60,403 nucleotides of DNA from Asticcacaulis aquaticus (GTDB lineage: Bacteria; Pseudomonadota; Alphaproteobacteria; Caulobacterales; Caulobacteraceae), in contig NZ_JAQQKX010000019.1 of assembly GCF_028550415.1 (NCBI RefSeq), forward strand, positions 1 to 60,403. Reading direction: 5' to 3'. Under the pieces are notes generated by a model, which had not been told where the DNA came from, made no database searches, and saw only the letters and a list, made by a program, of their open reading frames with translations. Position 1 is the stretch's first letter, and each line of letters starts with the position of its first letter. Of this stretch, positions 1-60,403 are shown piece after piece. The position numbers and the translations under genes were made by a program.

Positions 1-1
1 C

Positions 2-106
2 CGATTAAAGGACTGGAGACGCATCGCCACCCGATACGACAAACTCGCAGCCAATTTTGCTGCCGCCATCGCTATTGCTATCGCAATTACTTGGTGGACT
101 GATTGA
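2..106 (+). mobile_element. 3' end of an IS5-like transposase gene (partial)
   Basis: An open frame enters from the left edge and ends at TGA 104-106. It encodes a tail rich in basic residues (RLKDWRRIATRYDKLA) followed by an Ala/Ile stretch ending in TWWTD. This is the typical C-terminus of IS5-family DDE transposases. Only about 34 codons are visible, so completeness cannot be judged. The IS terminal repeat presumably lies just after the stop, around 107-125, but without the other end I cannot define it. Confidence 0.7.
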
Positions 107-179
107 GTCTCGAACCTAGTACGTTCTACTCCCCATCGGTATGCGACAGGGATAAGGGTGTTCACATCTTCGGCCGAAC

Positions 180-2099
180 CTACATCTTCGGCACAGGCTT
201 GTTGCCCAGTTTCACCGGCTTGACCACGCGGCCCGTCGTCTTCAGCCCGTATTTCGGCTTTTCGAACTTCGGCGGCGTGATGAAACTGTCGTCCGGCGTA
301 AAGGCCGGGATGTTCGGATGCAGGCTGACCCCCAGCTTGCGCAACTGCGTTACCGGGTGTTCCAGCTTGGCGAGACTGTCCACCGTCGTCTGATAACCCG
401 ACTCGACCGCCAGATCGTAGGCGTACCAGTCGCGGATCTCGACGCCTTCGGGCTCGGGGATGATCAGAAGATCGCTGGCCAGACGGCTTTGTTCAAGGTC
501 GGCGGCGGTGGTGATCGTCGCCGAGCGCATCAGGATCGAGACGATCGGCGGTCCCTTGCGCCAGTCGCCTTTCAGGAACCAGGTCGGCAGGCTTTTCGGC
601 ACCTCGACCGTCTTCGGATCGATGCCTTTGGCGCGGGTCACATCGACGCCGATCACCGTCCCCAGATGCGTATTGCGCATCATCAGGGCCGGGAAGGAGC
701 GCATCACCGCCCCGTCGACCAGCACCTGACCGTCCTCGATCACCGGCGGCATGATCCCCGGCAGGGAGATCGAAGCGCGCAAAGCCTGACGCATCAGCCC
801 GCCCTTGTGCACCTTGATCGTCCCCGAGGTCAGGTTCGACGACAGGCAGAAGAAGGGCAGGGGCAGGTCTTCGATCAGCACCTCGCCGAAATACTTCGCC
901 AGCCGTTCATCGACCTTCTTGCCGCCGGTGAGGGCCAGAAACGGGAAGGTGATGTCGTCCAGCGGCGAGGAGTCGACGAAGGCCGCGCGGATATTCTCGT
1001 CGATTTCGGCCTCGGTCCATTCCTGTGCCACGCAGGCCCCGACGATGCCGCCCATCGACGAACCGCAGACGAAGTCGATGGGGATATGGGCCTCGCGCAG
1101 GGCCTGTACCGCGCCGATGTGCGAGAAGGCCCGCGCCCCGCCGCCGGAAAAGACGATACCGATCGAATGTCCCGTGACGATGCGGGCGATGCGTGCCGCG
1201 TCCTGGGTCGAGTGATCGCCGACATGGAACCAGCGGGCCGGCTTGAAGGCGTCTATCCAGCTTTTTGTGTGGGCGATGATCTTGCGGCCATCGGACTCCT
1301 GCGCCTGAATGAGGATCAGGTCCGGCGCGCGCTGAAGCCCCAGCGGATCGAGCATCTGCGAGTCTTCGGGGCTCAAGGTGCCGGTCGGGGTTTCAGGCTT
1401 TTCGCGCGCCGAATGCTCGCGCGCATCGGCGATCCAGAAGGTGTGATCGACCTGCCGCGAACTGAGCAGCCGCCAGTGGCTTTCCGGCTTTTCGGCGACG
1501 TAGAGCACATAGTCGTTCTCGGCCTCGGCCTTCGAGAAGGTGTCGAAGGTCGAGCCGTGATTGTCTTTGTCGAAGATCGCGACGCTGTAGCCCAGCGTGC
1601 GGATATGCCCGGCGATCTTATCGACCAGTGGCCGCACAAGGATGTCGTTCAGCGCGAAAAAGGCGAAAACATTCGGAGTATTATGGCGGCGGCCTTCGCG
1701 TGGTGTGCCCTCACGCGCCCGCTGGATCATCTGCTTCGATAGCGCCAGCAGCACGTCCGGCGCGGTCTCGATGGCGCGCAGGAAGGCCTCCTTCGGCAGC
1801 ACCATCAGCTCGCAGTCGCGCAGCGCGATCAGGGTCGAGGTATGCGGCGTCCCGGCGATCAGCGACATCTCGCCGGCGGGCTCGCCGGGCTTGATGATGC
1901 CGATCAGGTGCAGGCCCTGCTGGTCGTCGTCGTGGCGGAAGACGCCCAGACGCCCGGAGCGCAGCAGATAAAGGTGGTCGGACTCGTCCCCGGCGCTGAA
2001 CAGGCGGCTGCCGCCGGACAGGGTGATCCAGCTTGCCTCTTCCAGTGCGGACGAGGTGTTGAACAGCTTGGCGAGGGCGGTTTCCAGCGTGTCGGCCAT
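180..2099 (-). CDS. Patatin-like phospholipase with cyclic-nucleotide-binding domain (NTE family)
   Basis: A predicted serine lipase/lysophospholipase of 639 residues. Residues about 20-115 form a cyclic-nucleotide-binding fold (PGEPAGEMSLIAGTP is the phosphate-binding cassette-like segment). A middle domain of about 145-300 follows. The patatin domain starts near 312 with the oxyanion motif GGGAR (319-323). It continues with the nucleophile elbow GSSMG (Ser348) and the catalytic Asp in VDGA near 465. The family (neuropathy target esterase, RssA) hydrolyses phospholipids at membranes. No signal peptide or clear membrane span is seen, so it is probably cytosolic or peripheral. The gene is divergent from the DUF1489 gene across 97 bp. 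The substrate and the ligand of the sensor domain are unknown. Confidence 0.92.
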   Translation of the reverse strand: MADTLETALAKLFNTSSALEEASWITLSGGSRLFSAGDESDHLYLLRSGRLGVFRHDDDQQGLHLIGIIKPGEPAGEMSLIAGTPHTSTLIALRDCELMVLPKEAFLRAIETAPDVLLALSKQMIQRAREGTPREGRRHNTPNVFAFFALNDILVRPLVDKIAGHIRTLGYSVAIFDKDNHGSTFDTFSKAEAENDYVLYVAEKPESHWRLLSSRQVDHTFWIADAREHSAREKPETPTGTLSPEDSQMLDPLGLQRAPDLILIQAQESDGRKIIAHTKSWIDAFKPARWFHVGDHSTQDAARIARIVTGHSIGIVFSGGGARAFSHIGAVQALREAHIPIDFVCGSSMGGIVGACVAQEWTEAEIDENIRAAFVDSSPLDDITFPFLALTGGKKVDERLAKYFGEVLIEDLPLPFFCLSSNLTSGTIKVHKGGLMRQALRASISLPGIMPPVIEDGQVLVDGAVMRSFPALMMRNTHLGTVIGVDVTRAKGIDPKTVEVPKSLPTWFLKGDWRKGPPIVSILMRSATITTAADLEQSRLASDLLIIPEPEGVEIRDWYAYDLAVESGYQTTVDSLAKLEHPVTQLRKLGVSLHPNIPAFTPDDSFITPPKFEKPKYGLKTTGRVVKPVKLGNKPVPKM

Positions 2100-2196
2100 G
2101 GGGGCGGGCCTTGATTCTTATGGTTACGGTTAATAGATAATGCGCCTCATATTAACTGCCAATTAGTTAAGTAAAATCTGTAGCGAAAGTCGAGCG

Positions 2197-2595
2197 ATGA
2201 GCGTCAATCTGGTCAAGCTGTGCGTGGGTGCCGATACGGTCGAAGATCTGCTGAGCTGGGAAGCGGGCCACGCTACCCGCACGATCCACACGCGCCAGAC
2301 GCCCAAACGTGCTGAAGAACTGCTCGACGGCGGTTCGCTGTTCTGGGTCATCAAGGGCGTCATTCTGGTCCGCCGCCCGATCGTCAGTATCGAGACGGTC
2401 GAAGGCGCGATTCCCCAATGCTTGATTACCGTTTCGACGCAGCATATCCTGACTGAGCCGCATCCGCGCCGGGCGTTTCAGGGCTGGCGCTATCTGGAGG
2501 CCAAGGACTCGCCGAAAGACCTCGTGATGGGCGACAATGGCGCGGAACTGCCGCCGGAACTGGTCAATGCGTTGCGTGAGGCGGGCGCGTGGTGA
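2197..2595 (+). CDS. DUF1489 family protein
   Basis: A 132-residue cytosolic protein matching the alphaproteobacterial DUF1489 family over its whole length. Characteristic segments are LVKLCVGADTVEDLL at the N-terminus and an RP-rich centre. No catalytic motif, signal peptide or membrane segment is visible, and the function is unknown. It is transcribed divergently from the patatin gene and followed by a short hairpin. Its length and start (ATG after GCGAAAG) agree with the family norm as I remember it. Confidence 0.85.
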   Translation: MSVNLVKLCVGADTVEDLLSWEAGHATRTIHTRQTPKRAEELLDGGSLFWVIKGVILVRRPIVSIETVEGAIPQCLITVSTQHILTEPHPRRAFQGWRYLEAKDSPKDLVMGDNGAELPPELVNALREAGAW

Positions 2596-2612
2596 GCGCC
2601 TGACCGTCGGGC

Positions 2613-2644
2613 AAAAAAAAGCGGCCCGCACGCTAACGGGCCGC
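2613..2644 (-). terminator. Intrinsic terminator, best oriented for the minus strand
   Basis: The 8-bp stem GCGGCCCG/CGGGCCGC (2621-2628 and 2637-2644) is flanked at 2613-2620 by eight A residues. On the minus strand this reads as hairpin plus an eight-T tract. In the plus direction only ATGAGTTTT follows. It can serve the DUF1489 gene weakly, but its polarity implies a minus-strand transcript arriving from the right. Confidence 0.75.
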
Positions 2645-2677
2645 ATGAGTTTTACCTTCCGGTATGGGGGTGATTAG

Positions 2678-2857
2678 TCAGAAGGTATAGCGTGTGTTGA
2701 AGCAGAACGGGCGGTGCGTGACGTATATATACGCGGCACGCAGCCCTATCCGCTCAACGAATGGATCTAATAAGGGCCTGTTTTCTGTAAAGCAGATGCG
2801 GTTGACTGGATTTTTGTTACGTTCCCTAAGCCTGTTTTTTGGTCCTGCCGCATTTGT
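2678..2857 (-). pseudogene. Possible relic of an outer-membrane barrel gene 3' end
   Basis: The minus strand is open for 59 codons between a TAA near 2860 and TGA at 2678-2680, without any ATG/GTG/TTG start. The translation ends GLRAAYIY...FCFNTRYTF, an alternating hydrophobic/aromatic tail with terminal Phe, as in outer-membrane beta-barrels. A minus-strand terminator lies 33 bp downstream. I read it as the 3' remnant of a lost barrel or TonB-receptor gene. Chance openness is a real alternative, because the stretch is short. Confidence 0.3.
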
Positions 2858-2976
2858 TTAGTAAAATGCTGAGGCGCCCTTATTTTCGATATCAAACCTA
2901 TCAGCATCATTCCCTATAGAAAAATACGAAATATCAGCGTATCCATTGAAAAAATCTATATCGTTCGGAGGGGATT

Positions 2977-3894
2977 ATGGATCGCGCCCTGCTTCAGTTC
3001 TTATCGGTGGCCGATGCCGGGTCGCTCAGTCTGGCGGCCGAACGCCTGAGGGTGACCCAGCCGACCCTGACCTTTAATCTCAAGAAGCTGGAAACCTCGC
3101 TCGGCGTCGAACTGTTCGAGCGCACGCCGCGTGGCATGCGCCTGACCTCGTACGGTCAGACGCTTTATGAGCATGGCGTTGTCATGAAGCGGCTTCACGA
3201 CAACGCCCTGACCTCGATCGCGCGTCAACGCAAGGACATGGACTACGGCCTGAGCCTCGGTTCGGGATATACGGCGTGGACGGCGTTTCTGCGAACCTTC
3301 ATTTTCGATTACCGGACTCAGCATCCCGACGTCGCCATCCATGTGAGCATCGGCAATGTCCTGCGTCTGATGGATCAGCTTCTGGCCGGAGACATTGTCG
3401 CCTTTGTCGGTCACAAGGTGCCGGACCTCGACCCCAGCCTCGGTACGGATTTCTCGCCGGTCGGCCACCTGCGCGACGGCTATTTCGTCCGCGCCGGGCA
3501 TCCGCTTTTGGGCCAGATTCGCACCCTGGCCGAACTGAGGGCCTATCCCTCGACGCTCGCCTTTCCCAAGGAAAGCCACCAGCGGCGCTTTTCAAATTCG
3601 GTTTTTACCGGCGGCACCGTGGGCAAGGCTTTCACCTCGGATTCGCTCGAAGCCTGTCTGGATTACGTAAAACAGACGGACGCCGTGCTGCAGCATGGGG
3701 ATCTGATGGCGAATGAATTCGCCCGGCTGGGCGTCCATCAGGTCCACCTCGTTCAGGACGATATGTCGGACCCCGTGCGTATGGGGGTCTATTCGCTCAA
3801 GGAGCGCAGCAACGACCCCCGGGCTCAGGCGCTGATTTCCGAATTCAAGCGGCGCGCGGCCCAGGCCTACGGACAGCCCGAGGCCAGCGCCTGA
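2977..3894 (+). CDS. LysR-family transcriptional regulator
   Basis: A 305-residue DNA-binding regulator. Residues 1-60 form the LysR winged HTH (FLSVADAGSLSLAAERLRV...TQPTLTFNLKKLE...GVELFER). The remaining ~220 residues form the periplasmic-binding-protein-like effector domain. The start is fixed by the ribosome site GGAGGGG at 2967-2973, just before ATG 2977. The effector is not evident. The gene stands alone: a gap of about 380 bp precedes it and about 550 bp separate it from the TonB receptor downstream, which it might control. The upstream AT-rich stretch (2880-2965) is the likely promoter/operator region. Confidence 0.9.
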   Translation: MDRALLQFLSVADAGSLSLAAERLRVTQPTLTFNLKKLETSLGVELFERTPRGMRLTSYGQTLYEHGVVMKRLHDNALTSIARQRKDMDYGLSLGSGYTAWTAFLRTFIFDYRTQHPDVAIHVSIGNVLRLMDQLLAGDIVAFVGHKVPDLDPSLGTDFSPVGHLRDGYFVRAGHPLLGQIRTLAELRAYPSTLAFPKESHQRRFSNSVFTGGTVGKAFTSDSLEACLDYVKQTDAVLQHGDLMANEFARLGVHQVHLVQDDMSDPVRMGVYSLKERSNDPRAQALISEFKRRAAQAYGQPEASA

Positions 3895-4227
3895 GGTGAC
3901 CACCCGAATCGGGGGGCTTATCGGTAAAAATCGCAAACAACCTGTTTCATGTCTGGAAACGGGTGTGGATGCGCGACGGGGATGTCGCTTCGTGGCCGTG
4001 CGCCGATTTTCATCTGCGATAGACGTGGCATCCGGAAATTACCTGATGAAAAAGCACCGGGCGCGATAACGTTTTTGTGAGAAATTGTAATAAATATCTG
4101 AAAAATATAGTATTTAATAAAATTATTCAGGCCGCTCCGACCGCGTTTCGTGTGTTTTTTGTCACGTTTTTAACTTCCAAATTGAAAAATCATTTCCTTA
4201 TTTGAAAACTGTATTGCGTCTTTGAAA

Positions 4228-4241
4228 TGGTAGCGTTATCA
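4228..4241. promoter_or_regulatory. Candidate LacI-family operator upstream of the TonB receptor
   Basis: TGGTAGCGTTATCA is a near-perfect palindrome with the central CG typical of LacI/GalR-family operators. It resembles the sugar-responsive boxes placed before TonB-receptor genes in xanthomonads and caulobacters. It lies about 200 bp before the receptor start, inside a 549-bp gap (3895-4443). That gap holds no gene but has an AT-rich stretch at 4080-4130. No LacI gene is in this window, so the cognate regulator must be elsewhere. Confidence 0.5.
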
Positions 4242-4443
4242 TTTTTGACGATGAGGGAGGAAGGGTCTCGTCCGAGGCATTTGTCCCGCCGCATCGCGTC
4301 TACATCTTTCGAAGGTGTCTTGATACCGCTTCCCGCTTGGGTATCGCCGCCACAACGGCAAGGGAAACGGTCGGAAGCCTTCGTGCACAATTCAAAAAAA
4401 TAAGAACCGGGGCCTCCGGTTCAGTCCCACAGGGAGAGGAACA

Positions 4444-7400
4444 ATGAGAGAGTTTTCGTCGCGGCGTTTCGCGGCATACCTCATGGCGAGCACTGGACTG
4501 GCCATGATAGCGCTAACGGCGACCTCGGTTGCCGCGCAACAGGCCGCCCCATCGGGCCAGACGGACGTGACCGAAGTCGTCGTCATCGGGACGCGCGCAT
4601 CGCAGCAGTCGGCCATCGACCGCAAGAAGCGCGCCAAGACGGCAACGGATTCGATCGTCGCCGACGATGTCGGTTCGTTCCCCGACCGCAACCTTGCCGA
4701 GGCTTTGTCCCGTATCGCGGGCGTCAGTCTGGCGCGGGGCGAAAGCGGCGAGGGCGAGCAGATCACCCTGCGCGGTAACACGGCAGACCTGACCCGCGTC
4801 GAGCTGGACGGCATGTCGGCCGCCACATCGGGCTACGATCTGGCCTATGGTAACCCGTCCGGTCGCGGTGCCGACCTGCGCGAATTGCCCGCGGATCTGA
4901 TCAAGAGCGTCGATGTCGTCAAGGGCGCGACTCCGGATCAGACCGAAGGCGGTCTGGGCGGGACCGTCTCGATCCAGACCCGGACCGGCCTGGACTTCAA
5001 GAAGCCGTTTTTTCAGATTCGTGTGGCGGGTGAACGCAACTCGATGAACGAAAAGATCGTTCCCGACATCGGTATCGTGGCGTCGCGCAAGTTCTTCGAA
5101 GGTCGTTTGGGGGTCGTTTTCAATCTCTCGACGCGCAAGACGTATAACGAGAGCCATCAGACCAGCATGGACAATTTCGATCAGGGCTATTACCGCCTGG
5201 TCGATTTCGATGGCTCGCCGGAGAAAACCTTCCAGTTCAATCCGGCGACTGTCTCCGGCTCGGCGGCGACCCTGCCGGTCGGCAGCTATGATCTGGCGGC
5301 CGGCGGCACCCAGAAATTCGTGACCAGTACACCGCTCGACATCGTTACCAAATCGGCCAACGCCAAGACCAAGGCCGACTGTCTGGCCGCGTTCCCGCTC
5401 TATACGGAAGCCCAGCTCAATACGATTACAGGCGCCAACAGCGGCAACAGCCGCCGCGACGCGCAGACGATTCGTATTCAGGAACAATTCACCTGCCTGA
5501 GCCAGTGGAACGACTATTCGCCGTCGAACCTGCGTGAGGCTCTGCAAAAGCAGTACGAGGACCGACAGTCCTGGGATATCCGGTTCGACTTCCGGGTCAA
5601 TGATAAGCTGACCGTCTTCGCGAAGTATCAGAAGACCGATCGCAAAATGCAGGATATCCGCGCCAACCGCTCGCGTGGCAATATCGATATCGATCCCAAT
5701 TCGCGCGGCGGCGACGCTTTTGCGACTAACCTTTTTACTCTGGTGGGCAATACGACCTTCCCGGTCAACTCACCCGACTATATTACGCCCACTGCCGGGA
5801 ACGGTTATTACCTCTATAATCCGACGCAATTGTCCGGTTATCGGCAACTGGATAATACCGCCGGTTCCGTGACGACCAACAACGCCTTCCCGATCTACGG
5901 TCAGGCGATCAATATCGTGCCGGGTTCCATCAAAATGGATTCCGCTCACCACGTCACCGCGCTGACGCTGGGGCGTGCCGAGTACAATATCGACCAAATC
6001 TACAACGATCAGATCTGGGATACATCGTACATTCAGGCCGGCGGTACCTATAAGGATGGCCCGCTTCTGATCGAGTTCATGGGCAGCAAACAGGACGCAG
6101 AATATACGCGGTACGACTATCGTGCCTCGATCAAGACCTTCTATACCGGGGCGGAGATGTTCGCCACGCCGACCGGTACGTGGGATATCAAGCTTCCGGC
6201 GTCGTTCAATCCCAACGATTTGACGCAGTTTATGCCGCTCAACCCGGCCACCGGGTCGACGGCGGCGCAACTGGCTCAGTATTCGGACTCTATCAGCCTG
6301 GGCTATGGACCGCGACTGGTTGAGACGGGTGAAACCCAGGGCAAGATCGACCTGACCTATCAGATGCCGGACTTTCCGATCCTGAAGCGCTTCAAGGCCG
6401 GTATTCAGTACCGCAAGATCGACAATCAACTGTGGCGTGGCGACGGGTATTTGCCGAGCCTGATGATCGGTGTACCGACGCAAAACCTCCGGTCGACCGT
6501 TCGCGCCTGTGAAAATCAGGCGACGACAACGGCCGCGAACCGATGCGTCTATGGTTATGTGCCGAATGCGATGTATAATCTTTCCAGCGGGGTTCCGACC
6601 TCGGCCCGTACGGACTGGATGCACGGCGTGGAAACGCTTCCGCGCGCTGAGTTGATCAAAATACTTCAGAACAGCGTCCTGCCCATGGAGGGCGCCTTCT
6701 TCCCGGGTTACGACGGCGTTCAGGGCATGACGCAGTGGAATACCCTCGATGTCCCCAAGCTGTATTCGCAACTGGCCTCGGCACAGAACTACAACACCAA
6801 CTGCCTGAAGGTCTGTAAGGGCACCGACGGCAACCTCTATGCGATGCCGACCAACTTCTCTTCGGAAGAAGTCACGGCCGCCTACTACATGTTCGATTTC
6901 GAACAGTCGCTGCCGTTGAATATGACGTTCGAAGGCAATTTCGGCGTCCGCGCGGTTAACTCGAAGGTAGCGGGCAGCGGTTTCACGTCGATCAGTTCCG
7001 TGCGTAAAATCACGGGCACCGGCGACCCTCTGAAGGACTGGAACGCGGCGGAAGGCTATGGCCGCGTCCAGACGACAACCATCACCAAGCCGATCGCCGT
7101 CGAACGCGACTATACCGACTGGCTGCCAAGCTATAACGCCGCGCTCTGGGCCGTTCCGGACAAGGTCGTTCTGCGCTATAACTGGTCGAAGACCATCTCG
7201 CGCGCGGGCGTCAGCTACCTGTTCCCGGCGGGCACCTGTACGGTGGATCAGCGGATCGAAGACCGGATTGTCGCCGGTGAAGACCTCGATCAGACCTGCG
7301 GCGATTTCGGCAACCCGGATCTCAAGCCCTATACGGCAACCAAGAACAACACGGCGATCGAGTGGTATATCAACAGGGACACCTTCGTGTCGCTGGCTTA

Positions 7401-8115
7401 CTATCGCCAGAAGATCAAGATCGGCTCGCCGACCCGTAAGATCATGGTCGATCAGCCGGTGTTCGCCGGGACCAGTGAAGTCGATCCGGTATCCGGAAAG
7501 CCGTTGTCGGATTTCACCTTTACCTACAATACCTGGATCAATCAGCCGGGCACCACCCAGGCCGGTTGGGAATTCTCCTCGAAGGCGGCCCTGACCTTCC
7601 TGCCGTGGCGCTTCCGTTACACGGGTATCGATCTGAACTATTCGACCAACAAGGCGTCGGGCGGCGGTTATCAGGACCTGATCTCCGGCCAGAATCTGGG
7701 GCCATCGGGACGGCCTGAATATTTCGGCAACCTGTCGATCTGGTACGACGACGGCAAGACGAACGCGAAACTGGCCTATCAGGTCCGGTCTCAGGTTCTG
7801 GAATGTATTGCCTCGTGTGATGCCAACCGTCTGCCGACCTATGCCTATCCGAACTCGAACCCGCGGACCTTTGTCAGCCTGCCCTACAATCCCGGCGAAG
7901 CGTACTACAACGCCGAGAACGCTTATCTGGATGCCAAGATCACGCACAAATTCAAGCCGAACGTCGAGGTCTATTTCGAGGCGACGAACGTCCTGAAAGA
8001 AGCCAGCGTCCGCGTCGGCCCGACCCGTGGTCTGGCCGCCGTTCCGGAAACGCCCTGGCAGGTCGTCTATGGTGGCCGCAAGATGCGCCTGGGCGTCATC
8101 TATAAGCTGCAATAG
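4444..8115 (+). CDS. Large TonB-dependent receptor (Xanthomonas/Caulobacter type)
   Basis: A 1223-residue outer-membrane active transporter. A signal peptide (residues 1-31, ending SVAAQ) is followed by a TonB box-like segment (EVVVIGTRAS, ~residues 43-52). The plug domain (~60-175) has the LPADLIKSVDVVKG segment. The long 22-strand barrel ends in RLGVIYKLQ. The size and plug wording (IAGVSLARGE) fit the family that in caulobacters imports sugars, oligosaccharides or other nutrients. A ribosome site (GGGAGAGGAAC) precedes ATG 4444. The substrate is unknown. The LacI-type box upstream suggests carbohydrate induction, but that is inference. Many long antisense frames here are composition artefacts. 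Confidence 0.93.
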   Translation: MREFSSRRFAAYLMASTGLAMIALTATSVAAQQAAPSGQTDVTEVVVIGTRASQQSAIDRKKRAKTATDSIVADDVGSFPDRNLAEALSRIAGVSLARGESGEGEQITLRGNTADLTRVELDGMSAATSGYDLAYGNPSGRGADLRELPADLIKSVDVVKGATPDQTEGGLGGTVSIQTRTGLDFKKPFFQIRVAGERNSMNEKIVPDIGIVASRKFFEGRLGVVFNLSTRKTYNESHQTSMDNFDQGYYRLVDFDGSPEKTFQFNPATVSGSAATLPVGSYDLAAGGTQKFVTSTPLDIVTKSANAKTKADCLAAFPLYTEAQLNTITGANSGNSRRDAQTIRIQEQFTCLSQWNDYSPSNLREALQKQYEDRQSWDIRFDFRVNDKLTVFAKYQKTDRKMQDIRANRSRGNIDIDPNSRGGDAFATNLFTLVGNTTFPVNSPDYITPTAGNGYYLYNPTQLSGYRQLDNTAGSVTTNNAFPIYGQAINIVPGSIKMDSAHHVTALTLGRAEYNIDQIYNDQIWDTSYIQAGGTYKDGPLLIEFMGSKQDAEYTRYDYRASIKTFYTGAEMFATPTGTWDIKLPASFNPNDLTQFMPLNPATGSTAAQLAQYSDSISLGYGPRLVETGETQGKIDLTYQMPDFPILKRFKAGIQYRKIDNQLWRGDGYLPSLMIGVPTQNLRSTVRACENQATTTAANRCVYGYVPNAMYNLSSGVPTSARTDWMHGVETLPRAELIKILQNSVLPMEGAFFPGYDGVQGMTQWNTLDVPKLYSQLASAQNYNTNCLKVCKGTDGNLYAMPTNFSSEEVTAAYYMFDFEQSLPLNMTFEGNFGVRAVNSKVAGSGFTSISSVRKITGTGDPLKDWNAAEGYGRVQTTTITKPIAVERDYTDWLPSYNAALWAVPDKVVLRYNWSKTISRAGVSYLFPAGTCTVDQRIEDRIVAGEDLDQTCGDFGNPDLKPYTATKNNTAIEWYINRDTFVSLAYYRQKIKIGSPTRKIMVDQPVFAGTSEVDPVSGKPLSDFTFTYNTWINQPGTTQAGWEFSSKAALTFLPWRFRYTGIDLNYSTNKASGGGYQDLISGQNLGPSGRPEYFGNLSIWYDDGKTNAKLAYQVRSQVLECIASCDANRLPTYAYPNSNPRTFVSLPYNPGEAYYNAENAYLDAKITHKFKPNVEVYFEATNVLKEASVRVGPTRGLAAVPETPWQVVYGGRKMRLGVIYKLQ

Positions 8116-8216
8116 GCTTTCCACTCGTGAATCCCGTCGCCGCGCCCTCCCTGCGGCGGCGGGCCCTTGCCGCCTTTTCATCTGTATCATCCCGATATGA
8201 GAAGGCGCTGACTTCA

Positions 8217-8245
8217 GGACGGTCCGGCAAGGGCCGTCCTTTTTT
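8217..8245 (+). terminator. Intrinsic terminator after the TonB receptor
   Basis: The stem AGGACGG/CCGTCCT (8217-8223 and 8234-8240) encloses a 10-nt loop and is followed directly by a T tract (8241-8245). It lies 100 bp after the receptor stop and ahead of the MarR gene. Confidence 0.8.
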
Positions 8246-8256
8246 GCGATCACCGG

Positions 8257-8298
8257 GAGGGCCTCTGTATGAGGGCCTCTGTATGAGGGCCTCTGTAT
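8257..8298 (+). repeat. Three tandem copies of a 14-bp unit
   Basis: GAGGGCCTCTGTAT occurs three times head to tail without a mismatch (8257-8270, 8271-8284, 8285-8298). The unit itself contains the palindrome GAGGGCCTC-like core. It sits between the terminator and the MarR start, in the likely promoter region. Copy number may vary by slippage. Confidence 0.9.
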
Positions 8299-8350
8299 TC
8301 GGGCGGCGTCTTCTGCTATCCAGCCCGCAACGAAGCCTGAGAGACGATCT

Positions 8351-8782
8351 GTGCCTGACCTGCCTTCCGATACCACCGAACTGGCGGCGCGTTTTCAGAA
8401 CCTCGCCACCCGCCTGCTGCGGCAGGCGCGGGTGCTGGACGGGGGGAGCGCGATCACTAGTGCCCAGTACGCGGCCATGAGCACCCTCTATACCCACCCC
8501 GGCATCCCCCTGACCGAACTGGCGGCGCTGGAAAAGGTTGCGCATCCGACCATGAGCCGTCTGGTCAACGCCCTGATCGGGCTGGACATGGTGGCGCGAA
8601 CCCCGCATCCGACCGACAAGCGCACCGTGTCGCTCAGCCTGACGGCGGCGGGTCGGGCGGCCTATGAGCGGGTCTATGCCCGGCGACTGGCCCTGATGGG
8701 GGCGCTTCTGGCGCGTCTCAAGCCCGAAACCGTGGCCGATCTGATCGAAAATCTCGACGCGTGGCTTGACCCGAAAACCTGA
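8351..8782 (+). CDS. MarR-family transcriptional regulator
   Basis: A 143-residue winged-helix repressor of the MarR type. Helix-rich residues 1-45 serve dimerisation. The DNA-binding segment (~50-95) contains LTELAALEKVAHPTMSRLVNAL, followed by the wing RTPHPTDKRTVSLSLTAAG with the conserved DxR. The start is GTG 8351. It ends 41 bp before the glycerophosphodiesterase gene on the same strand, so the two may be co-transcribed. The ligand is not predictable. The triple 14-bp repeat 50 bp upstream could be part of its own control region. Confidence 0.9.
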   Translation: MPDLPSDTTELAARFQNLATRLLRQARVLDGGSAITSAQYAAMSTLYTHPGIPLTELAALEKVAHPTMSRLVNALIGLDMVARTPHPTDKRTVSLSLTAAGRAAYERVYARRLALMGALLARLKPETVADLIENLDAWLDPKT

Positions 8783-8823
8783 GCACGGCATATATGTAGC
8801 ATTGCTACGTATGTGGGGTGTGC

Positions 8824-9807
8824 ATGAAAAAGCGCTATATAATCGGGGCGGGGAGTGCGGTCGTGATCGCGGCGCTCTATCTGATCAACGCCTCGTGGGC
8901 GGCGACGCCACCGGAAACGACGCCGCAATTGCTGTCGCATCGCGGGCTTTATCAGCATTACCGCCGCGAAGGCCTGACGCGCGACACCTGCACGGCGGAC
9001 CGTATCCTGCCGCCGACGCACGGCTATCTGGAAAACACCCTGCCGTCGATGCAGGCGGCCTTCGATCTGGGCGCCGACGGGGTGGAAATCGACGTTCACC
9101 CGACGACCGATGGCGATTTCGTCGTCTTTCACGACTGGACGCTCGATTGCCGCACCGACGGCAAAGGCATCACGCGCCAGCACAGTATGGCCGAACTGAA
9201 GGCCCTCGATATCGGCTACGGTTATACCGCCGACGGGGGCAAGACTTATCCGTTTCGTGGCCAGTTCAAAGGCCGGATGCCGTCTCTGGCGGAGGTGCTG
9301 ACCGCCTTTCCCGACAAGCATATCCTGATCAATATCAAGAGCAACGACTCGCGCGAGGCCGATCTTCTGGATGCGTGGCTCAAGGCGCATCCAGAAGCCC
9401 ATCCCGAACGCCTGAGCGTCTTTGCGGGCGAGCGTCCGACGCAACGGCTGGCGGTCCTGCGACCGGACCTGCGCCCGACCGGCAAGGCGAAGCTCAAATC
9501 GTGCGCCCTGGGGTACATGGCGCTGGGCTGGAGCGGCTACATGCCTAAGGCCTGCCGCCATACGACCATGTATCTGCCGACCAACTATGCGTGGCTGGCC
9601 TGGGGCTATCCGAACCGCCTGCAGACGCGATTCGCCGATGCGGGGAGCTATGTCTGGCTGATCGGCGACGTTAACAAGCGCAAGGGCGGCATGCCGTCGC
9701 TCAATACGCCGGAAGAACTGTCGAAGGTGCCGAAGTCGTGGCGCATGGGCATCGTCACCGACACGATCGAGGTCATCGGGCCGTTGTCGATGCCTCCGGC
9801 GCAATAG
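8824..9807 (+). CDS. Exported glycerophosphodiester phosphodiesterase family protein
   Basis: A TIM-barrel phosphodiesterase of 327 residues with an N-terminal hydrophobic signal/anchor (residues 5-25). The GDPD signature is complete: SHRG with the first catalytic His, ENTLPSM, EIDVHPTTDG with the metal-binding Glu/Asp, and FHDWTLDC with the second His. Such enzymes release glycerol-3-phosphate from deacylated lipids; this one acts in the envelope or periplasm. ATG 8824 is preferred over GTG 8818, because it directly precedes the basic MKKR signal start. Divergence from textbook GlpQ in the C-terminal half leaves the exact substrate open. Confidence 0.85.
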   Translation: MKKRYIIGAGSAVVIAALYLINASWAATPPETTPQLLSHRGLYQHYRREGLTRDTCTADRILPPTHGYLENTLPSMQAAFDLGADGVEIDVHPTTDGDFVVFHDWTLDCRTDGKGITRQHSMAELKALDIGYGYTADGGKTYPFRGQFKGRMPSLAEVLTAFPDKHILINIKSNDSREADLLDAWLKAHPEAHPERLSVFAGERPTQRLAVLRPDLRPTGKAKLKSCALGYMALGWSGYMPKACRHTTMYLPTNYAWLAWGYPNRLQTRFADAGSYVWLIGDVNKRKGGMPSLNTPEELSKVPKSWRMGIVTDTIEVIGPLSMPPAQ

Positions 9808-9813
9808 ACAGCG

Positions 9814-10380
9814 TCAGAACCCGGTCGAGGCCGCCGCGTCGCAACTCAGGCGCATGAATTCAAGCGCGTATTCGACGCGTTTGGCGAGGTCCTCGGACGG
9901 CAGGTTAAAGCGCAAATAGTTGTAGTAGGTCATATTGGTATAGTTGTTACCGCTGATCACCACGCCATTGCCTTCGCGCCGGACGATCGCCACCTTGGCC
10001 CAGTCGATGGAAATGTCTATCGGGGGTTGGCTATCAGTTTTCAGGGTCGGTGTGTTAAAACGGCCTTCGACGGTGCCGTAATATAAAATGACATTCGTAT
10101 TGAGGACCGTGGCGCACCGCGTGGACATACGCGCCGAATTAACCTTGAAGGGCGGGGTAATGTCATGATGGTGCCGCGTATTGTCGGTGGCGTCATCGGT
10201 CCAGTAATATTCGTCCCACTGATAATTATTCTGTCGGTGGCTCAGGGTGAACTGGTTCTGCGACGCCAGAATGCCCAGAAATTTCTGGGCATTTTCAACG
10301 GTCTGTTCCTGCGCCTGCGCCGTCGTGGTTTGTCCGCCCAGGGCAAGCAGCCCCACCAGCGCCAGTGTCAACAGTTTCAT
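9814..10380 (-). CDS. Secreted protein of unknown function
   Basis: A 188-residue protein with a clear Sec signal peptide (MKLLTLALVGLLALGG..AQA, cleavage near residue 22). The mature part is polar and Tyr/Asn/Thr-rich. It has two Cys, one near the middle (RCATV) and one near the C-terminus (LSCDAA), which could form a disulfide. I recognise no family. ATG 10380 is chosen because AGGGG sits just before it; an ATG four codons upstream lacks a ribosome site. It follows the next small gene by 21 bp on the same strand, so the two are probably one operon of envelope proteins. Confidence 0.7.
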   Translation of the reverse strand: MKLLTLALVGLLALGGQTTTAQAQEQTVENAQKFLGILASQNQFTLSHRQNNYQWDEYYWTDDATDNTRHHHDITPPFKVNSARMSTRCATVLNTNVILYYGTVEGRFNTPTLKTDSQPPIDISIDWAKVAIVRREGNGVVISGNNYTNMTYYNYLRFNLPSEDLAKRVEYALEFMRLSCDAAASTGF

Positions 10381-10401
10381 CTTACCCCTCATACGAATGA
10401 A

Positions 10402-10863
10402 TTATTGTGGGCAGGCCGTGCCGTGCCAGCCCTGCGGTCGGTAGTTCGGGTTGCCTTCCGGTATGCCGCAATTGTCCCGCTTGATCTTGTTGCGGGCCGC
10501 GTCCGCCGCGGCCTTCATGGCCAGAAGCCGCTTGGCTTCGGCTTCGCGCTGCCGCCCCATGTTCAGACTTTTCATCTGGTCGGCGACTTCCTTTTCCTTG
10601 CGCAGGCGTTCGGCTTCGCGGGCCTCGGCGGCCGCCTTGTCTTTGCGCCGTTGCTCCTCCGCCAGCTTTTCGTAGCGGGCGCGCTCGGCGGGGTCCTTGC
10701 ACAGCTCAGGATTATAGACGCCGCACTCGGGGGCCGCGATGAAAATACATTCCTTGCCGGGCGTGCACCCCACCTGAGCGGCACTTTCACCCGCCGCAAA
10801 GGTGAGGGCAAGGCTCAGAAAACCCTTGATGAATCGCGATGTCAAACTGCGCGGTGCAGGCAT
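10402..10863 (-). CDS. Exported Lys/Glu/Ala-rich coiled-coil protein, unknown function
   Basis: A 153-residue protein starting MPAPRSLTSRF, with a signal peptide ending near AAGESAAQ. The centre (~residues 60-120) is a highly charged helix rich in Lys, Glu, Ala and Arg (EEQRRKDKAAAEAREAERL), a likely coiled coil. Paired Cys occur before and after it (CTPGKEC, CGVYNPELC, and CGIPEG...TACPQ at the end). I do not recognise a family. It is the upstream member of a two-gene unit with the secreted protein 21 bp downstream. ATG 10863 is preferred over an upstream start that would delay the signal peptide. Confidence 0.7.
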   Translation of the reverse strand: MPAPRSLTSRFIKGFLSLALTFAAGESAAQVGCTPGKECIFIAAPECGVYNPELCKDPAERARYEKLAEEQRRKDKAAAEAREAERLRKEKEVADQMKSLNMGRQREAEAKRLLAMKAAADAARNKIKRDNCGIPEGNPNYRPQGWHGTACPQ

Positions 10864-10933
10864 GGTTTTACCTTGAACGGACCGGTAACAAGATAAAGCA
10901 TAACGCGGCAGTCCGGTGCGCGTCAACTTTTAG

Positions 10934-10990
10934 GCTAAACCGCTATATTGTCGATCAGGCGCGTCTTGCCCAGCCATGCGGCCAACATCC
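10934..10990 (-). pseudogene. Relic of a second panC 3' end
   Basis: The minus strand encodes LAAWLGKTRLIDNIAV followed by a stop, nearly the C-terminus of the intact panC (LAAAWLGKTRLIDNIAI) 2 kb away. The DNA shares about 29 consecutive identical bases with 13025-13053, then diverges. It is in the same orientation as panC, and everything upstream of it in the gene is missing. Together with the intact panC end it brackets the pectate-lyase-like gene. Faint similarity may extend to about 11100 with frameshifts. The rest of 10991-11226 holds no gene I can support and presumably carries the next gene's promoter. Confidence 0.8.
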
Positions 10991-11226
10991 TCCGTCGCGA
11001 ACGCCGGGATGCGGGTACAGTTTCAGGTTGTTCAAATGGCAAGGTTGCGAGGTTGGGTCGCCATGGTTCGTGGAACGCAAATGGATATATGATCGATCAC
11101 TTTGCATGATGTGCACTGATTTTATTGGCCTATTTACCGGCCTGACATCATACAATCCCCGGCGTCCCAACCGGCTCCATTATGGCCGCGCTGTCACTTA
11201 GGGCAGTGTTTCATCCGGGATTTGCA

Positions 11227-12975
11227 ATGCCTAATTTTTCGACCGTCTGGGACCCTTCGACAGGTCTGACCCCAAAGACGATTCACCTGAAATACGACCC
11301 CGTAAACGCGACGAACAACCAGTGGATCGCCGACATCAATGCCGACGGCGCCTACACCGTCACCGCCACGGTCATCATCGACAACGGCGTTACACTGGAA
11401 GTCGGAAACGGACGCACCGTTCGTTTTGGCGGACAGTTTGTCTGTGAAAGCACTGAACAGATTTTCGTTCCCGAAGTCGTGACCATTAGTTCGGTGGATT
11501 ATTATTACTACGGCAATGTTTACGGCCTGCGCCGCGTGCGCCCGGAGTGGTTCGGTGCCAAGGGCGATGGGAATGCAACGACGCCCACCAACGATTCGGC
11601 GGCGTTCAACCGTGCGGTCGCCGCGCTCCTCAATACCGACAACTTCAACACCAGGGGCGACGCCCTGACCTTCGAGTTGCCGTCGCGCGCCTATTATCTG
11701 GAAAGCGAGCTGGTCTTCCCGCTGACGGCCTATGGCAAGTTCGTCCTCAGCGGTTCCGGCCGCTCGGTTGGCGGCTCGCGTCTGTACTTCAAGAACCTGT
11801 CGACGCCGATGGCGCGGGGTGTTCACATCAAGCCGACCTCGCCGGCTGTCCCGGCAGAGTTCGCGCTTAAGGACGTGATGATCGCCAATCTTGGCGGCTG
11901 CGACATCCCACTGCAAATCGGCGAAACCGGCACCAACTATTTCAGCAGCCCCGATTATAGCACGGTCGACAACGTCACGGTCGAAGGGGTCATTCACGAA
12001 GGCGCCCGTCTGCCGGCCTGTGTCGAGGTCGTCAATATGCGCCATATGCGCTGGACCGGTCTGCACGTGATCACCGGTGTCGGCTCGGCTCTTCGCCTCA
12101 AAGCCTATGGCGTCGATGATTCGAACCTGCGTTACGTCGCCGATCAGGTATTCACCAATACGGTGCTGGAAAACAGTTATGCCGAAAACTCGATCGGTTT
12201 GGAAATGATTGCCAGCAACTATGCGGGGATCACCGGCATCCACATGTATTCGACCGTCATCTACCACGGCAAGACGGGCCTGAAGATGACCGCCGACACC
12301 AATGGCAGCATTGCCGAGACCTTCCAGCACTATCTTCAGATCGAAGGTTCGGCCAGCGACAATCAGGGCACGTCCATGCACGTTCAGTGCCTGGGGTCAA
12401 ACAGCCACATCACCTCAACCAAGCTGACCAGCCCGTGGATCAATGCGCGAACCGGTCCGAACGCGCTGCTGTTCCAGCAGAACGCCGGCTATATCGATGG
12501 CATCTGGATCGACAATGCCGACTTCCGCGACATCCAGAAAACCTGTGCGCGCTTCGAAGGCTGTTCGGGCATTCACATCACCAGCCCGAACCTCAAGAAC
12601 TGCGGTTACGACAACGGCGATCCCGCACCGCAGGCCTTCCTGTTCGATGGCTCGCAGCACTTCAACGTCACGGGGGTTACTACCAATAACGGCAATATCG
12701 GGCAGTATGAACACGTTGTTCAGGTCAACGGCCTCTATACCGACTGGTTCAATATCCAGATTACCGACTCCAACCCGTCGGTGAGCTATGTCGATATCGA
12801 TTCATCGAATGTCGGTGTACGTCGTCTGATCATCACCCCGGACGATGCGACCCTGAGGTCGGCGCATCTGGTGCTGGGCGATCTGCCCGGAAGCGCCTCA
12901 GGTGAGCGTCTGGTGCAGGTCGGGGCGACCGACAGTGCCGGAACGGGGTATCGTACGGTACGCGTCCCGAACTAA
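11227..12975 (+). CDS. Pectate-lyase-superfamily / tailspike-like beta-helix protein
   Basis: A 582-residue protein. Residues ~95-125 carry the pectate-lyase-3 signature RPEWFGAKGDGNATTPTNDS, with its aspartates, typical of phage tailspikes and bacterial polysaccharide-processing beta-helices. The rest is Asn/Gly/Thr-rich with repetitive strand-forming segments, as in right-handed beta-helices. No signal peptide is visible. ATG 11227 (preceded by CGGGA) is chosen over ATG 11182. No other phage gene is near, so a cell-surface or stray tailspike-type protein is possible. It lies between a panC relic and intact panC and looks acquired. The substrate is unknown. Confidence 0.7.
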   Translation: MPNFSTVWDPSTGLTPKTIHLKYDPVNATNNQWIADINADGAYTVTATVIIDNGVTLEVGNGRTVRFGGQFVCESTEQIFVPEVVTISSVDYYYYGNVYGLRRVRPEWFGAKGDGNATTPTNDSAAFNRAVAALLNTDNFNTRGDALTFELPSRAYYLESELVFPLTAYGKFVLSGSGRSVGGSRLYFKNLSTPMARGVHIKPTSPAVPAEFALKDVMIANLGGCDIPLQIGETGTNYFSSPDYSTVDNVTVEGVIHEGARLPACVEVVNMRHMRWTGLHVITGVGSALRLKAYGVDDSNLRYVADQVFTNTVLENSYAENSIGLEMIASNYAGITGIHMYSTVIYHGKTGLKMTADTNGSIAETFQHYLQIEGSASDNQGTSMHVQCLGSNSHITSTKLTSPWINARTGPNALLFQQNAGYIDGIWIDNADFRDIQKTCARFEGCSGIHITSPNLKNCGYDNGDPAPQAFLFDGSQHFNVTGVTTNNGNIGQYEHVVQVNGLYTDWFNIQITDSNPSVSYVDIDSSNVGVRRLIITPDDATLRSAHLVLGDLPGSASGERLVQVGATDSAGTGYRTVRVPN

Positions 12976-12987
12976 GCAGACATAAAG

Positions 12988-13020
12988 ACAGCCCCGGTTC
13001 TCTGGACCGGGGCTGTTTTA
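12988..13020. terminator. Bidirectional terminator between the beta-helix gene and panC
   Basis: A perfect 11-bp stem ACAGCCCCGGT/ACCGGGGCTGT (12988-12998 and 13006-13016) with a 7-nt loop is followed by TTTTA. The genes converge on it. The T run overlaps the panC stop region. Confidence 0.85.
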
Positions 13021-13884
13021 TATCGCGATATTGTCGATCAGGCGCGTCTTGCCGAGCCAGGCGGCGGCCAGCAGGCGTAAGGCACGTGTGTCGGGACCGG
13101 CTTCGGCCAGGGTTTCGGCATCGCGCAGGGTGATGTAGTCGACCGGGCCGAAACCGGCGGCCCTGAGGTTTTCGGTGGCGGTCTGCAAGGCCGCCGCGCG
13201 GTCGCCGCCGCTCCGCACGACCTCGGCGACAGTATTCAGCTCGACAATCAGCCGTGCCGCCGTCCGGCGCTCGTCGGCGCTGAGATAGGCGTTGCGCGAG
13301 GAGAGGGCGAGGCCGTCGGCTTCGCGCACGGTCGCCAGACCCACCACCCTGACCGGCAGATCGAGGTCGCGCACGAAGGTTTTGACCACCTGTAACTGCT
13401 GATAGTCCTTCTCGCCGAAGACGGCGACGTCGGGCTGGACCTGATTGAACAGCTTCAGGACCACGGTCGCCACGCCGTCGAAAAATTGCGGGCGGAATTC
13501 GCCTTCCAGCGTGAGGGCCGGGCCGTCGACATGGACGGTCGAGGCAAACACGTCCGGGTACATCAGGTCGGCTTCGGGCAGATAGACGAGGTCGCAGCCG
13601 ACCGTAGCCAGCAGCGCCGCGTCCCGGTCTTCCTGACGCGGGTAACGGCCGAAATCCTCATGCGGGGCGAATTGCTTCGGGTTAACGAATATCGACACCA
13701 CCACCACGTCACAGAGGCTTTTGGCGTGCTCGACCAGCGCCAGGTGCCCGGCGTGCAGGGCACCCATGGTCGGCACGAAACCGACGCTTAACCCCTTGGC
13801 GCGAAAGGCGCGCACGGCGTCGCGCAGGGCGGCGAGGTCGCGCACGCGCGTCACGGTGTAAGGTGTCAGATCGGCATTCAGCAT
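13018..13884 (-). CDS. panC: Pantothenate synthetase (pantoate--beta-alanine ligase)
   Basis: A cytosolic enzyme joining pantoate and beta-alanine with ATP in the last step of pantothenate (vitamin B5, CoA precursor) synthesis. The 288 residues match the family length. Visible motifs are the nucleotide-binding PTMGALHAGHLALVEHA (the HxGH signature), FVNPKQFAPHEDFGRYPR, the pantoate pocket around FDGVATVVLKLFN, FGEKDYQQL, and the KMSKS-like READGLALSSRN. The gene is divergent from the SPOR lipoprotein by 56 bp. Its last ~15 codons are duplicated as a relic at 10934-10990. No panB or panD is in the window. Confidence 0.97.
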   Translation of the reverse strand: MLNADLTPYTVTRVRDLAALRDAVRAFRAKGLSVGFVPTMGALHAGHLALVEHAKSLCDVVVVSIFVNPKQFAPHEDFGRYPRQEDRDAALLATVGCDLVYLPEADLMYPDVFASTVHVDGPALTLEGEFRPQFFDGVATVVLKLFNQVQPDVAVFGEKDYQQLQVVKTFVRDLDLPVRVVGLATVREADGLALSSRNAYLSADERRTAARLIVELNTVAEVVRSGGDRAAALQTATENLRAAGFGPVDYITLRDAETLAEAGPDTRALRLLAAAWLGKTRLIDNIAI

Positions 13885-13940
13885 GCGTGTTAACCAGTTT
13901 TGCTAACGGCGATTTAAGCGCCGTGTGTCAGGGTGCCTAT

Positions 13941-14678
13941 ATGCGCTCCCCGCCCCCGTTTTCAAGTCTGCTGGCCCTGACGATCTGCCTTGCGGCGACC
14001 GGCCTGAGCGGCTGCGACCTGCCCAGGGGCGACGGCAAGGACTTTCAGCGGATGGCCGCGCGTTTAGCCGAAATCGATGTGGATGGGAAGGGTGAGGCGT
14101 CATCCTCGTCCTCATCGTCCGAGGCGTCGCGTGACGAACAGATCGAACTGGCCTTCGAGACGGCGAAAGAGCTGACCACCGGCAAGGACGGTCTGGTCGC
14201 CCATGCGCCGAAGATGAACATCCGCATCGTCAACCCGCTCGACATGGAGCGCCCCGACGCCGATACCAAGCTCGATACGGGCCTGCCGGACGCGACGGAG
14301 GTGGCTCAGGCCGAGGTGTTCGCCCCGAAACCGGTGCCGGTGGCGACGAAGACCGTCGCGGTGGCCGAGGCGCCCCCGGTGGCGAAAGCGGCGACGAAGA
14401 CCGCCACGAAAGCCTTGCCTAAAAACGATGAACCGGCGTTCAAGACCATCCAGATCGGTTCGTTCAGCAGCCGCGACGGCGCGAAAGCCGCCTGGGCCGC
14501 GCTTCAGGCGCGTAATCCGGGGCTTGAGCGCTTCAAGCCGGTGCTTCAGGCGGTCACCACCGCCGACGGCAAGCCCATGGTCCGTCTGCGCGTCGGGCCG
14601 GTTGCGTCGCCCGAACAGGCCGAGCGGCTGTGCGGCCAGCTGGGCATCACCGACAGCTGGTGCATCCGGGCGGGGTAA
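13941..14678 (+). CDS. SPOR-domain lipoprotein
   Basis: A 245-residue envelope protein. The N-terminal lipobox LSGC (Cys ~25) predicts lipidation. A low-complexity stretch with seven consecutive Ser and an Ala/Pro/Val/Lys-rich linker follow. The C-terminal ~75 residues form a SPOR domain (FKTIQIGSFSSRDGAKAAW...MVRLRVGPVASPEQAERLC). SPOR domains bind denuded septal peptidoglycan, so a division-site role is likely. ATG 13941 is chosen because it begins the signal peptide; an upstream in-frame start would overlap panC. It is followed 40 bp later by the MprF-like gene on the same strand. Confidence 0.85.
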   Translation: MRSPPPFSSLLALTICLAATGLSGCDLPRGDGKDFQRMAARLAEIDVDGKGEASSSSSSSEASRDEQIELAFETAKELTTGKDGLVAHAPKMNIRIVNPLDMERPDADTKLDTGLPDATEVAQAEVFAPKPVPVATKTVAVAEAPPVAKAATKTATKALPKNDEPAFKTIQIGSFSSRDGAKAAWAALQARNPGLERFKPVLQAVTTADGKPMVRLRVGPVASPEQAERLCGQLGITDSWCIRAG

Positions 14679-14718
14679 AATCCCTTCTCCGAATCCGCCG
14701 CGCGTGTAAAATGCGGGC

Positions 14719-16356
14719 ATGAAACACCCCAAGGATATCCGCGGGCTGGTCCTCGACTCGGTCGTGCGGCTGGTGCCCAAGGTCATGGCCGTGCTGATGA
14801 TGTTGGCCGGGGCCTTGCTGCTGGCCTCGGTTCTGTCGCCGATCGACCCCGAAGCCCTGCCGTTCGTGCGCAAGTGGCTGCCGCTGGAGGTGGTCGAACT
14901 GTCGCATATTGCCGGTGCGGTGACCGGGGTGTTGCTGATCTTCGCGGCGCGCGGCCTGTGGGAGCGCATCGACACGGCGTGGTATATGGCGCTGGGCCTG
15001 CTGCTGGCCGGGGCGTTTTTGTCGGTGACGCGTGAACTGGCCTTCGGCGTGGCCGAGGTTATGGTTTTGTGCGCCCTGATCCTCCTGCCGTGCAAGCGCG
15101 CCTTCAGCCGCAAATCGCGCATCCTGACCCTGACGCTGAAACCCGGCTGGCTGATCGTCACGGCCGCTCTGTTGCTGCTCATCGCCATCGGCGGTTTCTA
15201 CTTCTATGAGCGCATCCCCTACGGCCATACCCTGTGGCAGCGCTTTTCCTATGAGGCCAGCGTGTCGCGCTTCCTGCGCGGGCTGGTCATCATCGCGGCG
15301 ACCGTCCTGCTGTTTGCGCTCTATCGTCTGTTCGGCATCGCCCGGACCGCCCCGGACCTGCCGGACGAGGACGACATCGAGGATCTGCGCGGCGTCGTGC
15401 AACTGGCCGACGATCCTCAGGCGTGGCTGGCCCTGACCGGCGACAAGCATATATTATGGAACGAGGACCGCACGGCCTTTGCCATGTACGGCGTGTCGGG
15501 CCGTAGCTGGGTGGTCATGTCGGCGCCGGTCGGACCGGAGGCCGAGGTGGCGCGGCTGGGCTGGCGGTTGAAGGAAATGGCGTCTCTGGCCAAGGCGAAG
15601 CTGTCCTTTTACCGCGTCGGGCCGGAATTCCTGCCGCTGATGCTCGATCTGGGGCTCAGGCCGTTCAAGATCGGCGAGGAGGCTCTGGTCCCGGCGCAGA
15701 GCTTCGATCTGGCGGGCAAGAAGGGCTATGCCTTCCGGCAGGTGTGGCGCCGGTTCGAGCAGGTCGAGGCGACGTTCGAGATCATCGCGCCCGAAGCGCT
15801 GGAAAGCCATCTGCCGCGCCTGAAAGCCATTTCCGATGCCTGGCTGGAGGACAAGGGGGCGAAGGAAAAGGGCTATTCGCTCGGTTATTTCGACGCCGAC
15901 TATATGCGCCTGACGCCGGTGGCCGTCATCCGCATCGGCGGCGAGATCATGGCGTTTGCCAATCTGTGGCCGTCGACGGGCAAGGCCTCGCTGAGTCTCG
16001 ACCTGATGCGCTACGCGCCCGATGCGCCGGCCAATATCATGGAATATCTGTTCCTGCGGCTGATCTTCCACGCCCGTGACGAAGGCTTCACCTATTTTAG
16101 CCTTGGCATGGCGCCTCTGGGTGGCCTTGAGGCCAAACCGCTCAGTCCGGCGTGGTATAAAATTGCCGCTCTGATCTACGCCTATGGCGGCGAGGTCTAT
16201 AATTTCGACGGGCTGCGGGCCTGGAAGGAAAAGTTCAAGCCGGTGTGGAAACCCGTCTATTTCGCCGTATCCGGCAACGAGACCGCCCTGATGCCGGCCC
16301 TGTGGGCGGTGGTCAATCTGGGCGGCCGTGTGGATAAGCTGCGCGACGAGGACTAG
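14719..16356 (+). CDS. MprF-like phosphatidylglycerol lysyltransferase-domain membrane protein
   Basis: A 545-residue inner-membrane protein. The first ~215 residues hold about six hydrophobic spans. Residues ~230-540 form the cytosolic DUF2156/GNAT-like aminoacyl-transferase domain, with GRSWVVMSAPVG, LGYFDADYMRLTPVAVI and FTYFSLGMAPLGGLEAKPLSP. Full MprF proteins (~850 residues) have a longer flippase domain; this is the short form. The family transfers Lys or Ala from tRNA to phosphatidylglycerol, giving resistance to cationic peptides. The amino acid used here cannot be told. Confidence 0.82.
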   Translation: MKHPKDIRGLVLDSVVRLVPKVMAVLMMLAGALLLASVLSPIDPEALPFVRKWLPLEVVELSHIAGAVTGVLLIFAARGLWERIDTAWYMALGLLLAGAFLSVTRELAFGVAEVMVLCALILLPCKRAFSRKSRILTLTLKPGWLIVTAALLLLIAIGGFYFYERIPYGHTLWQRFSYEASVSRFLRGLVIIAATVLLFALYRLFGIARTAPDLPDEDDIEDLRGVVQLADDPQAWLALTGDKHILWNEDRTAFAMYGVSGRSWVVMSAPVGPEAEVARLGWRLKEMASLAKAKLSFYRVGPEFLPLMLDLGLRPFKIGEEALVPAQSFDLAGKKGYAFRQVWRRFEQVEATFEIIAPEALESHLPRLKAISDAWLEDKGAKEKGYSLGYFDADYMRLTPVAVIRIGGEIMAFANLWPSTGKASLSLDLMRYAPDAPANIMEYLFLRLIFHARDEGFTYFSLGMAPLGGLEAKPLSPAWYKIAALIYAYGGEVYNFDGLRAWKEKFKPVWKPVYFAVSGNETALMPALWAVVNLGGRVDKLRDED

Positions 16357-16524
16357 CTCAGAGGTGGGTGCCGCGCAGACCGGCACCTTTGCGTGACCCA
16401 TAGTCCTTCGTGAACGTCGTTATTTGTCAAATTGGGAAGCGCAGGCCCCACTTAGTCTGGAAAAGTCCGGGTTTTTCTGATTTATACCGCTCCGAATAAA
16501 AGGTCGTGCGTAAGGAGTGTCGTT

Positions 16525-17073
16525 GTGGAGAACCCGTCGGGGGTAGAGAAGTTATCTGCCCGTCAGAAGGAAATCCTGCGTCTGGTCGCCCAGAACCATC
16601 AGGCCAAGGAAATCGCACGCCTGCTCGACATCGGCGAACGCACCGTCAAGACCCATACCGAAGCCGCGCGCGAGCGTTTGGGCGTCGCCACCAGTCGCGA
16701 TGCCGCGCGCCTGCTGGTGGCCTATGAGGCGCAGGCGACCCCCCAAACAGGGGTCGGTCGCGACGACCGAGGGGCGGCAAGACCGATACCCGATGCCGCC
16801 GACCCCGCTAAGTTGCCCCTTGCCGCCGAGGGGGCGGGGCCATCCGGTGATGGCGCGAGGGATATGTCCCACCTTCGCGCTGTCCCGGATATCGGCCCGC
16901 CGGACGGCAAATATACACGCCTGCAGGCCTATCTCCGGCGCCTGAATCCCGTCCAATGGATCGGCCTTATCCTCGTTCTTGCCCTGGTCTCGACGCTTCT
17001 GGTCAGCGGTCTTTTGATTGCCGCGGTAGGTATGATCGAGGCCATAGAGCATGTGGTGGCCCGGCTCGAATAG
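16525..17073 (+). CDS. LuxR-type HTH protein with a C-terminal membrane anchor
   Basis: A 182-residue protein with an unusual layout. The LuxR/NarL HTH is at the N-terminus (residues ~9-65: LSARQKEILRLVAQNHQAKEIARLLDIGERTVKTHTEAARERLGV). A Pro/Gly/Ala-rich linker (~75-130) follows, then one strong membrane span (~146-170) and a short basic/acidic tail. It lacks a receiver or ligand domain. GTG 16525 is preceded by TAAGGAG. The stop is one base before the ATG of the next membrane protein, so both are one operon. A membrane-tethered DNA-binding protein sensing an envelope partner is inferred. Confidence 0.8.
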   Translation: MENPSGVEKLSARQKEILRLVAQNHQAKEIARLLDIGERTVKTHTEAARERLGVATSRDAARLLVAYEAQATPQTGVGRDDRGAARPIPDAADPAKLPLAAEGAGPSGDGARDMSHLRAVPDIGPPDGKYTRLQAYLRRLNPVQWIGLILVLALVSTLLVSGLLIAAVGMIEAIEHVVARLE

Positions 17074-17074
17074 A

Positions 17075-17515
17075 ATGCGCGACATCGCCCATATTATCTG
17101 GATTTCTGTCGGGCTGATTCTGCTCGTGGGGGTCACAGCGCTCGCCTTGTGGCGCGGCGGGCGGGACGAACGCATCGCCGCCGTCATCATCTTCATCGCC
17201 TCGTGTCTGACGCCGCTGTTTCAGGATAAGGTCACCTATTTTCCCGGCGCGGCGGCCCTGATCCTCGACGGATTCATAACGGTCTATTTTATCGTCCTGT
17301 CGCTGATGACGCGTAAGGTCTGGACGCTGGCGGCGGCGGTCTGCATGATCAACACCATGACCGCGCATCTGGTGCACCTGATGACGCCTGAAATGAATAT
17401 GTACAGCTATCTGACCGGGATCGGTTTCTGGGGCGGGATCGCGCTCTATCTGGCGATCGGCGGCGGCGTGTGGGAAGAACGGTTGCGCCGCCGCTACAAG
17501 ATTTCCAGCCTGTGA
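17075..17515 (+). CDS. Small integral membrane protein, unknown function
   Basis: A 146-residue protein with four predicted membrane spans and a short basic C-terminal tail (WEERLRRRYKISSL). I do not recognise a family. Its ATG lies one base after the stop of the membrane-anchored LuxR-type gene, which strongly suggests translational coupling and a shared job. Its 3' end overlaps the convergent sfsA by 22 bp. Confidence 0.75.
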   Translation: MRDIAHIIWISVGLILLVGVTALALWRGGRDERIAAVIIFIASCLTPLFQDKVTYFPGAAALILDGFITVYFIVLSLMTRKVWTLAAAVCMINTMTAHLVHLMTPEMNMYSYLTGIGFWGGIALYLAIGGGVWEERLRRRYKISSL

Positions 17516-18195
17516 CTGTGAGCAATTCCCGCCTCTGATACGGGCCACGCATGGGCGTAAAATTCGACGCCACCGGCCCTGGCCGCATCATAGGCCGCGC
17601 CGAATTTACGGTCGAGATCGCGGGCGATATCGAAGCGGACCACGTCGTCGCGCTGAACGCAGAAGACCACCGCCGCCCGGTAACCCGTCTCGACCATCTC
17701 GATCAGTTCATGCAGGTGTTTCGCCCCGCGTTCGGTGACGCAGTCGGGAAATTCGGCCAGCCCCGGTACGCGCGAATAGTGGACGTTCTTGACCTCGACA
17801 TAGACATCCGGCTGAGACGAATGGTCCTGCAACAGCCAGTCGATGCGCGAATTATGCCCGTATTTCACTTCGGGTCGCATAAGCGGATAGTCGCTCAGGT
17901 CGGGGATCGCGCCGTCGCGGATCGCCATCGCGACCAGCCGGTTCGGCCACTGCGTATTGACGCCCACCCAGGTGCCGTGTTCGCGCAGCGCCTCCAGCCG
18001 GTATTGCAGTTTCTTTTTCGGGTCATCGACGTGGGTGACCAGCGCTTCTGTGCCCGGATCGAGGAGCCCCAGCATCTTGCCGGGGTTCGGACAATGGCTT
18101 AGGATCGTTTCACCGGTATCAAGTTCGACTTCAGCAAAGAATCGCTTGTATCTCGATACCAGACGGCCTTTTGTAAGGCGCTTTGCAAACATCAT
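17494..18195 (-). CDS. sfsA: DNA/RNA nuclease SfsA
   Basis: A 233-residue cytosolic protein matching SfsA over its full length. Motifs include KGRLVSRYKRFFAEVELD, HCPNPGKMLGLLDPG, RLEALREHGTWVGVNTQWPN, the nuclease core YVEVKNVHYSR with the metal-binding Glu, FPDCVTERGAKHL, and FCVQRDDVVRFDIARDLD. It was named for sugar-fermentation stimulation; the fold is a restriction-endonuclease-like nuclease. ATG 18195 with GGAGG six bases upstream fixes the start. It is divergent from the CinA-like gene over 37 bp, which must hold both promoters. Confidence 0.95.
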   Translation of the reverse strand: MMFAKRLTKGRLVSRYKRFFAEVELDTGETILSHCPNPGKMLGLLDPGTEALVTHVDDPKKKLQYRLEALREHGTWVGVNTQWPNRLVAMAIRDGAIPDLSDYPLMRPEVKYGHNSRIDWLLQDHSSQPDVYVEVKNVHYSRVPGLAEFPDCVTERGAKHLHELIEMVETGYRAAVVFCVQRDDVVRFDIARDLDRKFGAAYDAARAGGVEFYAHAWPVSEAGIAHSHRLEIL

Positions 18196-18232
18196 GGGAA
18201 GCCTCCGCGTCTTTCCATAAGGAGCCGCCGCC

Positions 18233-19036
18233 GTGACGGTCAAGACTGAAGACGAAAACCCGACCGCCGCCGTCATGATCATCGGCGATGAAATCCTGTC
18301 GGGTCGGACGCAGGACACCAATGTCAACACCATCGCCAAATTCCTCGGGGCGCTCGGCGTCGATCTAGTCGAGGTACGTATGGTGCACGACGTCGAGGCG
18401 CAGGTCGTGCGCACGCTGAACGAACTGCGCACCAGCGTTGACTACGTCTTCACCACCGGCGGCATCGGCCCGACCCACGACGACATCACGGCGGACTGCG
18501 TGGCGAATGCCTTCGGTGTCGGCATAGACGAGCGTCAGGACGCGCTCGATATCCTGCTGGCGCGCTATGGCGGCGACGCCAACCTGCTCAATCCCAACAG
18601 CCGCCGCATGGCACGCATCCCCGATGGGGCGAGCCTGATCGTCAATCCGGTGTCGGGCGCACCGGGCTTTCAACTGGAGAACGTCTTCGTCATGGCGGGC
18701 GTGCCGCGCATCATGGCCGGGATGCTCAACGATCTGCCGCACCGCCTGCGCCACGGGCAGCAGGTGCAGTCGCGCACCGTCAAAGCGACCTATGTCCCCG
18801 AAAGTCTGGCTGCTGACATTTTGAAGTCGCTCGATGCGCAATATCCGGACCTGTCGCTGGGCTCATACCCCTTCGGCATCTATCCCGAAGAATTCGGCAC
18901 GCAACTGGTCATCCGTGGCCGCAATGCCGACGACCTCGACGCCGCTTTCGCCGCCCTTCTGGCGGGCCTGCCGCCCATCGTGGCACAGGCCCGCCAGCGC
19001 TATCCCGATGCCCGCTTCGAAGAGGTTGTCGGGTAA
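18233..19036 (+). CDS. CinA-like molybdopterin-binding-domain protein
   Basis: A 267-residue protein with the MoaB/CinA N-terminal fold. Motifs are VMIIGDEILSGRTQDTN, VRMVHDV, the signature FTTGGIGPTHDDIT, and NPVSGAPGFQLENVFVMAGVP. It lacks the C-terminal nicotinamide-nucleotide deamidase domain of full CinA. The family is linked to nucleotide (ADP-ribose/NMN) pyrophosphate processing. The start is GTG 18233 with AAGGAG about ten bases before. It ends before a palindromic repeat and is not clearly in an operon. Confidence 0.9.
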   Translation: MTVKTEDENPTAAVMIIGDEILSGRTQDTNVNTIAKFLGALGVDLVEVRMVHDVEAQVVRTLNELRTSVDYVFTTGGIGPTHDDITADCVANAFGVGIDERQDALDILLARYGGDANLLNPNSRRMARIPDGASLIVNPVSGAPGFQLENVFVMAGVPRIMAGMLNDLPHRLRHGQQVQSRTVKATYVPESLAADILKSLDAQYPDLSLGSYPFGIYPEEFGTQLVIRGRNADDLDAAFAALLAGLPPIVAQARQRYPDARFEEVVG

Positions 19037-19046
19037 ATATATCATA

Positions 19047-19102
19047 CCTCCCCAGCTTGCTGGGGAGGGGGACCGCACGACGCGCGAAGCGCGAGATGCG
19101 GT
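19047..19102. repeat. REP-like double palindrome between cinA-like and M28 peptidase genes
   Basis: Two adjacent hairpins are visible. The first is CCTCCCCAGC-TT-GCTGGGGAGG (19047-19068). The second is ACCGCA...TGCGGT (19072-19102), with an inner CGCGCGAAGCGCG. This composite is a familiar dispersed intergenic repeat in Caulobacterales genomes. It may act as a transcription or mRNA-stability element. Confidence 0.75.
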
Positions 19103-19181
19103 GGTGGGGGCCTTTACGGTTTCAAAAGCCCCTCAATCCGGTTTTTGCAATCCATCTCCTGACCCGCTCGTGAGTAAGAAT

Positions 19182-20630
19182 ATGAAAAAAGCGATCCTCC
19201 TCCTGACGTCTGCTCTCCTTGCCGTTTCCGCACCCGCCATGGCCGCACCGAAGCCTAAAGCGGCCGCGACGCCGGTCGCCCCCGAAGCCCCGGAAGTCAC
19301 CGCGACCAAACTGCGCGACGCGGCGCTGAAATCGAACCTCGCCTACGACTTCGTGGCCGAACTGACGACGCGCTTCGGCGCCCGCCCGGCAGGCTCTGAG
19401 TCCGAGCGCAAGGCGGCGGAATGGTCGGCTGCGGAACTCAAGAAGATGGGCTTCGACAATGTCCGCATCGAAAGCTTCCCGCTGCAAATCTGGCAGCGCG
19501 GGGCCGAGAGCCTCGAAATTGTCGGCCCCTTCGCGCAAAAGATAGTCGTGACGGCGCTGGGCGGCTCCGGGGCGACCCCGGCGGCGGGCGTCGAGGGCGA
19601 AGCGGCGATCTATGAGACCTATGCCGAATTCGCGGACTCCAAGGCCGATCTGACCGGCAAGATCGTCGTCATTCTGCAACCGACCGTGCGCACCCAGACG
19701 GGGCAGGGCTACGGCGTCAATTCCGGCTCGGTCCGCCGTCAGGGGCCGGAACTGGCCCGTTCGCGCGGGGCGGTCGGTTACGTCATGCGCTCGCTGGGGA
19801 CCGAGGACCATCGCTTTGCCCACACCGGGGCGACGCGCTTTTTGGGCGAGCAGGGGCTGGCGGCGCTGGCCATGTCGCCGCCGGATGCCGAGCAGTTCGA
19901 ACGCCTGCTGAAGATGCAGCGCGAGGGCAAGGCCGGACCGATCCGCCTGAAGATGCTGTCGACCCCGACCTTCAAGGGCGCGGGGACGTCGCAGAACGTC
20001 ATCGCCGAGATCAAGGGCACCAAGCGTCCGAACGAAGTGATCGTCATCGGCGGCCACCTCGATAGCTGGGACCTCGGCACCGGGGCCATCGACGACGGGG
20101 CGGGCGTGGCCATCACCATGGCGGCCGCCAAGGTCATGCTCGATCAGGGCGTGCGTCCGGAACGCACCGTGCGCGTGGTGTTCTGGGGCTCCGAAGAGGT
20201 CTCGCAACCGGGCGATCAGGGGCTTTCGGGCGCCAATGCCTACGCCACCGCTCACGCTGGCGACACGCACATTGCGGCGGCCGAAAGCGACTTCGGCGCC
20301 GACGTGATATATTCACTGTCGCTGCCCAAAACCGACTATCCCGACTTCAACAAGAAACTGGGGATTATTCTCTATCCGCTGAACATCTTCGTCGACCGCG
20401 TCGTCTCGACCGGCGGCGGCCCCGACACCTCGCCGCTCAATGCCAAGGGCGTGCCGGTCTTCGACCTGCAGCAGAACGGCACCGACTATTTCGACGTTCA
20501 CCACACGGCGGACGATACGCTGGACCGTATCGATCCCAAGAAGATGACGCAAAACGTCGCCGCCTGGGCGGCGACGGTGTGGATGATCGCTAATACCGAG
20601 GTGGTCTTCCAGCCGACGAACGGAAAATAA
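19182..20630 (+). CDS. Exported M28-family zinc aminopeptidase
   Basis: A 482-residue periplasmic or secreted peptidase. A signal peptide (MKKAILLLTSALLAVSAPAMA) is followed by a protease-associated insert (~130-240). The M28 catalytic domain has the full di-zinc set: GGHLDSWD, IDDGAG (bridging Asp), WGSEE (general base Glu then zinc Glu), AAESDFGAD, and the final His in DVHHTADDT. The family removes N-terminal residues from peptides. ATG 19182 begins the signal peptide; upstream frame extension is noise. It ends 46 bp before tRNA-Leu, so it sits at the edge of the integrated island but is chromosomal in base composition. Confidence 0.92.
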   Translation: MKKAILLLTSALLAVSAPAMAAPKPKAAATPVAPEAPEVTATKLRDAALKSNLAYDFVAELTTRFGARPAGSESERKAAEWSAAELKKMGFDNVRIESFPLQIWQRGAESLEIVGPFAQKIVVTALGGSGATPAAGVEGEAAIYETYAEFADSKADLTGKIVVILQPTVRTQTGQGYGVNSGSVRRQGPELARSRGAVGYVMRSLGTEDHRFAHTGATRFLGEQGLAALAMSPPDAEQFERLLKMQREGKAGPIRLKMLSTPTFKGAGTSQNVIAEIKGTKRPNEVIVIGGHLDSWDLGTGAIDDGAGVAITMAAAKVMLDQGVRPERTVRVVFWGSEEVSQPGDQGLSGANAYATAHAGDTHIAAAESDFGADVIYSLSLPKTDYPDFNKKLGIILYPLNIFVDRVVSTGGGPDTSPLNAKGVPVFDLQQNGTDYFDVHHTADDTLDRIDPKKMTQNVAAWAATVWMIANTEVVFQPTNGK

Positions 20631-20675
20631 ACTTTGCCGCGCGGGCGTTTTTGGTTAGAACGCCCGCACCGGTTT

Positions 20676-20760
20676 GCGGGCATGGCGGAATCGGTAGACG
20701 CAACGGACTTAAAATCCGTCGGAGTAATCCATGCCGGTTCGAGTCCGGCTGCCCGTACCA
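20676..20760 (+). tRNA. tRNA-Leu (anticodon UAA)
   Basis: A complete 85-nt type-II tRNA with encoded CCA. The acceptor stem GCGGGCA pairs with TGCCCGT. The anticodon stem ACGGA/TCCGT encloses loop CTTAAAA, giving anticodon TAA. A long variable arm and the T-arm GGTTCGAGTCC follow. Its 3' half (20704-20760) is the left attachment repeat of the island. The intact gene is kept on the side next to the integrase. Confidence 0.97.
20704..20760 (+). repeat. Left attachment repeat (attL), within tRNA-Leu
   Basis: Identical over 57 bp to 31070-31126. It spans the anticodon loop, variable arm, T arm, acceptor 3' strand and CCA of the tRNA. Sequences diverge immediately outside on both sides. Confidence 0.95.
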
Positions 20761-20785
20761 CCTTATTTATAAGGGTTTGCCGTTT

Positions 20786-21844
20786 TCAGAGACCGGCGTT
20801 TTCTTCTTGGTTTTCACCTTGGTTTGACATTTTCGCGCCGTACATGCGTTCTCGAAGTTTTTGAGCCTTTGCACGGGATGCAGATTCCCGGTTCGTGTAT
20901 CGCTCCAAGATGGATAGGTTAGCGAGGCTATGGCCTGTCACGAAGGCTATATCTTCTGCCTTCCATCCTGCTTCAAATTTCCGGGTGACAAACGTCCCTC
21001 TCAAATCGTGAAATGTCTTCCCAGTGATACCCGCATCACGACAGACGCTAGACCATGCAGACCGAAACCCGTCGCCTTTGGGGTTCCACGGCTCCCCTGA
21101 TCCATTGCAAAGCACCGTCACAGAGTCAGGGTGAGGATGATTTGAAAGAACTTCGAAAAGTTCAGGTGACACCGGCACGGCAACCGGCACGTCTCCCTTG
21201 TTCTGACGCAATTCGATAACACCGTCCTTGATGGCAGTCTTCGATAAGATCAACAAATCGCCTTGCCTTTGTCCGGTTTCGAGTGCGAGAGACATTGCCA
21301 GACGCAAATGAGGGGGAGCGGCTTTGTTGAACGCATCGATTTCGTCTTGGCTCCAAACGATGTGCCGCCGGTCACCTTCCTTTAGCTTAGAGACACCTTC
21401 CGCCGGGTTGACCTCGATATCTCCCTGTGTCTTCGCCCAAGACAGAAGCAGTTTGAGAACGGTGATCGTGTAATTCGCTTGCTTGGGATGGCCTGACATC
21501 TCGTCCCGCCAAGACGATAGGTGTTTCGTCATGAGCGGTCGTTGGGCGACGGACAGTTTCATCTTGCCCATCTTGATGCTGATTTTCGTTAGGAAGCCGC
21601 GATAATCCTTCTTTGTGCGCTCCGATAACGAGCGAAACTCGTTCGATTTGGAGTACGCAAAAATCAAGCTGTCGATATTGTTTGAGGGTTGCTCGGACCT
21701 CATCGCTTTAGCCAGATTTTCATGGAATTCCGGAGTGCCGATCTTGCCGAGAGAGGGGGCTCCGCGCCCCCTCCCGTAATAGCCATAATAGACGACCTCG
21801 CCGGTGCAGAGTGTCTTCTTTTGGCGGCGAACGCCTTTCGGCAT
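20786..21844 (-). CDS. int: Tyrosine recombinase (island integrase)
   Basis: A 352-residue phage-type integrase. The N-terminal part (~1-60) resembles an arm-binding domain, followed by a core-binding SAM-like domain (~60-160). The catalytic domain has Arg in ETGQRQGDLL, the HDLRGT box (His and second Arg), His in TGHS, and nucleophile Tyr in ILERYTNRE. ATG 21844 is chosen over longer starts because AAGGAG lies nine bases before it. The gene ends 26 bp from the tRNA and presumably recombines the 57-bp repeats. A 62-codon gene 13 bp upstream is probably co-transcribed. Confidence 0.95.
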   Translation of the reverse strand: MPKGVRRQKKTLCTGEVVYYGYYGRGRGAPSLGKIGTPEFHENLAKAMRSEQPSNNIDSLIFAYSKSNEFRSLSERTKKDYRGFLTKISIKMGKMKLSVAQRPLMTKHLSSWRDEMSGHPKQANYTITVLKLLLSWAKTQGDIEVNPAEGVSKLKEGDRRHIVWSQDEIDAFNKAAPPHLRLAMSLALETGQRQGDLLILSKTAIKDGVIELRQNKGDVPVAVPVSPELFEVLSNHPHPDSVTVLCNGSGEPWNPKGDGFRSAWSSVCRDAGITGKTFHDLRGTFVTRKFEAGWKAEDIAFVTGHSLANLSILERYTNRESASRAKAQKLRERMYGAKMSNQGENQEENAGL

Positions 21845-21857
21845 TCGGGGTTGCTCC

Positions 21858-22046
21858 TTAAGTCGTGCGGAAGAAGACATTGAATTCTGCGTCAAGATCG
21901 GTGTCGTCATGGTTCTGATCTGCAATCCTAATTCTTAAGCTACCGTCGCAATCGAAGAGGACTTCGCGCGGGGTGTGGCCCACTGCTTTCAGCGCTTTCA
22001 GGGCCTTTTTGATTTCTACTGTCGATATGAATTGCCGTCGGGGCAT
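21858..22046 (-). CDS. Small protein upstream of the integrase, possibly an accessory factor
   Basis: A 62-residue protein with a basic N-terminus (MPRRQFISTVEIKKALKALKAVG) and an acidic C-terminal half (DQNHDDTDLDAEF). A ribosome site (AAGGAG) precedes ATG 22046, and the stop lies 13 bp before the integrase start. Position and size suit an excisionase or integrase regulator, but I see no defined HTH. The function is open. Confidence 0.6.
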   Translation of the reverse strand: MPRRQFISTVEIKKALKALKAVGHTPREVLFDCDGSLRIRIADQNHDDTDLDAEFNVFFRTT

Positions 22047-22180
22047 ATGTTTTTCTCCTTGTGGATAATGAGTGCCGCAGTCGAACCGGAATGCTTCTCG
22101 ACTTTCCGTTCAGCGACATTTGACGGTATAGATTGCCTCGCGACGCTCGACTTTGAGCGAATGAGTGATGTGGAAAAGCC

Positions 22181-23008
22181 TTGTTAAACAGCAATCTATC
22201 ATCGAGGGATTGGCGCAGACGGCTTGCCGTTACTCGTGACGACAACGGGCAATTCGTTGTTGAGCCTAGAGGCCGGGCTGAAAAATATATCTCTGCCGTG
22301 GGAGCGCTCATGCACCGGCAGGGCTTCAGATACACTCGAAACGACGCCAGTCTTCCGGGGCGACCGCACTTTTATCTTCCGAAGTTTCGGGCGGTGGTAT
22401 TCGTTTGTAACTGCGATTCCGCCTACGGCTTCGAGCATGACTGCTATGCGCTCCGGGAGAAGAGCGAAGGCCATCTTGCGGCGGAGGAGGAGAACACTCG
22501 GCTTCTCGATTTGGTGACTGTTGCGGTTGAAAAGCTTGGGGTTCGTGTTGAGGTCGTTTTCAGATGCCAGCTTGATGACGCCGACGGCTTGGCCGCTAGT
22601 CTGAAGGCGTTTTTGGAGGGGGGAGAGACCTATTCAGGACGAGACCCGTTGTCTTGGTATCACCGACAGGGCGACCTCTCAAAGTTCGGACTGGAGGGTG
22701 CCTTAAGAGAGCGCTTTCTGGTTCCAGTCGTGATCTCTGATCCTACTTGGATATCCAAGCGGCAGATTTTTATTGGCCGGCTTGGCGGGGATCATGCACA
22801 GATTGTCGGTACGATTTCTAAGTTAGGGTTGAATCGGGTAGGCGAACTCAAATTCGGCTTCACGGATCGGTCTGGTGCTTTTTTGAACAAGGTCGTGGCT
22901 TTGAAGTATGCCATCCGGCACAGTCTAGTGCCGGAGCGGCTTTTATCTATGTCCCGTGAGTTGGACTGTAATGACCTCAACACACATTCCCCGTGGCGAC
23001 TCCCCTAA
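22181..23008 (+). CDS. Divergent Vsr-fold (very-short-patch-repair-like) protein with C-terminal extension
   Basis: A 275-residue protein. Residues ~33-150 follow the Vsr endonuclease pattern: conserved Glu in AEKYIS, then LMHRQGFRYTRND, LPGRPHFYLPKFRAVVFV, HDCYAL, and the closing VEVVFRCQLDDADGLAASLKAFL. In Vsr the segment reads LPGxPD with the catalytic Asp; here it is His. The FVHGCFWH metal-site segment is replaced by FVCNCDSAYGF. The active site is therefore altered or lost. Residues ~160-275 are an extension I do not recognise. TTG 22181 is the best start, and its ribosome site is weak. It is convergent with the glycosylase-like gene. Confidence 0.6.
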   Translation: MLNSNLSSRDWRRRLAVTRDDNGQFVVEPRGRAEKYISAVGALMHRQGFRYTRNDASLPGRPHFYLPKFRAVVFVCNCDSAYGFEHDCYALREKSEGHLAAEEENTRLLDLVTVAVEKLGVRVEVVFRCQLDDADGLAASLKAFLEGGETYSGRDPLSWYHRQGDLSKFGLEGALRERFLVPVVISDPTWISKRQIFIGRLGGDHAQIVGTISKLGLNRVGELKFGFTDRSGAFLNKVVALKYAIRHSLVPERLLSMSRELDCNDLNTHSPWRLP

Positions 23009-23087
23009 GCGTCGCAGGCGGGCAAGTATGTGGAGCGCACCGCCGTCATCTAAAACGGGCCGAGCACCTCAAGCGAGCTTCCTTGAG

Positions 23088-23813
23088 TCATTCAGAGCGT
23101 ATTTGTCCGCGAACAAACGCACCGACGACTTTGGCAGCTTCTGGCGTGTTGAGCGCATACGCGCCGGATAGGTGAGGAATAACGAATAGGTGTCGTTCGC
23201 CTTCACGTCTCTGATATACTCGCTTTGACCGCCCTTTGATCGGTATGTCGTGAAACGCTAGGCTCCCGACATCGCCGAAGGTGATTGATTCAAACTTCGC
23301 TCGATATGTGGTGCCTGTGGCAATCACCAGTCTTGGTTGGCACCTATCGATCATTTTCCGGATGACTTGAAATCTGTTTTCTTCGACCCAGCGTCTGTAA
23401 GAGACCTTATCCGCGAAACCTGTTCTAAGTTTTGCCTCGTCTGGAAAGTCTGCCATGTTGTTGCACGGCAGGGGGTACAAATTGGCTTTGAAGTACCGAG
23501 ATTCGGACGTGGCAAACGGCTGATGCAGCCGCGCGAAATCTTCGTAGCTGTTGTTTGAGCCTTCTATAGCTGCGAGCAAGTGAAACGCTTGGCAGTTAAA
23601 GCGCCACGTTAGTTGCAAGTCGATATCATATGCGCGAGCTTTTTGGCTATAAAGGCTCTCAGAAGACGCATCGTTTTTGGCTTTGCCCGGCTCAAGACCC
23701 AGCAACCAAGTCGAGGGGCTTTCGGGAGTTCCGGGATTGCCACCGTCAACACCACACATTTCAGTTAGCAAGTACTTACGATAGCTGGAGATATTGGTCT
23801 CGATCACAGTCAT
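23088..23813 (-). CDS. Uracil-DNA-glycosylase-like protein (tentative)
   Basis: A 241-residue soluble protein. The order of motifs recalls the uracil-DNA glycosylase fold: GLEPGKAKN near the N-terminus (motif A-like), KANLYPLPCN, the strand VIATGTTYRAKF (the helix-cap region), and FVIPHLSGAYALN near the C-terminus (motif B-like, normally HPSP). The match is by pattern only, and no catalytic Asp/Asn can be assigned with certainty. ATG 23813 is used. It converges on the Vsr-fold gene with an 80-bp gap, so the island carries two base-repair-type proteins side by side. A nucleotide-modification defence role is inference. Confidence 0.45.
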   Translation of the reverse strand: MTVIETNISSYRKYLLTEMCGVDGGNPGTPESPSTWLLGLEPGKAKNDASSESLYSQKARAYDIDLQLTWRFNCQAFHLLAAIEGSNNSYEDFARLHQPFATSESRYFKANLYPLPCNNMADFPDEAKLRTGFADKVSYRRWVEENRFQVIRKMIDRCQPRLVIATGTTYRAKFESITFGDVGSLAFHDIPIKGRSKRVYQRREGERHLFVIPHLSGAYALNTPEAAKVVGAFVRGQIRSE

Positions 23814-24171
23814 GTCTCCCCATGTAAGTATTTTATACCAGAAAATATCTCAAAAGTCAGCAGCCTCCCAATAATGAGGGACCGGAGACATCAACTAAGT
23901 CGGTCTTATATCTGCTTCCGTGACCATTGTGTTATCTAGTTAATACGGTCGGAAGCTGAAGGCACTCTATGCCGTCAACGCGTGAAAAAATCTTTTTCGA
24001 CTGAACTTATCGAAACATAAATGAACAACGAGATAACGTCGTTACTTTGATGGCGATTTTGCGGCTTGCTGATCTCGTGTTCGTCCGTCATGCCGGTGGT
24101 CTAGGCTGTAAGGTGTCACTGTATAAGGGGCCTTAATTTTTTATGTCCCCCGAGAAACTCCAACAGGGTGA

Positions 24172-24216
24172 AGAGGTGACGCCGATTTCTAAGACTTCGG
24201 TCTTTATCTCACCTCT
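24172..24216. other. Hairpin with a stable UUCG tetraloop
   Basis: The outer stem AGAGGTGA/TCACCTCT (24172-24179 and 24209-24216) encloses an inner stem AAGAC-TTCG-GTCTT (24191-24204). The C(UUCG)G tetraloop is among the most stable RNA caps. No T run follows on either strand, so it is not a simple terminator. It lies in a 480-bp gap (23814-24293) in which I see no gene. Confidence 0.6.
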
Positions 24217-24293
24217 CACCACCGCCGGACCCATCTTGAGATACTGGGTGCATTGTCCATGCCGAGTAAAATGCTGTATTTGTCAGATATAAC

Positions 24294-24719
24294 CTAACAA
24301 GTTTCAGCTAATTTCCGTGCTTGCTCATATATAGGGCCGTTGCGCTCATTTATGGCTAACTTTATTCTATAACATATAGCCAATGGAAGTAGTTTTAAAT
24401 GATCATTATCAATTTTATTTGTTGAGCTTATTTCCGGGTATCCACTGTAATCGCCCATATTTAATTTATCAATTTCTGATTTAAATAACAGAAAGGCAAT
24501 CATATTTGATTTTTGAAAATATGTCTCAATTTCAGATGGGAGTGACCTCTGACTATCAATAAAAATATCACCCGACTTCGAAATTCTAATTCTTGGATTT
24601 ATTACTGTCAGGTAATGATCAAGAGATTTTAATATGCTCTTGTCACTGATGACGTCTTCTTTAGACAATGGTTTATCATTTACAATCCCTTGTTTTTTAA
24701 GCGCTTCTGCAAGGCTCAT
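24294..24719 (-). CDS. AT-rich gene of unknown function
   Basis: A 141-residue soluble protein, Lys/Ile/Ser/Asp-rich, whose DNA is far more AT-rich than the host average. Adaptation to this host appears recent. A ribosome site (AAAGGAATG) precedes ATG 24719. The N-terminal segment MSLAEALKKQGIVNDKPLSKEDV could be a short helix-turn element. No family is recognised. It is flanked on both sides by structured non-coding DNA within the island. Confidence 0.6.
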   Translation of the reverse strand: MSLAEALKKQGIVNDKPLSKEDVISDKSILKSLDHYLTVINPRIRISKSGDIFIDSQRSLPSEIETYFQKSNMIAFLLFKSEIDKLNMGDYSGYPEISSTNKIDNDHLKLLPLAICYRIKLAINERNGPIYEQARKLAETC

Positions 24720-24752
24720 AAATCATTCCTTTTAACTGTTGATAGTGCTTAT

Positions 24753-25065
24753 AGAAGATCGCCGGAATGCACGACGCCGGAGGCGGAGTTGCTGACGAGC
24801 GATCTTCTTCGCGCCGTAGGCGCGTTTTTGTTTTACAGATACAAACTATATTCTCAGTTCTGTTTCTGCATTAGGCGCCTTCGGCGCCAAGGAAGCAGAA
24901 CTGTCGCGCCTGACGCTCGCGTTGCTCGCTGCGCTCCAGTCTGCTTCCTGTTAATGTAGGTCATTTGCTTACCGGGATGTACCGAAGGTATAGAGAAATC
25001 CCCCCACCTACAAAGAAGAGCGCTAGGGGCTCAACCTCCGGAGAGGTCTTTGTAGGTGGGGGGAT
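24753..25065. other. Run of strong hairpins in non-coding island DNA
   Basis: Three structured blocks follow one another. One has the arms AGAAGATCGC/GCGATCTTCT (24753-24762 and 24799-24808), with an inner CGCC-GGA-GGCG. Another has the arms GTTCTGTTTC/GAAGCAGAAC around GGCGCC-TTC-GGCGCC (about 24858-24901). The third has a perfect 18-bp arm pair (24998-25015 and 25048-25065) enclosing two smaller hairpins, a possible three-way junction. Small palindromes such as GCGCC-GTA-GGCGC lie between. Short frames in this stretch are not convincing genes. A structured RNA, a folded single-stranded origin, or decayed repeats are possible. Confidence 0.5.
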
Positions 25066-25830
25066 ACTCAAGAATGAGATGGTGAAGGACATTACGACGT
25101 GACGAGTCGAGCACAGGCGGAACCCATTCTCCCGTGCGTAGTCCTGAATCCCGGCTTTCGCCGTTCGGTTATCCGCTTTAGGCGGAAGCACGCTCTGGAG
25201 ACTTACCTTCAATCTCCGGAACGCCGAGCTTTCGCTCGTCCTTTCAGGTTCTCATCGGCAAAGCTGGGGTCACTTAAAAAGTGGACGCTCCCGCACCCGC
25301 GTCTGAATGGTCTTTGATACCAGTCGCTGCGCTTGCTCATCCATCCGGTCTACGTCCCGGAGAGGGTGGTGCCGAGGGGCGTCGGCTATCTTCCCCTGCG
25401 CTATGGCCCTCATGTCAACGAGGTCAGTTGGCTACTATGTTACCACCGCCAGCGTCAAAAATCGACGTGAAATATGCTGATATTGCTGCCTTTATTTCGG
25501 CTGTTGCCTCTTGAAATTTTTATCACGACGCCCACCCACCACCCATACACTCGTGCCGCCTTCTGTGGACGGCTTGAAGGCTCCATTCTTTCACCCTTGT
25601 GCCGTTCGTCGTCCCACCCTGTAACCAATTCGGGATGGCTGTAAGCATTGCATGGCTTAATGTCTTGTCGTAACCTTCAAAGGTCAGATGAGTTCACGAT
25701 GACGTGGTTGACGTTTTTGCTCATCCGTCGGGAAATTTTTGGCTAGTTGAGGTCTTGCTGCCGCACAATTTACCGTTGTGTAGTGCCTCAGGATTTGCAT
25801 TGTGTTTGCCGGCATGAATTTGGAGGGTGA
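25066..25830. other. Non-coding stretch with small palindromes
   Basis: No gene with a believable start and composition is seen. Small perfect hairpins continue up to about 25310: CGGC-TTT-GCCG-like, TCCGC-TTTAG-GCGGA and GAGC-TTT-GCTC. From about 25500 the sequence is plain. It also holds one copy of a 17-bp repeat (25564-25580). The promoter of the HEPN gene should lie near its right end. Confidence 0.4.
25564..25580 (+). repeat. 17-bp direct repeat, left copy
   Basis: TGTGGACGGCTTGAAGG recurs at 27174-27190 with one mismatch (C for G), with partial similarity extending several bases to the left. The two copies bracket the HEPN and serine-recombinase genes (1.6 kb). Confidence 0.6.
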
Positions 25831-26529
25831 ATGGGGCGTCCAAAGCATTACAGTTTGGAACTTGTCGGTCGTTGCCAACATTTGATCGACGGGCTTGTAG
25901 GAATGACGGCTAGAGATGAATTTGCCCAGCGTTGGCGCGGTCCGCTTACAACCACTTTCCTTTTGGCGATGTCCACTCCCATGATCGTTTTACCCTATGA
26001 GCGGCTATATCAACCGATGCAGGATAGGGGAGGTGTGGCTGACGACACAGAGCTAGACCGCAAAGTGAAAGTAAATGAGCGCTTAAAAGAGAGCTTATCC
26101 GATAATTCGAAATTCGGGGATGCACCCTTTTGGTCGACTGATCAATGGTCGTATATCGACAGTACCCGTTATTTTAATATTGCAAAGAATTGGGATCATC
26201 AGATTTTCGAAACGCTCAATTCTGATAAGGCGAAGGCAGACGCGGGAGCAGCCCTTACGAAAAATGTTCTCAAGTGTATCAGGAACGCTCTGTCACATGG
26301 CGGTATTGCCTACCTAGATAGCTATGGGCGGCAAAGTGAAGACGCCACTCACATGCTCGCATTTGCAGCTTTTCCGAGCGTAAAACGTAAGAATGAGCTT
26401 CGCATTTTGCGCATCTCGGTGGAAGGGTATCAAGAGTTTCTCGGTAAGTGGAGCGCATGGTTAACCGATAATGGCGTCGATACTCGGCTTTCAGAGGATG
26501 GACCGGGTTGGTTTGACGGTCAGCGTTAA
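25831..26529 (+). CDS. HEPN-domain protein (RX4H motif)
   Basis: A 232-residue soluble protein. The C-terminal half contains VLKCIRNALSHGG with Arg151 and His156, the R-x4-6-H signature of HEPN RNases. It sits after a long helical region, as in the family. HEPN proteins are common RNA-cutting effectors in toxin-antitoxin and phage-defence systems. No partner nucleotidyltransferase (MNT) gene is adjacent. The start is ATG 25831, with GGAGGG about 9 bases before it. It ends 12 bp before the convergent recombinase gene. Whether it is toxic or needs a partner is unknown. Confidence 0.6.
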   Translation: MGRPKHYSLELVGRCQHLIDGLVGMTARDEFAQRWRGPLTTTFLLAMSTPMIVLPYERLYQPMQDRGGVADDTELDRKVKVNERLKESLSDNSKFGDAPFWSTDQWSYIDSTRYFNIAKNWDHQIFETLNSDKAKADAGAALTKNVLKCIRNALSHGGIAYLDSYGRQSEDATHMLAFAAFPSVKRKNELRILRISVEGYQEFLGKWSAWLTDNGVDTRLSEDGPGWFDGQR

Positions 26530-26540
26530 CTTTGCGTATC

Positions 26541-27092
26541 TTAACCACCCGTAAGCATACGGTAAACAGAAGCGCGACCGATACCGAGACGCTTGGCGAT
26601 CTCTGTACCACCGACGCCTTCGTCCCGGAGCGCTTTGACCTGTTCGGCGCTGATAGTCTTGGGGCGCCCTTTGTAAACGCCCGCAGCCTTCGCTTTGTCG
26701 ATACCCTCGCGTTGACGCTCTTTCCGGAGTTCGGTTTCAAACTCTGCGAAGCTGGCGAGAATGTTCAGCATTAAGCGTCCTTCCGCTTTTGTCGTGTCGA
26801 GGCCGGACTGCTGGAGGCAGCGAAAATCGACACGCTTGGCGGTCAATCGGTCAATGATCTGCCGGAGGTCGGTGATAGAGCGCGCCAGACGGTCAAGGCG
26901 GGTCACGACAAAGACATCACCCTCGCGGACATAATCGAGGGCGCGTTCAAGTTCTTCGCGCCCTTCGGTGGTCGTCCCTGATTTTTTCTCGGCAAATATC
27001 TTCGTGCAGCCAGACTGTTCGAGTTGGCTCTGCTGAACTTCAAGAGATTGTCCGGAAGAGGAAACGCGGGCGTAGCCGACTATGGCGCTCAT
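26541..27092 (-). CDS. Serine recombinase (resolvase/invertase family)
   Basis: A 183-residue small serine recombinase. The N-terminal catalytic domain has IVGYARVSSSGQS with nucleophile Ser11, the VFVVTRLDRLARS segment with catalytic Arg residues, and MLNILASFAEFE...RERQREGI. The C-terminal HTH (~145-183) has GTEIAKRLGIGRASVYRML. This is a Tn3-resolvase/invertase-type enzyme. No transposase accompanies it. Paired 17-bp repeats lie on both sides of it plus the HEPN gene. It may resolve or invert a local segment or be a remnant of a transposon. Confidence 0.92.
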   Translation of the reverse strand: MSAIVGYARVSSSGQSLEVQQSQLEQSGCTKIFAEKKSGTTTEGREELERALDYVREGDVFVVTRLDRLARSITDLRQIIDRLTAKRVDFRCLQQSGLDTTKAEGRLMLNILASFAEFETELRKERQREGIDKAKAAGVYKGRPKTISAEQVKALRDEGVGGTEIAKRLGIGRASVYRMLTGG

Positions 27093-27173
27093 GATAAAGT
27101 GTCTCGCTTGGGTCTATGACCCTTGAAAATTACCGCCTCATTATTTCGGCGTCCATCAAATAAGGCAGCCTCT

Positions 27174-27190
27174 TGTGGACGGCTTCAAGG
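27174..27190 (+). repeat. 17-bp direct repeat, right copy
   Basis: This is the second copy of the repeat at 25564-25580, with one mismatch. It lies upstream of the restriction-modification gene. The 279-bp gap 27093-27371 otherwise contains no supported gene; a short open frame here lacks a ribosome site and family likeness. Confidence 0.6.
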
Positions 27191-27371
27191 GTTTCCCAAT
27201 CGAGTGGGGGCGCCTCAACGGGGCATACGTAGGCGAGGCACGGACCTTTTGCATTCTCCGGAGTGGCGGTAGCGTGTGTCAGTTCATGAGCAGTTGTCGA
27301 GGCCAAGCATTTTGGGGTAGCGTCAAAATTGTGAATCGGCGCGACGCAAGAACATTTTAGGACCTACGAAA

Positions 27372-30300
27372 TTGGCAGAGAATCTAACCTTTCAAAGCGT
27401 AATTGCTTCTTTCGGGCAGGCGTCGAAGCAAAAACTTTCTAATGTTGCTATTTCTGGCGCGCCTGAGGACCAAATTCGGAGTCCTTTAGAAAAGCTTATA
27501 AAGGATTTGAGCTTGTTGGCTGGTTACCAAAGCGACCAGATAAGTCTCGTTGGTGAGACCACACTAAGCGCGCTTGCAACTCGTCCTGATTATGCTGTGA
27601 CAGTCAAAGATGCGCTTGTAGGATTCATAGAAGTAAAAGCGCCGGGAAAGGGTAGTAACCCTTTGAATTTTACCGACGAACATGACAAAAAGCAATGGAG
27701 CAAATTGTGCTTACTACCGAACATAATTTATACGGATGGAAACTCGTTTAGCCTTTGGCAAGATGGAAAAATTCAAGGTGAAGTAATATTCTTGGAAGGG
27801 GATGTTCGCAAATCTGGGAATTTGCTTAAAGCTCCCGCAGCTTTATTATCTCTTGTTTCAAATTTTTTGAACTGGAATCCAATTGTTCCCAATAGTACTG
27901 AGCAGCTCGCCGAAATAACAGCGCGTTTGTGTCGCCTACTTCGGGATGAGGTCAGTGAAGAACTGGAGCGCGGAAATCCAGGGCTTACGTCGCTTGCTGC
28001 TGAATGGAGAGCGTTGCTATTTCCAAATGCCACCGATGATCAATTCGCCGATGGTTACGCTCAGGCTGTAACGTTTGGCTTGTTGGTAGCTCGTGCGAGA
28101 AATATTGAGCTTAAATACGGTATAGAGCGAGCTGCAATAGAACTAAGAAAGACAAACTCGCTAATTGCAACAGCATTGCGACTTTTGACGGATGATCCCA
28201 ACAATCAAAAAGCTTTGAACAGCGCTTTAAAAGCCTTATCAAGGGTTTTGAATGAGGTCAATTGGTCTGTTCTGACGCACGATGACAGTGATGCATGGCT
28301 CTATTTCTACGAAGACTTTCTTCAAGCTTACGACAGTAGATTGAAAAGAAAGACCGGCTCCTATTATACGCCTCCAAAAGTTGTTGAGGCGATGGTTCGT
28401 TTTGTGGATGAAGCCCTCAGAGATGAAAATCTGTTTTCATTGCCGCAAGGATTCGCATCTAAAGACGTTACCGTTGTCGATCCGGCGGTAGGCACCGGAG
28501 CTTATTTGTTAGGTGCGCTACAAAAGATCGCACAAACTGTCCGAGATGATATTGGTCCCGGAGCTGTACCTGCCGCAATTGCGGCTTCTATTGAACGCCT
28601 AATTGGCTTTGAAATGCAGTTTGGCCCATTTGCGGTTGCCCAGCTCCGTCTCATTGCTGAGCTTCATTCGCTTACGGCGAACTCAATAGGAGAAGTAGCA
28701 GAGACGCGCGCTCCCCGATTGTATGTGACTGACACGCTTGGCGATCCGTACGAGGCGACCACACATTTTTCCCAAATGACCCAACCGATTGGCGAGTCGA
28801 GGAGAGCTGCGAACGAGATCAAGCGAAGCGAGCCCATAACGGTAGTTATGGGCAACCCGCCATATAAAGACAAGGCTAAAGGAAAAGGCGGTTGGATCGA
28901 AAAAGGTAGCACCGGTTACCCGTCACCTATGGACCTTTGGTCTCCGCCGCCAGAATGGGGTTTAAGCGAACATTCAAAACACTTGAAGAACCTTTACATA
29001 TTCTTTTGGCGTTGGGCTACTTGGAAAGTATTTGGTTCTGGGCATGAATTAACAACGGGCGAAAAGTGTGAGGATAAATCGGGCGTTATTTGTTTCATTA
29101 CTGCATCTGCTTTTCTGGACGGACCGGGCTTTCAGCGCATGCGGGAAGACCTGCGGAAAGACTGTACAAAAATCTGGGTGATCAATTGCACCCCGGAGGG
29201 ACACCAACCCGATGTGGGAACTCGTATTTTCCAAGGTGTGCAACAGCCGATAGCCATCGTACTTGCAGTAAGAAAAGCTGGGAAGGATCGATCTGTCGCC
29301 GGTGATGTCGTCTACAAAGCTCTCCCGCAGGGCGACAGGGAACTCAAGTTCACAGCTCTTTCGCAAACGTCGCTAGCTGATAAGGATTGGCTAGAGGTTC
29401 CAAAAGGCTGGCGCGACTCATTTTTACCAGAAGGCAGCGGTGCTTGGACGCACTTCGTTCCGGTTGCTGATTGCTTCGTGGAATCTAGTTCCGGGGTTTT
29501 GCCTGGTCGTACTTGGGTCGTGGCTCCCGATGTTGAGAGTTTACGCAAAAGGTGGGACCGTCTAGTTGGTGAGAAGGACCCTCAAAAGAAGGAAGATTTG
29601 TTTTTTCCTACCCTTAGGGACGGGCAACTTGCCGATCGACACACCAAAAAAGTTGTGAAAGACGGATTGGTCGGGCATGAGCATCGCGCTCATTCCGTAG
29701 CCGCGGATGACGGGCCGGTCGTTAAACCGGTCCGTATTGGCTTTAGGTCGTTTGATCGACAATGGATTATTCCTGACAACAGATTGTTGCTATCGGCGCG
29801 GCCGGAGCTGTGGAGGAGCTTTGGTCCCCGGCAGGCATATCTGTTCGCACTTGAAACTCGCCATCCCGAAACTGGCCCCGCGTTGACTGTCTCAGGACTT
29901 TTGCCTGATATGAACTTCTACAAAGGGTCTTCAGGAGGTCGTGTCTATCCGCTTTGGAGAGACGCGACTGGTTCCCTGTCGAACGTACAGCCGGCGCTAA
30001 TGACTTACCTCTCTGAGTTATTCGAAATGCAAGTTGGTGCCGAAGATGTGTTCGCATACATTTGCGCAGTAACAGCTTATCCTGGCTTCACAAGGCTGTT
30101 CTCGTCGGAGTTGGTCCGCCCACAAATCCGATTTCCGCTAACCGCGGAGAAATCATTGTTCTTGGAGGCAGTGGAGATTGGGAAAGAGGTGGCGTGGTTA
30201 CATTGCTACGGTGAGCGCTTCACAGACCCCCAAGCAGGTAGACCATCTTCTCCCCCAAGACTGCCCAAATCCGATAGCCCGATAATTACACTTGAGGGTG

Positions 30301-30752
30301 CAATTCCCGGCAGTCCAAGCCCCCTTCCGGACGAGATCTCATATGATGCCGGTTATCGACGGCTCCATATAGGCGGTGGTTACGTGGAAAACGTTTCCCA
30401 ACAGGCATTTGAATATGAAGTGGGGGGTAGAAATGTTATAAGACAATGGTTTAGCTACCGAAAGCTAGATAGAAGCCGTCCAATGATCGGAGAACGGCGA
30501 CAGCCATCTGACCTAGAAAAAATCGCTCCGGACCATTGGCTCGATGAATACACGACTGACTTGATAAATCTAATCCATGTATTGGAGCGATTAGTGCGGC
30601 TAGAGACGCGTCAAGAGGAATTGTTGCAAAACATATGTAAATCGGAGATTATATCATTCCAGAAATTGCAAACTGAAATTAACATCGGGATTTCCAAGAA
30701 TTCGAAATCAAAAAAAGTAAAAAATGCCCATCAAAGTGATTTGTTTAATTAA
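27372..30752 (+). CDS. Single-chain restriction-modification enzyme (ISP/Type IIG-like)
   Basis: An 1126-residue polypeptide combining cleavage and N6-adenine methylation. The N-terminal nuclease has a PD-(D/E)xK pattern: RPDY (Asp73), then EVK (Glu87/Lys89). The methyltransferase domain starts near KTGSYYTPPKVV (~335). It has motif I DPAVGTG (370-376) and motif IV NPPY (495-498). The C-terminal ~400 residues match the ISP target-recognition region. Classical ISP enzymes (~1570 residues) carry a helicase between nuclease and methylase; none is present here, so it resembles Type IIG. The start is TTG 27372 with AGGA about ten bases before. Methylation should protect host DNA. Confidence 0.88.
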   Translation: MAENLTFQSVIASFGQASKQKLSNVAISGAPEDQIRSPLEKLIKDLSLLAGYQSDQISLVGETTLSALATRPDYAVTVKDALVGFIEVKAPGKGSNPLNFTDEHDKKQWSKLCLLPNIIYTDGNSFSLWQDGKIQGEVIFLEGDVRKSGNLLKAPAALLSLVSNFLNWNPIVPNSTEQLAEITARLCRLLRDEVSEELERGNPGLTSLAAEWRALLFPNATDDQFADGYAQAVTFGLLVARARNIELKYGIERAAIELRKTNSLIATALRLLTDDPNNQKALNSALKALSRVLNEVNWSVLTHDDSDAWLYFYEDFLQAYDSRLKRKTGSYYTPPKVVEAMVRFVDEALRDENLFSLPQGFASKDVTVVDPAVGTGAYLLGALQKIAQTVRDDIGPGAVPAAIAASIERLIGFEMQFGPFAVAQLRLIAELHSLTANSIGEVAETRAPRLYVTDTLGDPYEATTHFSQMTQPIGESRRAANEIKRSEPITVVMGNPPYKDKAKGKGGWIEKGSTGYPSPMDLWSPPPEWGLSEHSKHLKNLYIFFWRWATWKVFGSGHELTTGEKCEDKSGVICFITASAFLDGPGFQRMREDLRKDCTKIWVINCTPEGHQPDVGTRIFQGVQQPIAIVLAVRKAGKDRSVAGDVVYKALPQGDRELKFTALSQTSLADKDWLEVPKGWRDSFLPEGSGAWTHFVPVADCFVESSSGVLPGRTWVVAPDVESLRKRWDRLVGEKDPQKKEDLFFPTLRDGQLADRHTKKVVKDGLVGHEHRAHSVAADDGPVVKPVRIGFRSFDRQWIIPDNRLLLSARPELWRSFGPRQAYLFALETRHPETGPALTVSGLLPDMNFYKGSSGGRVYPLWRDATGSLSNVQPALMTYLSELFEMQVGAEDVFAYICAVTAYPGFTRLFSSELVRPQIRFPLTAEKSLFLEAVEIGKEVAWLHCYGERFTDPQAGRPSSPPRLPKSDSPIITLEGAIPGSPSPLPDEISYDAGYRRLHIGGGYVENVSQQAFEYEVGGRNVIRQWFSYRKLDRSRPMIGERRQPSDLEKIAPDHWLDEYTTDLINLIHVLERLVRLETRQEELLQNICKSEIISFQKLQTEINIGISKNSKSKKVKNAHQSDLFN

Positions 30753-31069
30753 CTTAGGTCCTTCTTCTTGCCTATAGATAATCCCTGAAAACGCTTGAAT
30801 GCGGTTGCCCGCATTTGCCGATCCATGACCTTGGAAAGTATTGTTTATAAGTACGTTGGCATCGTAGTGCTTAAGGGTGGCCTGTTACTTTGCTATCGCC
30901 AGTCTGGAGAGGGGAGTGATCAATCGGTTAAACTCATCTGCTCCTCGATTTGAATTGTCCAGTGATCAGTGGCGATTTTGGTTTGACGGAACTCTGTAAG
31001 TATATGAAAGGAAAGGGTCTTTTTCTTTGTGGGTTTGAAGGAAAAGTCATATCGTTCAGTCACTTTCTT
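30753..31069. other. Non-coding right end of the island
   Basis: This 317-bp stretch lies between the restriction-modification gene and the right attachment repeat. I see no gene, repeat or clear terminator in it. Confidence 0.5.
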
Positions 31070-31126
31070 CGGACTTAAAATCCGTCGGAGTAATCCATGC
31101 CGGTTCGAGTCCGGCTGCCCGTACCA
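31070..31126 (+). repeat. Right attachment repeat (attR): 3' half of tRNA-Leu
   Basis: An exact 57-bp copy of the tRNA-Leu 3' half including CCA. The 5' half of the tRNA is absent here, so this is not a functional tRNA gene. It marks the original chromosome junction of the island. Confidence 0.95.
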
Positions 31127-31184
31127 TCAGGGTCGCAGACCCTGCACCCGTTACCGGGAGCAGGTGACGTGGCCAAAGCGAAAT

Positions 31185-31216
31185 AAAAAGGCCGTGGATC
31201 ACTCCACAACCTTTTT
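31185..31216 (-). terminator. Terminator of the imuA-imuB-dnaE2 operon
   Basis: The near-perfect hairpin AAAAAGG..GTGGA / TCCAC..CCTTTTT (31185-31198 and 31203-31216, two mismatches) gives a T tract on the minus strand. It lies just past the dnaE2 stop at 31228. Confidence 0.65.
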
Positions 31217-31227
31217 GTGAATCCTGC

Positions 31228-34200
31228 TTACTTAAAATCCCGCGATTTGACGAGGATCGGGGGCGACTGAGCGGCGCGACTGCCCGTGCGTTTCAGCGTA
31301 CGCGGGTCGGGGCCGGGTTCGCCGGTACGAAACTCGTCGCCGCGTCCGTGCGGCAGGCGGAAGGCGTCGTTGCGGTCGCTGACGCTGTCGAGCAGGTCGG
31401 ACAGATCGCTGACGTGTTCGGCGACAAGGTGCACGACCTCGCCTTCCTTCTGGATTTGCCCGGCGATGGCGACCATGCGCGCCGTGATGATGGTGCGGCG
31501 CTGGGCTTCGTAGAGCCTTGACCAGACGACGATATTGGCACTGCCGGTCTCGTCCTCGATGGTCATGAAGGTGACGTTTTTGGCCGTCCCCGGACGTTGG
31601 CGCACCAGCACCAGACCTGAGACGACGGCACGGCTTTTATCGGGTTTGGCGGTGGCGTCTCTGCACGTGTCCACGCCGCGTGCCGTCAGTTCGCCGCGTA
31701 GGAACTTCACCGGATGATCCTTGAGCGACAGACCGACATGCCCGTAGTCCGCCACCACCTCGTGACCTGCGGTCATGGGGCGGAGCGCGACAGCGGGTTC
31801 GAAGGTTTCCTGCGCTTCGGCGGCGGCAAACAGGGGCAGGGGGCGGTCATTGAGGCCCTTCAACGTCCATAGGGCCTCGCGGCGGGACTGACCGAGCGAG
31901 GGCAGGAAGGCGTCGGCTTCGGCCAGTTTGGCGAGGGCCGAGGCGGGCAGACCACTACGCCGCCATGTGTCGTCTATGGAGGCAAAGGGCGTATCCTCGC
32001 GCGTCAGGACGAGCTGTGCGATGTCGGCTTCTGACAGGCCTTTGACCATGCGCAGGCCCAGCCGCACGGCAAAGTTCTTTCCGTTGCGCTCATTTTCGCT
32101 TAGTCGCGCATCCGATTCCGAAAACCGGTTCCCACTTTTCGGAATGCGCTCCAGCGTACAGTCCCAGCGCGAGGCATTGACGCAGGCCGGGCGCACCTCG
32201 ACGCCGTGGTCACGGGCATCACGGACCAGTTGCGCCGGGGCGTAGAACCCCATCGGCTGAGAATTGAGCAGGGCGCAGAGAAACACATCCGGGTGGTGAC
32301 ACTTCATCCACGACGAGGCATAGGCGATCATGGCGAAGGAGATGGCGTGGCTTTCCGGAAAGCCGTAGGAGCCGAAGCCTTCAAGCTGCTTGATCAGGCG
32401 TTCGGCATAGGCGGGGTCATAGCCGCGGTCGAGCATCCCCTTGGTCATCTTATCGCGGAAATTCTTCACGCCGCCGGTATGCTTGAAGGTGGCGAGGCTG
32501 CGGCGTACGTGATCGGCTTCGTCGGCGGTAAAGCCGGCGCAGACCACGGCGACCTTCATGGCGTGCTCCTGAAACAGCGGCACGCCGAAGGTTCGCCCCA
32601 GAATGGCCTCGACATCCGGATGCGGATAGTCCGGTTTTTCCAGCCCGTGTTTACGGCGCAGGTACGGATGAACCATGTCGCCCTGGATCGGACCGGGGCG
32701 GACGATGGCGACCTCGATAGCCAGATCGTAGAATTTGCGCGGCCGCAGACGCGGCAGCATCGACATCTGGGCGCGGCTTTCGATCTGGAAGACGCCGATT
32801 GTGTCGGCCTTGCAGATCATGCCGTAGGTTGGTGTGTCGTCGGCGGGGATATCGGCCATGTTCCAGGACCGCCCGTTGATGGCGAGGCCCTTGTGCGCCT
32901 TGAGCAACTCGAAGCTCTTTTTCATAGCGGTCAGCATGCCCAACGCCAGACAGTCGACCTTCATGAACTTCAAGGCGTCGATATCGTCCTTGTCCCATTC
33001 GACGACCTGACGATTGGCCATCGCCGCCGGCTCGATGACGCAGAGATCATCCAGCCGGTCGCGGGTCAGGACGAAGCCGCCGGGGTGCTGCGACAGGTGA
33101 CGCGGAAAGCCGGTCAATTGCTCGGTCAGTTCCAGCGTCAAACGGATACGTCGGTCGGCGAGGTTCAGCCCCAGCCCGTCGAGGTGTTTGCGATCGACGC
33201 TGCTGGCCCAATGCCTGTATTGCGACGACAGCGCCTTCAGCAGGTCTTCGGTCAGGCCCAGTGCCTTGCCGACATCACGCAGGGCGCCACGTGTGCGGTA
33301 GCGGCTGACGACCGCCACCAGTGCGGCGTGGTTGCGGCCATAGGTGTCGAAAACCCACTGCATGACCGTCTCGCGCCGGGCGTGCTCGAAATCGACGTCG
33401 ATATCCGGCGGCTCGTTACGGTTCTCCGAAATAAAGCGCTCGAAGAGGAGGTCGTGCTCCATCGGATTGACCTCGGTGATGCCAAGGACGAAGCACACCG
33501 CGCTGTTGGCGGCCGAACCACGGCCCTGACAGAGGATGTCTTGCGAGCGGGCGAACTTGACGATGGCATGGACGGTCAGGAAGTAGGCGGCGTAGCCGAG
33601 CTTGCCGATCAGCCCCAGCTCCTTGTCGAGTTGCGTCCTCACTTTGTCGGAGACGCCCTTGGGGTAGCGCGCCGCGGCACCTTCCCACGTAAACTTCTCC
33701 AGCGTCTGCTGCGGCGTTAATTCCGGATGGGTGGTTTCATCGGGGTATTGGTATTCGAGATCGCCAAGGTCGAATGTGCTGCGCGCGACGATCTCCTGCG
33801 TGCGGGCCAAGGCTTCCGTGTACCGTGGAAACAACCTCGCCATTTCGTCGGGCGATTTGAGGTAGCGGTCGGCATGGCGCTCGCGCCGAAAGCCCAGTTC
33901 GTCGATGGTGCAGGTGTGGCGGATGCACGTCACCACGTCCTGCAACAGCCGCCGCTCAGGCGCATGGAACAGGACGTCATTGGTGACAACAGTCGGCACC
34001 CCGGCGCTGTCGGCCAGTTCCGACAGGCCGTGCAAGCGCATTTGGTCATTCGGTCGCCGCCGCAGGGTCAGGGCCATATAGGCCCGGTCGCCGAACAGCG
34101 CCTTCAGGCGGTGCAGTTGCCGGGCGCTGGTCTCGTCGGGTGCGTCGGGGATCAGGATGGCCAGCAGCCCTTCGTGCCAGACCTCGACATCATCCCAGCC

Positions 34201-34518
34201 CAGATCGCATCGACCTTTACCGGCGCGGCCCTTGCCCAGAGACAGCAGGCGGCACAGGTTCGCCCACGCGCGCTTGCCAGTGGGATAGACGAGGATCGAC
34301 ATGCCGTCGCGCAGGTCGAGACGGCAACCGGGCACGAGTCGCACACCGCTGTCCTTCGCCGCGACCCAGGCCCGCACCATGCCTGCGAGGCTGTTGCGAT
34401 CGACGACGCCCAGCGCTGAGATGCCCAGTTCGGCGGCGCGCGCGAACAACTCGTCCGGTGCGCTGGCCCCGCGCAGGAAGGAAAAGTGCGTTGTCACCTG
34501 AAGCTCGGCGTAACTCAT
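31228..34518 (-). CDS. dnaE2: Error-prone DNA polymerase DnaE2 (ImuC)
   Basis: A C-family polymerase of 1096 residues for translesion synthesis with ImuA and ImuB. A PHP domain begins at the N-terminus (THFSFLRGASAPDEL). The polymerase core carries the catalytic aspartates in PDIDVDFEHARRE, followed by finger and OB-fold domains (VVSGLVLVRQRPGTAKNVTFMTIEDETG). ATG 34518 overlaps the imuB stop by 4 bp (ATGA), so the two are translationally coupled. Residues ~789-812 (IPKSGNRFSESDARL..) are an in-frame insert created by a dispersed palindrome inside the gene. It is damage-inducible through the SOS box upstream of imuA. Confidence 0.96.
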   Translation of the reverse strand: MSYAELQVTTHFSFLRGASAPDELFARAAELGISALGVVDRNSLAGMVRAWVAAKDSGVRLVPGCRLDLRDGMSILVYPTGKRAWANLCRLLSLGKGRAGKGRCDLGWDDVEVWHEGLLAILIPDAPDETSARQLHRLKALFGDRAYMALTLRRRPNDQMRLHGLSELADSAGVPTVVTNDVLFHAPERRLLQDVVTCIRHTCTIDELGFRRERHADRYLKSPDEMARLFPRYTEALARTQEIVARSTFDLGDLEYQYPDETTHPELTPQQTLEKFTWEGAAARYPKGVSDKVRTQLDKELGLIGKLGYAAYFLTVHAIVKFARSQDILCQGRGSAANSAVCFVLGITEVNPMEHDLLFERFISENRNEPPDIDVDFEHARRETVMQWVFDTYGRNHAALVAVVSRYRTRGALRDVGKALGLTEDLLKALSSQYRHWASSVDRKHLDGLGLNLADRRIRLTLELTEQLTGFPRHLSQHPGGFVLTRDRLDDLCVIEPAAMANRQVVEWDKDDIDALKFMKVDCLALGMLTAMKKSFELLKAHKGLAINGRSWNMADIPADDTPTYGMICKADTIGVFQIESRAQMSMLPRLRPRKFYDLAIEVAIVRPGPIQGDMVHPYLRRKHGLEKPDYPHPDVEAILGRTFGVPLFQEHAMKVAVVCAGFTADEADHVRRSLATFKHTGGVKNFRDKMTKGMLDRGYDPAYAERLIKQLEGFGSYGFPESHAISFAMIAYASSWMKCHHPDVFLCALLNSQPMGFYAPAQLVRDARDHGVEVRPACVNASRWDCTLERIPKSGNRFSESDARLSENERNGKNFAVRLGLRMVKGLSEADIAQLVLTREDTPFASIDDTWRRSGLPASALAKLAEADAFLPSLGQSRREALWTLKGLNDRPLPLFAAAEAQETFEPAVALRPMTAGHEVVADYGHVGLSLKDHPVKFLRGELTARGVDTCRDATAKPDKSRAVVSGLVLVRQRPGTAKNVTFMTIEDETGSANIVVWSRLYEAQRRTIITARMVAIAGQIQKEGEVVHLVAEHVSDLSDLLDSVSDRNDAFRLPHGRGDEFRTGEPGPDPRTLKRTGSRAAQSPPILVKSRDFK
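32106..32149. repeat. Dispersed palindrome inserted within dnaE2
   Basis: The element runs from GCGCAT to ATGCGC, with an inner TTCCGAAAA/TTTTCGGAA stem. It is the same family as intergenic copies at 43790-43833 and 48816-48859. Its translation contains SDSENR...LFGMR-type words in one frame of every copy. Here it is read through by dnaE2 without a frameshift. Confidence 0.85.
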
Positions 34519-36053
34519 GCGAACATCCCGTGCAGATGCCAGTTCTGATCGCCGGTGTGGGCGTCTTCGCCGTCGCCGGAGCGGTAGATCCACAGCCGTT
34601 CGCCGGTCTCGATCTCGACGCGGAAATAGTCGCGCACGGCGGTGATCTCACCGTCGCGCAGCCACCATTCGCCGAAGATGCGCTCCGGCCCATCGGCGGC
34701 GGTGACCCGGTAACGCGTGCCGCGCCAGATGATGTGCGTCGGTGGATGGTCGGGCAGTTGCGCCAGCGTCCGGATGGCTTCCGGCTTTGGGAAGAGCCGC
34801 ACTGGGCGTGGCCACTGTTGAGGCCATTGCGTTGCCCAGTCCGCTGCCATCCCTTCCAGAGGATCGCTGCGGCGGGCCGCGCGTTCAGGGACATCGCTCT
34901 GCACAGGCGTCAGGCGGTAAAGCCGTCCATCGCCGATGCGGTTTGAGAGCACGTCGATCAGGGCCGCCAGATCGATCGTGTTGTCTTCGGTGTGCGAGAC
35001 CTGAACCGGGGCGAGAAGTTCGGCTTCGGTGGCGACCAGTCGCATGCGCTCGATGCCGAAACCGGGGGCGACCGTATCCAGCTTTTCACACTGGAGCCGT
35101 GTCAGACGCGCCGCGTCACGCACGGGCCTTGCCATGCCGACCCGGATGGCCTCGATGCGATTATCGACGCGGGTAAAATAGAGATCGACCTGTCGCGCGC
35201 CCAGACCCTTGGCCTCAAGCCGTTCGCACAGATCGGCGGTCAGTCTGCCGGTATAGCGCGCCAGAGTCTCCGGCGCGCCGATGGGCTCGAAGAAGCCGCG
35301 CTCGACCGCGATCACGTCGGGCAGATGCACCGGTTCTATCGGCTCGGCGGTATGACCCAGCGCCTGATCGAGGCGGCGCACTAGATCGGGACCGAAGCGC
35401 TTGGCCAGAGGCGCGCGCGGCTGATGCATCAGATCGCCGACGGTCTCAAACCCCAGTTGACCAAGGCTTTGCAACTGAGACGCCGTCACCCGCAGCGCGG
35501 CGACCGGCAATGCTGCCAATGCTGCCGCTGTCTGTCCGGGTGGGCACAGATGGATCGGTCGCGCCACGAACCGCGCCAGCGCATGCGCGGTACCACGCGT
35601 ATCGGCGATAGCGGCACGGGCCTCGATCTGCTGCCCGGCCAATCGCTGCACCATGTAGCGCAGCAGGTCGGCTTCGCCGCCATGAAGGTGATCGGCGCCG
35701 GTCACATCGATAATCAGCCCGTCGGGTGCATCGGGCGCGACCAAGGGCGAAAAGGTACGCAATCCCCACTGCGCCAGTACCTCCAGCGCTTCGGCGTCTC
35801 GCTCAGGCTCGGCGTCATGTGCGACAAGGCCTTCGACCAGCACCTGAGCCTGAGTGAGCGGCATACCGATCCGCACGCCGCCGCGCAGAGCCGGGCGGTT
35901 GGCGGCGGTCACCACACGGCGGCGGCCATCCGTACCTTTTAGTACAATAGGCGCGTCAGGAGGCGATCCGGACGTGCCCGTGTTCCGCACGGTCTGACAC
36001 CGCCAGCGGTCGATGGACCACTGGGGCAGCCAGAGCGAGACGACCCTTGGCAT
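34515..36053 (-). CDS. imuB: ImuB, Y-family polymerase-like mutasome subunit
   Basis: A 512-residue member of the Y-family without the usual acidic catalytic residues at the N-terminus (VVSLWLPQWSIDRW). It is a non-catalytic platform that links DnaE2 to the sliding clamp. The family landmarks RGGVRIGMPLTQAQVL, IDVTGADHLHGGEADLL and a helix-hairpin segment (LQSLGQLGFETVGDLM) are present. ATG 36053 lies inside the end of imuA, giving a 98-bp overlap in another frame, and its stop overlaps dnaE2. The three genes form one operon. Confidence 0.93.
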   Translation of the reverse strand: MPRVVSLWLPQWSIDRWRCQTVRNTGTSGSPPDAPIVLKGTDGRRRVVTAANRPALRGGVRIGMPLTQAQVLVEGLVAHDAEPERDAEALEVLAQWGLRTFSPLVAPDAPDGLIIDVTGADHLHGGEADLLRYMVQRLAGQQIEARAAIADTRGTAHALARFVARPIHLCPPGQTAAALAALPVAALRVTASQLQSLGQLGFETVGDLMHQPRAPLAKRFGPDLVRRLDQALGHTAEPIEPVHLPDVIAVERGFFEPIGAPETLARYTGRLTADLCERLEAKGLGARQVDLYFTRVDNRIEAIRVGMARPVRDAARLTRLQCEKLDTVAPGFGIERMRLVATEAELLAPVQVSHTEDNTIDLAALIDVLSNRIGDGRLYRLTPVQSDVPERAARRSDPLEGMAADWATQWPQQWPRPVRLFPKPEAIRTLAQLPDHPPTHIIWRGTRYRVTAADGPERIFGEWWLRDGEITAVRDYFRVEIETGERLWIYRSGDGEDAHTGDQNWHLHGMFA

Positions 36054-36756
36054 CGCAGGCCTCCACATCGAAAACGGCGGGGTCTCCGCCCTTGCAGCGC
36101 AGCAGTTCCAGCCGCCAGCGCGCCCGGCCCAAGCCTACTCCCAAACCCGGCACCGGCAAGGGCGCAGAGGGCAGGGGACTTACCCGCCAGCGCGTCACGG
36201 CCGCCGTCGGCTGACCGAAGGCCACCGCATCCTGCTCGCGCCCCCAGCGTCGCACGATCAATGACAACACCGGATGACCTTCCGCCGCCAGTTGCAGCCG
36301 TCGCGACGATGTCAGCGAAAGGCGCGACACCTCGCCGACCACGGCGCCTAGACCACGATGTCGCAAAGCCTCCTCACAACAGGCCAGCACGCTCTTCTCG
36401 TCACCCGCCTCGACATAGATCAACCGTTCCGGTGTCAATCCTGCTTGCGCCAGACCCGGCGCGAACAGATCGTTTCGTGTCACGCACCACAACACCTGAC
36501 CCGTCGTCCGCGCAGCAATCCCCGCGGCAAACAACGCCGCCGCAGCCCCATCCACGGCCCCCCGCGCATCCCCTGAAACCTCATGCAACGCCCCCATAGC
36601 CAGCCCGCCACCCGGAAGCCGCCGGTCGATCTCAGGCAGACCGAAAGCCAAGTTCCCCGCACGGCCCTGACTACCGTCCAGCGTCTGAATCTGTTGCCGT
36701 AGGGTCGTCAAAACCGGAGAGGGTGTTCTATCTGGGGAGGCTTTTGGCTTTGGCAT
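35956..36756 (-). CDS. imuA: ImuA, RecA-like mutasome subunit
   Basis: A 266-residue protein of the ImuA/SulA-like group, the first gene of the SOS mutagenesis operon. The RecA-fold landmarks are LAFGLPEIDRRLPGGGLAMGALHEVSG at the N-terminus, then GQVLWCVTRNDLFAPGLAQAGL, LIYVEAGDEKSVLACCEEALRH and ALGAVVGEVSRLSLTSSRRLQLAAE-like segments. It modulates RecA and recruits ImuB/DnaE2 in related bacteria. ATG 36756 begins MPKPKASPDRTPSP. An SOS box lies 34 bp upstream. Confidence 0.9.
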   Translation of the reverse strand: MPKPKASPDRTPSPVLTTLRQQIQTLDGSQGRAGNLAFGLPEIDRRLPGGGLAMGALHEVSGDARGAVDGAAAALFAAGIAARTTGQVLWCVTRNDLFAPGLAQAGLTPERLIYVEAGDEKSVLACCEEALRHRGLGAVVGEVSRLSLTSSRRLQLAAEGHPVLSLIVRRWGREQDAVAFGQPTAAVTRWRVSPLPSAPLPVPGLGVGLGRARWRLELLRCKGGDPAVFDVEACDAKGRLALAAPVVHRPLAVSDRAEHGHVRIAS

Positions 36757-36789
36757 GTGGAGAACCGCATCCGACTTTCTCGAAATTAA

Positions 36790-36804
36790 GTTCACTTTTT
36801 GTTC
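36790..36804. promoter_or_regulatory. SOS box (LexA operator) before imuA
   Basis: GTTCACTTTTTGTTC fits the alphaproteobacterial LexA consensus GTTC-N7-GTTC exactly. It lies 34 bp upstream of the imuA start, where it would overlap the promoter. The 331-bp gap to the next gene (36757-37087) contains nothing else I can support. Confidence 0.88.
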
Positions 36805-37087
36805 CAAATGCGAGGGAGAGTCAAGGTTCACAGTTTGGCAGGGCAACTATGGGTGCGGTAAATGACCGCCGTTGGCCCATTGCGGACCTAATAGCGACTA
36901 AGAGCGGCTGAGAAAGCGGACATTGAATGCGTGATCGATTGAAAACTTGATCATCTGAGCCGGCGTCTTGCCTGTAGGCGCATTCATACGGCTCCGGTCA
37001 ATTAATCAGGCCCGCGGGGACAAGAGACGACGCAGCCCCTCTGTTAGGGTCCGGACATACCATTCGGATCACCCAGAGGATCGTCTC

Positions 37088-38194
37088 ATGACTACTGCTA
37101 CTGTCGACGCCCCGGCGCTTAAGCTGGAAGAAATCACGACCGCTGCCGCATGGCGCGGTGATGTCCTGTCGAAATCCGACTCGTGGGTCTATATGCTGTC
37201 CGAAGCCCAGATCGCCGAACTGGAGGCGCTGGGGACGCGTTTCGTCGAAGAAGACCCCGATCTGCGCTTTGTGCAGAAGGAAGAATATCCGCTGGTCGAA
37301 TGCCTCGACGCGATCAAGGAATGGGGGCGCGACGTCGATTCCGGTCGCGGTTTCGTGCTGGTGCGGGGTTTGCGTACGCACCTCTATTCCGACGCCCTGT
37401 CGGCGGCGATCTATTACATTCTCGGCCTCTATATGGGCGACCCGATCCGCCAGAACGAAAAGGGCGACCTGATCGACTCGGTCTATGCCACGTCGGACAA
37501 GATGATGGACGATCCGACGGCGAAGTCGTCGAAGGTGCGCGACTATCTGGTGTTCCATTCGGATTCGTCGGACGTCGTGTCGCTGATGTGCCTGCGTCCG
37601 GCCAAAGAGGGTGGCGCGTCGTGCCTCGTGTCGGGGGCCGAGATATATAACGAGATCCTGCGTCGCCGCCCGGACCTGGCGCCGCTGTTGTTCGAGCCCT
37701 ATCACTGGGACTGGCGCCGTCAGGACAAGTATGCGCCGGCCGACACCTATACCTCGCCGATCATCAACCTGACCGATGGCGTCTTCTCGATGTATGCGGG
37801 GTCGCTCTATATCCTGACGGCGCAGGAATATGAGGGCGTGCCGAAGCTTACGCCCGAGCAGATCGAGGTACTGGAACTGTTCGATAAGATCACCTACGAA
37901 CCCGGCATGGCCATCGAGATGGATTTCCGCCCCGGCGACATTCAGTGGCTGTCGAACTACGCCGCCCTTCACGCGCGGACCCTTTATCACGACTATCCGG
38001 AGCCTCAGCGCCGTCGTCACCTGCTGCGCTTGTGGCTGAGCCGTCAGGGCGACCGCCCGGTCATCGACGGCTTCGGCAAGAACGGCGTCGTTCAGGTGCG
38101 TCACAAGCCGCGCGAAGGCCAGACCGAAGACAATCTCGGTTTCTTCCGCATCAAGGATGCCCCGGTGCCGCGCCTGCTGGCCGACCACGGATAA
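37088..38194 (+). CDS. TauD/TfdA-family Fe(II)/2-oxoglutarate dioxygenase
   Basis: A 368-residue jelly-roll oxygenase. The facial-triad motif HxD is in YLVFHSDSSDVVSL, the distal His in AALHARTLYHDY, and the 2-oxoglutarate-binding Arg in RRRHLLRLWLS. The N-terminal ~90 residues precede the fold. The class hydroxylates taurine, aryloxyacetates, carnitine-type or other small molecules with succinate and CO2 release; the substrate is unknown here. ATG 37088 has AGAGGA before it. It is followed after 18 bp by a beta-hydroxyacid dehydrogenase, a sensible partner for oxidising a hydroxylated product. Confidence 0.9.
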   Translation: MTTATVDAPALKLEEITTAAAWRGDVLSKSDSWVYMLSEAQIAELEALGTRFVEEDPDLRFVQKEEYPLVECLDAIKEWGRDVDSGRGFVLVRGLRTHLYSDALSAAIYYILGLYMGDPIRQNEKGDLIDSVYATSDKMMDDPTAKSSKVRDYLVFHSDSSDVVSLMCLRPAKEGGASCLVSGAEIYNEILRRRPDLAPLLFEPYHWDWRRQDKYAPADTYTSPIINLTDGVFSMYAGSLYILTAQEYEGVPKLTPEQIEVLELFDKITYEPGMAIEMDFRPGDIQWLSNYAALHARTLYHDYPEPQRRRHLLRLWLSRQGDRPVIDGFGKNGVVQVRHKPREGQTEDNLGFFRIKDAPVPRLLADHG

Positions 38195-38212
38195 TCAGGG
38201 TAAGACGCGTCC

Positions 38213-39082
38213 ATGACAGCTTCCATCGCTTTTCTCGGTCTCGGCATCATGGGGTCGGCCATGGCCCGTCGCCTTATTGAGGCGGGCTTCACGGTCAGTG
38301 TTTTCAATCGCAATCCTGAGCGATCCGCACCGTTTGCCGGGGCCGCCCGGATCGCCGCAAGCCCTCGGGACGCGGCCGAAGGGGCCGATCTGATCATGGC
38401 CATGGTCACAGATGACGCGGCGTCGCGCCATCTGTGGCTGGGGGATGAGGGCGCACTGGCGGGCATCAGGGCCGGAGCAGTCTGTCTGGAGGCCTCGACC
38501 TTGACGCCGGACTGGATCGCCGCGTGGGCCGGGCATGTGACGGCGTCGGGCGGTAAGCCGCTGGATGCACCCGTGACCGGTACCAAGCCGCATGCGGAGA
38601 CCGGGCAACTGGTCTTCATTGCGGGCGGTGAGTCAGAGACGCTGGACAGTGTGCGTCCGGCGCTTGAGGTCCTGGGCCGCAAGGTGGTCCATATGGGCCC
38701 GTCAGGCAGCGGCGCGATGTTCAAGCTGATCAACAACTTCATGGGCGGGGTGCAGGTCGCGGCTCTGGCCGAGGCCTTTGCGATGATCGATCGGTCGGGT
38801 CTCAATCTGGAACAGGCGGTGGAGACGCTGCTCGATGGCTCGCCGGGCAGCCCGATGGTGAAGATGATCGCGGGACGCGTCATGGCCGATGATTACCGCC
38901 CGAATTTTCAGGTCGCCCTGCAGGCCAAGGACATGGTCTATGCCATTGCCGCTGCGGGGTCTCTCGGGGTCGATCTGGTCACCGTCCGGGCGGCCCTGAC
39001 GAGCTTCGAAGCCGCGATGGCCGAGGGCAGGGGCGCAGACGATATCGCCGCCGTCGTGGCCTCGGTGCGTCACAGACCATAA
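38213..39082 (+). CDS. NAD(P)-dependent beta-hydroxyacid dehydrogenase family protein
   Basis: A 289-residue oxidoreductase of the 3-hydroxyisobutyrate dehydrogenase/tartronate-semialdehyde reductase group. The Rossmann start is IAFLGLGIMGSAMARRL. The substrate loop DAPVTGTKPHAETGQL corresponds to the DAPVSGG-type signature. Then come GPSGSGAMFKLINNFMGG with the catalytic Lys, and FQVALQAKDMVYAI. It oxidises a small beta-hydroxyacid or reduces a semialdehyde. It lies 18 bp after the TauD-type oxygenase and is probably co-transcribed. The precise substrate is not deducible. Confidence 0.92.
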   Translation: MTASIAFLGLGIMGSAMARRLIEAGFTVSVFNRNPERSAPFAGAARIAASPRDAAEGADLIMAMVTDDAASRHLWLGDEGALAGIRAGAVCLEASTLTPDWIAAWAGHVTASGGKPLDAPVTGTKPHAETGQLVFIAGGESETLDSVRPALEVLGRKVVHMGPSGSGAMFKLINNFMGGVQVAALAEAFAMIDRSGLNLEQAVETLLDGSPGSPMVKMIAGRVMADDYRPNFQVALQAKDMVYAIAAAGSLGVDLVTVRAALTSFEAAMAEGRGADDIAAVVASVRHRP

Positions 39083-39150
39083 GTCACTGAAAAATTTGTT
39101 TATTAACCCAGGGGATCGCGCCGTGCGTTCACCCAACGAAGGAGCTTTGC

Positions 39151-39780
39151 ATGAATGTCAGCGTTATAGGTACTGGCAATATGGGATCGGGTCTTGTCAC
39201 CCATCTGGTCAAAGCCGGTCATGAGGTGTTCGTCCTCGGTCGCGATGCGGCGAAGACCGAGGCTCTGGCCGCTGCGACCGGCGCGACGGCGGTTGCGGCA
39301 GACGAGATCGCTTCGGCGGATGTCGTCATCAATGCCACGGCCTACGGCGACGCGGTGGCGGCTCTGAGCGCCATTCCGGGCCTAACGGGCAAGATCGTCG
39401 TCGACATCTCGAACCCGCTGACCGCCGACTATATGGGGCTGACGCTCGGCTATTCGACCTCGGCCGCCGAAGAGATCGCTGCCGCCGTGCCGGGCATCAC
39501 GGTCGTCAAGGCCTTCAATACGATTCTGGCGCAGGTTTTAGCGGCAGGCGCGACCATCGGTGAGACCACGGTGCCGGTCTTTGTCGCCGGTGACGATGCC
39601 GATGCCAAGGCAAAAGTCATCGCACTGGTCGGTTCGCTCGGTTTTGCGCCGGTGGATGCCGGGGGCCTGAAGAACGCCCGCTATCTGGAGCCGGTTGCCG
39701 GTCTCAACATCTATCTGGCCTATGGGGCCGGGCACGGCGTGGCCATCGCGCCGTCGTGGATCGGGGTGAACCAAGACTAA
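39151..39780 (+). CDS. NADP-binding oxidoreductase (F420-dependent NADP reductase-like)
   Basis: A 209-residue single-domain Rossmann protein: MNVSVIGTGNMGSGLVTHL, LGRDAAKTEAL, DVVINATAYGDAVAAL, KIVVDISNPL and VVKAFNTILAQVL. This matches the NADPH:F420 reductase-like (Fno/YqcI-like) group. Such proteins occur widely in organisms lacking F420, so the cofactor partner is uncertain. AAGGAG precedes ATG 39151 by eight bases. It may be the third gene of the TauD unit, though a 68-bp gap separates it. It ends at a strong bidirectional terminator. Confidence 0.85.
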   Translation: MNVSVIGTGNMGSGLVTHLVKAGHEVFVLGRDAAKTEALAAATGATAVAADEIASADVVINATAYGDAVAALSAIPGLTGKIVVDISNPLTADYMGLTLGYSTSAAEEIAAAVPGITVVKAFNTILAQVLAAGATIGETTVPVFVAGDDADAKAKVIALVGSLGFAPVDAGGLKNARYLEPVAGLNIYLAYGAGHGVAIAPSWIGVNQD

Positions 39781-39806
39781 AAAAGGGGCCGGAAACGGCC
39801 CCTTTT
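39781..39806. terminator. Bidirectional terminator between convergent genes
   Basis: A perfect 11-bp stem AAAAGGGGCCG/CGGCCCCTTTT with a GAAA tetraloop spans 39781-39806. It has A and T runs on opposite sides, serving both the oxidoreductase and the VOC gene. Confidence 0.92.
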
Positions 39807-39810
39807 CTAT

Positions 39811-40302
39811 TTATTCCTTGGTGTAGCCATCCGGGATTTGCGGATTTTCGCCCGCCTTGCCCCACAGGATGATCTCGTTGCCCCACGGGTCTTCGAAGGC
39901 GTAGTTATAGCCGTTGAATTCTTTCCAGTAGTGGTCTTTCCACAGGAGCTTGGCACCACGCGAGGTAGCGGCGTCGAGGATGCGTTCCGGCGTATCGTCG
40001 TCGCTGACCAGGACCCACAGGCGCGCCTTGTGGTCGCCGCGGCTCAGAGCCTTGGTGCCCGCGCCTTCGGCTGTTGGGTAAGGGCGCGCATTGTTGGTAT
40101 TAAAGATGCCGATGTGCAGGTTGCCGATCTGGCTCTGGCTGCCGTCCTTGTTCTTGAAATTCTCGCCGGGCACGAGGCGGTGATAGACGCCCGCCGGGCG
40201 GCCTTCGTTGGTCCAGCCGAAGACCTCGGCATAGAATTGACCGGTGGCTTCCGGGTCGTCGGAGGCCAGATCGACGAAGATTAAGGTATTGGGATAGGTC
40301 AT
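39811..40302 (-). CDS. VOC/glyoxalase-fold protein
   Basis: A 163-residue protein with two beta-alpha-beta-beta-beta units typical of the vicinal-oxygen-chelate superfamily. NTLIFVDLASDDPEATGQFYAEVFGW marks the first unit. The second ends YNYAFEDPWGNEIILWGKAGE, where the final metal-binding Glu would lie. The superfamily includes glyoxalase I, extradiol dioxygenases and antibiotic-binding proteins. No specific reaction can be assigned. It is the first of several minus-strand genes after the terminator and lies 114 bp downstream of the DODA-type gene. Confidence 0.85.
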   Translation of the reverse strand: MTYPNTLIFVDLASDDPEATGQFYAEVFGWTNEGRPAGVYHRLVPGENFKNKDGSQSQIGNLHIGIFNTNNARPYPTAEGAGTKALSRGDHKARLWVLVSDDDTPERILDAATSRGAKLLWKDHYWKEFNGYNYAFEDPWGNEIILWGKAGENPQIPDGYTKE

Positions 40303-40416
40303 GATGGTCTTGTCCAGTTACTATGAATTTCCGGGGTTCAGGAACTGAACCCCGGCAAGGGCGACCGACCGCCCGAGCAAAGCGAGGAGCCTGCGCGGCC
40401 TCTGAGCGCAAAAAAA

Positions 40417-41253
40417 CTACCCAAAACGAAAAGCGGAAACGGTGGCCTGCATGACCACGTCGGAGAAGATGCGCGCCCCCTTGTCGTCGTCACCGGCACC
40501 GGCGGCGATCATCAGGGGCAGGAGGTGTTCTTCGCGCGGGTGGGCGTTGCGCGCGGCGGGACCCTCGGCCCAGTGGTTGAGCGCGTCGGTGCGCACAGTG
40601 GGGTCGTCCTGCGCCAGAGACGCAGTCAGCCAGTCGTCGAACGCCTTGGACGGGGCCGTGGCCGACGGCGTGCGGAAGGCGTGCATATTGTGATAGCTCA
40701 TGCCCGAACCGACGATCAGGACGCCTTCGTCGCGCAGGCTTTTCAGCGCCTTGCCCGCCGCCATGTGTTCGGCCGGATCGAGATTGCGCTTAAGCGACAA
40801 GGGCACGACCGGGATATCGGCATCCGGGAAGGCCAGCAGGAACGGGATGAAGACGCCGTGGTCGAAACCGCGTTTGGCGTCGGTTTTGGCGGCGATCCCG
40901 GCTTCGGTCAGAAGCTCGACGATGCGGTTGGCCAGTTCGGTCGAACCCGGCGCCGGATAGCTCAGTTCGTAGGTGTGTTTCGGAAAGCCGTAATAGTCGA
41001 AGATCATCTCCGGCTGCGGCGCGGTGGCGGCGGTGAAGACGGCCTCTTCCCAATGACCGGAAATGACGACGATCGCCTTGGGGCGTTCCGGCAGGGTCGT
41101 GGCGAGGTTCTTCAGCCAGTCGGCGGTCTTGTCCCAGGTATTGGCCGGTTCGCCCATCAGCGACCAGTCCATGAAGAAACAGGGCCCGCCACCGTGCGGG
41201 ATGAACAGGGTCGGCTGAGTCGCCGAGGTGAGGGGCTGGGCTGAATCGGGCAT
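40417..41253 (-). CDS. DODA-type (class III) extradiol ring-cleavage dioxygenase
   Basis: A 278-residue member of the YgiD/4,5-DOPA-dioxygenase family. The likely metal ligands are in LFIPHGGGPCFF, VISGHWEEAVF and RGFDHGVFIPFL. PVVPLSLKRNLDPAEHMAAGKAL and VGSGMSYHNMHAFR complete the fold. These enzymes cleave catechol-type rings or act as related lipoamide-type proteins; the native substrate here is unknown. The C-terminus is close to the family end. It is monocistronic or weakly linked to the VOC gene 114 bp downstream. Confidence 0.9.
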   Translation of the reverse strand: MPDSAQPLTSATQPTLFIPHGGGPCFFMDWSLMGEPANTWDKTADWLKNLATTLPERPKAIVVISGHWEEAVFTAATAPQPEMIFDYYGFPKHTYELSYPAPGSTELANRIVELLTEAGIAAKTDAKRGFDHGVFIPFLLAFPDADIPVVPLSLKRNLDPAEHMAAGKALKSLRDEGVLIVGSGMSYHNMHAFRTPSATAPSKAFDDWLTASLAQDDPTVRTDALNHWAEGPAARNAHPREEHLLPLMIAAGAGDDDKGARIFSDVVMQATVSAFRFG

Positions 41254-41351
41254 ATTATATCCGTTTGAAAAGGTTTGGCTTCCGATGTAGCCGGGGCCGT
41301 CAGACAGGTCTTGTCTGACGGCGTTTTGAAACTTGTCGGCAGATGATCAGA

Positions 41352-41396
41352 GCGATATGCCAAAAAGTGTGAAGCGGTTTTTGGCTACAATATCGC
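41352..41396. repeat. Diverged copy of the dispersed palindrome
   Basis: The outer arms GCGATAT/ATATCGC and inner arms GCCAAAAA/TTTTTGGC surround the conserved AAAGTGTGAAGCGG core. It lies between the DODA and GH3 genes. Confidence 0.6.
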
Positions 41397-41409
41397 GACC
41401 AGAAAAAAT

Positions 41410-43623
41410 CTACGGTTTGAGGCGTTTGGCCTTCAGCTTGACCGTCCCGGTTTCGATCAGGTCGGTCGCCGATGCGCCCAGCGCCACGCCATAGGTGCCG
41501 CTTTTGACCACCCAGCCCGGTGTCTGCGTGTCGAACTGCCCGATCAGGCGCGGATCGGCGCGGAGGGTAACGGTGCGTGTTTCGCCGGGTTGCAAATCGA
41601 CCTTATCGAAGCCGATCAGGCGCTGGGTCTCGCCGTCGGGCGTCTGCGTCAGATAGACCTGCGGCGCCGCCTTGCCGGGACGCTGGCCCGTATTGGTCAC
41701 CTTGAAACTGAAGCTGAGCTGATCGCCGCCACTGAGGTTCAGGTCGCTGTAACTGAACGTCGTATAGCTGAGACCGAAGCCGAACGGGAACAGCGGCGTC
41801 TGTTTCGTGCGTTTGAACCAGCGATAACCGATATCCGCGCCCTCATGATAGACGACGTCGAACTGGACCTTTTCCGGCAGATCGACACCGGGCAGATCCG
41901 GGCGTGGGGTCTGCGCCAGACTGACCGGGAAGGTCATCGGCAGATGGCCGGACGGATTGACATCGCCGAACAGGATATCGGCGATCACTTCACCGCCCTG
42001 AGCGCCGGAATACCACGCCTGAAGGACGGCGGGCACCTTGCTTAGCCACGGCATGGTGACCGGTCCGCCGGTTTGCAGCACGACGATGGTCTTCGGATTG
42101 GCCTCGGCGACAGCGGAGATCATCGCGTCCTGACCGCGCGGCAGGTCAATGTTCGGGGCATCGATGGACTCGGTCATCCACTGATTGCCGAAGACGATGA
42201 CAAGGTCGGCCTTGGCGGCCTTGCGTGCGGCCTCGGTGGCGTTGCGGCCATTGTCGAACAGGACGGTCGCCCTGGGCGCGCGGGCGCGGATGGCGGCCAG
42301 CGGCGCGGACGGGTGGTACTGTTCTCTCACATATTGCGCGAACAGGGTTTCGCCGCTCATGGGAACGCCCGGCTGCCCTGACACAGACGTGACGTTGGAC
42401 GAACCGCCGCCGGACAGGACGCCCTTTTCGGCGTAGTCGCCGATGACGAGGATGGTGCGCGCCTCGCGACCCAATGGCAGGATATCGCCGCTGTTCTTGA
42501 GCAGGACCATGCCCTCTTCGGCGGCGGCGCGGCTGATGCGGGCGTGGGCCGCGTAGTCGATCTCGCTCTTCTGCGGGGGCGAATCGAACACGCCCGAAGC
42601 GATCTGCGCATAGAGAATGCGGCGGACCATGTCGGACAGACGCGCAGGCGGGACGTCGCCGGTTTCCACGGCGGCTTTCAGCGGCGCGCCGAACCACGGC
42701 TGGGCATCCAGTTCCTTGGCCGCCTGCTGATCGAGGCCTTTGAGCGCGAAATCGGTCGCCTTGACCGCGCCCCAGTCGGACATGACGAAGCCCTTATAGC
42801 CCCAGTCGCGTTTCAGGACGCCGTTGAGCAGGTGGTCATTGCCGCAGGCATAGTCGCCATTGACGAGGTTATAGCCGCACATGACCGAATAGGGATTGCC
42901 GCGTTCGATGGCGATCTGGAACGCCAGCAGGTCGGTTTCGCGCATGGCCTGTTCGCCGATGACGCTGTTCGACCAGTCGCGGTTGGTCTCGGAATCGTTG
43001 ACGGCGAAATGCTTGATGGTGGCGATGATCTTTTGCGACTGCGCGCCGCGAATGGCTTCGCCCGCCATGACGCCTGACAAGAGCGTATCTTCGCCGAAAT
43101 ATTCGAAATTGCGCCCGTTGCGCGGATCGCGAGCCAGATTGACGCCGCCGGTCAGGAGCACATTGAACCCCTTGGCCCGGGCCTCGGCGGCGATCATCGC
43201 GCCCCCCTCATAGGCCAGTTTCGGATTGAAGCTGGCGGCGGTGCTCAATGCCGAGGGCAGGGCGGTGGCGTGGTCGCCGGGGCGGACATCGGACGGATTG
43301 GTCACGCCTAATGACGCATCGGTCTCGAACAGGGGCGGGATATTGAGACGCTTGACGCCCGGCACATAACCGGCGGCGGGGATGGCGTCTTCGGGCTGCG
43401 GATTGTCGGGGGTACGCGTAACCCACGGCACGGGCCAGGTGCCGTTGACCATGGCGATGCGCTCATCCAGCGTCATCCGCGCCTCGATCCCGGCGGCGCG
43501 TTTTTGCGCAGCTGGATCGGCCATCACCGCAGAGCTCAGGGCCGAGCCGCTCATCAAAACGGTGAGAAAAAGAGCGCGGGTGTGGGCCCGCGCATACGAC
43601 ATAGGTTTCGTAAGTTTGTGCAT
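41410..43623 (-). CDS. Glycoside hydrolase family 3 beta-glucosidase (exported)
   Basis: A 737-residue secreted/periplasmic glucosidase. A signal peptide (around residues 8-34) is followed by the (alpha/beta)8 domain, with DASLGVTNP, the long helix of NVLLTGGVNLARDPRNGRNFEYFGED, KHFAVNDSETNR, and nucleophile Asp in KGFVMSDWGA (~residue 280). The alpha/beta sandwich with the acid/base region and a C-terminal fibronectin-III-like domain (TNTGQRPGKAAPQVYL...PQTPGWVVKSGTYGVALG) complete it. It hydrolyses terminal beta-glucosides. ATG 43623 with GGGGAA is preferred to the long upstream extension. The upstream gap (43624-43913) holds two palindromes. Confidence 0.93.
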   Translation of the reverse strand: MHKLTKPMSYARAHTRALFLTVLMSGSALSSAVMADPAAQKRAAGIEARMTLDERIAMVNGTWPVPWVTRTPDNPQPEDAIPAAGYVPGVKRLNIPPLFETDASLGVTNPSDVRPGDHATALPSALSTAASFNPKLAYEGGAMIAAEARAKGFNVLLTGGVNLARDPRNGRNFEYFGEDTLLSGVMAGEAIRGAQSQKIIATIKHFAVNDSETNRDWSNSVIGEQAMRETDLLAFQIAIERGNPYSVMCGYNLVNGDYACGNDHLLNGVLKRDWGYKGFVMSDWGAVKATDFALKGLDQQAAKELDAQPWFGAPLKAAVETGDVPPARLSDMVRRILYAQIASGVFDSPPQKSEIDYAAHARISRAAAEEGMVLLKNSGDILPLGREARTILVIGDYAEKGVLSGGGSSNVTSVSGQPGVPMSGETLFAQYVREQYHPSAPLAAIRARAPRATVLFDNGRNATEAARKAAKADLVIVFGNQWMTESIDAPNIDLPRGQDAMISAVAEANPKTIVVLQTGGPVTMPWLSKVPAVLQAWYSGAQGGEVIADILFGDVNPSGHLPMTFPVSLAQTPRPDLPGVDLPEKVQFDVVYHEGADIGYRWFKRTKQTPLFPFGFGLSYTTFSYSDLNLSGGDQLSFSFKVTNTGQRPGKAAPQVYLTQTPDGETQRLIGFDKVDLQPGETRTVTLRADPRLIGQFDTQTPGWVVKSGTYGVALGASATDLIETGTVKLKAKRLKP

Positions 43624-43789
43624 GGCCAATATTCCCCAGGGTCGCCGTACGGGTCTTGACCGGCGGCGTCGTAAAATTTGACAGCGCTGTAAATGGTGCC
43701 CCATGCGGACTATACGCCTGACGCCCTGTTTTTTGGCAGGCGGGGGTTTGGCTTTGACGCGGTTGCGGATTCCGGTTTTGCTGTTCAAA

Positions 43790-43833
43790 GCGCATTCCGA
43801 AAAGTGTGCAACGGTTTTCGGAATCAAATGCGC
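43790..43833. repeat. Dispersed palindrome copy (GCGCAT...ATGCGC)
   Basis: The arms GCGCATTCCGAAAA/TTTTCGGAATCAAATGCGC flank the GTGTGCAACG core. It is the same family as the copies at 32106-32149 and 48816-48859. Confidence 0.85.
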
Positions 43834-43849
43834 GACCAATCAAAGATTT

Positions 43850-43888
43850 AGAGCGGAATGGCGATTCTATTTAAAGTCATTCCGCTCT
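43850..43888. repeat. 11-bp inverted repeat upstream of the MFS gene
   Basis: The perfect arms AGAGCGGAATG/CATTCCGCTCT (43850-43860 and 43878-43888) enclose a 17-nt AT-rich loop. It lies 25 bp before the MFS start and could be an operator or part of the neighbouring dispersed repeat. Confidence 0.65.
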
Positions 43889-43913
43889 GGACTATAATGT
43901 GGAGTGCGTGGGC

Positions 43914-45191
43914 ATGACGATTGAAACCAAGGACAACCGCAAAACGGCGCTGGGCGTCGTCGTCGCCTGTACCATAGGTAATATGGTCTGTCTGACCGCC
44001 ACGGTCAGTTCGGTGTTCGGCGTCTTTCTGGTGCCGATTTCCGAAAGCTTCGGCTGGCAGCGCTCTCAGGTCACCGCCGTGCTGGGGATCATCTCGCTGG
44101 TCAGCATCATCGCCTTTCCGATGGTGGGCCGCCTGATGGATAAGTACGGCGGACGCAAGGTGCTGCTCATCGGCAATATCCTGTTCGCGCTCAGCGTGGC
44201 GGCGATCAGTCAGGTCAATAACAGCCTGCTACACTTCTATCTGTTGTTCGCCCTGATCGGTGTGGCGGGGGCCATTCCCTGTACGGCCATGTTCTCCAAG
44301 GTCGTGTCGGAGTGGTTCGACAAGAGTCGTGGCCTGATGCTGGGGATTTCGGCCGGCCTCGGTAACGGTGTGGGCGCGACCTTCATGCCGATCATTGCTG
44401 CGATCCTGCTGGGGGCCATAGGCTGGCAGATGAGCTTTGCCGTCATTGGTTTCATCATCTTTGCGCTCGGTTTTCCGGCGACCTTCTTCCTGCTCAAGGA
44501 CGCACCGCGCCCTGTTCTTGAGCCGACGCCCGCCAAGTACCACCCGAACGCCCCCTCCGAAGGGCTTGAGGGCCTGACCCTGAATGAGGCCCTCAAAACG
44601 CCGGTTTTCTGGTTGATCATCGCCAGCCTTGGTCTGGGGGCCGGGTGCCTGACGGCGGTGTTTTCGCACGTCATCCCGGTGCTGACCGACCGTAAGATCG
44701 ATATGGGGCTGGCCACCACGGTCATGGTGGTGCTGGCCCTGGTCACCTCGGTCTGGCAGATCGTGGTCGGCACACTACTTGATCGGATCAAGTCGCCCCG
44801 CGTCACCGCGCCGTTCTTCGTCGTGGCCGCCTTCGGCCTGTGGCTGCTCGAAGCCGCGATGAACACACCGCTGCTGCTGGCGTCTGGGGCGCTTCTGGGC
44901 ATCGGGCTCGGCACGGCGTTCGGTGCGCTGCCCTATTATATCTCGCGCTATTTCGGTCTTAAGGCCTATGGTCTGATTACTGGCGTCATCTATGCGGTGG
45001 TCATGCTGGCGCAGGGTCTGACGCCGTTCCTGATGGATGTGTGGTTCGACCACTACAAGGCCTATGCCGGGTCGATCATCATCATCGAAATCTGTTTGGT
45101 CGTCGTTGCGGCGCTGATCATGCTCTTCCCGCCGTACCGGATGAAGATCACGGCCGCCGAGGTGGCCAGCGTCAACCACGGCGGATTGTAA
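43914..45191 (+). CDS. MFS transporter (oxalate/monocarboxylate antiporter-like)
   Basis: A 425-residue inner-membrane carrier with about 12 spans. The MFS loop 2-3 signature is GRLMDKYGGRKVLLIGN. The arrangement SVFGVFLVPISESFGWQRSQVTAVLGI at the N-terminus matches the oxalate/formate or monocarboxylate group. The substrate is likely an organic acid or an aromatic acid. ATG 43914 is preferred because GGAG lies nine bases before it. It is convergent with the AraC-formamidase-Rieske cluster, so it may import or export that pathway's substrate. Confidence 0.88.
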   Translation: MTIETKDNRKTALGVVVACTIGNMVCLTATVSSVFGVFLVPISESFGWQRSQVTAVLGIISLVSIIAFPMVGRLMDKYGGRKVLLIGNILFALSVAAISQVNNSLLHFYLLFALIGVAGAIPCTAMFSKVVSEWFDKSRGLMLGISAGLGNGVGATFMPIIAAILLGAIGWQMSFAVIGFIIFALGFPATFFLLKDAPRPVLEPTPAKYHPNAPSEGLEGLTLNEALKTPVFWLIIASLGLGAGCLTAVFSHVIPVLTDRKIDMGLATTVMVVLALVTSVWQIVVGTLLDRIKSPRVTAPFFVVAAFGLWLLEAAMNTPLLLASGALLGIGLGTAFGALPYYISRYFGLKAYGLITGVIYAVVMLAQGLTPFLMDVWFDHYKAYAGSIIIIEICLVVVAALIMLFPPYRMKITAAEVASVNHGGL

Positions 45192-45216
45192 GGTTTAAAC
45201 CTCCTCAGACCCTTGG

Positions 45217-45253
45217 CCCGACCCGGTTCACTCGCCGGGTCGGGTTCTTTTTT
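45217..45253. terminator. Terminator after the MFS gene
   Basis: The perfect 10-bp stem CCCGACCCGG/CCGGGTCGGG (45217-45226 and 45235-45244) is followed by TTCTTTTTT. It separates the MFS gene from the convergent AraC gene. Confidence 0.9.
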
Positions 45254-46205
45254 ATATGCGAGGTTGGCCGGACTGGCGGTGCTTGGACGGCGACAGGCCG
45301 AAGCGTTCGCGGAAGGTTCGGCTGAAATGCGCCGCGTCGTTGAAGCCCCAGCGGAAACAGATTTCCGATACCGACAACTGGGCGTGGACGGGGCTGATCA
45401 GGTCAGCGTAGCAACGCTCAAGCCGGCGCGTTTTAAGGTAGTTGGAAAAGGTCATCTGCGCGCCGGTGAACAGCTTTTGCACATAACGCGGCGAGACGCC
45501 GTTTTCGGCGGCGACCTTGAGCAGCGACAGTTCCGGGTCGTGCAGCAGGGTTTCGATCTTCTGACAGATACGACGCAGGTGAAACGCCCGCGCACCGGCG
45601 GCGCCGCCTTTGGATTCGATGCGGCCGTCGCTGGCCAGACAGGCAACCAGGAATTCGATCATCGACTGCTCGACCGGCTGGAAATGCTCGTCATTGAGCG
45701 CTTCCAGCGTGTCGGCCAGATTGAGCAGCAGGCCGTTGAACATCTTCTCCAGCCCGGACACACCGGGCAGAATCCCGACGCGTTGCCCCAGCGGCGTGAT
45801 CATGCGCGGGCTGACGGCCAGTTGCGGAATCTTGATGAACAACATGCGAAAATCAGAAGTCAGGCGCAGGGTCGAATCGACGCCCGACGCTCCGAAGATG
45901 ATCGAGCGCGGGCTGAGGACCGTGGTTTCCCCGCCGTGGTCCAGTATGCCTTCGCCGCGCGCCAGAACCGCCAGCCAGACGGCGGAGCTATGGTCCGGGT
46001 TGCGCCCGGAATAGGTCTGCGGCGTGGACTCGAGCACGGCGAATTCGCAGCCGAGCGGCGTGGTCGTCACCATGACCGAGCCGCGGACGCGCGACAGCGA
46101 CGACAGGTCGGCCACAGGCAGTTTCAGGCGGCGCAGGACATCCACCCACGCCGCCTGACGTTCCGTTTCCGGAACCGTATCTACCGAGAATTTCCACAAG
46201 GGCAT
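45252..46205 (-). CDS. AraC-family transcriptional regulator
   Basis: A 317-residue regulator. The N-terminal sensing domain (AraC-binding-like, ~1-190) precedes two helix-turn-helix units (~215-310: LSLLKVAAENGVSPRYVQKLF and SVSEICFRWGFNDAAHFSRTFRERFGLSPSKHR). It is clearly paralogous to the N-terminal half of the 774-residue fusion at 55335-57659, sharing the PTS-like spacing GGAAGARA and SPRYVQKLF-type words. Its gene begins 15 bp after the formamidase stop on the same strand, so it is the last gene of that operon and likely controls it. Confidence 0.9.
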   Translation of the reverse strand: MPLWKFSVDTVPETERQAAWVDVLRRLKLPVADLSSLSRVRGSVMVTTTPLGCEFAVLESTPQTYSGRNPDHSSAVWLAVLARGEGILDHGGETTVLSPRSIIFGASGVDSTLRLTSDFRMLFIKIPQLAVSPRMITPLGQRVGILPGVSGLEKMFNGLLLNLADTLEALNDEHFQPVEQSMIEFLVACLASDGRIESKGGAAGARAFHLRRICQKIETLLHDPELSLLKVAAENGVSPRYVQKLFTGAQMTFSNYLKTRRLERCYADLISPVHAQLSVSEICFRWGFNDAAHFSRTFRERFGLSPSKHRQSGQPRI

Positions 46206-46220
46206 GGGGCTAAGCTATGC

Positions 46221-47312
46221 CTATTCGGGATCTTTGACCACGCCCTTGTCGGGGAAGATGTTGCGGTCGATGCGGACGTGAATGCCCTGCGTGCCGTCGA
46301 CGACCTGGGTGATCCCGAAATCGGCGGCAACCGACATCAGCGAATAGGCGTCATTGCGGGACAGGCCCTGATGCTCGGTGAGCAGGGTCAGCATGTCGAG
46401 CGAGGCGTTTTTCATCGCCTTGTTGAGGTCTTCGTCGAAGCCGTGGACGATCCAGTTATTCGGCGTTTCCAGCAGCGGCGACGGGAAGCTGAAGTCCTTG
46501 CGCAGGATGATCTGGAACAGGCAGTTGAGCGAGGCTTCGATAGCGGTGCCCGAAATTTCACCGTCGCCCTGCGAGACGTGCGGGTCGCCGATCGAGAACA
46601 GGCCGCCCTTGACCTGCACCGGATAGTACATGGTCGCGCCCGCACCGATGCGCCAGTTATCGATATTGCCGCCGTGCAGGCCGGGCGGGATGGTCGAGAC
46701 GCGCTGATCGACGGCTGGTGCGACCCCGGCGGTGCCGAGGTGCGGACGGGCCGGGATCGAAATGCCTTTCAGGGCCGGGACGCGGTCGCATTCCGGGCAA
46801 TGGGTGATCGTACCCGGTGTCAGGTAAACGCCCGGAAAATCATAGGCATAGTGCGCCGAGGCCGTATTGGAATTGGGGTTCAGCTCGTAGATGGTGACGC
46901 GTTCTTTCTTGCCGAATTCCTCATAGAGGTGGCCCCAGTTGGCGGCCAGATTCGAGCCGTAATTGAAGCGCGGCGTCATCTGAAAATAGCGCACCTCCAG
47001 CATGTCGCCGGGCTCGGCGCCTTCGACATAGATCGGGCCGGTCATGATGTGGACGCCGGGATTACGGTCGGCTTCGGGCACTTCGGTGAAGATGCGCGTG
47101 ATAGCCTCGTCCATCATCAGCTCAGGCGCGTCGCCGGCATGGTGGGTGACGGCTTCGGCCATGATCATATCGCCGGAGTTGACCGTCAGGGCGGGTTTGA
47201 TCTCAGGGTGGAAATAGCCCCAGTGGATGGTTTCCGGCGTCGCGCGCAGAAAATGCAGGTTCTTGGGCTGGGTGTCCTGACGGGTCTCACCCGGGGTGCA
47301 GATAAAAGCCAT
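46221..47312 (-). CDS. Acetamidase/formamidase family protein
   Basis: A 363-residue amidase of the FmdA type. It hydrolyses formamide or short amides to ammonia and the acid. Landmarks are TPETIHWGYFHPEIKPALTV, TVNSGDMIMAEAVTHHAGD, VHIMTGPIYVEGAEPGDMLEV, the LHGGNIDNWRIGAG segment and the GDPHVSQGDGEISGTAIE motif that contains the metal/catalytic residues. The start at ATG 47312 (MAFICTPGETRQ) is chosen for family alignment. It is followed by an AraC gene 15 bp downstream and preceded by a Rieske oxygenase 95 bp upstream. It shares the same domain as the fusion protein at 55335. Confidence 0.92.
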   Translation of the reverse strand: MAFICTPGETRQDTQPKNLHFLRATPETIHWGYFHPEIKPALTVNSGDMIMAEAVTHHAGDAPELMMDEAITRIFTEVPEADRNPGVHIMTGPIYVEGAEPGDMLEVRYFQMTPRFNYGSNLAANWGHLYEEFGKKERVTIYELNPNSNTASAHYAYDFPGVYLTPGTITHCPECDRVPALKGISIPARPHLGTAGVAPAVDQRVSTIPPGLHGGNIDNWRIGAGATMYYPVQVKGGLFSIGDPHVSQGDGEISGTAIEASLNCLFQIILRKDFSFPSPLLETPNNWIVHGFDEDLNKAMKNASLDMLTLLTEHQGLSRNDAYSLMSVAADFGITQVVDGTQGIHVRIDRNIFPDKGVVKDPE

Positions 47313-47407
47313 GATACAGTTCTCTTGAGAGGGAAGGGTGAGACACGAGGCTCCGATCTCTGTCCGGGATGACCGGACAGAAAGGAGTTTCATGAAGTTT
47401 TAGGGGG

Positions 47408-48616
47408 TTAAGCCGCGCCCTTGACGGCCTTGAGGTGCGGACCGCTCAGACGGTCGAAAGCGTCGCGATAACGCTTGATGAGCCAGCGGTTGAACTGGAT
47501 CTGCGCGCCTTCCTGCCACGAATAGCGGCCGCGCGGGGCGAATTTGGAGCGCAGCCCGACCTGCACCAGCTCATCGACGTGCATGTCCTGATCGATGATA
47601 TGGGTGGCCGAGTTCATGTTCATTTCGAACTTGTGCTGAAAGGTCGGGTGCTTCGACGCGCCCGGCGCGACCAGAGTCCCGGCGTCCTGTTCCATCGTCT
47701 CGGCGCCTGTGGGGCGCAGGATCAGATAGATGACCATGTCGCTCATCATCACCAGCGACAGGGTGGGCGGGATATTGGCGAAGGTCATGCGGTTGCGGTC
47801 GGTCTCGCTCAGGCCGGGGAAGACCGGCATCTGGGCGACCTGCGTTGGGTTGAAGCTGGCGTCCTTGTGGGTCGTGCCGTTGTAGCGCAGGAACCCGGCA
47901 TCGGCAGGGTCCGAGTCCGGGAACTCGGCCAGATCCGACGGCACGAAGTCGTGCAGCGGACCCTGATGCAGCTTCGAGGCGTGGTAGCCGTCGTTATTGT
48001 TCTCGAACATCACCTTCCAGTTCCACGGGAAGGTGCCCGGGGCCTGCGGGCGCAGATCGTCGGCATTGGAGAGGTCGTAGCCCTTGAGCGCCTCGGTCAC
48101 CTGCGTCAGACGCGGAGCCAGCGGTGCGGCGTCAATATCGAAATTGACGAAGATGAAGCCGTTCCAGATTTCGACCGCGAACCGCGTCAGGCCGTGCTCT
48201 TCCTTGTTGAAGTTGCACGTTTTTTCCATAGCCGGAGCGCCGGTCAGCTTGCCATCGAGACCATAGGCCCAGTGATGGTACGGGCACAGGAACATCCGCG
48301 TATTGCCAGCCCCCTCGGCGACCAGCATGGCGCGGTGGGCACAGACCGACGACATGGCATTGATTGCGCCATCTCGACCGCGCGCGATGACGATAGGCTC
48401 GTCCACGATCTTGGTGGTAAAATAGTCGCCGGGGTTTTTCACCCAGGTCTCACGTCCGACGCACAGCCATTCATGGTAATAGAGCGCTTCTTTCTCGAAT
48501 TCGTAGAAGTCGGCGTCGGTATAGCATTCGGGCGGCAGGGTCTCGGCGTCGGCAAGGTCGATATCCGAGGACGCGAACGAGTCGATAAAGGCTTTGGAAG
48601 GTAACTTTGTGGGCAT
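47408..48616 (-). CDS. Rieske-type ring-hydroxylating/N-demethylating oxygenase, alpha subunit
   Basis: A 402-residue terminal oxygenase. The Rieske [2Fe-2S] ligands are CAHRAM...CPYHHW. The mononuclear iron site includes NNNDGYHASKLH, the family D-x2-H-x4-H arrangement. It accepts electrons from a reductase and inserts oxygen into aromatics or demethylates quaternary amines; the substrate is unknown. ATG 48616 has AGGTGA before it. No reductase is adjacent, but a Rieske-type reductase is 10 kb away. The start of a three-gene operon (Rieske, formamidase, AraC) would make an amide- or amine-releasing pathway sensible. Confidence 0.9.
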   Translation of the reverse strand: MPTKLPSKAFIDSFASSDIDLADAETLPPECYTDADFYEFEKEALYYHEWLCVGRETWVKNPGDYFTTKIVDEPIVIARGRDGAINAMSSVCAHRAMLVAEGAGNTRMFLCPYHHWAYGLDGKLTGAPAMEKTCNFNKEEHGLTRFAVEIWNGFIFVNFDIDAAPLAPRLTQVTEALKGYDLSNADDLRPQAPGTFPWNWKVMFENNNDGYHASKLHQGPLHDFVPSDLAEFPDSDPADAGFLRYNGTTHKDASFNPTQVAQMPVFPGLSETDRNRMTFANIPPTLSLVMMSDMVIYLILRPTGAETMEQDAGTLVAPGASKHPTFQHKFEMNMNSATHIIDQDMHVDELVQVGLRSKFAPRGRYSWQEGAQIQFNRWLIKRYRDAFDRLSGPHLKAVKGAA

Positions 48617-48759
48617 GGCGACGATCACCTGAATTCGTCGTTTCGTGGCAGCGCCCCCGGACGTAACTCCATCCGGGCGGATGCCATCTTGAGCTAAGAC
48701 CTAACGCCGGTGGTGGATGCCGGTCTTGTGTTTAGGCGCACAAGAAGTTGTTGCGCGCC

Positions 48760-48801
48760 TTAGAACATGTCCCGATCCAGTTGGATCGGAACTTGTTCTA
48801 A
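48760..48801. repeat. Long palindrome (TTAGAACATGTCCCGATCC type)
   Basis: The arms TTAGAACATGTCCCGATCC/GGATCGGAACTTGTTCTAA enclose AGTT. It is a known style of alphaproteobacterial dispersed hairpin and lies directly before a copy of the GCGCAT family. Both fill the gap between the Rieske and SDR genes. Confidence 0.75.
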
Positions 48802-48815
48802 ATTATTGCTTTGTC

Positions 48816-48859
48816 GCGCATTTGATTCTGAAAACCGCTGCACACTTTTCAGAATGCGC
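48816..48859. repeat. Dispersed palindrome copy, inverted orientation
   Basis: This is the GCGCAT...ATGCGC element with inner TTCTGAAAA/TTTTCAGAA. It ends exactly at the SDR stop codon, so it borders the gene's 3' end. Confidence 0.85.
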
Positions 48860-49681
48860 TTAGAACGCCGTCGACAACGACAGGTCGCGCCACTGGTCGA
48901 TGTCCTTTTGAATCTCGGCCATTTCTTCTTCGGCATAGCCCAGCGCGTCGGCCCCCAGCAGCAGATGCAGAGGCGGGTTTTTCATGCCCGCAATGGTCAG
49001 AACGGCTTGCGCCAGCTTATCCGGATCGCCGGGCTCTGAGCCGTTATGCGCCGCCAGGGTCCGCTCCGCCTCGCGCGCCTTGCCGTCGTAGTCGGGGATC
49101 TTGTGCGCGACCACATTGAGCGAGCCCTTGGCGAAATGGGTACGGAACCCGCCGGGCGCGAGATTGGTCACGCCGATCCCAAGTTCCTCGACCTCCTCGG
49201 CGAGGGTCCGGCCAAGGCCCTCCATGGCGAACTTGGTGGCGCCATAAAGGCCAGACCCCGCCCACGGCGCATAGCCCGACACCGAGGTGACATTGATAAT
49301 GTGTCCGGCGCGACGGGCGCGTAGATAGGGCAGGGTGGCCTGAAGCACGTTGATTGCGCCGAAGACATTGACGTCGAAGACCTGTTGGATTTCTGCGGCG
49401 CTGGCCTCTTCGACCGCGCCGATCAGGCCATAACCGGCATTATTGACGACCACATCGATACCGCCGAGCGCGGTTTCGGCCGCGGCGACGGCCAGATCGA
49501 CCTGCGCGCGGTCGGTGACATCCATAAGAAGGCCGAAGGCAAAGCCGGGCTTCAGGGCATTGAAGGCCACCAGATCGGCCTGACCGCGCACGGTGCCCGC
49601 CACAAGGTCACCGCGTTCCAGCGCTGCCTTAGCTATGGCCACACCGAAGCCTTTGGAAACGCCTGTAATAAACCATTTCAT
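48860..49681 (-). CDS. Short-chain dehydrogenase/reductase
   Basis: A 273-residue NAD(P) oxidoreductase of the classical SDR type. Motifs are TGVSKGFGVAIAKAAL (cofactor), VDVVVNNAGYGLIG-like NNAG, the catalytic Ser in NVTSVSGYAPWAGSG, and YGATK (Tyr and Lys). The C-terminus contains the typical substrate loop and a tail TAF. The substrate is unknown. GGAG nine bases before the ATG fixes the start. It is separated from the Rieske gene by 243 bp of repeats, and divergent from the siderophore-type TonB receptor across a gap of 376 bp (49682-50057). That gap holds no gene I can support and should contain both promoters. Confidence 0.9.
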   Translation of the reverse strand: MKWFITGVSKGFGVAIAKAALERGDLVAGTVRGQADLVAFNALKPGFAFGLLMDVTDRAQVDLAVAAAETALGGIDVVVNNAGYGLIGAVEEASAAEIQQVFDVNVFGAINVLQATLPYLRARRAGHIINVTSVSGYAPWAGSGLYGATKFAMEGLGRTLAEEVEELGIGVTNLAPGGFRTHFAKGSLNVVAHKIPDYDGKAREAERTLAAHNGSEPGDPDKLAQAVLTIAGMKNPPLHLLLGADALGYAEEEMAEIQKDIDQWRDLSLSTAF

Positions 49682-50057
49682 CGCTGAATCTCCGTGTTTT
49701 GATTGCGCGCGATCCTCTTCGCAGAGGTCATGGCTGTCTTGACGCGCGGCGAATCAATACTTGCCGACAGATGACGCATCGCGTCCGGCCTCCGGCGTAA
49801 CGGCGTCATCTTGGCAACGGTGGTTTGTCCGGGCGCGCACAGAGCCCCGTCATCGGTCGGCGTGCGGGAGAGGTAAACACAGCCTTAACATGCTGCGCTG
49901 CGTCAATTGCGGCAATTTACAGGGCGCGCCCGCTCAAGACCGCCGGCCGCCGATCATGACACCTTGATGACAACGATCCACCGATCGGAAGCGTTCGCAT
50001 TTCTAATATGGACGGCGGGCTTTTTTGGACGCTCTATGGCCAAGGGGATATGGCACG

Positions 50058-52469
50058 ATGAACGGTAAGCATATTACGTACAAACATTCTCTTCTGGCCC
50101 TGACGGCCCTCTGCGGCGCCCTGAGCGCGCTTGCGGCACCGGCCTTTGCCCAGGACGCAAAGCCGGAAGAGGTCACCGAGGTCGTCGTGACCGGCGCCCG
50201 CGATCTGGGCGGCGTCAAGCAGAAGCGCGTCACCTCCAGCGTCTTCGGTATCGATAAGCCGCTGGTCGACACGCCGCGTTCGGTCACTGAAATTTCCGAC
50301 AAGCTTTTGTCGCGCTATTCGATCAAGAACGTCTATGACTTCACGGCGGTCGCGGCGGGCACCTATACCGGTTCGTTCTTCGGCGTCCCGGGCAGCCTGA
50401 ACATCCGCGGCACCATGGCCGACAACTATTATAACGGCTTTCAGGGCCTGTCGAACTTCGCCAACTACCCGACGCCGGTCGATGCGACCTCCTCCATCGA
50501 AATCGTGCGCGGCCCGACCTCGCCGGTCTATGGCTCCGGTCAGGTCGGCGGCTTCATGAACTTCATCCCGAAGACGGGCTACGGCGAAAGCACCAAATAT
50601 GTCGACAAGGTAGGCGGCGACGTGTCCGCGACTGTCGGCAGCTACGGCGAGAAGATCCTGACCGGCAACCTGTCGCTGCCGGCCAACTGGGGCACCAACG
50701 ACGCGGGCCTGCACCTGTTTGCCAAGGTCGAGGATTCCGACAGCTTCTATCTGGGGATGCACCCGAAATCGCAGGTCCTTCAGGGCTCGTTCGCCAGCAC
50801 GCTCGGCGACAAGTGGTCGCTGGAAACCAGCTATCAGTTCGTCCATTCCGAAGGTTATCTGAAAAACATCGGCTGGAACCGCGTCACCCAGCAGCTGATC
50901 GATGACGGCCTGTACATCTCCGGCCGCCCGATCGCCAAGATCACCGACGGCACCTCGCCCTTCATCAGCGTGTCGCGCTACTACGCCGTCACCGGTGGTT
51001 CGGCGTTGCTCTTCGCCGGCCCGGCGATCGGCGTCACGCCGACGCCGAACAACTTCACCAAACTCGACCCGTCGACCGTGAAACTGGTCGAGCTGTCGCG
51101 CCGCACCACCTTCATCGACGAAGGCGTCGATATCAATGAGGCAACGACGCACACCCTTTATGCCGGGGCCTCGCGCGAACTTCTGGGTGGCAAGCTGAAG
51201 CTGGAAGCCTTCCTCAACACGCTGGAATCCGACAACTATCAGAGCTATGGCTTCGGTTCGCGTTACGAGTCGACGCTCAGCGAACAGCGCCTCAGCTATA
51301 TCCGCGACTTTTCGACGGGTCCCATCGACTGGAAAACGGTGTCGGGCGTCAGTCACCGCTTCACCCACGCCCACGTGCAGGGTTCGCTCAACGACTTCGT
51401 TATTTCCGAAGACCGCCGCGACCTGAGCGTCGGGGCAACGATCGACGACCGCTTCAACAACCCGTTTGTCGCCGGGTACAAGTGGGCGACGGATACGACG
51501 ACCAAGATCCATAACTATGGCGCGTTTGCTCTGGCCGACGGCACCTGGGGCCCGGTCAGTCTGACGATCGGTGGTCGCGCCGATAGCTACGACGTCGACG
51601 CGCTGAACATCGGCACCGAGGTCGGCACGACGCGCGCCCGCCGCACCAACCAGAAGGACGCCTACAGCTATAACGCCTCCCTGGCCTACAAGTTCGAGTG
51701 GGCGACGTTCTACACGACCTTTGCCCGCGCCAAGTCGCTGCAAATCGATCAGGGCGGCGGTCTCGCGCCTTCGCTGATCCTCAATGACGCCTATCTGGGG
51801 GCTTCGCGTCTGCGCGAAGCCGGGGTCAAGACCTCGCAATACGGTGGGCGCCTGTTTGCCGCACTGGCGGCCTACGATCAGGATCGCTCGTTCCTGTCGA
51901 ACCCGCCGACGGGCGTACAAACCGTCAGCGCGCTGCGGACGCAGGGCATCGAGGGCGAGTTGCGCTGGCTGGTCACCGACAATTTCGGCCTGACGGCGAC
52001 CCTGACGCGGATGAAGACCAAGGTCGCACCGACTGCAGGCGCGGGCTTCTTCCTGACCTTGCCGTCCTGCATGGCCGGGATTGCCTGCACCGACGGTTAC
52101 GGCGGCTATGTCTTCTCGAATGCCAACTACATTGCCGGGACGCAGAACGGCTACTATCTGCGCACCACGCCCAAGACCAGCGGCTCTCTGTTCGCCACTT
52201 ACGACGTGCGCGGCAAATGGGGCATGACCGGCGGGGTGACCTATGCCTCGGAAACCGGCGGCTTCCTGCCGGGATCGATCACCCTGCCGGCCTATACGCT
52301 GGTCCGCGCCGGGGCCTATGTCGTGAAAGGGCCGTATCGTATCGACCTCAATGTCGATAACCTGACGGACGAGGAATATTTCCTCGCCAACTCCGACACC
52401 GATGCCAATGCCAATGTCCTGCCCGGTATCGGCCGCACGGTGCATCTCAAGGTCAGCCGCAGTTTCTAA
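50058..52469 (+). CDS. TonB-dependent siderophore-type receptor
   Basis: An 803-residue outer-membrane receptor. A signal peptide ends near AAPAFAQ. The TonB box-like segment EVTEVVVTGAR precedes a plug (~45-170) with DTPRSVTEIS, LNIRGTMADNYYNGF and SSIEIVRGPTSPVYGSGQVGG, the siderophore-receptor signature. The barrel ends HLKVSRSF with the terminal Phe needed for outer-membrane insertion. It probably takes up ferric chelates, although the catabolic context allows another substrate. AAGGGGA nine bases before ATG 50058 supports the start. Confidence 0.93.
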   Translation: MNGKHITYKHSLLALTALCGALSALAAPAFAQDAKPEEVTEVVVTGARDLGGVKQKRVTSSVFGIDKPLVDTPRSVTEISDKLLSRYSIKNVYDFTAVAAGTYTGSFFGVPGSLNIRGTMADNYYNGFQGLSNFANYPTPVDATSSIEIVRGPTSPVYGSGQVGGFMNFIPKTGYGESTKYVDKVGGDVSATVGSYGEKILTGNLSLPANWGTNDAGLHLFAKVEDSDSFYLGMHPKSQVLQGSFASTLGDKWSLETSYQFVHSEGYLKNIGWNRVTQQLIDDGLYISGRPIAKITDGTSPFISVSRYYAVTGGSALLFAGPAIGVTPTPNNFTKLDPSTVKLVELSRRTTFIDEGVDINEATTHTLYAGASRELLGGKLKLEAFLNTLESDNYQSYGFGSRYESTLSEQRLSYIRDFSTGPIDWKTVSGVSHRFTHAHVQGSLNDFVISEDRRDLSVGATIDDRFNNPFVAGYKWATDTTTKIHNYGAFALADGTWGPVSLTIGGRADSYDVDALNIGTEVGTTRARRTNQKDAYSYNASLAYKFEWATFYTTFARAKSLQIDQGGGLAPSLILNDAYLGASRLREAGVKTSQYGGRLFAALAAYDQDRSFLSNPPTGVQTVSALRTQGIEGELRWLVTDNFGLTATLTRMKTKVAPTAGAGFFLTLPSCMAGIACTDGYGGYVFSNANYIAGTQNGYYLRTTPKTSGSLFATYDVRGKWGMTGGVTYASETGGFLPGSITLPAYTLVRAGAYVVKGPYRIDLNVDNLTDEEYFLANSDTDANANVLPGIGRTVHLKVSRSF

Positions 52470-52484
52470 GGTGGTTTAAGAGAA

Positions 52485-52539
52485 GCGCATCCCAAAAACT
52501 GTCCATTCTTGCTTTCTGGGGTTTTTGGATCAGATGCGC
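52485..52539. repeat. Diverged dispersed palindrome (GCGCAT...ATGCGC)
   Basis: The outer arms GCGCAT/ATGCGC (52485-52490 and 52534-52539) and inner CCCAAAAA/TTTTTGG arms are present. The core is different from the other copies. It lies just after the TonB receptor stop. Confidence 0.6.
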
Positions 52540-52616
52540 GTCTTAAGAAAGTCAGTAAGCGTAACGGCGGGCCCAGCGTATCGGGGCCCGCCGCATTCGG
52601 TTGAAAAGGGTTTTGC

Positions 52617-54116
52617 ATGTTCAAGTTTGTGAGTGTTTCCGCCGGTCTTCTGGCCTGTCTGCTGTCCACGACCGCCGTGGCCGGGCCGCAAGTCGGTCTG
52701 CACGATGGCAAGATCGAAGGCGTCACGGAAAACGGCGTCTCACGCTATCTCGGCATCCCCTATGCGCAGCCACCGGTCGGCCCCCTGCGCTGGCGCGCGC
52801 CGCAGTCGCCTTCGCCGTGGTCGGGCCTTCTGGAGGCGCGTAGCTTCGGGCCGGATTGCGTACAGATGGATATGGAAAGCCCGCCGGGCCCTGGTTTCGT
52901 CAATCCGGAATCCGAAGACTGCCTCTATCTCAATGTCTGGGCGCCGGAAAACGCGACAGGTAAGAGGCTGCCGGTCATGGTGTGGATCTATGGTGGCGCC
53001 TTCATTATGGGCGCGTCGTCCTACCCCAGCTATGACGGTACGGCGTTCGCGAAGCAGGACGTCATCGTCGTCTCGCTCAACTACCGCGTCGGGCGGTTCG
53101 GCTTCTTCGCCCATCCGGCGTTGAAAGCGGACGGCGAAGCGGTCGGTAATTACGGCCTGATGGATCAGATCAAGGCGCTCGAATGGGTGCAGACCAATAT
53201 CGTGGCTTTTGGCGGCGATCCGGGCAATGTGACGATCTTCGGCGAATCCGCCGGGGCCTCTTCGGTCAATTTCCTGATGGCGTCGCCCAAGGCGCGCGGC
53301 CTGTTCCATAAGGCCATCGCGCAGTCGGGCGGCTCGAACGGTTTCGTCAAGCCGCTGGACAAGGCCGAAGCCGACGGCAAGGCATGGGGGGACAAGAAAG
53401 GCGCGCTGACCGCCGAAGCTCTGCGTCACTTGCCCGCCGCGACGGTGCTTGATGCGCCGGTACTGCTGCCGGAAAGCGTTATTGCCGACGCTCAGGTGGT
53501 TCTGGAATCGACGCCGGACGCCTATAAGAACGGCCATATCGCCGATGTGCCCTATCTGGTCGGGGCCAATAATTACGAAGAAAGCCTGATCCGCTGGCTG
53601 CCTGGGGCCGAGAAAAAGCTGATCGAGTCTCTGGGGCCGAAGGGTGAAGGCGTCGTCAAACTCTACATGGCCGACGGCACGCCGCGTGAGGTCGCCGAAA
53701 AGCGCTTGTGGGGTGAATACGCCATGACGCTCCCGGCGCGCTGGCGGGCGGAACAGACGGCGAAGAAAAACGGCAAGGTCTGGCTCTATCGCTTCGGCTA
53801 TGTGCCGGAAACCCTGCGCGCCACGACGCCGGGGGCAGGGCATGAGAATGAGATCGAGATGGTTTTCGATATCCGCCAGAGCCGCACCGCGCGGCATGAG
53901 TGGACGCCATCAGACCTGAACATGACGGCATCGATGAACCGCTACTGGGTCAATTTCGCCAGGACCGGCAATCCGAACGGCGAAGGCCTGACGCCATGGC
54001 CTGCCTATACGGCCCAATCCCGCACCCTGATGCATTTTGACAATAGCGGCATCGCACCGGTCACCGACTTTGCCAAGGCGCGTCTCGATGCGCTGGAAGC
54101 GGCAACCACCAAATAG
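52617..54116 (+). CDS. Exported carboxylesterase (type-B family)
   Basis: A 499-residue alpha/beta-hydrolase. A signal peptide (MFKFVSVSAGLLACLLSTTAVA) is followed by LGIPYAQPPVGPLRWRAP, EDCLYLNVWAPENA, the oxyanion segment WIYGGAFIMGASSYP, and the nucleophile FGESAGASS (Ser). The acid and His lie in the C-terminal half (GHENEIEMVFD). It cleaves esters in the periplasm. Only 4 bp separate its stop from the convergent ribokinase. It stands alone after the TonB receptor and could act on an imported ester. Confidence 0.93.
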   Translation: MFKFVSVSAGLLACLLSTTAVAGPQVGLHDGKIEGVTENGVSRYLGIPYAQPPVGPLRWRAPQSPSPWSGLLEARSFGPDCVQMDMESPPGPGFVNPESEDCLYLNVWAPENATGKRLPVMVWIYGGAFIMGASSYPSYDGTAFAKQDVIVVSLNYRVGRFGFFAHPALKADGEAVGNYGLMDQIKALEWVQTNIVAFGGDPGNVTIFGESAGASSVNFLMASPKARGLFHKAIAQSGGSNGFVKPLDKAEADGKAWGDKKGALTAEALRHLPAATVLDAPVLLPESVIADAQVVLESTPDAYKNGHIADVPYLVGANNYEESLIRWLPGAEKKLIESLGPKGEGVVKLYMADGTPREVAEKRLWGEYAMTLPARWRAEQTAKKNGKVWLYRFGYVPETLRATTPGAGHENEIEMVFDIRQSRTARHEWTPSDLNMTASMNRYWVNFARTGNPNGEGLTPWPAYTAQSRTLMHFDNSGIAPVTDFAKARLDALEAATTK

Positions 54117-54120
54117 GGTT

Positions 54121-55050
54121 TTAGACGGTTTCTGCCAAAAACGCCTCGACTTCGCTCAGGGTCGGGGCGGCATCGGCCGAGGCGCGCGACACCGACAGGG
54201 CCGCCGCCGCCATCGCATAGTGCAGGGCCTCAAGCCACTTCGCACCGCCCGCCAGTTTCGCCGTCAAAGCGCCGTTGAACACGTCGCCCGCGCCGGTCGC
54301 ATCGACGGCTTTCACCCTATGCGCGGGCAGGCGCACCAGAGTCCCTTCGATCAACGCCGCGATACCGCTGCTGCCCATGGTGACCAGAGCCCGCCCTGCA
54401 CCGGTTTTGATCAAGCTGTGCAGGGCCGCGTGCAGGGCGGCATCGCCAAACCCGTCCATGCCGGTCATGCGTTCCAGTTCTGTCTCGTTCGGCGTCACGA
54501 CATCCGCCAACGGCAGCAGCGACTCGACGCCGGGCAGGACCGGGGCGGGGTTGAGCACGGTCAGGATGCCGTGCGCGCGGGCGATCTCCAAGGCGCGCCG
54601 GGTCGTCGCCAGCGGCACTTCCATCTGAACGATCAGCGCGTCCGCCGACGCGATCAGGTCGGTGGCGGCCTCGACGTGAGCGGGCGTCAGGGCGGCATTG
54701 GCTCCCGGCGAGACGGTGATCATGTTCTGCCCGTCGCGCCCGACCAGAATGTGCGCCGTGCCGGTTACCTGTCCTGTGATCGTGCTGATATGGCGATCGT
54801 CGATACCCGAACGACGCAGACGGGCGCGGGCCTCGCTGCCCATCAGGTCGTCGCCGACCGCGCCGACCATGACCGTCTCACAGCCCAGCCGCGCCAGCGC
54901 CATGGCCTGATTGAATCCCTTGCCGCCGATGCTTTGGCGACTGGCCCGCGCCATCAGGGTCTCATTGGGCTGCGGCAGGCGCTCGACCTCCAGTGTGACG
55001 TCGGCGTTGATGCTGCCGACGACGACGATTTTGGGGGCAGGTCCGGACAT
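54121..55050 (-). CDS. rbsK: Ribokinase / PfkB-family sugar kinase
   Basis: A 309-residue PfkB kinase phosphorylating ribose or a related sugar with ATP. The motifs are IVVVGSINADVTLEVERLPQPNET, the ASRQSIGGKGFNQAMALARLG signature, VTPNETELERMTG, and the catalytic DATGAGDVFNGALTAKLA with the base Asp. The family length fits. The gene is isolated: it converges with the esterase and is 284 bp from the AraC-formamidase fusion, on the same strand as that gene. Ribose uptake genes are not in the window, so the substrate could be another pentose or nucleoside sugar. Confidence 0.88.
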   Translation of the reverse strand: MSGPAPKIVVVGSINADVTLEVERLPQPNETLMARASRQSIGGKGFNQAMALARLGCETVMVGAVGDDLMGSEARARLRRSGIDDRHISTITGQVTGTAHILVGRDGQNMITVSPGANAALTPAHVEAATDLIASADALIVQMEVPLATTRRALEIARAHGILTVLNPAPVLPGVESLLPLADVVTPNETELERMTGMDGFGDAALHAALHSLIKTGAGRALVTMGSSGIAALIEGTLVRLPAHRVKAVDATGAGDVFNGALTAKLAGGAKWLEALHYAMAAAALSVSRASADAAPTLSEVEAFLAETV

Positions 55051-55164
55051 GAGGCTCTCTTTTTCAGGCGGTAGGGCCTCAAGTCTTGCCTGCGCCGTCT
55101 GACGGGTCTTGTCCTGACGCGCACAACCTCTTGCTGCGGCATTTTGTGCTAATCAAAGAAAGAA

Positions 55165-55319
55165 TTGACCACGAAAAACACGAAAAGCACGAAAAAGAAG
55201 CTACCTCTTTCTTGCCTGAAGGGCCTTATCGAGTTCGTGGCACATTAAGGATTTTAGCGTTTCGCACGAAAGTTCAGCACAATGAATTTTTTTGTGCTTT
55301 TCGTGTTTTTCGTGGTCAA
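55165..55319. repeat. MITE-like element with 32-bp inverted arms
   Basis: Two 32-bp arms (55165-55196 and 55288-55319) are reverse complements with a single mismatch. Each contains repeated CACGAAAA units. The 91-bp inside has no frame of note. The element sits in the gap between the ribokinase and the fusion gene, ending 15 bp from the fusion stop, where it could end transcripts or shape 3' ends. Confidence 0.8.
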
Positions 55320-55334
55320 AATCTTCTTAAAACC

Positions 55335-57659
55335 CTAATTCAGGAACAGACTTTTTCGGATGATCGCGTGCGCGCCCCAGTTGCCGTTGACGACCTGCGA
55401 GACGCCGAAATCGACCCCCACCGACAACAGCGATACGGCCTCGTCCTCGCTCAACCCCTTGGTGGTCATCAGAAACCGCCGCGCTTTGCGGAAAGCATCG
55501 CGCATGGCCCCTTCGATGGAGGCCTTCTTGTAGATCTCGCTCTGCGCCTTGTCGCCCAATTCGCGCAGGTAGTTGGGCTGCGAAAAGCCGAGCAGCACCC
55601 ATTCGTCCCTGGTTTCGATCAGCGGATAGTCGAGGTCGCGCAGGGGATCACGCTGCGACGCCTTCGGGTGCAGGACGATCTGGATCAGCGCCGTCATCGA
55701 GCATTCGATGGCCGTGCCGCACAGCTCGGAATCGCCCTGTGACGCATGGGGATCGCCGAGCGACAACAACGCCTCGGCCACGTGCACCGGCAGGAAGATC
55801 GACGCCCCGGGGCCCAGCCGCCAGTTGTCGATATTGCCGCCGAAATTGGCGGGTGGCACCGAGTCGACCAGTCCGTCATAGGCCGGGGCCACGGCGACAA
55901 AGCCGAAGTGCGGGCGCACGGGTATTTCGACATTGCGCAGGACGTCGAAATTGCGCTCGATGCTGTCGGGATCGATAATCACGCCCGGATAGTCGTAACG
56001 GTCGTGCCGCGTGCCATAGGGATCGGTCTGCGGCGTATAGCGGAAATTATAGACGGCATGGGCGCAGCAGCGGTCGTGCCCGGTCTCGACTTCGTAGATC
56101 GTGACCACTTCGCGTGGCTTGGGATCTGTCAGCAGGTCGTTATAGTGAAAGCCCCAGTAGGCGGCGACATTGCTGCCGAAGCTGCGTCCGGCGAACTTCG
56201 CATTCCCTGAAGGCCGTGATTTGATGTCGAGAAAGCGCACCTCGACGATGTCGCCGGGTTTGGCACCGGCAATGGCCACCGGGCCGGTGCAGATATGGAC
56301 GCCGAAGCCTTCGCCGGCACCACGCCCGACCGCGGAGGCATCCATCGGTCCGGCGCCTCGGCGTTCGACGGTCTTCTCATCGGTGGTCCAGTGATAGATG
56401 GCCTCGGCTCCCGGATCACCCTCGATCATCCGTTCGTAATCGTCCCCCGCATGGTGGGTCAGGGTCTCGATGGTGACGTAATCGCCCGATTGCACGCGGA
56501 TCGCCGGTTTGAGGTGACGGCTGAGGTGGCCCCAGTGGATCGTCTCGGGCGTCGCGGGCAAAAAGTGGTGGCGGACGCTGTGTTTCGGCAATTCCGGCAG
56601 GCTGTCTTCGGTCACCGGTTCCTCGATCTCCTCATCGGGATCGGGGGTCGACAGGTCTTCGCGAAACCGGCCATCCTTTGCCACGACCGGTCGTCCGCGG
56701 CGCGGGGCTTCGCCGTCGTCGAGGGCTGGCGGCGCTTTACGATATTCGCGCGGCGACAGGCCGTACTGCTCGCGAAAGGCGCGGCTAAACGAAGCGGAGT
56801 CGTTGAACCCCCACTGAAACAGGATATCCGAGATCGATTTTTGCGCGTGCAGCGGGCTCAGGAGGTCCATCCGGCAGCGTTCCAGCCGCCGCAGCTTCAC
56901 ATAATGCCCAAAGCTTTCATTGACGCTTTCAAACAGCTTTTGCAGGTAGCGCATCGAAATGCCGTGCTCGGTCGCCACCTGTTGCAGGTTGAGGTTCGGG
57001 TCCGAGAGGTGCATCTCGATGGTCTGGAACACGCGCTCCAGCAGCATGGCGCGGGCCCCGGCGGACCCGCCCAGCGACTTGACCGGGGCGTCCTCCATCA
57101 GGGCGGTGAGCAGGAACTCCGGCAGGCTCAGTTCGACCGGACGGATGCGGTCGGTATTGAGGTCGTTGATCGTGTCGGCGACCGAACGCAGCATCCCCGA
57201 CAGGATACGGCCTGAGCCGATGTCGCTGGCGATCGGATTGACACCGCCGGGCAGAGGATTGCGCACACGCAGGCTCAGAAAAGCCTTTGGAATCTTGACC
57301 AGCAGGAAGCGGTGATCGCGGTGGAAATCGAGCTGCGCCTGGGCATTACCGTCGCCGAACACGACGCCGCCTTCGCGCACCGGCGTCACCGTACCGCCAT
57401 AGGTGATGTTCATATCGCCTTCGAGCAGCACGACCAGCCACACCTGATCGGCCTGTTCGGTCATGTCGATACGCAGGATTTGCGGGGTCGAGGCGACGCT
57501 GATGAATTCGAGTTTCTGTTGACTTTGGTACGAGGCCAGTTCGCCATAGGCGGTGTCGGCATTCATCGCCTCAAGCTGCATGGATTTGCGTTGCAATGCA
57601 AAACGCCACGAATCCCAGCGTTGCTCCTTCGGATAGGCATTGGTCGTGAAACGCAGCAT
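55335..57659 (-). CDS. AraC-family regulator fused to a formamidase domain
   Basis: A 774-residue two-part protein. Residues 1-205 are the sensing domain and 210-307 the AraC HTH pair (LNLQQVATEHGISMRYLQKLF and ISDILFQWGFNDSASFSRAFREQYGLSPREY). Residues 308-360 are a Pro/acidic linker. Residues 361-774 are a formamidase domain (TPETIHWGHLSRHLKPAI, THHAGDD, FGGNIDNWRLGPG and GDPHASQGDSELCGTAIE). Both halves are paralogous to the separate AraC and formamidase genes at 45252-47312. The start has GGAGG four bases before ATG 57659. It could regulate its own metabolism by coupling substrate turnover to DNA binding. The frame is continuous; a sequencing artefact cannot be excluded. Confidence 0.9.
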   Translation of the reverse strand: MLRFTTNAYPKEQRWDSWRFALQRKSMQLEAMNADTAYGELASYQSQQKLEFISVASTPQILRIDMTEQADQVWLVVLLEGDMNITYGGTVTPVREGGVVFGDGNAQAQLDFHRDHRFLLVKIPKAFLSLRVRNPLPGGVNPIASDIGSGRILSGMLRSVADTINDLNTDRIRPVELSLPEFLLTALMEDAPVKSLGGSAGARAMLLERVFQTIEMHLSDPNLNLQQVATEHGISMRYLQKLFESVNESFGHYVKLRRLERCRMDLLSPLHAQKSISDILFQWGFNDSASFSRAFREQYGLSPREYRKAPPALDDGEAPRRGRPVVAKDGRFREDLSTPDPDEEIEEPVTEDSLPELPKHSVRHHFLPATPETIHWGHLSRHLKPAIRVQSGDYVTIETLTHHAGDDYERMIEGDPGAEAIYHWTTDEKTVERRGAGPMDASAVGRGAGEGFGVHICTGPVAIAGAKPGDIVEVRFLDIKSRPSGNAKFAGRSFGSNVAAYWGFHYNDLLTDPKPREVVTIYEVETGHDRCCAHAVYNFRYTPQTDPYGTRHDRYDYPGVIIDPDSIERNFDVLRNVEIPVRPHFGFVAVAPAYDGLVDSVPPANFGGNIDNWRLGPGASIFLPVHVAEALLSLGDPHASQGDSELCGTAIECSMTALIQIVLHPKASQRDPLRDLDYPLIETRDEWVLLGFSQPNYLRELGDKAQSEIYKKASIEGAMRDAFRKARRFLMTTKGLSEDEAVSLLSVGVDFGVSQVVNGNWGAHAIIRKSLFLN

Positions 57660-57983
57660 CGTGCCTCCCTCACCCTCAGAGAGGGTGTACGCATACCTTC
57701 GGCGTATTTACGCTTTGGGTTCAACAGGTTGTGAAATGTGGACGGCGGGTTTGTTCCTCGGTGCGTCTGACGAAAAACCGCTGTCTCTGTGATCAACAGG
57801 AACCGGCTAAAACGCGTCTGCGTCAATCCGACGCGGCCCTTCGTGCGCGTACAGACAAGTCTTCGTGCGGCGCTGCACCATGAGAGCGGGCCTGAGGCAA
57901 ATTTATGGGGCCTTGGCGACAAGTCAGCCGGAGGCCGTGCGCGCTATAAACAGCCCACTGACTAATTCCAGAGGCGCAGCACC

Positions 57984-58949
57984 ATGACCGATCTGACCGT
58001 GCGGGTTCACGACATTGCCGAAACCGGGGTGCCCGGCGAGGCGGGCTGCGTGCGGGTGTTCGACCTCAGGCCCGATAGCGACGCGCTTCCGGCATTCGAG
58101 GCCGGGGCCCATATCGACGTCGTGGCGCGCGACGGGCTGGTGCGGCAGTATTCGCTGATGAACGCGCCGGGCGAGACGCACCGCTACGTCGTCGCCGTGG
58201 CGCTCGATGCCCAAAGCCGGGGCGGCTCGAAATACTTGCACGACTGGGTCGAGGCTGGTGACGCTTTGATGATCAGCCCGCCGCGCTGCCATTTTCATCT
58301 GATCGAGGACGCGCCGTTTTCGGTCCTGATCGCGGGCGGTATCGGGGTGACGCCCCTATGGGCCATGGCGCAGCGTCTGATCGCTCTGGGGCGGCCCTTT
58401 GCCTTCCATTTCGGGGCGCGCTCGGAGGCGACCGCGCCGCTGCTCGACCTGATGCGACCGCAACTCGATGTGGCGGGTGTGCCGTTTTACACCGTGTTTG
58501 AAAGTGACGGCGGCGCGCGCCTCGACCTTGGCCGCATCTTCGCCGAGGCCCCTGAGGGGACGCATTTTTACGCCTGCGGTCCCGCGGGCATGATCGACGC
58601 CTATATCGCCGCCGGGGCCGGGTGTCCCGCCGGTAAGGTGCATTACGAGCGCTTTTCCGGCGCCGAGGCCCCGGCGCTCGACGGCGGGTTCGAGGTCGAA
58701 CTGGCCCGCACCGGTGGGCGCTATGCCGTCGAGGCGGGCAAGACCATTCTGGAGACGTTGAAGGACCACGGTATCAATGTCCCGCACTCCTGCGCCGAAG
58801 GCATCTGCGGGGCCTGCGAATGCGGGGTGCTGGAGGGGACACCCGACCACCGCGACAGCGTGCTGACCGATGCCGAAAAAGCCGCCGGACGGACCATGAT
58901 GGTCTGTTGTTCCGGCGCGAAGTCCGCCCGCCTTGTCCTCGATCTGTGA
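57984..58949 (+). CDS. Rieske-oxygenase reductase (PDR/VanB type: FMN/NAD plus plant-type 2Fe-2S)
   Basis: A 321-residue electron-transfer protein. An N-terminal flavin-binding barrel (~1-100: FEAGAHIDVVARDGLVRQYSLM) leads to an NAD-binding domain (~105-225: VLIAGGIGVTPLWAMAQRL and FYACGPAGMIDAY). The C-terminal ferredoxin domain has the ligands CAEGICGACECG and a final Cys (VCCSGAKSARL). It moves electrons from NAD(P)H to a Rieske oxygenase, most likely the one at 47408. The ATG follows AGAGG. The next gene, a BASS transporter, starts one base after its stop. The 324-bp gap before it (57660-57983) is divergent from the fusion gene and holds their promoters. Confidence 0.9.
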   Translation: MTDLTVRVHDIAETGVPGEAGCVRVFDLRPDSDALPAFEAGAHIDVVARDGLVRQYSLMNAPGETHRYVVAVALDAQSRGGSKYLHDWVEAGDALMISPPRCHFHLIEDAPFSVLIAGGIGVTPLWAMAQRLIALGRPFAFHFGARSEATAPLLDLMRPQLDVAGVPFYTVFESDGGARLDLGRIFAEAPEGTHFYACGPAGMIDAYIAAGAGCPAGKVHYERFSGAEAPALDGGFEVELARTGGRYAVEAGKTILETLKDHGINVPHSCAEGICGACECGVLEGTPDHRDSVLTDAEKAAGRTMMVCCSGAKSARLVLDL

Positions 58950-58950
58950 C

Positions 58951-59922
58951 ATGACCGGTTTTCTGAAACGCCTCGATCCGTTCATCCTGATCATGCTGGG
59001 GCTGGTGGCGCTGGCCAGCGTGCTGCCGGTACGTGGCACCGCGGCGGTGGTTGCCGATGGGGTGACCGATGCCGCGATCATGCTGCTCTTTTTTCTCCAC
59101 GGGGCCAAGCTATCGCGTCAGGCCATCATCGCGGGCTTATCGCACGTCCGTCTGCACCTGACGGTGCTGGCGGTGACCTTCGGCCTGTTCCCGGTGATCG
59201 GGCTGGGCGTTCAGGCGGGCCTGTCAGGGTTGATGTCGCCCGCCCTGTTGAGCGGTTTTCTGTTTCTCTGCCTGCTGCCGTCCACGGTGCAGTCCTCGAT
59301 CGCCTTTACCGCCATGGCGAAGGGCAATGTCGCGGCGGCGGTATGTAGCGCCTCCCTGTCCAATCTGCTGGGCATTTTTCTGACACCGCTGCTGGTCGGT
59401 CTGCTGATGAACGGGCTGACCGGCCATGCCGACGGCGTGTCGATGGAGGCCGTACAAAAGATCGCCATGCAACTGCTGCTGCCGTTCGTGCTGGGCCATC
59501 TGTCGCGTCCGTGGCTGGGCGGTTTTATCGACACGCACAAGGCATGGATCGGGCGGGTCGACCGCACCTCGATCCTGCTGGTCGTCTATACGGCCTTCAG
59601 CGCTTCGGTCGTCGAAGGCCTGTGGTCGAAGGTGTCGTGGCTCGATCTGGCGGGTTTGCTGGCGATCTGCGCCGTCGTACTGGCGCTGGTCATGGGCGTG
59701 ACGTGGAAAGTGTCGACGATGATGGGCTTTAGCCGCGAAGACCGTATCGTCATCCTCTTCTGCGGCTCCAAGAAGAGTCTGGCGTCCGGGGTGCCCATGG
59801 CTTCCACCCTGTTTCCGGCGGCGGTACTGGGACCGGTCATATTACCCCTGATGCTGTTCCATCAGTTGCAACTTATCGTCTGTTCAATTCTGGCAAGCCG
59901 TCTGCATTCGGGGCGCTCCTGA
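58951..59922 (+). CDS. Bile acid:sodium symporter (BASS) family transporter, YfeH-like
   Basis: A 323-residue inner-membrane protein with about 9-10 spans of the BASS fold. Landmarks are DAAIMLLFFLHGAKLSRQAIIAG, LLSGFLFLCLLPSTVQSSIAFTAMAKGN with the unwound helix Asn-type residues, and FCGSKKSLASGVPMASTLF, the second crossover helix. Its ATG follows the reductase stop by one base. Uptake of an organic anion or sterol-like acid for this pathway is possible. The gene ends before an IS21-like element. Confidence 0.88.
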   Translation: MTGFLKRLDPFILIMLGLVALASVLPVRGTAAVVADGVTDAAIMLLFFLHGAKLSRQAIIAGLSHVRLHLTVLAVTFGLFPVIGLGVQAGLSGLMSPALLSGFLFLCLLPSTVQSSIAFTAMAKGNVAAAVCSASLSNLLGIFLTPLLVGLLMNGLTGHADGVSMEAVQKIAMQLLLPFVLGHLSRPWLGGFIDTHKAWIGRVDRTSILLVVYTAFSASVVEGLWSKVSWLDLAGLLAICAVVLALVMGVTWKVSTMMGFSREDRIVILFCGSKKSLASGVPMASTLFPAAVLGPVILPLMLFHQLQLIVCSILASRLHSGRS

Positions 59923-59934
59923 TAATGCTCTCAA

Positions 59935-60403
59935 TGTTGATTTCCACTGAGAAGTGACCCATGTGAAACTCCCCTCGTTGTATGGCAGCGAGGGCTCAAG
60001 GAGTGATAGACATGGCGTTATTGAGCGTCATTCGACGCTGGGCACTTCGGGATCGGATACCGATCCGGGAGATATCGCGACGAACGGGACTGTCGCGGAA
60101 CACCATCCGCAAGTACCTCCGGTCAGATGAGGTTGAGCCTCGGTTCAAAGCCCCTGATCGACCAAGCAAGCTGGACCCGTTTGCGGAGAAGCTGGCGCAT
60201 TGGCTGCGGATAGAATCCGGACGGTCTCGCAAGCAGAAGCGGACCTTAAAGCAGCTTTACAGCGATCTGGTCGCACTGGGATACGACGGGTCTTACAACC
60301 GCGTTGCCGCCTTTGCGCGTGACTGGAAAGCCAATCGCCTGCGCGAACAGCAGACCAGCGGACGGGGTACGTTCGTGCCTCTGGCGTTTCAGGCGGGCGA
60401 GGC
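59935..60403 (+). mobile_element. IS21-family element (left end, truncated by the window edge)
   Basis: The element begins at about 59935 with TGTTGATTTCCACTGAGAAG, typical of IS21 termini, and includes istA reading to the window end. The other end, istB and the target-site duplication are outside the window. It lies 12 bp past the BASS transporter stop. Confidence 0.8.
60012..60403 (+). CDS. istA: IstA transposase, N-terminal part (IS21 family)
   Basis: The first 130 codons are visible, running off the window edge. The N-terminal HTH region LSVIRRWALRDRIPIREISRRTGLSRNTIRKYLRS is typical of IstA, followed by a segment with LYSDLVALGYDGSYNRVAAF. The start ATG 60012 follows AGGAGTG. The catalytic DDE residues are beyond the edge. 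Confidence 0.88.
   Translation, partial: MALLSVIRRWALRDRIPIREISRRTGLSRNTIRKYLRSDEVEPRFKAPDRPSKLDPFAEKLAHWLRIESGRSRKQKRTLKQLYSDLVALGYDGSYNRVAAFARDWKANRLREQQTSGRGTFVPLAFQAGE

Follow-up and report, generated by a model that had tools for sequence, protein, structure and literature searches.

Introduction

The Ada protein joins an AraC-type helix-turn-helix (HTH) region to a methyltransferase and reads DNA damage by methylating itself. PutA, a proline-degrading enzyme that binds promoters, is presented as a trigger enzyme in passages of PMC5052742 and PMC3901225. Here we describe a gene from Asticcacaulis aquaticus that likewise places an enzyme-family domain and a DNA-binding domain in one protein, an AraC-type regulator followed by an acetamidase/formamidase domain. 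It lies in a window of 60,403 nucleotides, by which we mean the whole stretch of DNA analysed (contig NZ_JAQQKX010000019.1, forward strand). The architecture is already named in databases, where the source names of some matches state both functions. No paper in a search of the open-licence literature seems to describe it, and the relevant passages of PMC10781810, from the formamidase literature search, seem not to do so either.

Results

A single reading frame joins an AraC regulator to an amidase

An earlier note on this DNA, made from the letters alone, had proposed one continuous frame joining an AraC regulator, with a sensing domain and two HTH units, to a full FmdA-type amidase. The minus-strand frame at 55335-57659 is uninterrupted from ATG to stop over 774 residues, with no stop in the linker, and the plus-strand reading of the same interval contains stops; the note was therefore right about the frame, having left out the strand. 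Pfam matches to the protein are all above cut-off and comprise AraC_binding_2 (residues 63-168), HTH_18 (229-308; 70 bits, cut-off 33.6) and HTH_AraC (267-308; 46.9 bits, cut-off 26.6), which together give the AraC/XylS two-HTH DNA-binding domain and the sensor that had been described, as well as FmdA_AmdA in two stretches, the best at 600-758. By profile and fold the C-terminal half belongs to the acetamidase/formamidase family PF03069 (Table 1).

Table 1. Features of the fusion gene and its surroundings, in positions of the window.
Feature	Position	Strand	Basis or remark
AraC-amidase fusion gene, 774 residues	55335..57659	-	open frame, Pfam, homologues
N-terminal AraC_binding_2 (cupin-like) sensor domain, residues 1-200	57060..57659	-	
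Two AraC-type HTH units, residues 205-310	56730..57047	-	HTH_18/HTH_AraC, conservation, dN/dS
Variable linker, predicted disordered, residues 311-361, rich in Ala, Pro and acidic residues	56577..56729	-	pLDDT, conservation
RGRP, the invariant RGxP linker motif, residues 321-324	56688..56699	-	alignment of 202 fusions
Acetamidase/formamidase (PF03069) domain, residues 362-774	55338..56576	-	
Family signature GDPHASQGDSELCGTAIE, residues 635-652	55704..55757	-	202 fusions and solved relatives
Candidate regulator site CTTGTCTGTACGCGCAC, between fusion gene and ferredoxin-reductase gene	57843..57859	-	footprint alignment
Candidate site upstream of ribokinase-like gene	55108..55124	+	
Candidate site upstream of Rieske-amidase-AraC run	48725..48741	+	
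Candidate site upstream of the likely start of the TauD-like gene	36967..36983	+	
Weaker candidate site between SDR and TonB-receptor genes	49824..49840	+	score 12.9
Stand-alone AraC paralogue, ~38% identical to the fused AraC part	45252-46205	-	
Stand-alone short acetamidase/formamidase, distant subfamily	46221..47393	-	
Rieske oxygenase alpha subunit	47408..48628	-	in 45/56 alpha loci
Short-chain dehydrogenase (SDR)	48860..49681	-	in 50/56 alpha loci
Ribokinase-like PfkB kinase	54121..55050	-	in 38/56 alpha loci
[2Fe-2S] ferredoxin reductase-like gene, divergent from fusion gene	57984..58949	+	
LigB-type extradiol dioxygenase (DOPA-dioxygenase-like, below the model's cut-off)	40417..41253	-	in 36/56 alpha loci
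TauD-like dioxygenase	36968..38194	+	start probably downstream of listed TTG

The fusion is widely conserved and constrained in both halves

A protein search gave 2126 matches among 7994 scored candidates, the best 120 of which, the window's own protein included, all align over 99% or more of the query and contain both HTH_18 and PF03069. From a genome scan we kept the best 80 of 204 relatives, a choice biased to full length, and a single frame runs across both domains in 79 of these 80 loci, drawn from alpha-, beta- and gammaproteobacteria. The last ~20 residues of one of the 79 (L105) are missing at a contig end, and the AraC half of the eightieth (L121) is cut by a contig end. The record names of the kept loci include Asticcacaulis, Sphingomonas, Novosphingobium, Hyphomonas, Parvibaculum, Cupriavidus, Pandoraea, Oxalicibacterium and Pseudomonas, among others. 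A full-length fusion occurs in 9 of the 25 genomes sampled within the genus (one being that of the window), in 0 of 36 more distant relatives in the genome sample beyond the genus and, as lower bounds because at most two candidates were scored per genome, in at least 4 of 385 genomes of the class and at least 8 of 398 of the phylum. Homologues are thus not always split at residue ~310, and the earlier view of one continuous polypeptide is borne out by the many genomes with the same frame. That an assembly or sequencing artefact joined two genes is a negligible prospect, which we reject since full-length fusions are encoded in the same frame across many separate genomes.

Comparison of the window's gene with seven relatives gave dN/dS values of 0.009-0.046 for the HTH region, 0.018-0.145 for the amidase, 0.033-0.251 for the sensor and 0.01-1.18 for the linker, ratios that are rough because most pairs have dS close to or exceeding 1; both halves are under purifying selection by this measure, again in keeping with one real polypeptide. 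Across 202 distinct fusions, whose alignment also supplied the linker figures, mean column conservation is 0.56 in the sensor, 0.79 and 0.86 in the two HTH units, 0.365 in the linker and 0.81 in the amidase. The AraC-amidase fusion is therefore real, widely conserved and constrained in both halves.

The linker varies from 40 to 90 residues in length and is predicted to be disordered, with AlphaFold pLDDT below 50 at residues 313-359. Within this otherwise variable segment, and in the low-confidence stretch of the model, R321, G322 and P324 are invariant in 202/202 fusions, and position 323 is R in 145 and S in 32. The RGRP form found in the 145 presumably resembles the core of an AT-hook. Among 112 matches to the AraC half, RG.P follows the HTH in 18; eight of these run into the beginning of an amidase domain, and the remainder, either short or with unusual tails, seem for the most part to be cut or frameshifted fusions (P0303, P0314 and P0318 are unsettled). 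Ordinary length, 290-350 residues, is seen in 72 of the 94 matches lacking RG.P, and the motif occurs in 0 of 21 stand-alone AraC genes of the fetched loci. RGxP is missing from ordinary stand-alone AraC relatives.

The neighbouring AraC and amidase genes are not the unfused form

The earlier note had also pointed to a split AraC and amidase pair nearby, and the pair exists; it lies on the fusion's contig within ~12 kb in 8 of 9 same-genus genomes with a fusion, and on another contig in the ninth. It is not the unfused form, and simple read-through of the pair was rejected as an origin, because the gene order, amidase-AraC, is opposite to that of the fusion and the amidase belongs to a distant short subfamily. 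In a tree of AraC domains the fused ones do not form one clade (6 changes), and stand-alone AraC genes, the window's neighbour included, nest among them. Such nesting is compatible with the amidase having been lost later or with repeated fusion, and we have not built on it because the tree has long branches and an unsure root.

The amidase half retains the family signature

We aligned the amidase domains of 86 fusions with those of 118 long and 67 short solo enzymes and afterwards extended the comparison to the full set of 202 fusions, taking the signature as defined by conservation across solved members and scoring 18 signature positions of our own pick. Fifteen of the 18 are invariant in 202/202 fusions (D393, D406, H455, H584, G608, N609, D611, R614, D636, H638, D643, E645, E652, E682 and D750), and H403, D415 and Q641 are each kept in 201. 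The GGNxD and GDxHxxxGDxE elements are thus present, with residues 608, 609, 611, 636, 638, 643 and 645 unchanged throughout, the first G of GGNxD (607) being A in 11 of 86 fusions; the signature residues are also found in solved PF03069 relatives. Loss of all catalytic residues, which the earlier note had named as a result that would refute its observation, was not seen in the core signature, though H402, H690 and D758 vary. Position 402 is Q in 31/202 fusions and H in 117/118 long and 61/67 short solo enzymes, H690 is retained in only 19/202 fusions and is near-invariant in solo enzymes, and D758, near-invariant in solo enzymes and N or D in solved relatives, is N in 186/202. Where short and solved amidases have the histidine of HGGN, fusions carry F or Y and most long solo enzymes carry F or T; its replacement is a trait of the whole long subfamily as judged from the alignment. 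On these residues, the amidase half is probably catalytically working.

The description as a full FmdA-type amidase does not hold. The NCBIfam FmdA equivalog model (NF045496, cut-off 500 bits) scores the fusion at 60 bits and the neighbouring solo amidase at 79, and the nearest solo relatives of the fusion are mostly Tat-leader proteins like 3b9t. In a quick maximum-likelihood tree the 59 fused amidase domains that were sampled all fall into a single clade (SH-aLRT 97), nested inside the long solo enzymes and far from the short ones, the window's neighbour among them. Two unfused rows fall in the same clade: P0124, which is probably cut because its sequence starts inside the linker, and P0146, perhaps a fission. 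Among 108 listed solo relatives of 395-500 residues, 86 have at least 440, and a loose Tat-like motif occurs in 82 of the 108, all of them among those 86. Since most of these longer relatives carry such a motif, the AraC half would occupy the place of an export signal.

A 17-bp motif recurs at promoters of the surrounding catabolic genes

An alignment of Asticcacaulis and Sphingomonas sequences from upstream of the fusion showed a conserved CTTGTC..GCAC block. With at most 3 mismatches, the footprint CTTGTCTGTACGCGCAC matches 4 times in the window against 0.16 expected, a number reached by 0 of 100 shuffles, and 10 times in the whole genome (4.0 Mb), with 4 matches in the 60-kb window and 6 elsewhere; a control pattern has 4. 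A degenerate motif, TTGYCNRWWNCGSCAC, was weak and was set aside (21 matches where 11.0 were expected, a count reached by 1 of 100 shuffles), as was a regular-expression version with few matches; the exact footprint performed better. We then built a weight matrix from 11 sites of source loci and tested it on loci left out of its building, counting sites in the orientation opposite to the gene and using 400 permuted matrices as controls. Matches were found in 47 of 461 upstream regions of held-out alphaproteobacterial loci (permuted 4.0 +/- 3.2, maximum 20) and in 8 of 58 of beta- and gammaproteobacterial loci (permuted 0.46 +/- 0.82, maximum 5), with 0/400 permuted matrices as high in either group; same-orientation matches numbered 27 and 0. 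A looser scan gave 64 intergenic matches against 13 for a reversed-matrix control in the alpha group and 37 against 22 in the beta/gamma group, but the motif claim rests on the stricter held-out test and on loci with no other AraC-domain gene.

In loci without another AraC-domain open frame in the covered flanks, as judged by HMM, we found 25 matches in 18/36 alpha loci and 8 matches in 8/21 beta/gamma loci, counts that 0/300 permutations equalled in either group and that are not independent, because many loci are close relatives; the other 18 and 13 loci have no site above threshold. A blastp version of this test gave 18/36 and 8/23 loci with a site, having missed the AraC/GyrI-like genes of L120 and L123 that the HMM detected. 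The 17-bp motif thus marks promoters of the surrounding catabolic genes, including those of loci without another AraC-domain gene in the covered sequence. In held-out loci, sites directly upstream of the fusion are uncommon: the corresponding cluster of regions gives 1/60 in alpha and 3/29 in beta/gamma loci, and all three of the latter precede solo long amidases. The beta/gamma matches lie ahead of solo amidases or a transporter gene rather than ahead of the fusion. Nine further stretches, six of them from one family (eight are new, and L132 is the contig of L090), have no site scoring over 12 within 500 bp of the fusion or a solo amidase. Of the five loci without a found fusion, one carries a site upstream of LigB in the rule orientation (score 16.8), and borderline sites (12.2 and 12.0) occur in the other orientation in two, so stand-alone AraC paralogues may read the motif too.

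The fusion lies in a conserved catabolic neighbourhood

The catabolic cluster of the window (36968-59922) holds TauD-like, LigB dioxygenase, MFS, Rieske, amidase, SDR, TonB-receptor, carboxylesterase, ribokinase-like, [2Fe-2S] reductase and SBF-transporter genes, joined in sphingomonads by LLM (RutA-like) and isochorismatase (RutB-like) genes. With flanks covered to at most 10 kb, the 56 alpha loci also contain a short amidase (46/56), a RutA-like LLM oxygenase (39/56), a glyoxalase-like gene (38/56) and a RutB-like isochorismatase (37/56). The 25 beta/gamma loci contain a solo short amidase in 16 and a short or long one in 21, with an ABC transporter in some. In several genomes the fusion has as its direct neighbour a solo amidase from the same long subfamily; in one genome of the same phylum (L130, 5211-9279) the two are divergent neighbours. 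Together with the shared 17-bp motif, the conserved neighbourhood supports a functional link between the fusion and its neighbours. One same-family genome (L133, 4617-8699) has Rieske, LigB, short amidase and stand-alone AraC genes, and no fusion was found in it; given this locus, the pathway may exist without the fusion. Just downstream of the fusion gene, at 55156-55328, lies a 41-nt inverted repeat, 88% complementary with 91 nt between its arms, which we suggest is a small MITE-like element because the 50 matches listed for the genome include related sequence at some 17 further places. The open frame 59982-60401, at the window's end, may be the start of an IS21-type IstA transposase.

Gene content suggests an amide substrate of aromatic or N-heterocyclic type that may include a ribose part. 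We considered riboflavin/lumichrome breakdown because a published cluster (PMC12746152) has amidases, a Rieske enzyme and an extradiol dioxygenase; as the pathway there differs by its use of a P450 and other enzymes, this assignment is a guess by analogy.

Discussion

We propose, at a probability of roughly 0.53, that the fusion is a local AraC regulator of its catabolic cluster joined to a probably working amidase, and that it behaves in the manner of a trigger enzyme. In this single and presumably cytoplasmic protein, the AraC half would bind the 17-bp motif and control the cluster and, in beta- and gammaproteobacteria, the neighbouring solo amidase as well, while the hydrolase half would turn over, or at least bind, an amide of the same pathway. 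We hypothesize that the amidase site is coupled to the regulator, which would respond to occupancy or turnover there in the way of trigger enzymes, and the invariant RGxP may take part in this coupling or in DNA contact. Regulation of neighbouring genes by the fusion is supported, if indirectly, by the distribution of the motif.

The amidase half might instead be a retired enzyme kept as a ligand-binding sensor, with catalysis left to the neighbouring solo amidase. A solo amidase does lie near most fusions, in several genomes one of the long subfamily adjoins it, and the changes at 402, 690 and 758 are biased toward fusions; we nevertheless judge this reading somewhat unlikely, since essentially all 202 fusions keep the core signature, which goes beyond what ligand binding would be expected to demand, and N at 758 is also present in solved family members. 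A second view, in which one chain carries two independent functions, the AraC sensor reading the ligand and the amidase being fused for co-expression only, could draw on the complete N-terminal AraC sensor domain and on the long, predictedly disordered linker, across which the halves could work apart. The invariance of RGxP within a drifting linker argues against it, as does the retention of the fusion across alpha-, beta- and gammaproteobacteria, though fissions or truncations (P0146, P0249) seem possible, and we hold this view to be rather unlikely.

The motif might belong to the stand-alone AraC (45252-46205) or to another regulator, the HTH region of the fusion having other targets. Both AraC proteins are present in the window, a site was seen in one of the five loci without a found fusion, and held-out loci rarely have one upstream of the fusion gene itself. 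Against this stands the enrichment of the motif in loci without another AraC-domain open frame in the covered flanks, where a more distant gene is possible; on balance we doubt that another regulator accounts for it. Returning to the trigger-enzyme-like proposal, a bolder form of it, to which we give tentative and limited credence, is that the fusions are a family of enzyme-regulators that arose when an AraC regulator took the place of the Tat leader on a once exported amidase, that occupancy or turnover at its site sets promoter binding via RGxP, and that the protein both measures and consumes the intermediate, thereby resetting the signal. More generally, should DNA binding be gated by the amidase site, the known DNA-binding enzymes would gain a simple feedback device made of one protein. 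The family comes with a predicted operator and a short, unvarying linker motif and has at least 202 natural variants; it also marks a catabolic cluster of Rieske oxygenase, LigB dioxygenase, RutA/RutB-like enzymes, amidases and a ribokinase-like kinase in sphingomonads and Caulobacterales.

Among described proteins, FeaR-like AraC regulators share the fusion's AraC_binding_2 sensor and two HTH units and differ in having no C-terminal extension of RGxP linker and amidase domain; FeaR (NF007243) is the best NCBIfam match of the fusion, at 122.4 bits, below the cut-off of 199, and the fusion is not a FeaR equivalog. The long acetamidase/formamidase subfamily, represented by PDB 3b9t of Methylobacillus flagellatus, is like the fusion in fold and core signature at ~58% identity, and where 3b9t, named a twin-arginine signal protein, has its leader, the fusion has its AraC half. 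Ada also joins an AraC-type HTH to an enzyme, though an unrelated one. Trigger enzymes such as PutA, in the accounts cited above, likewise combine an enzyme and a DNA-binding function in one protein beside catabolic genes; PutA's domains are unrelated to those of the fusion, which, known from its sequence, adds a complete AraC regulator with a sensor of its own.
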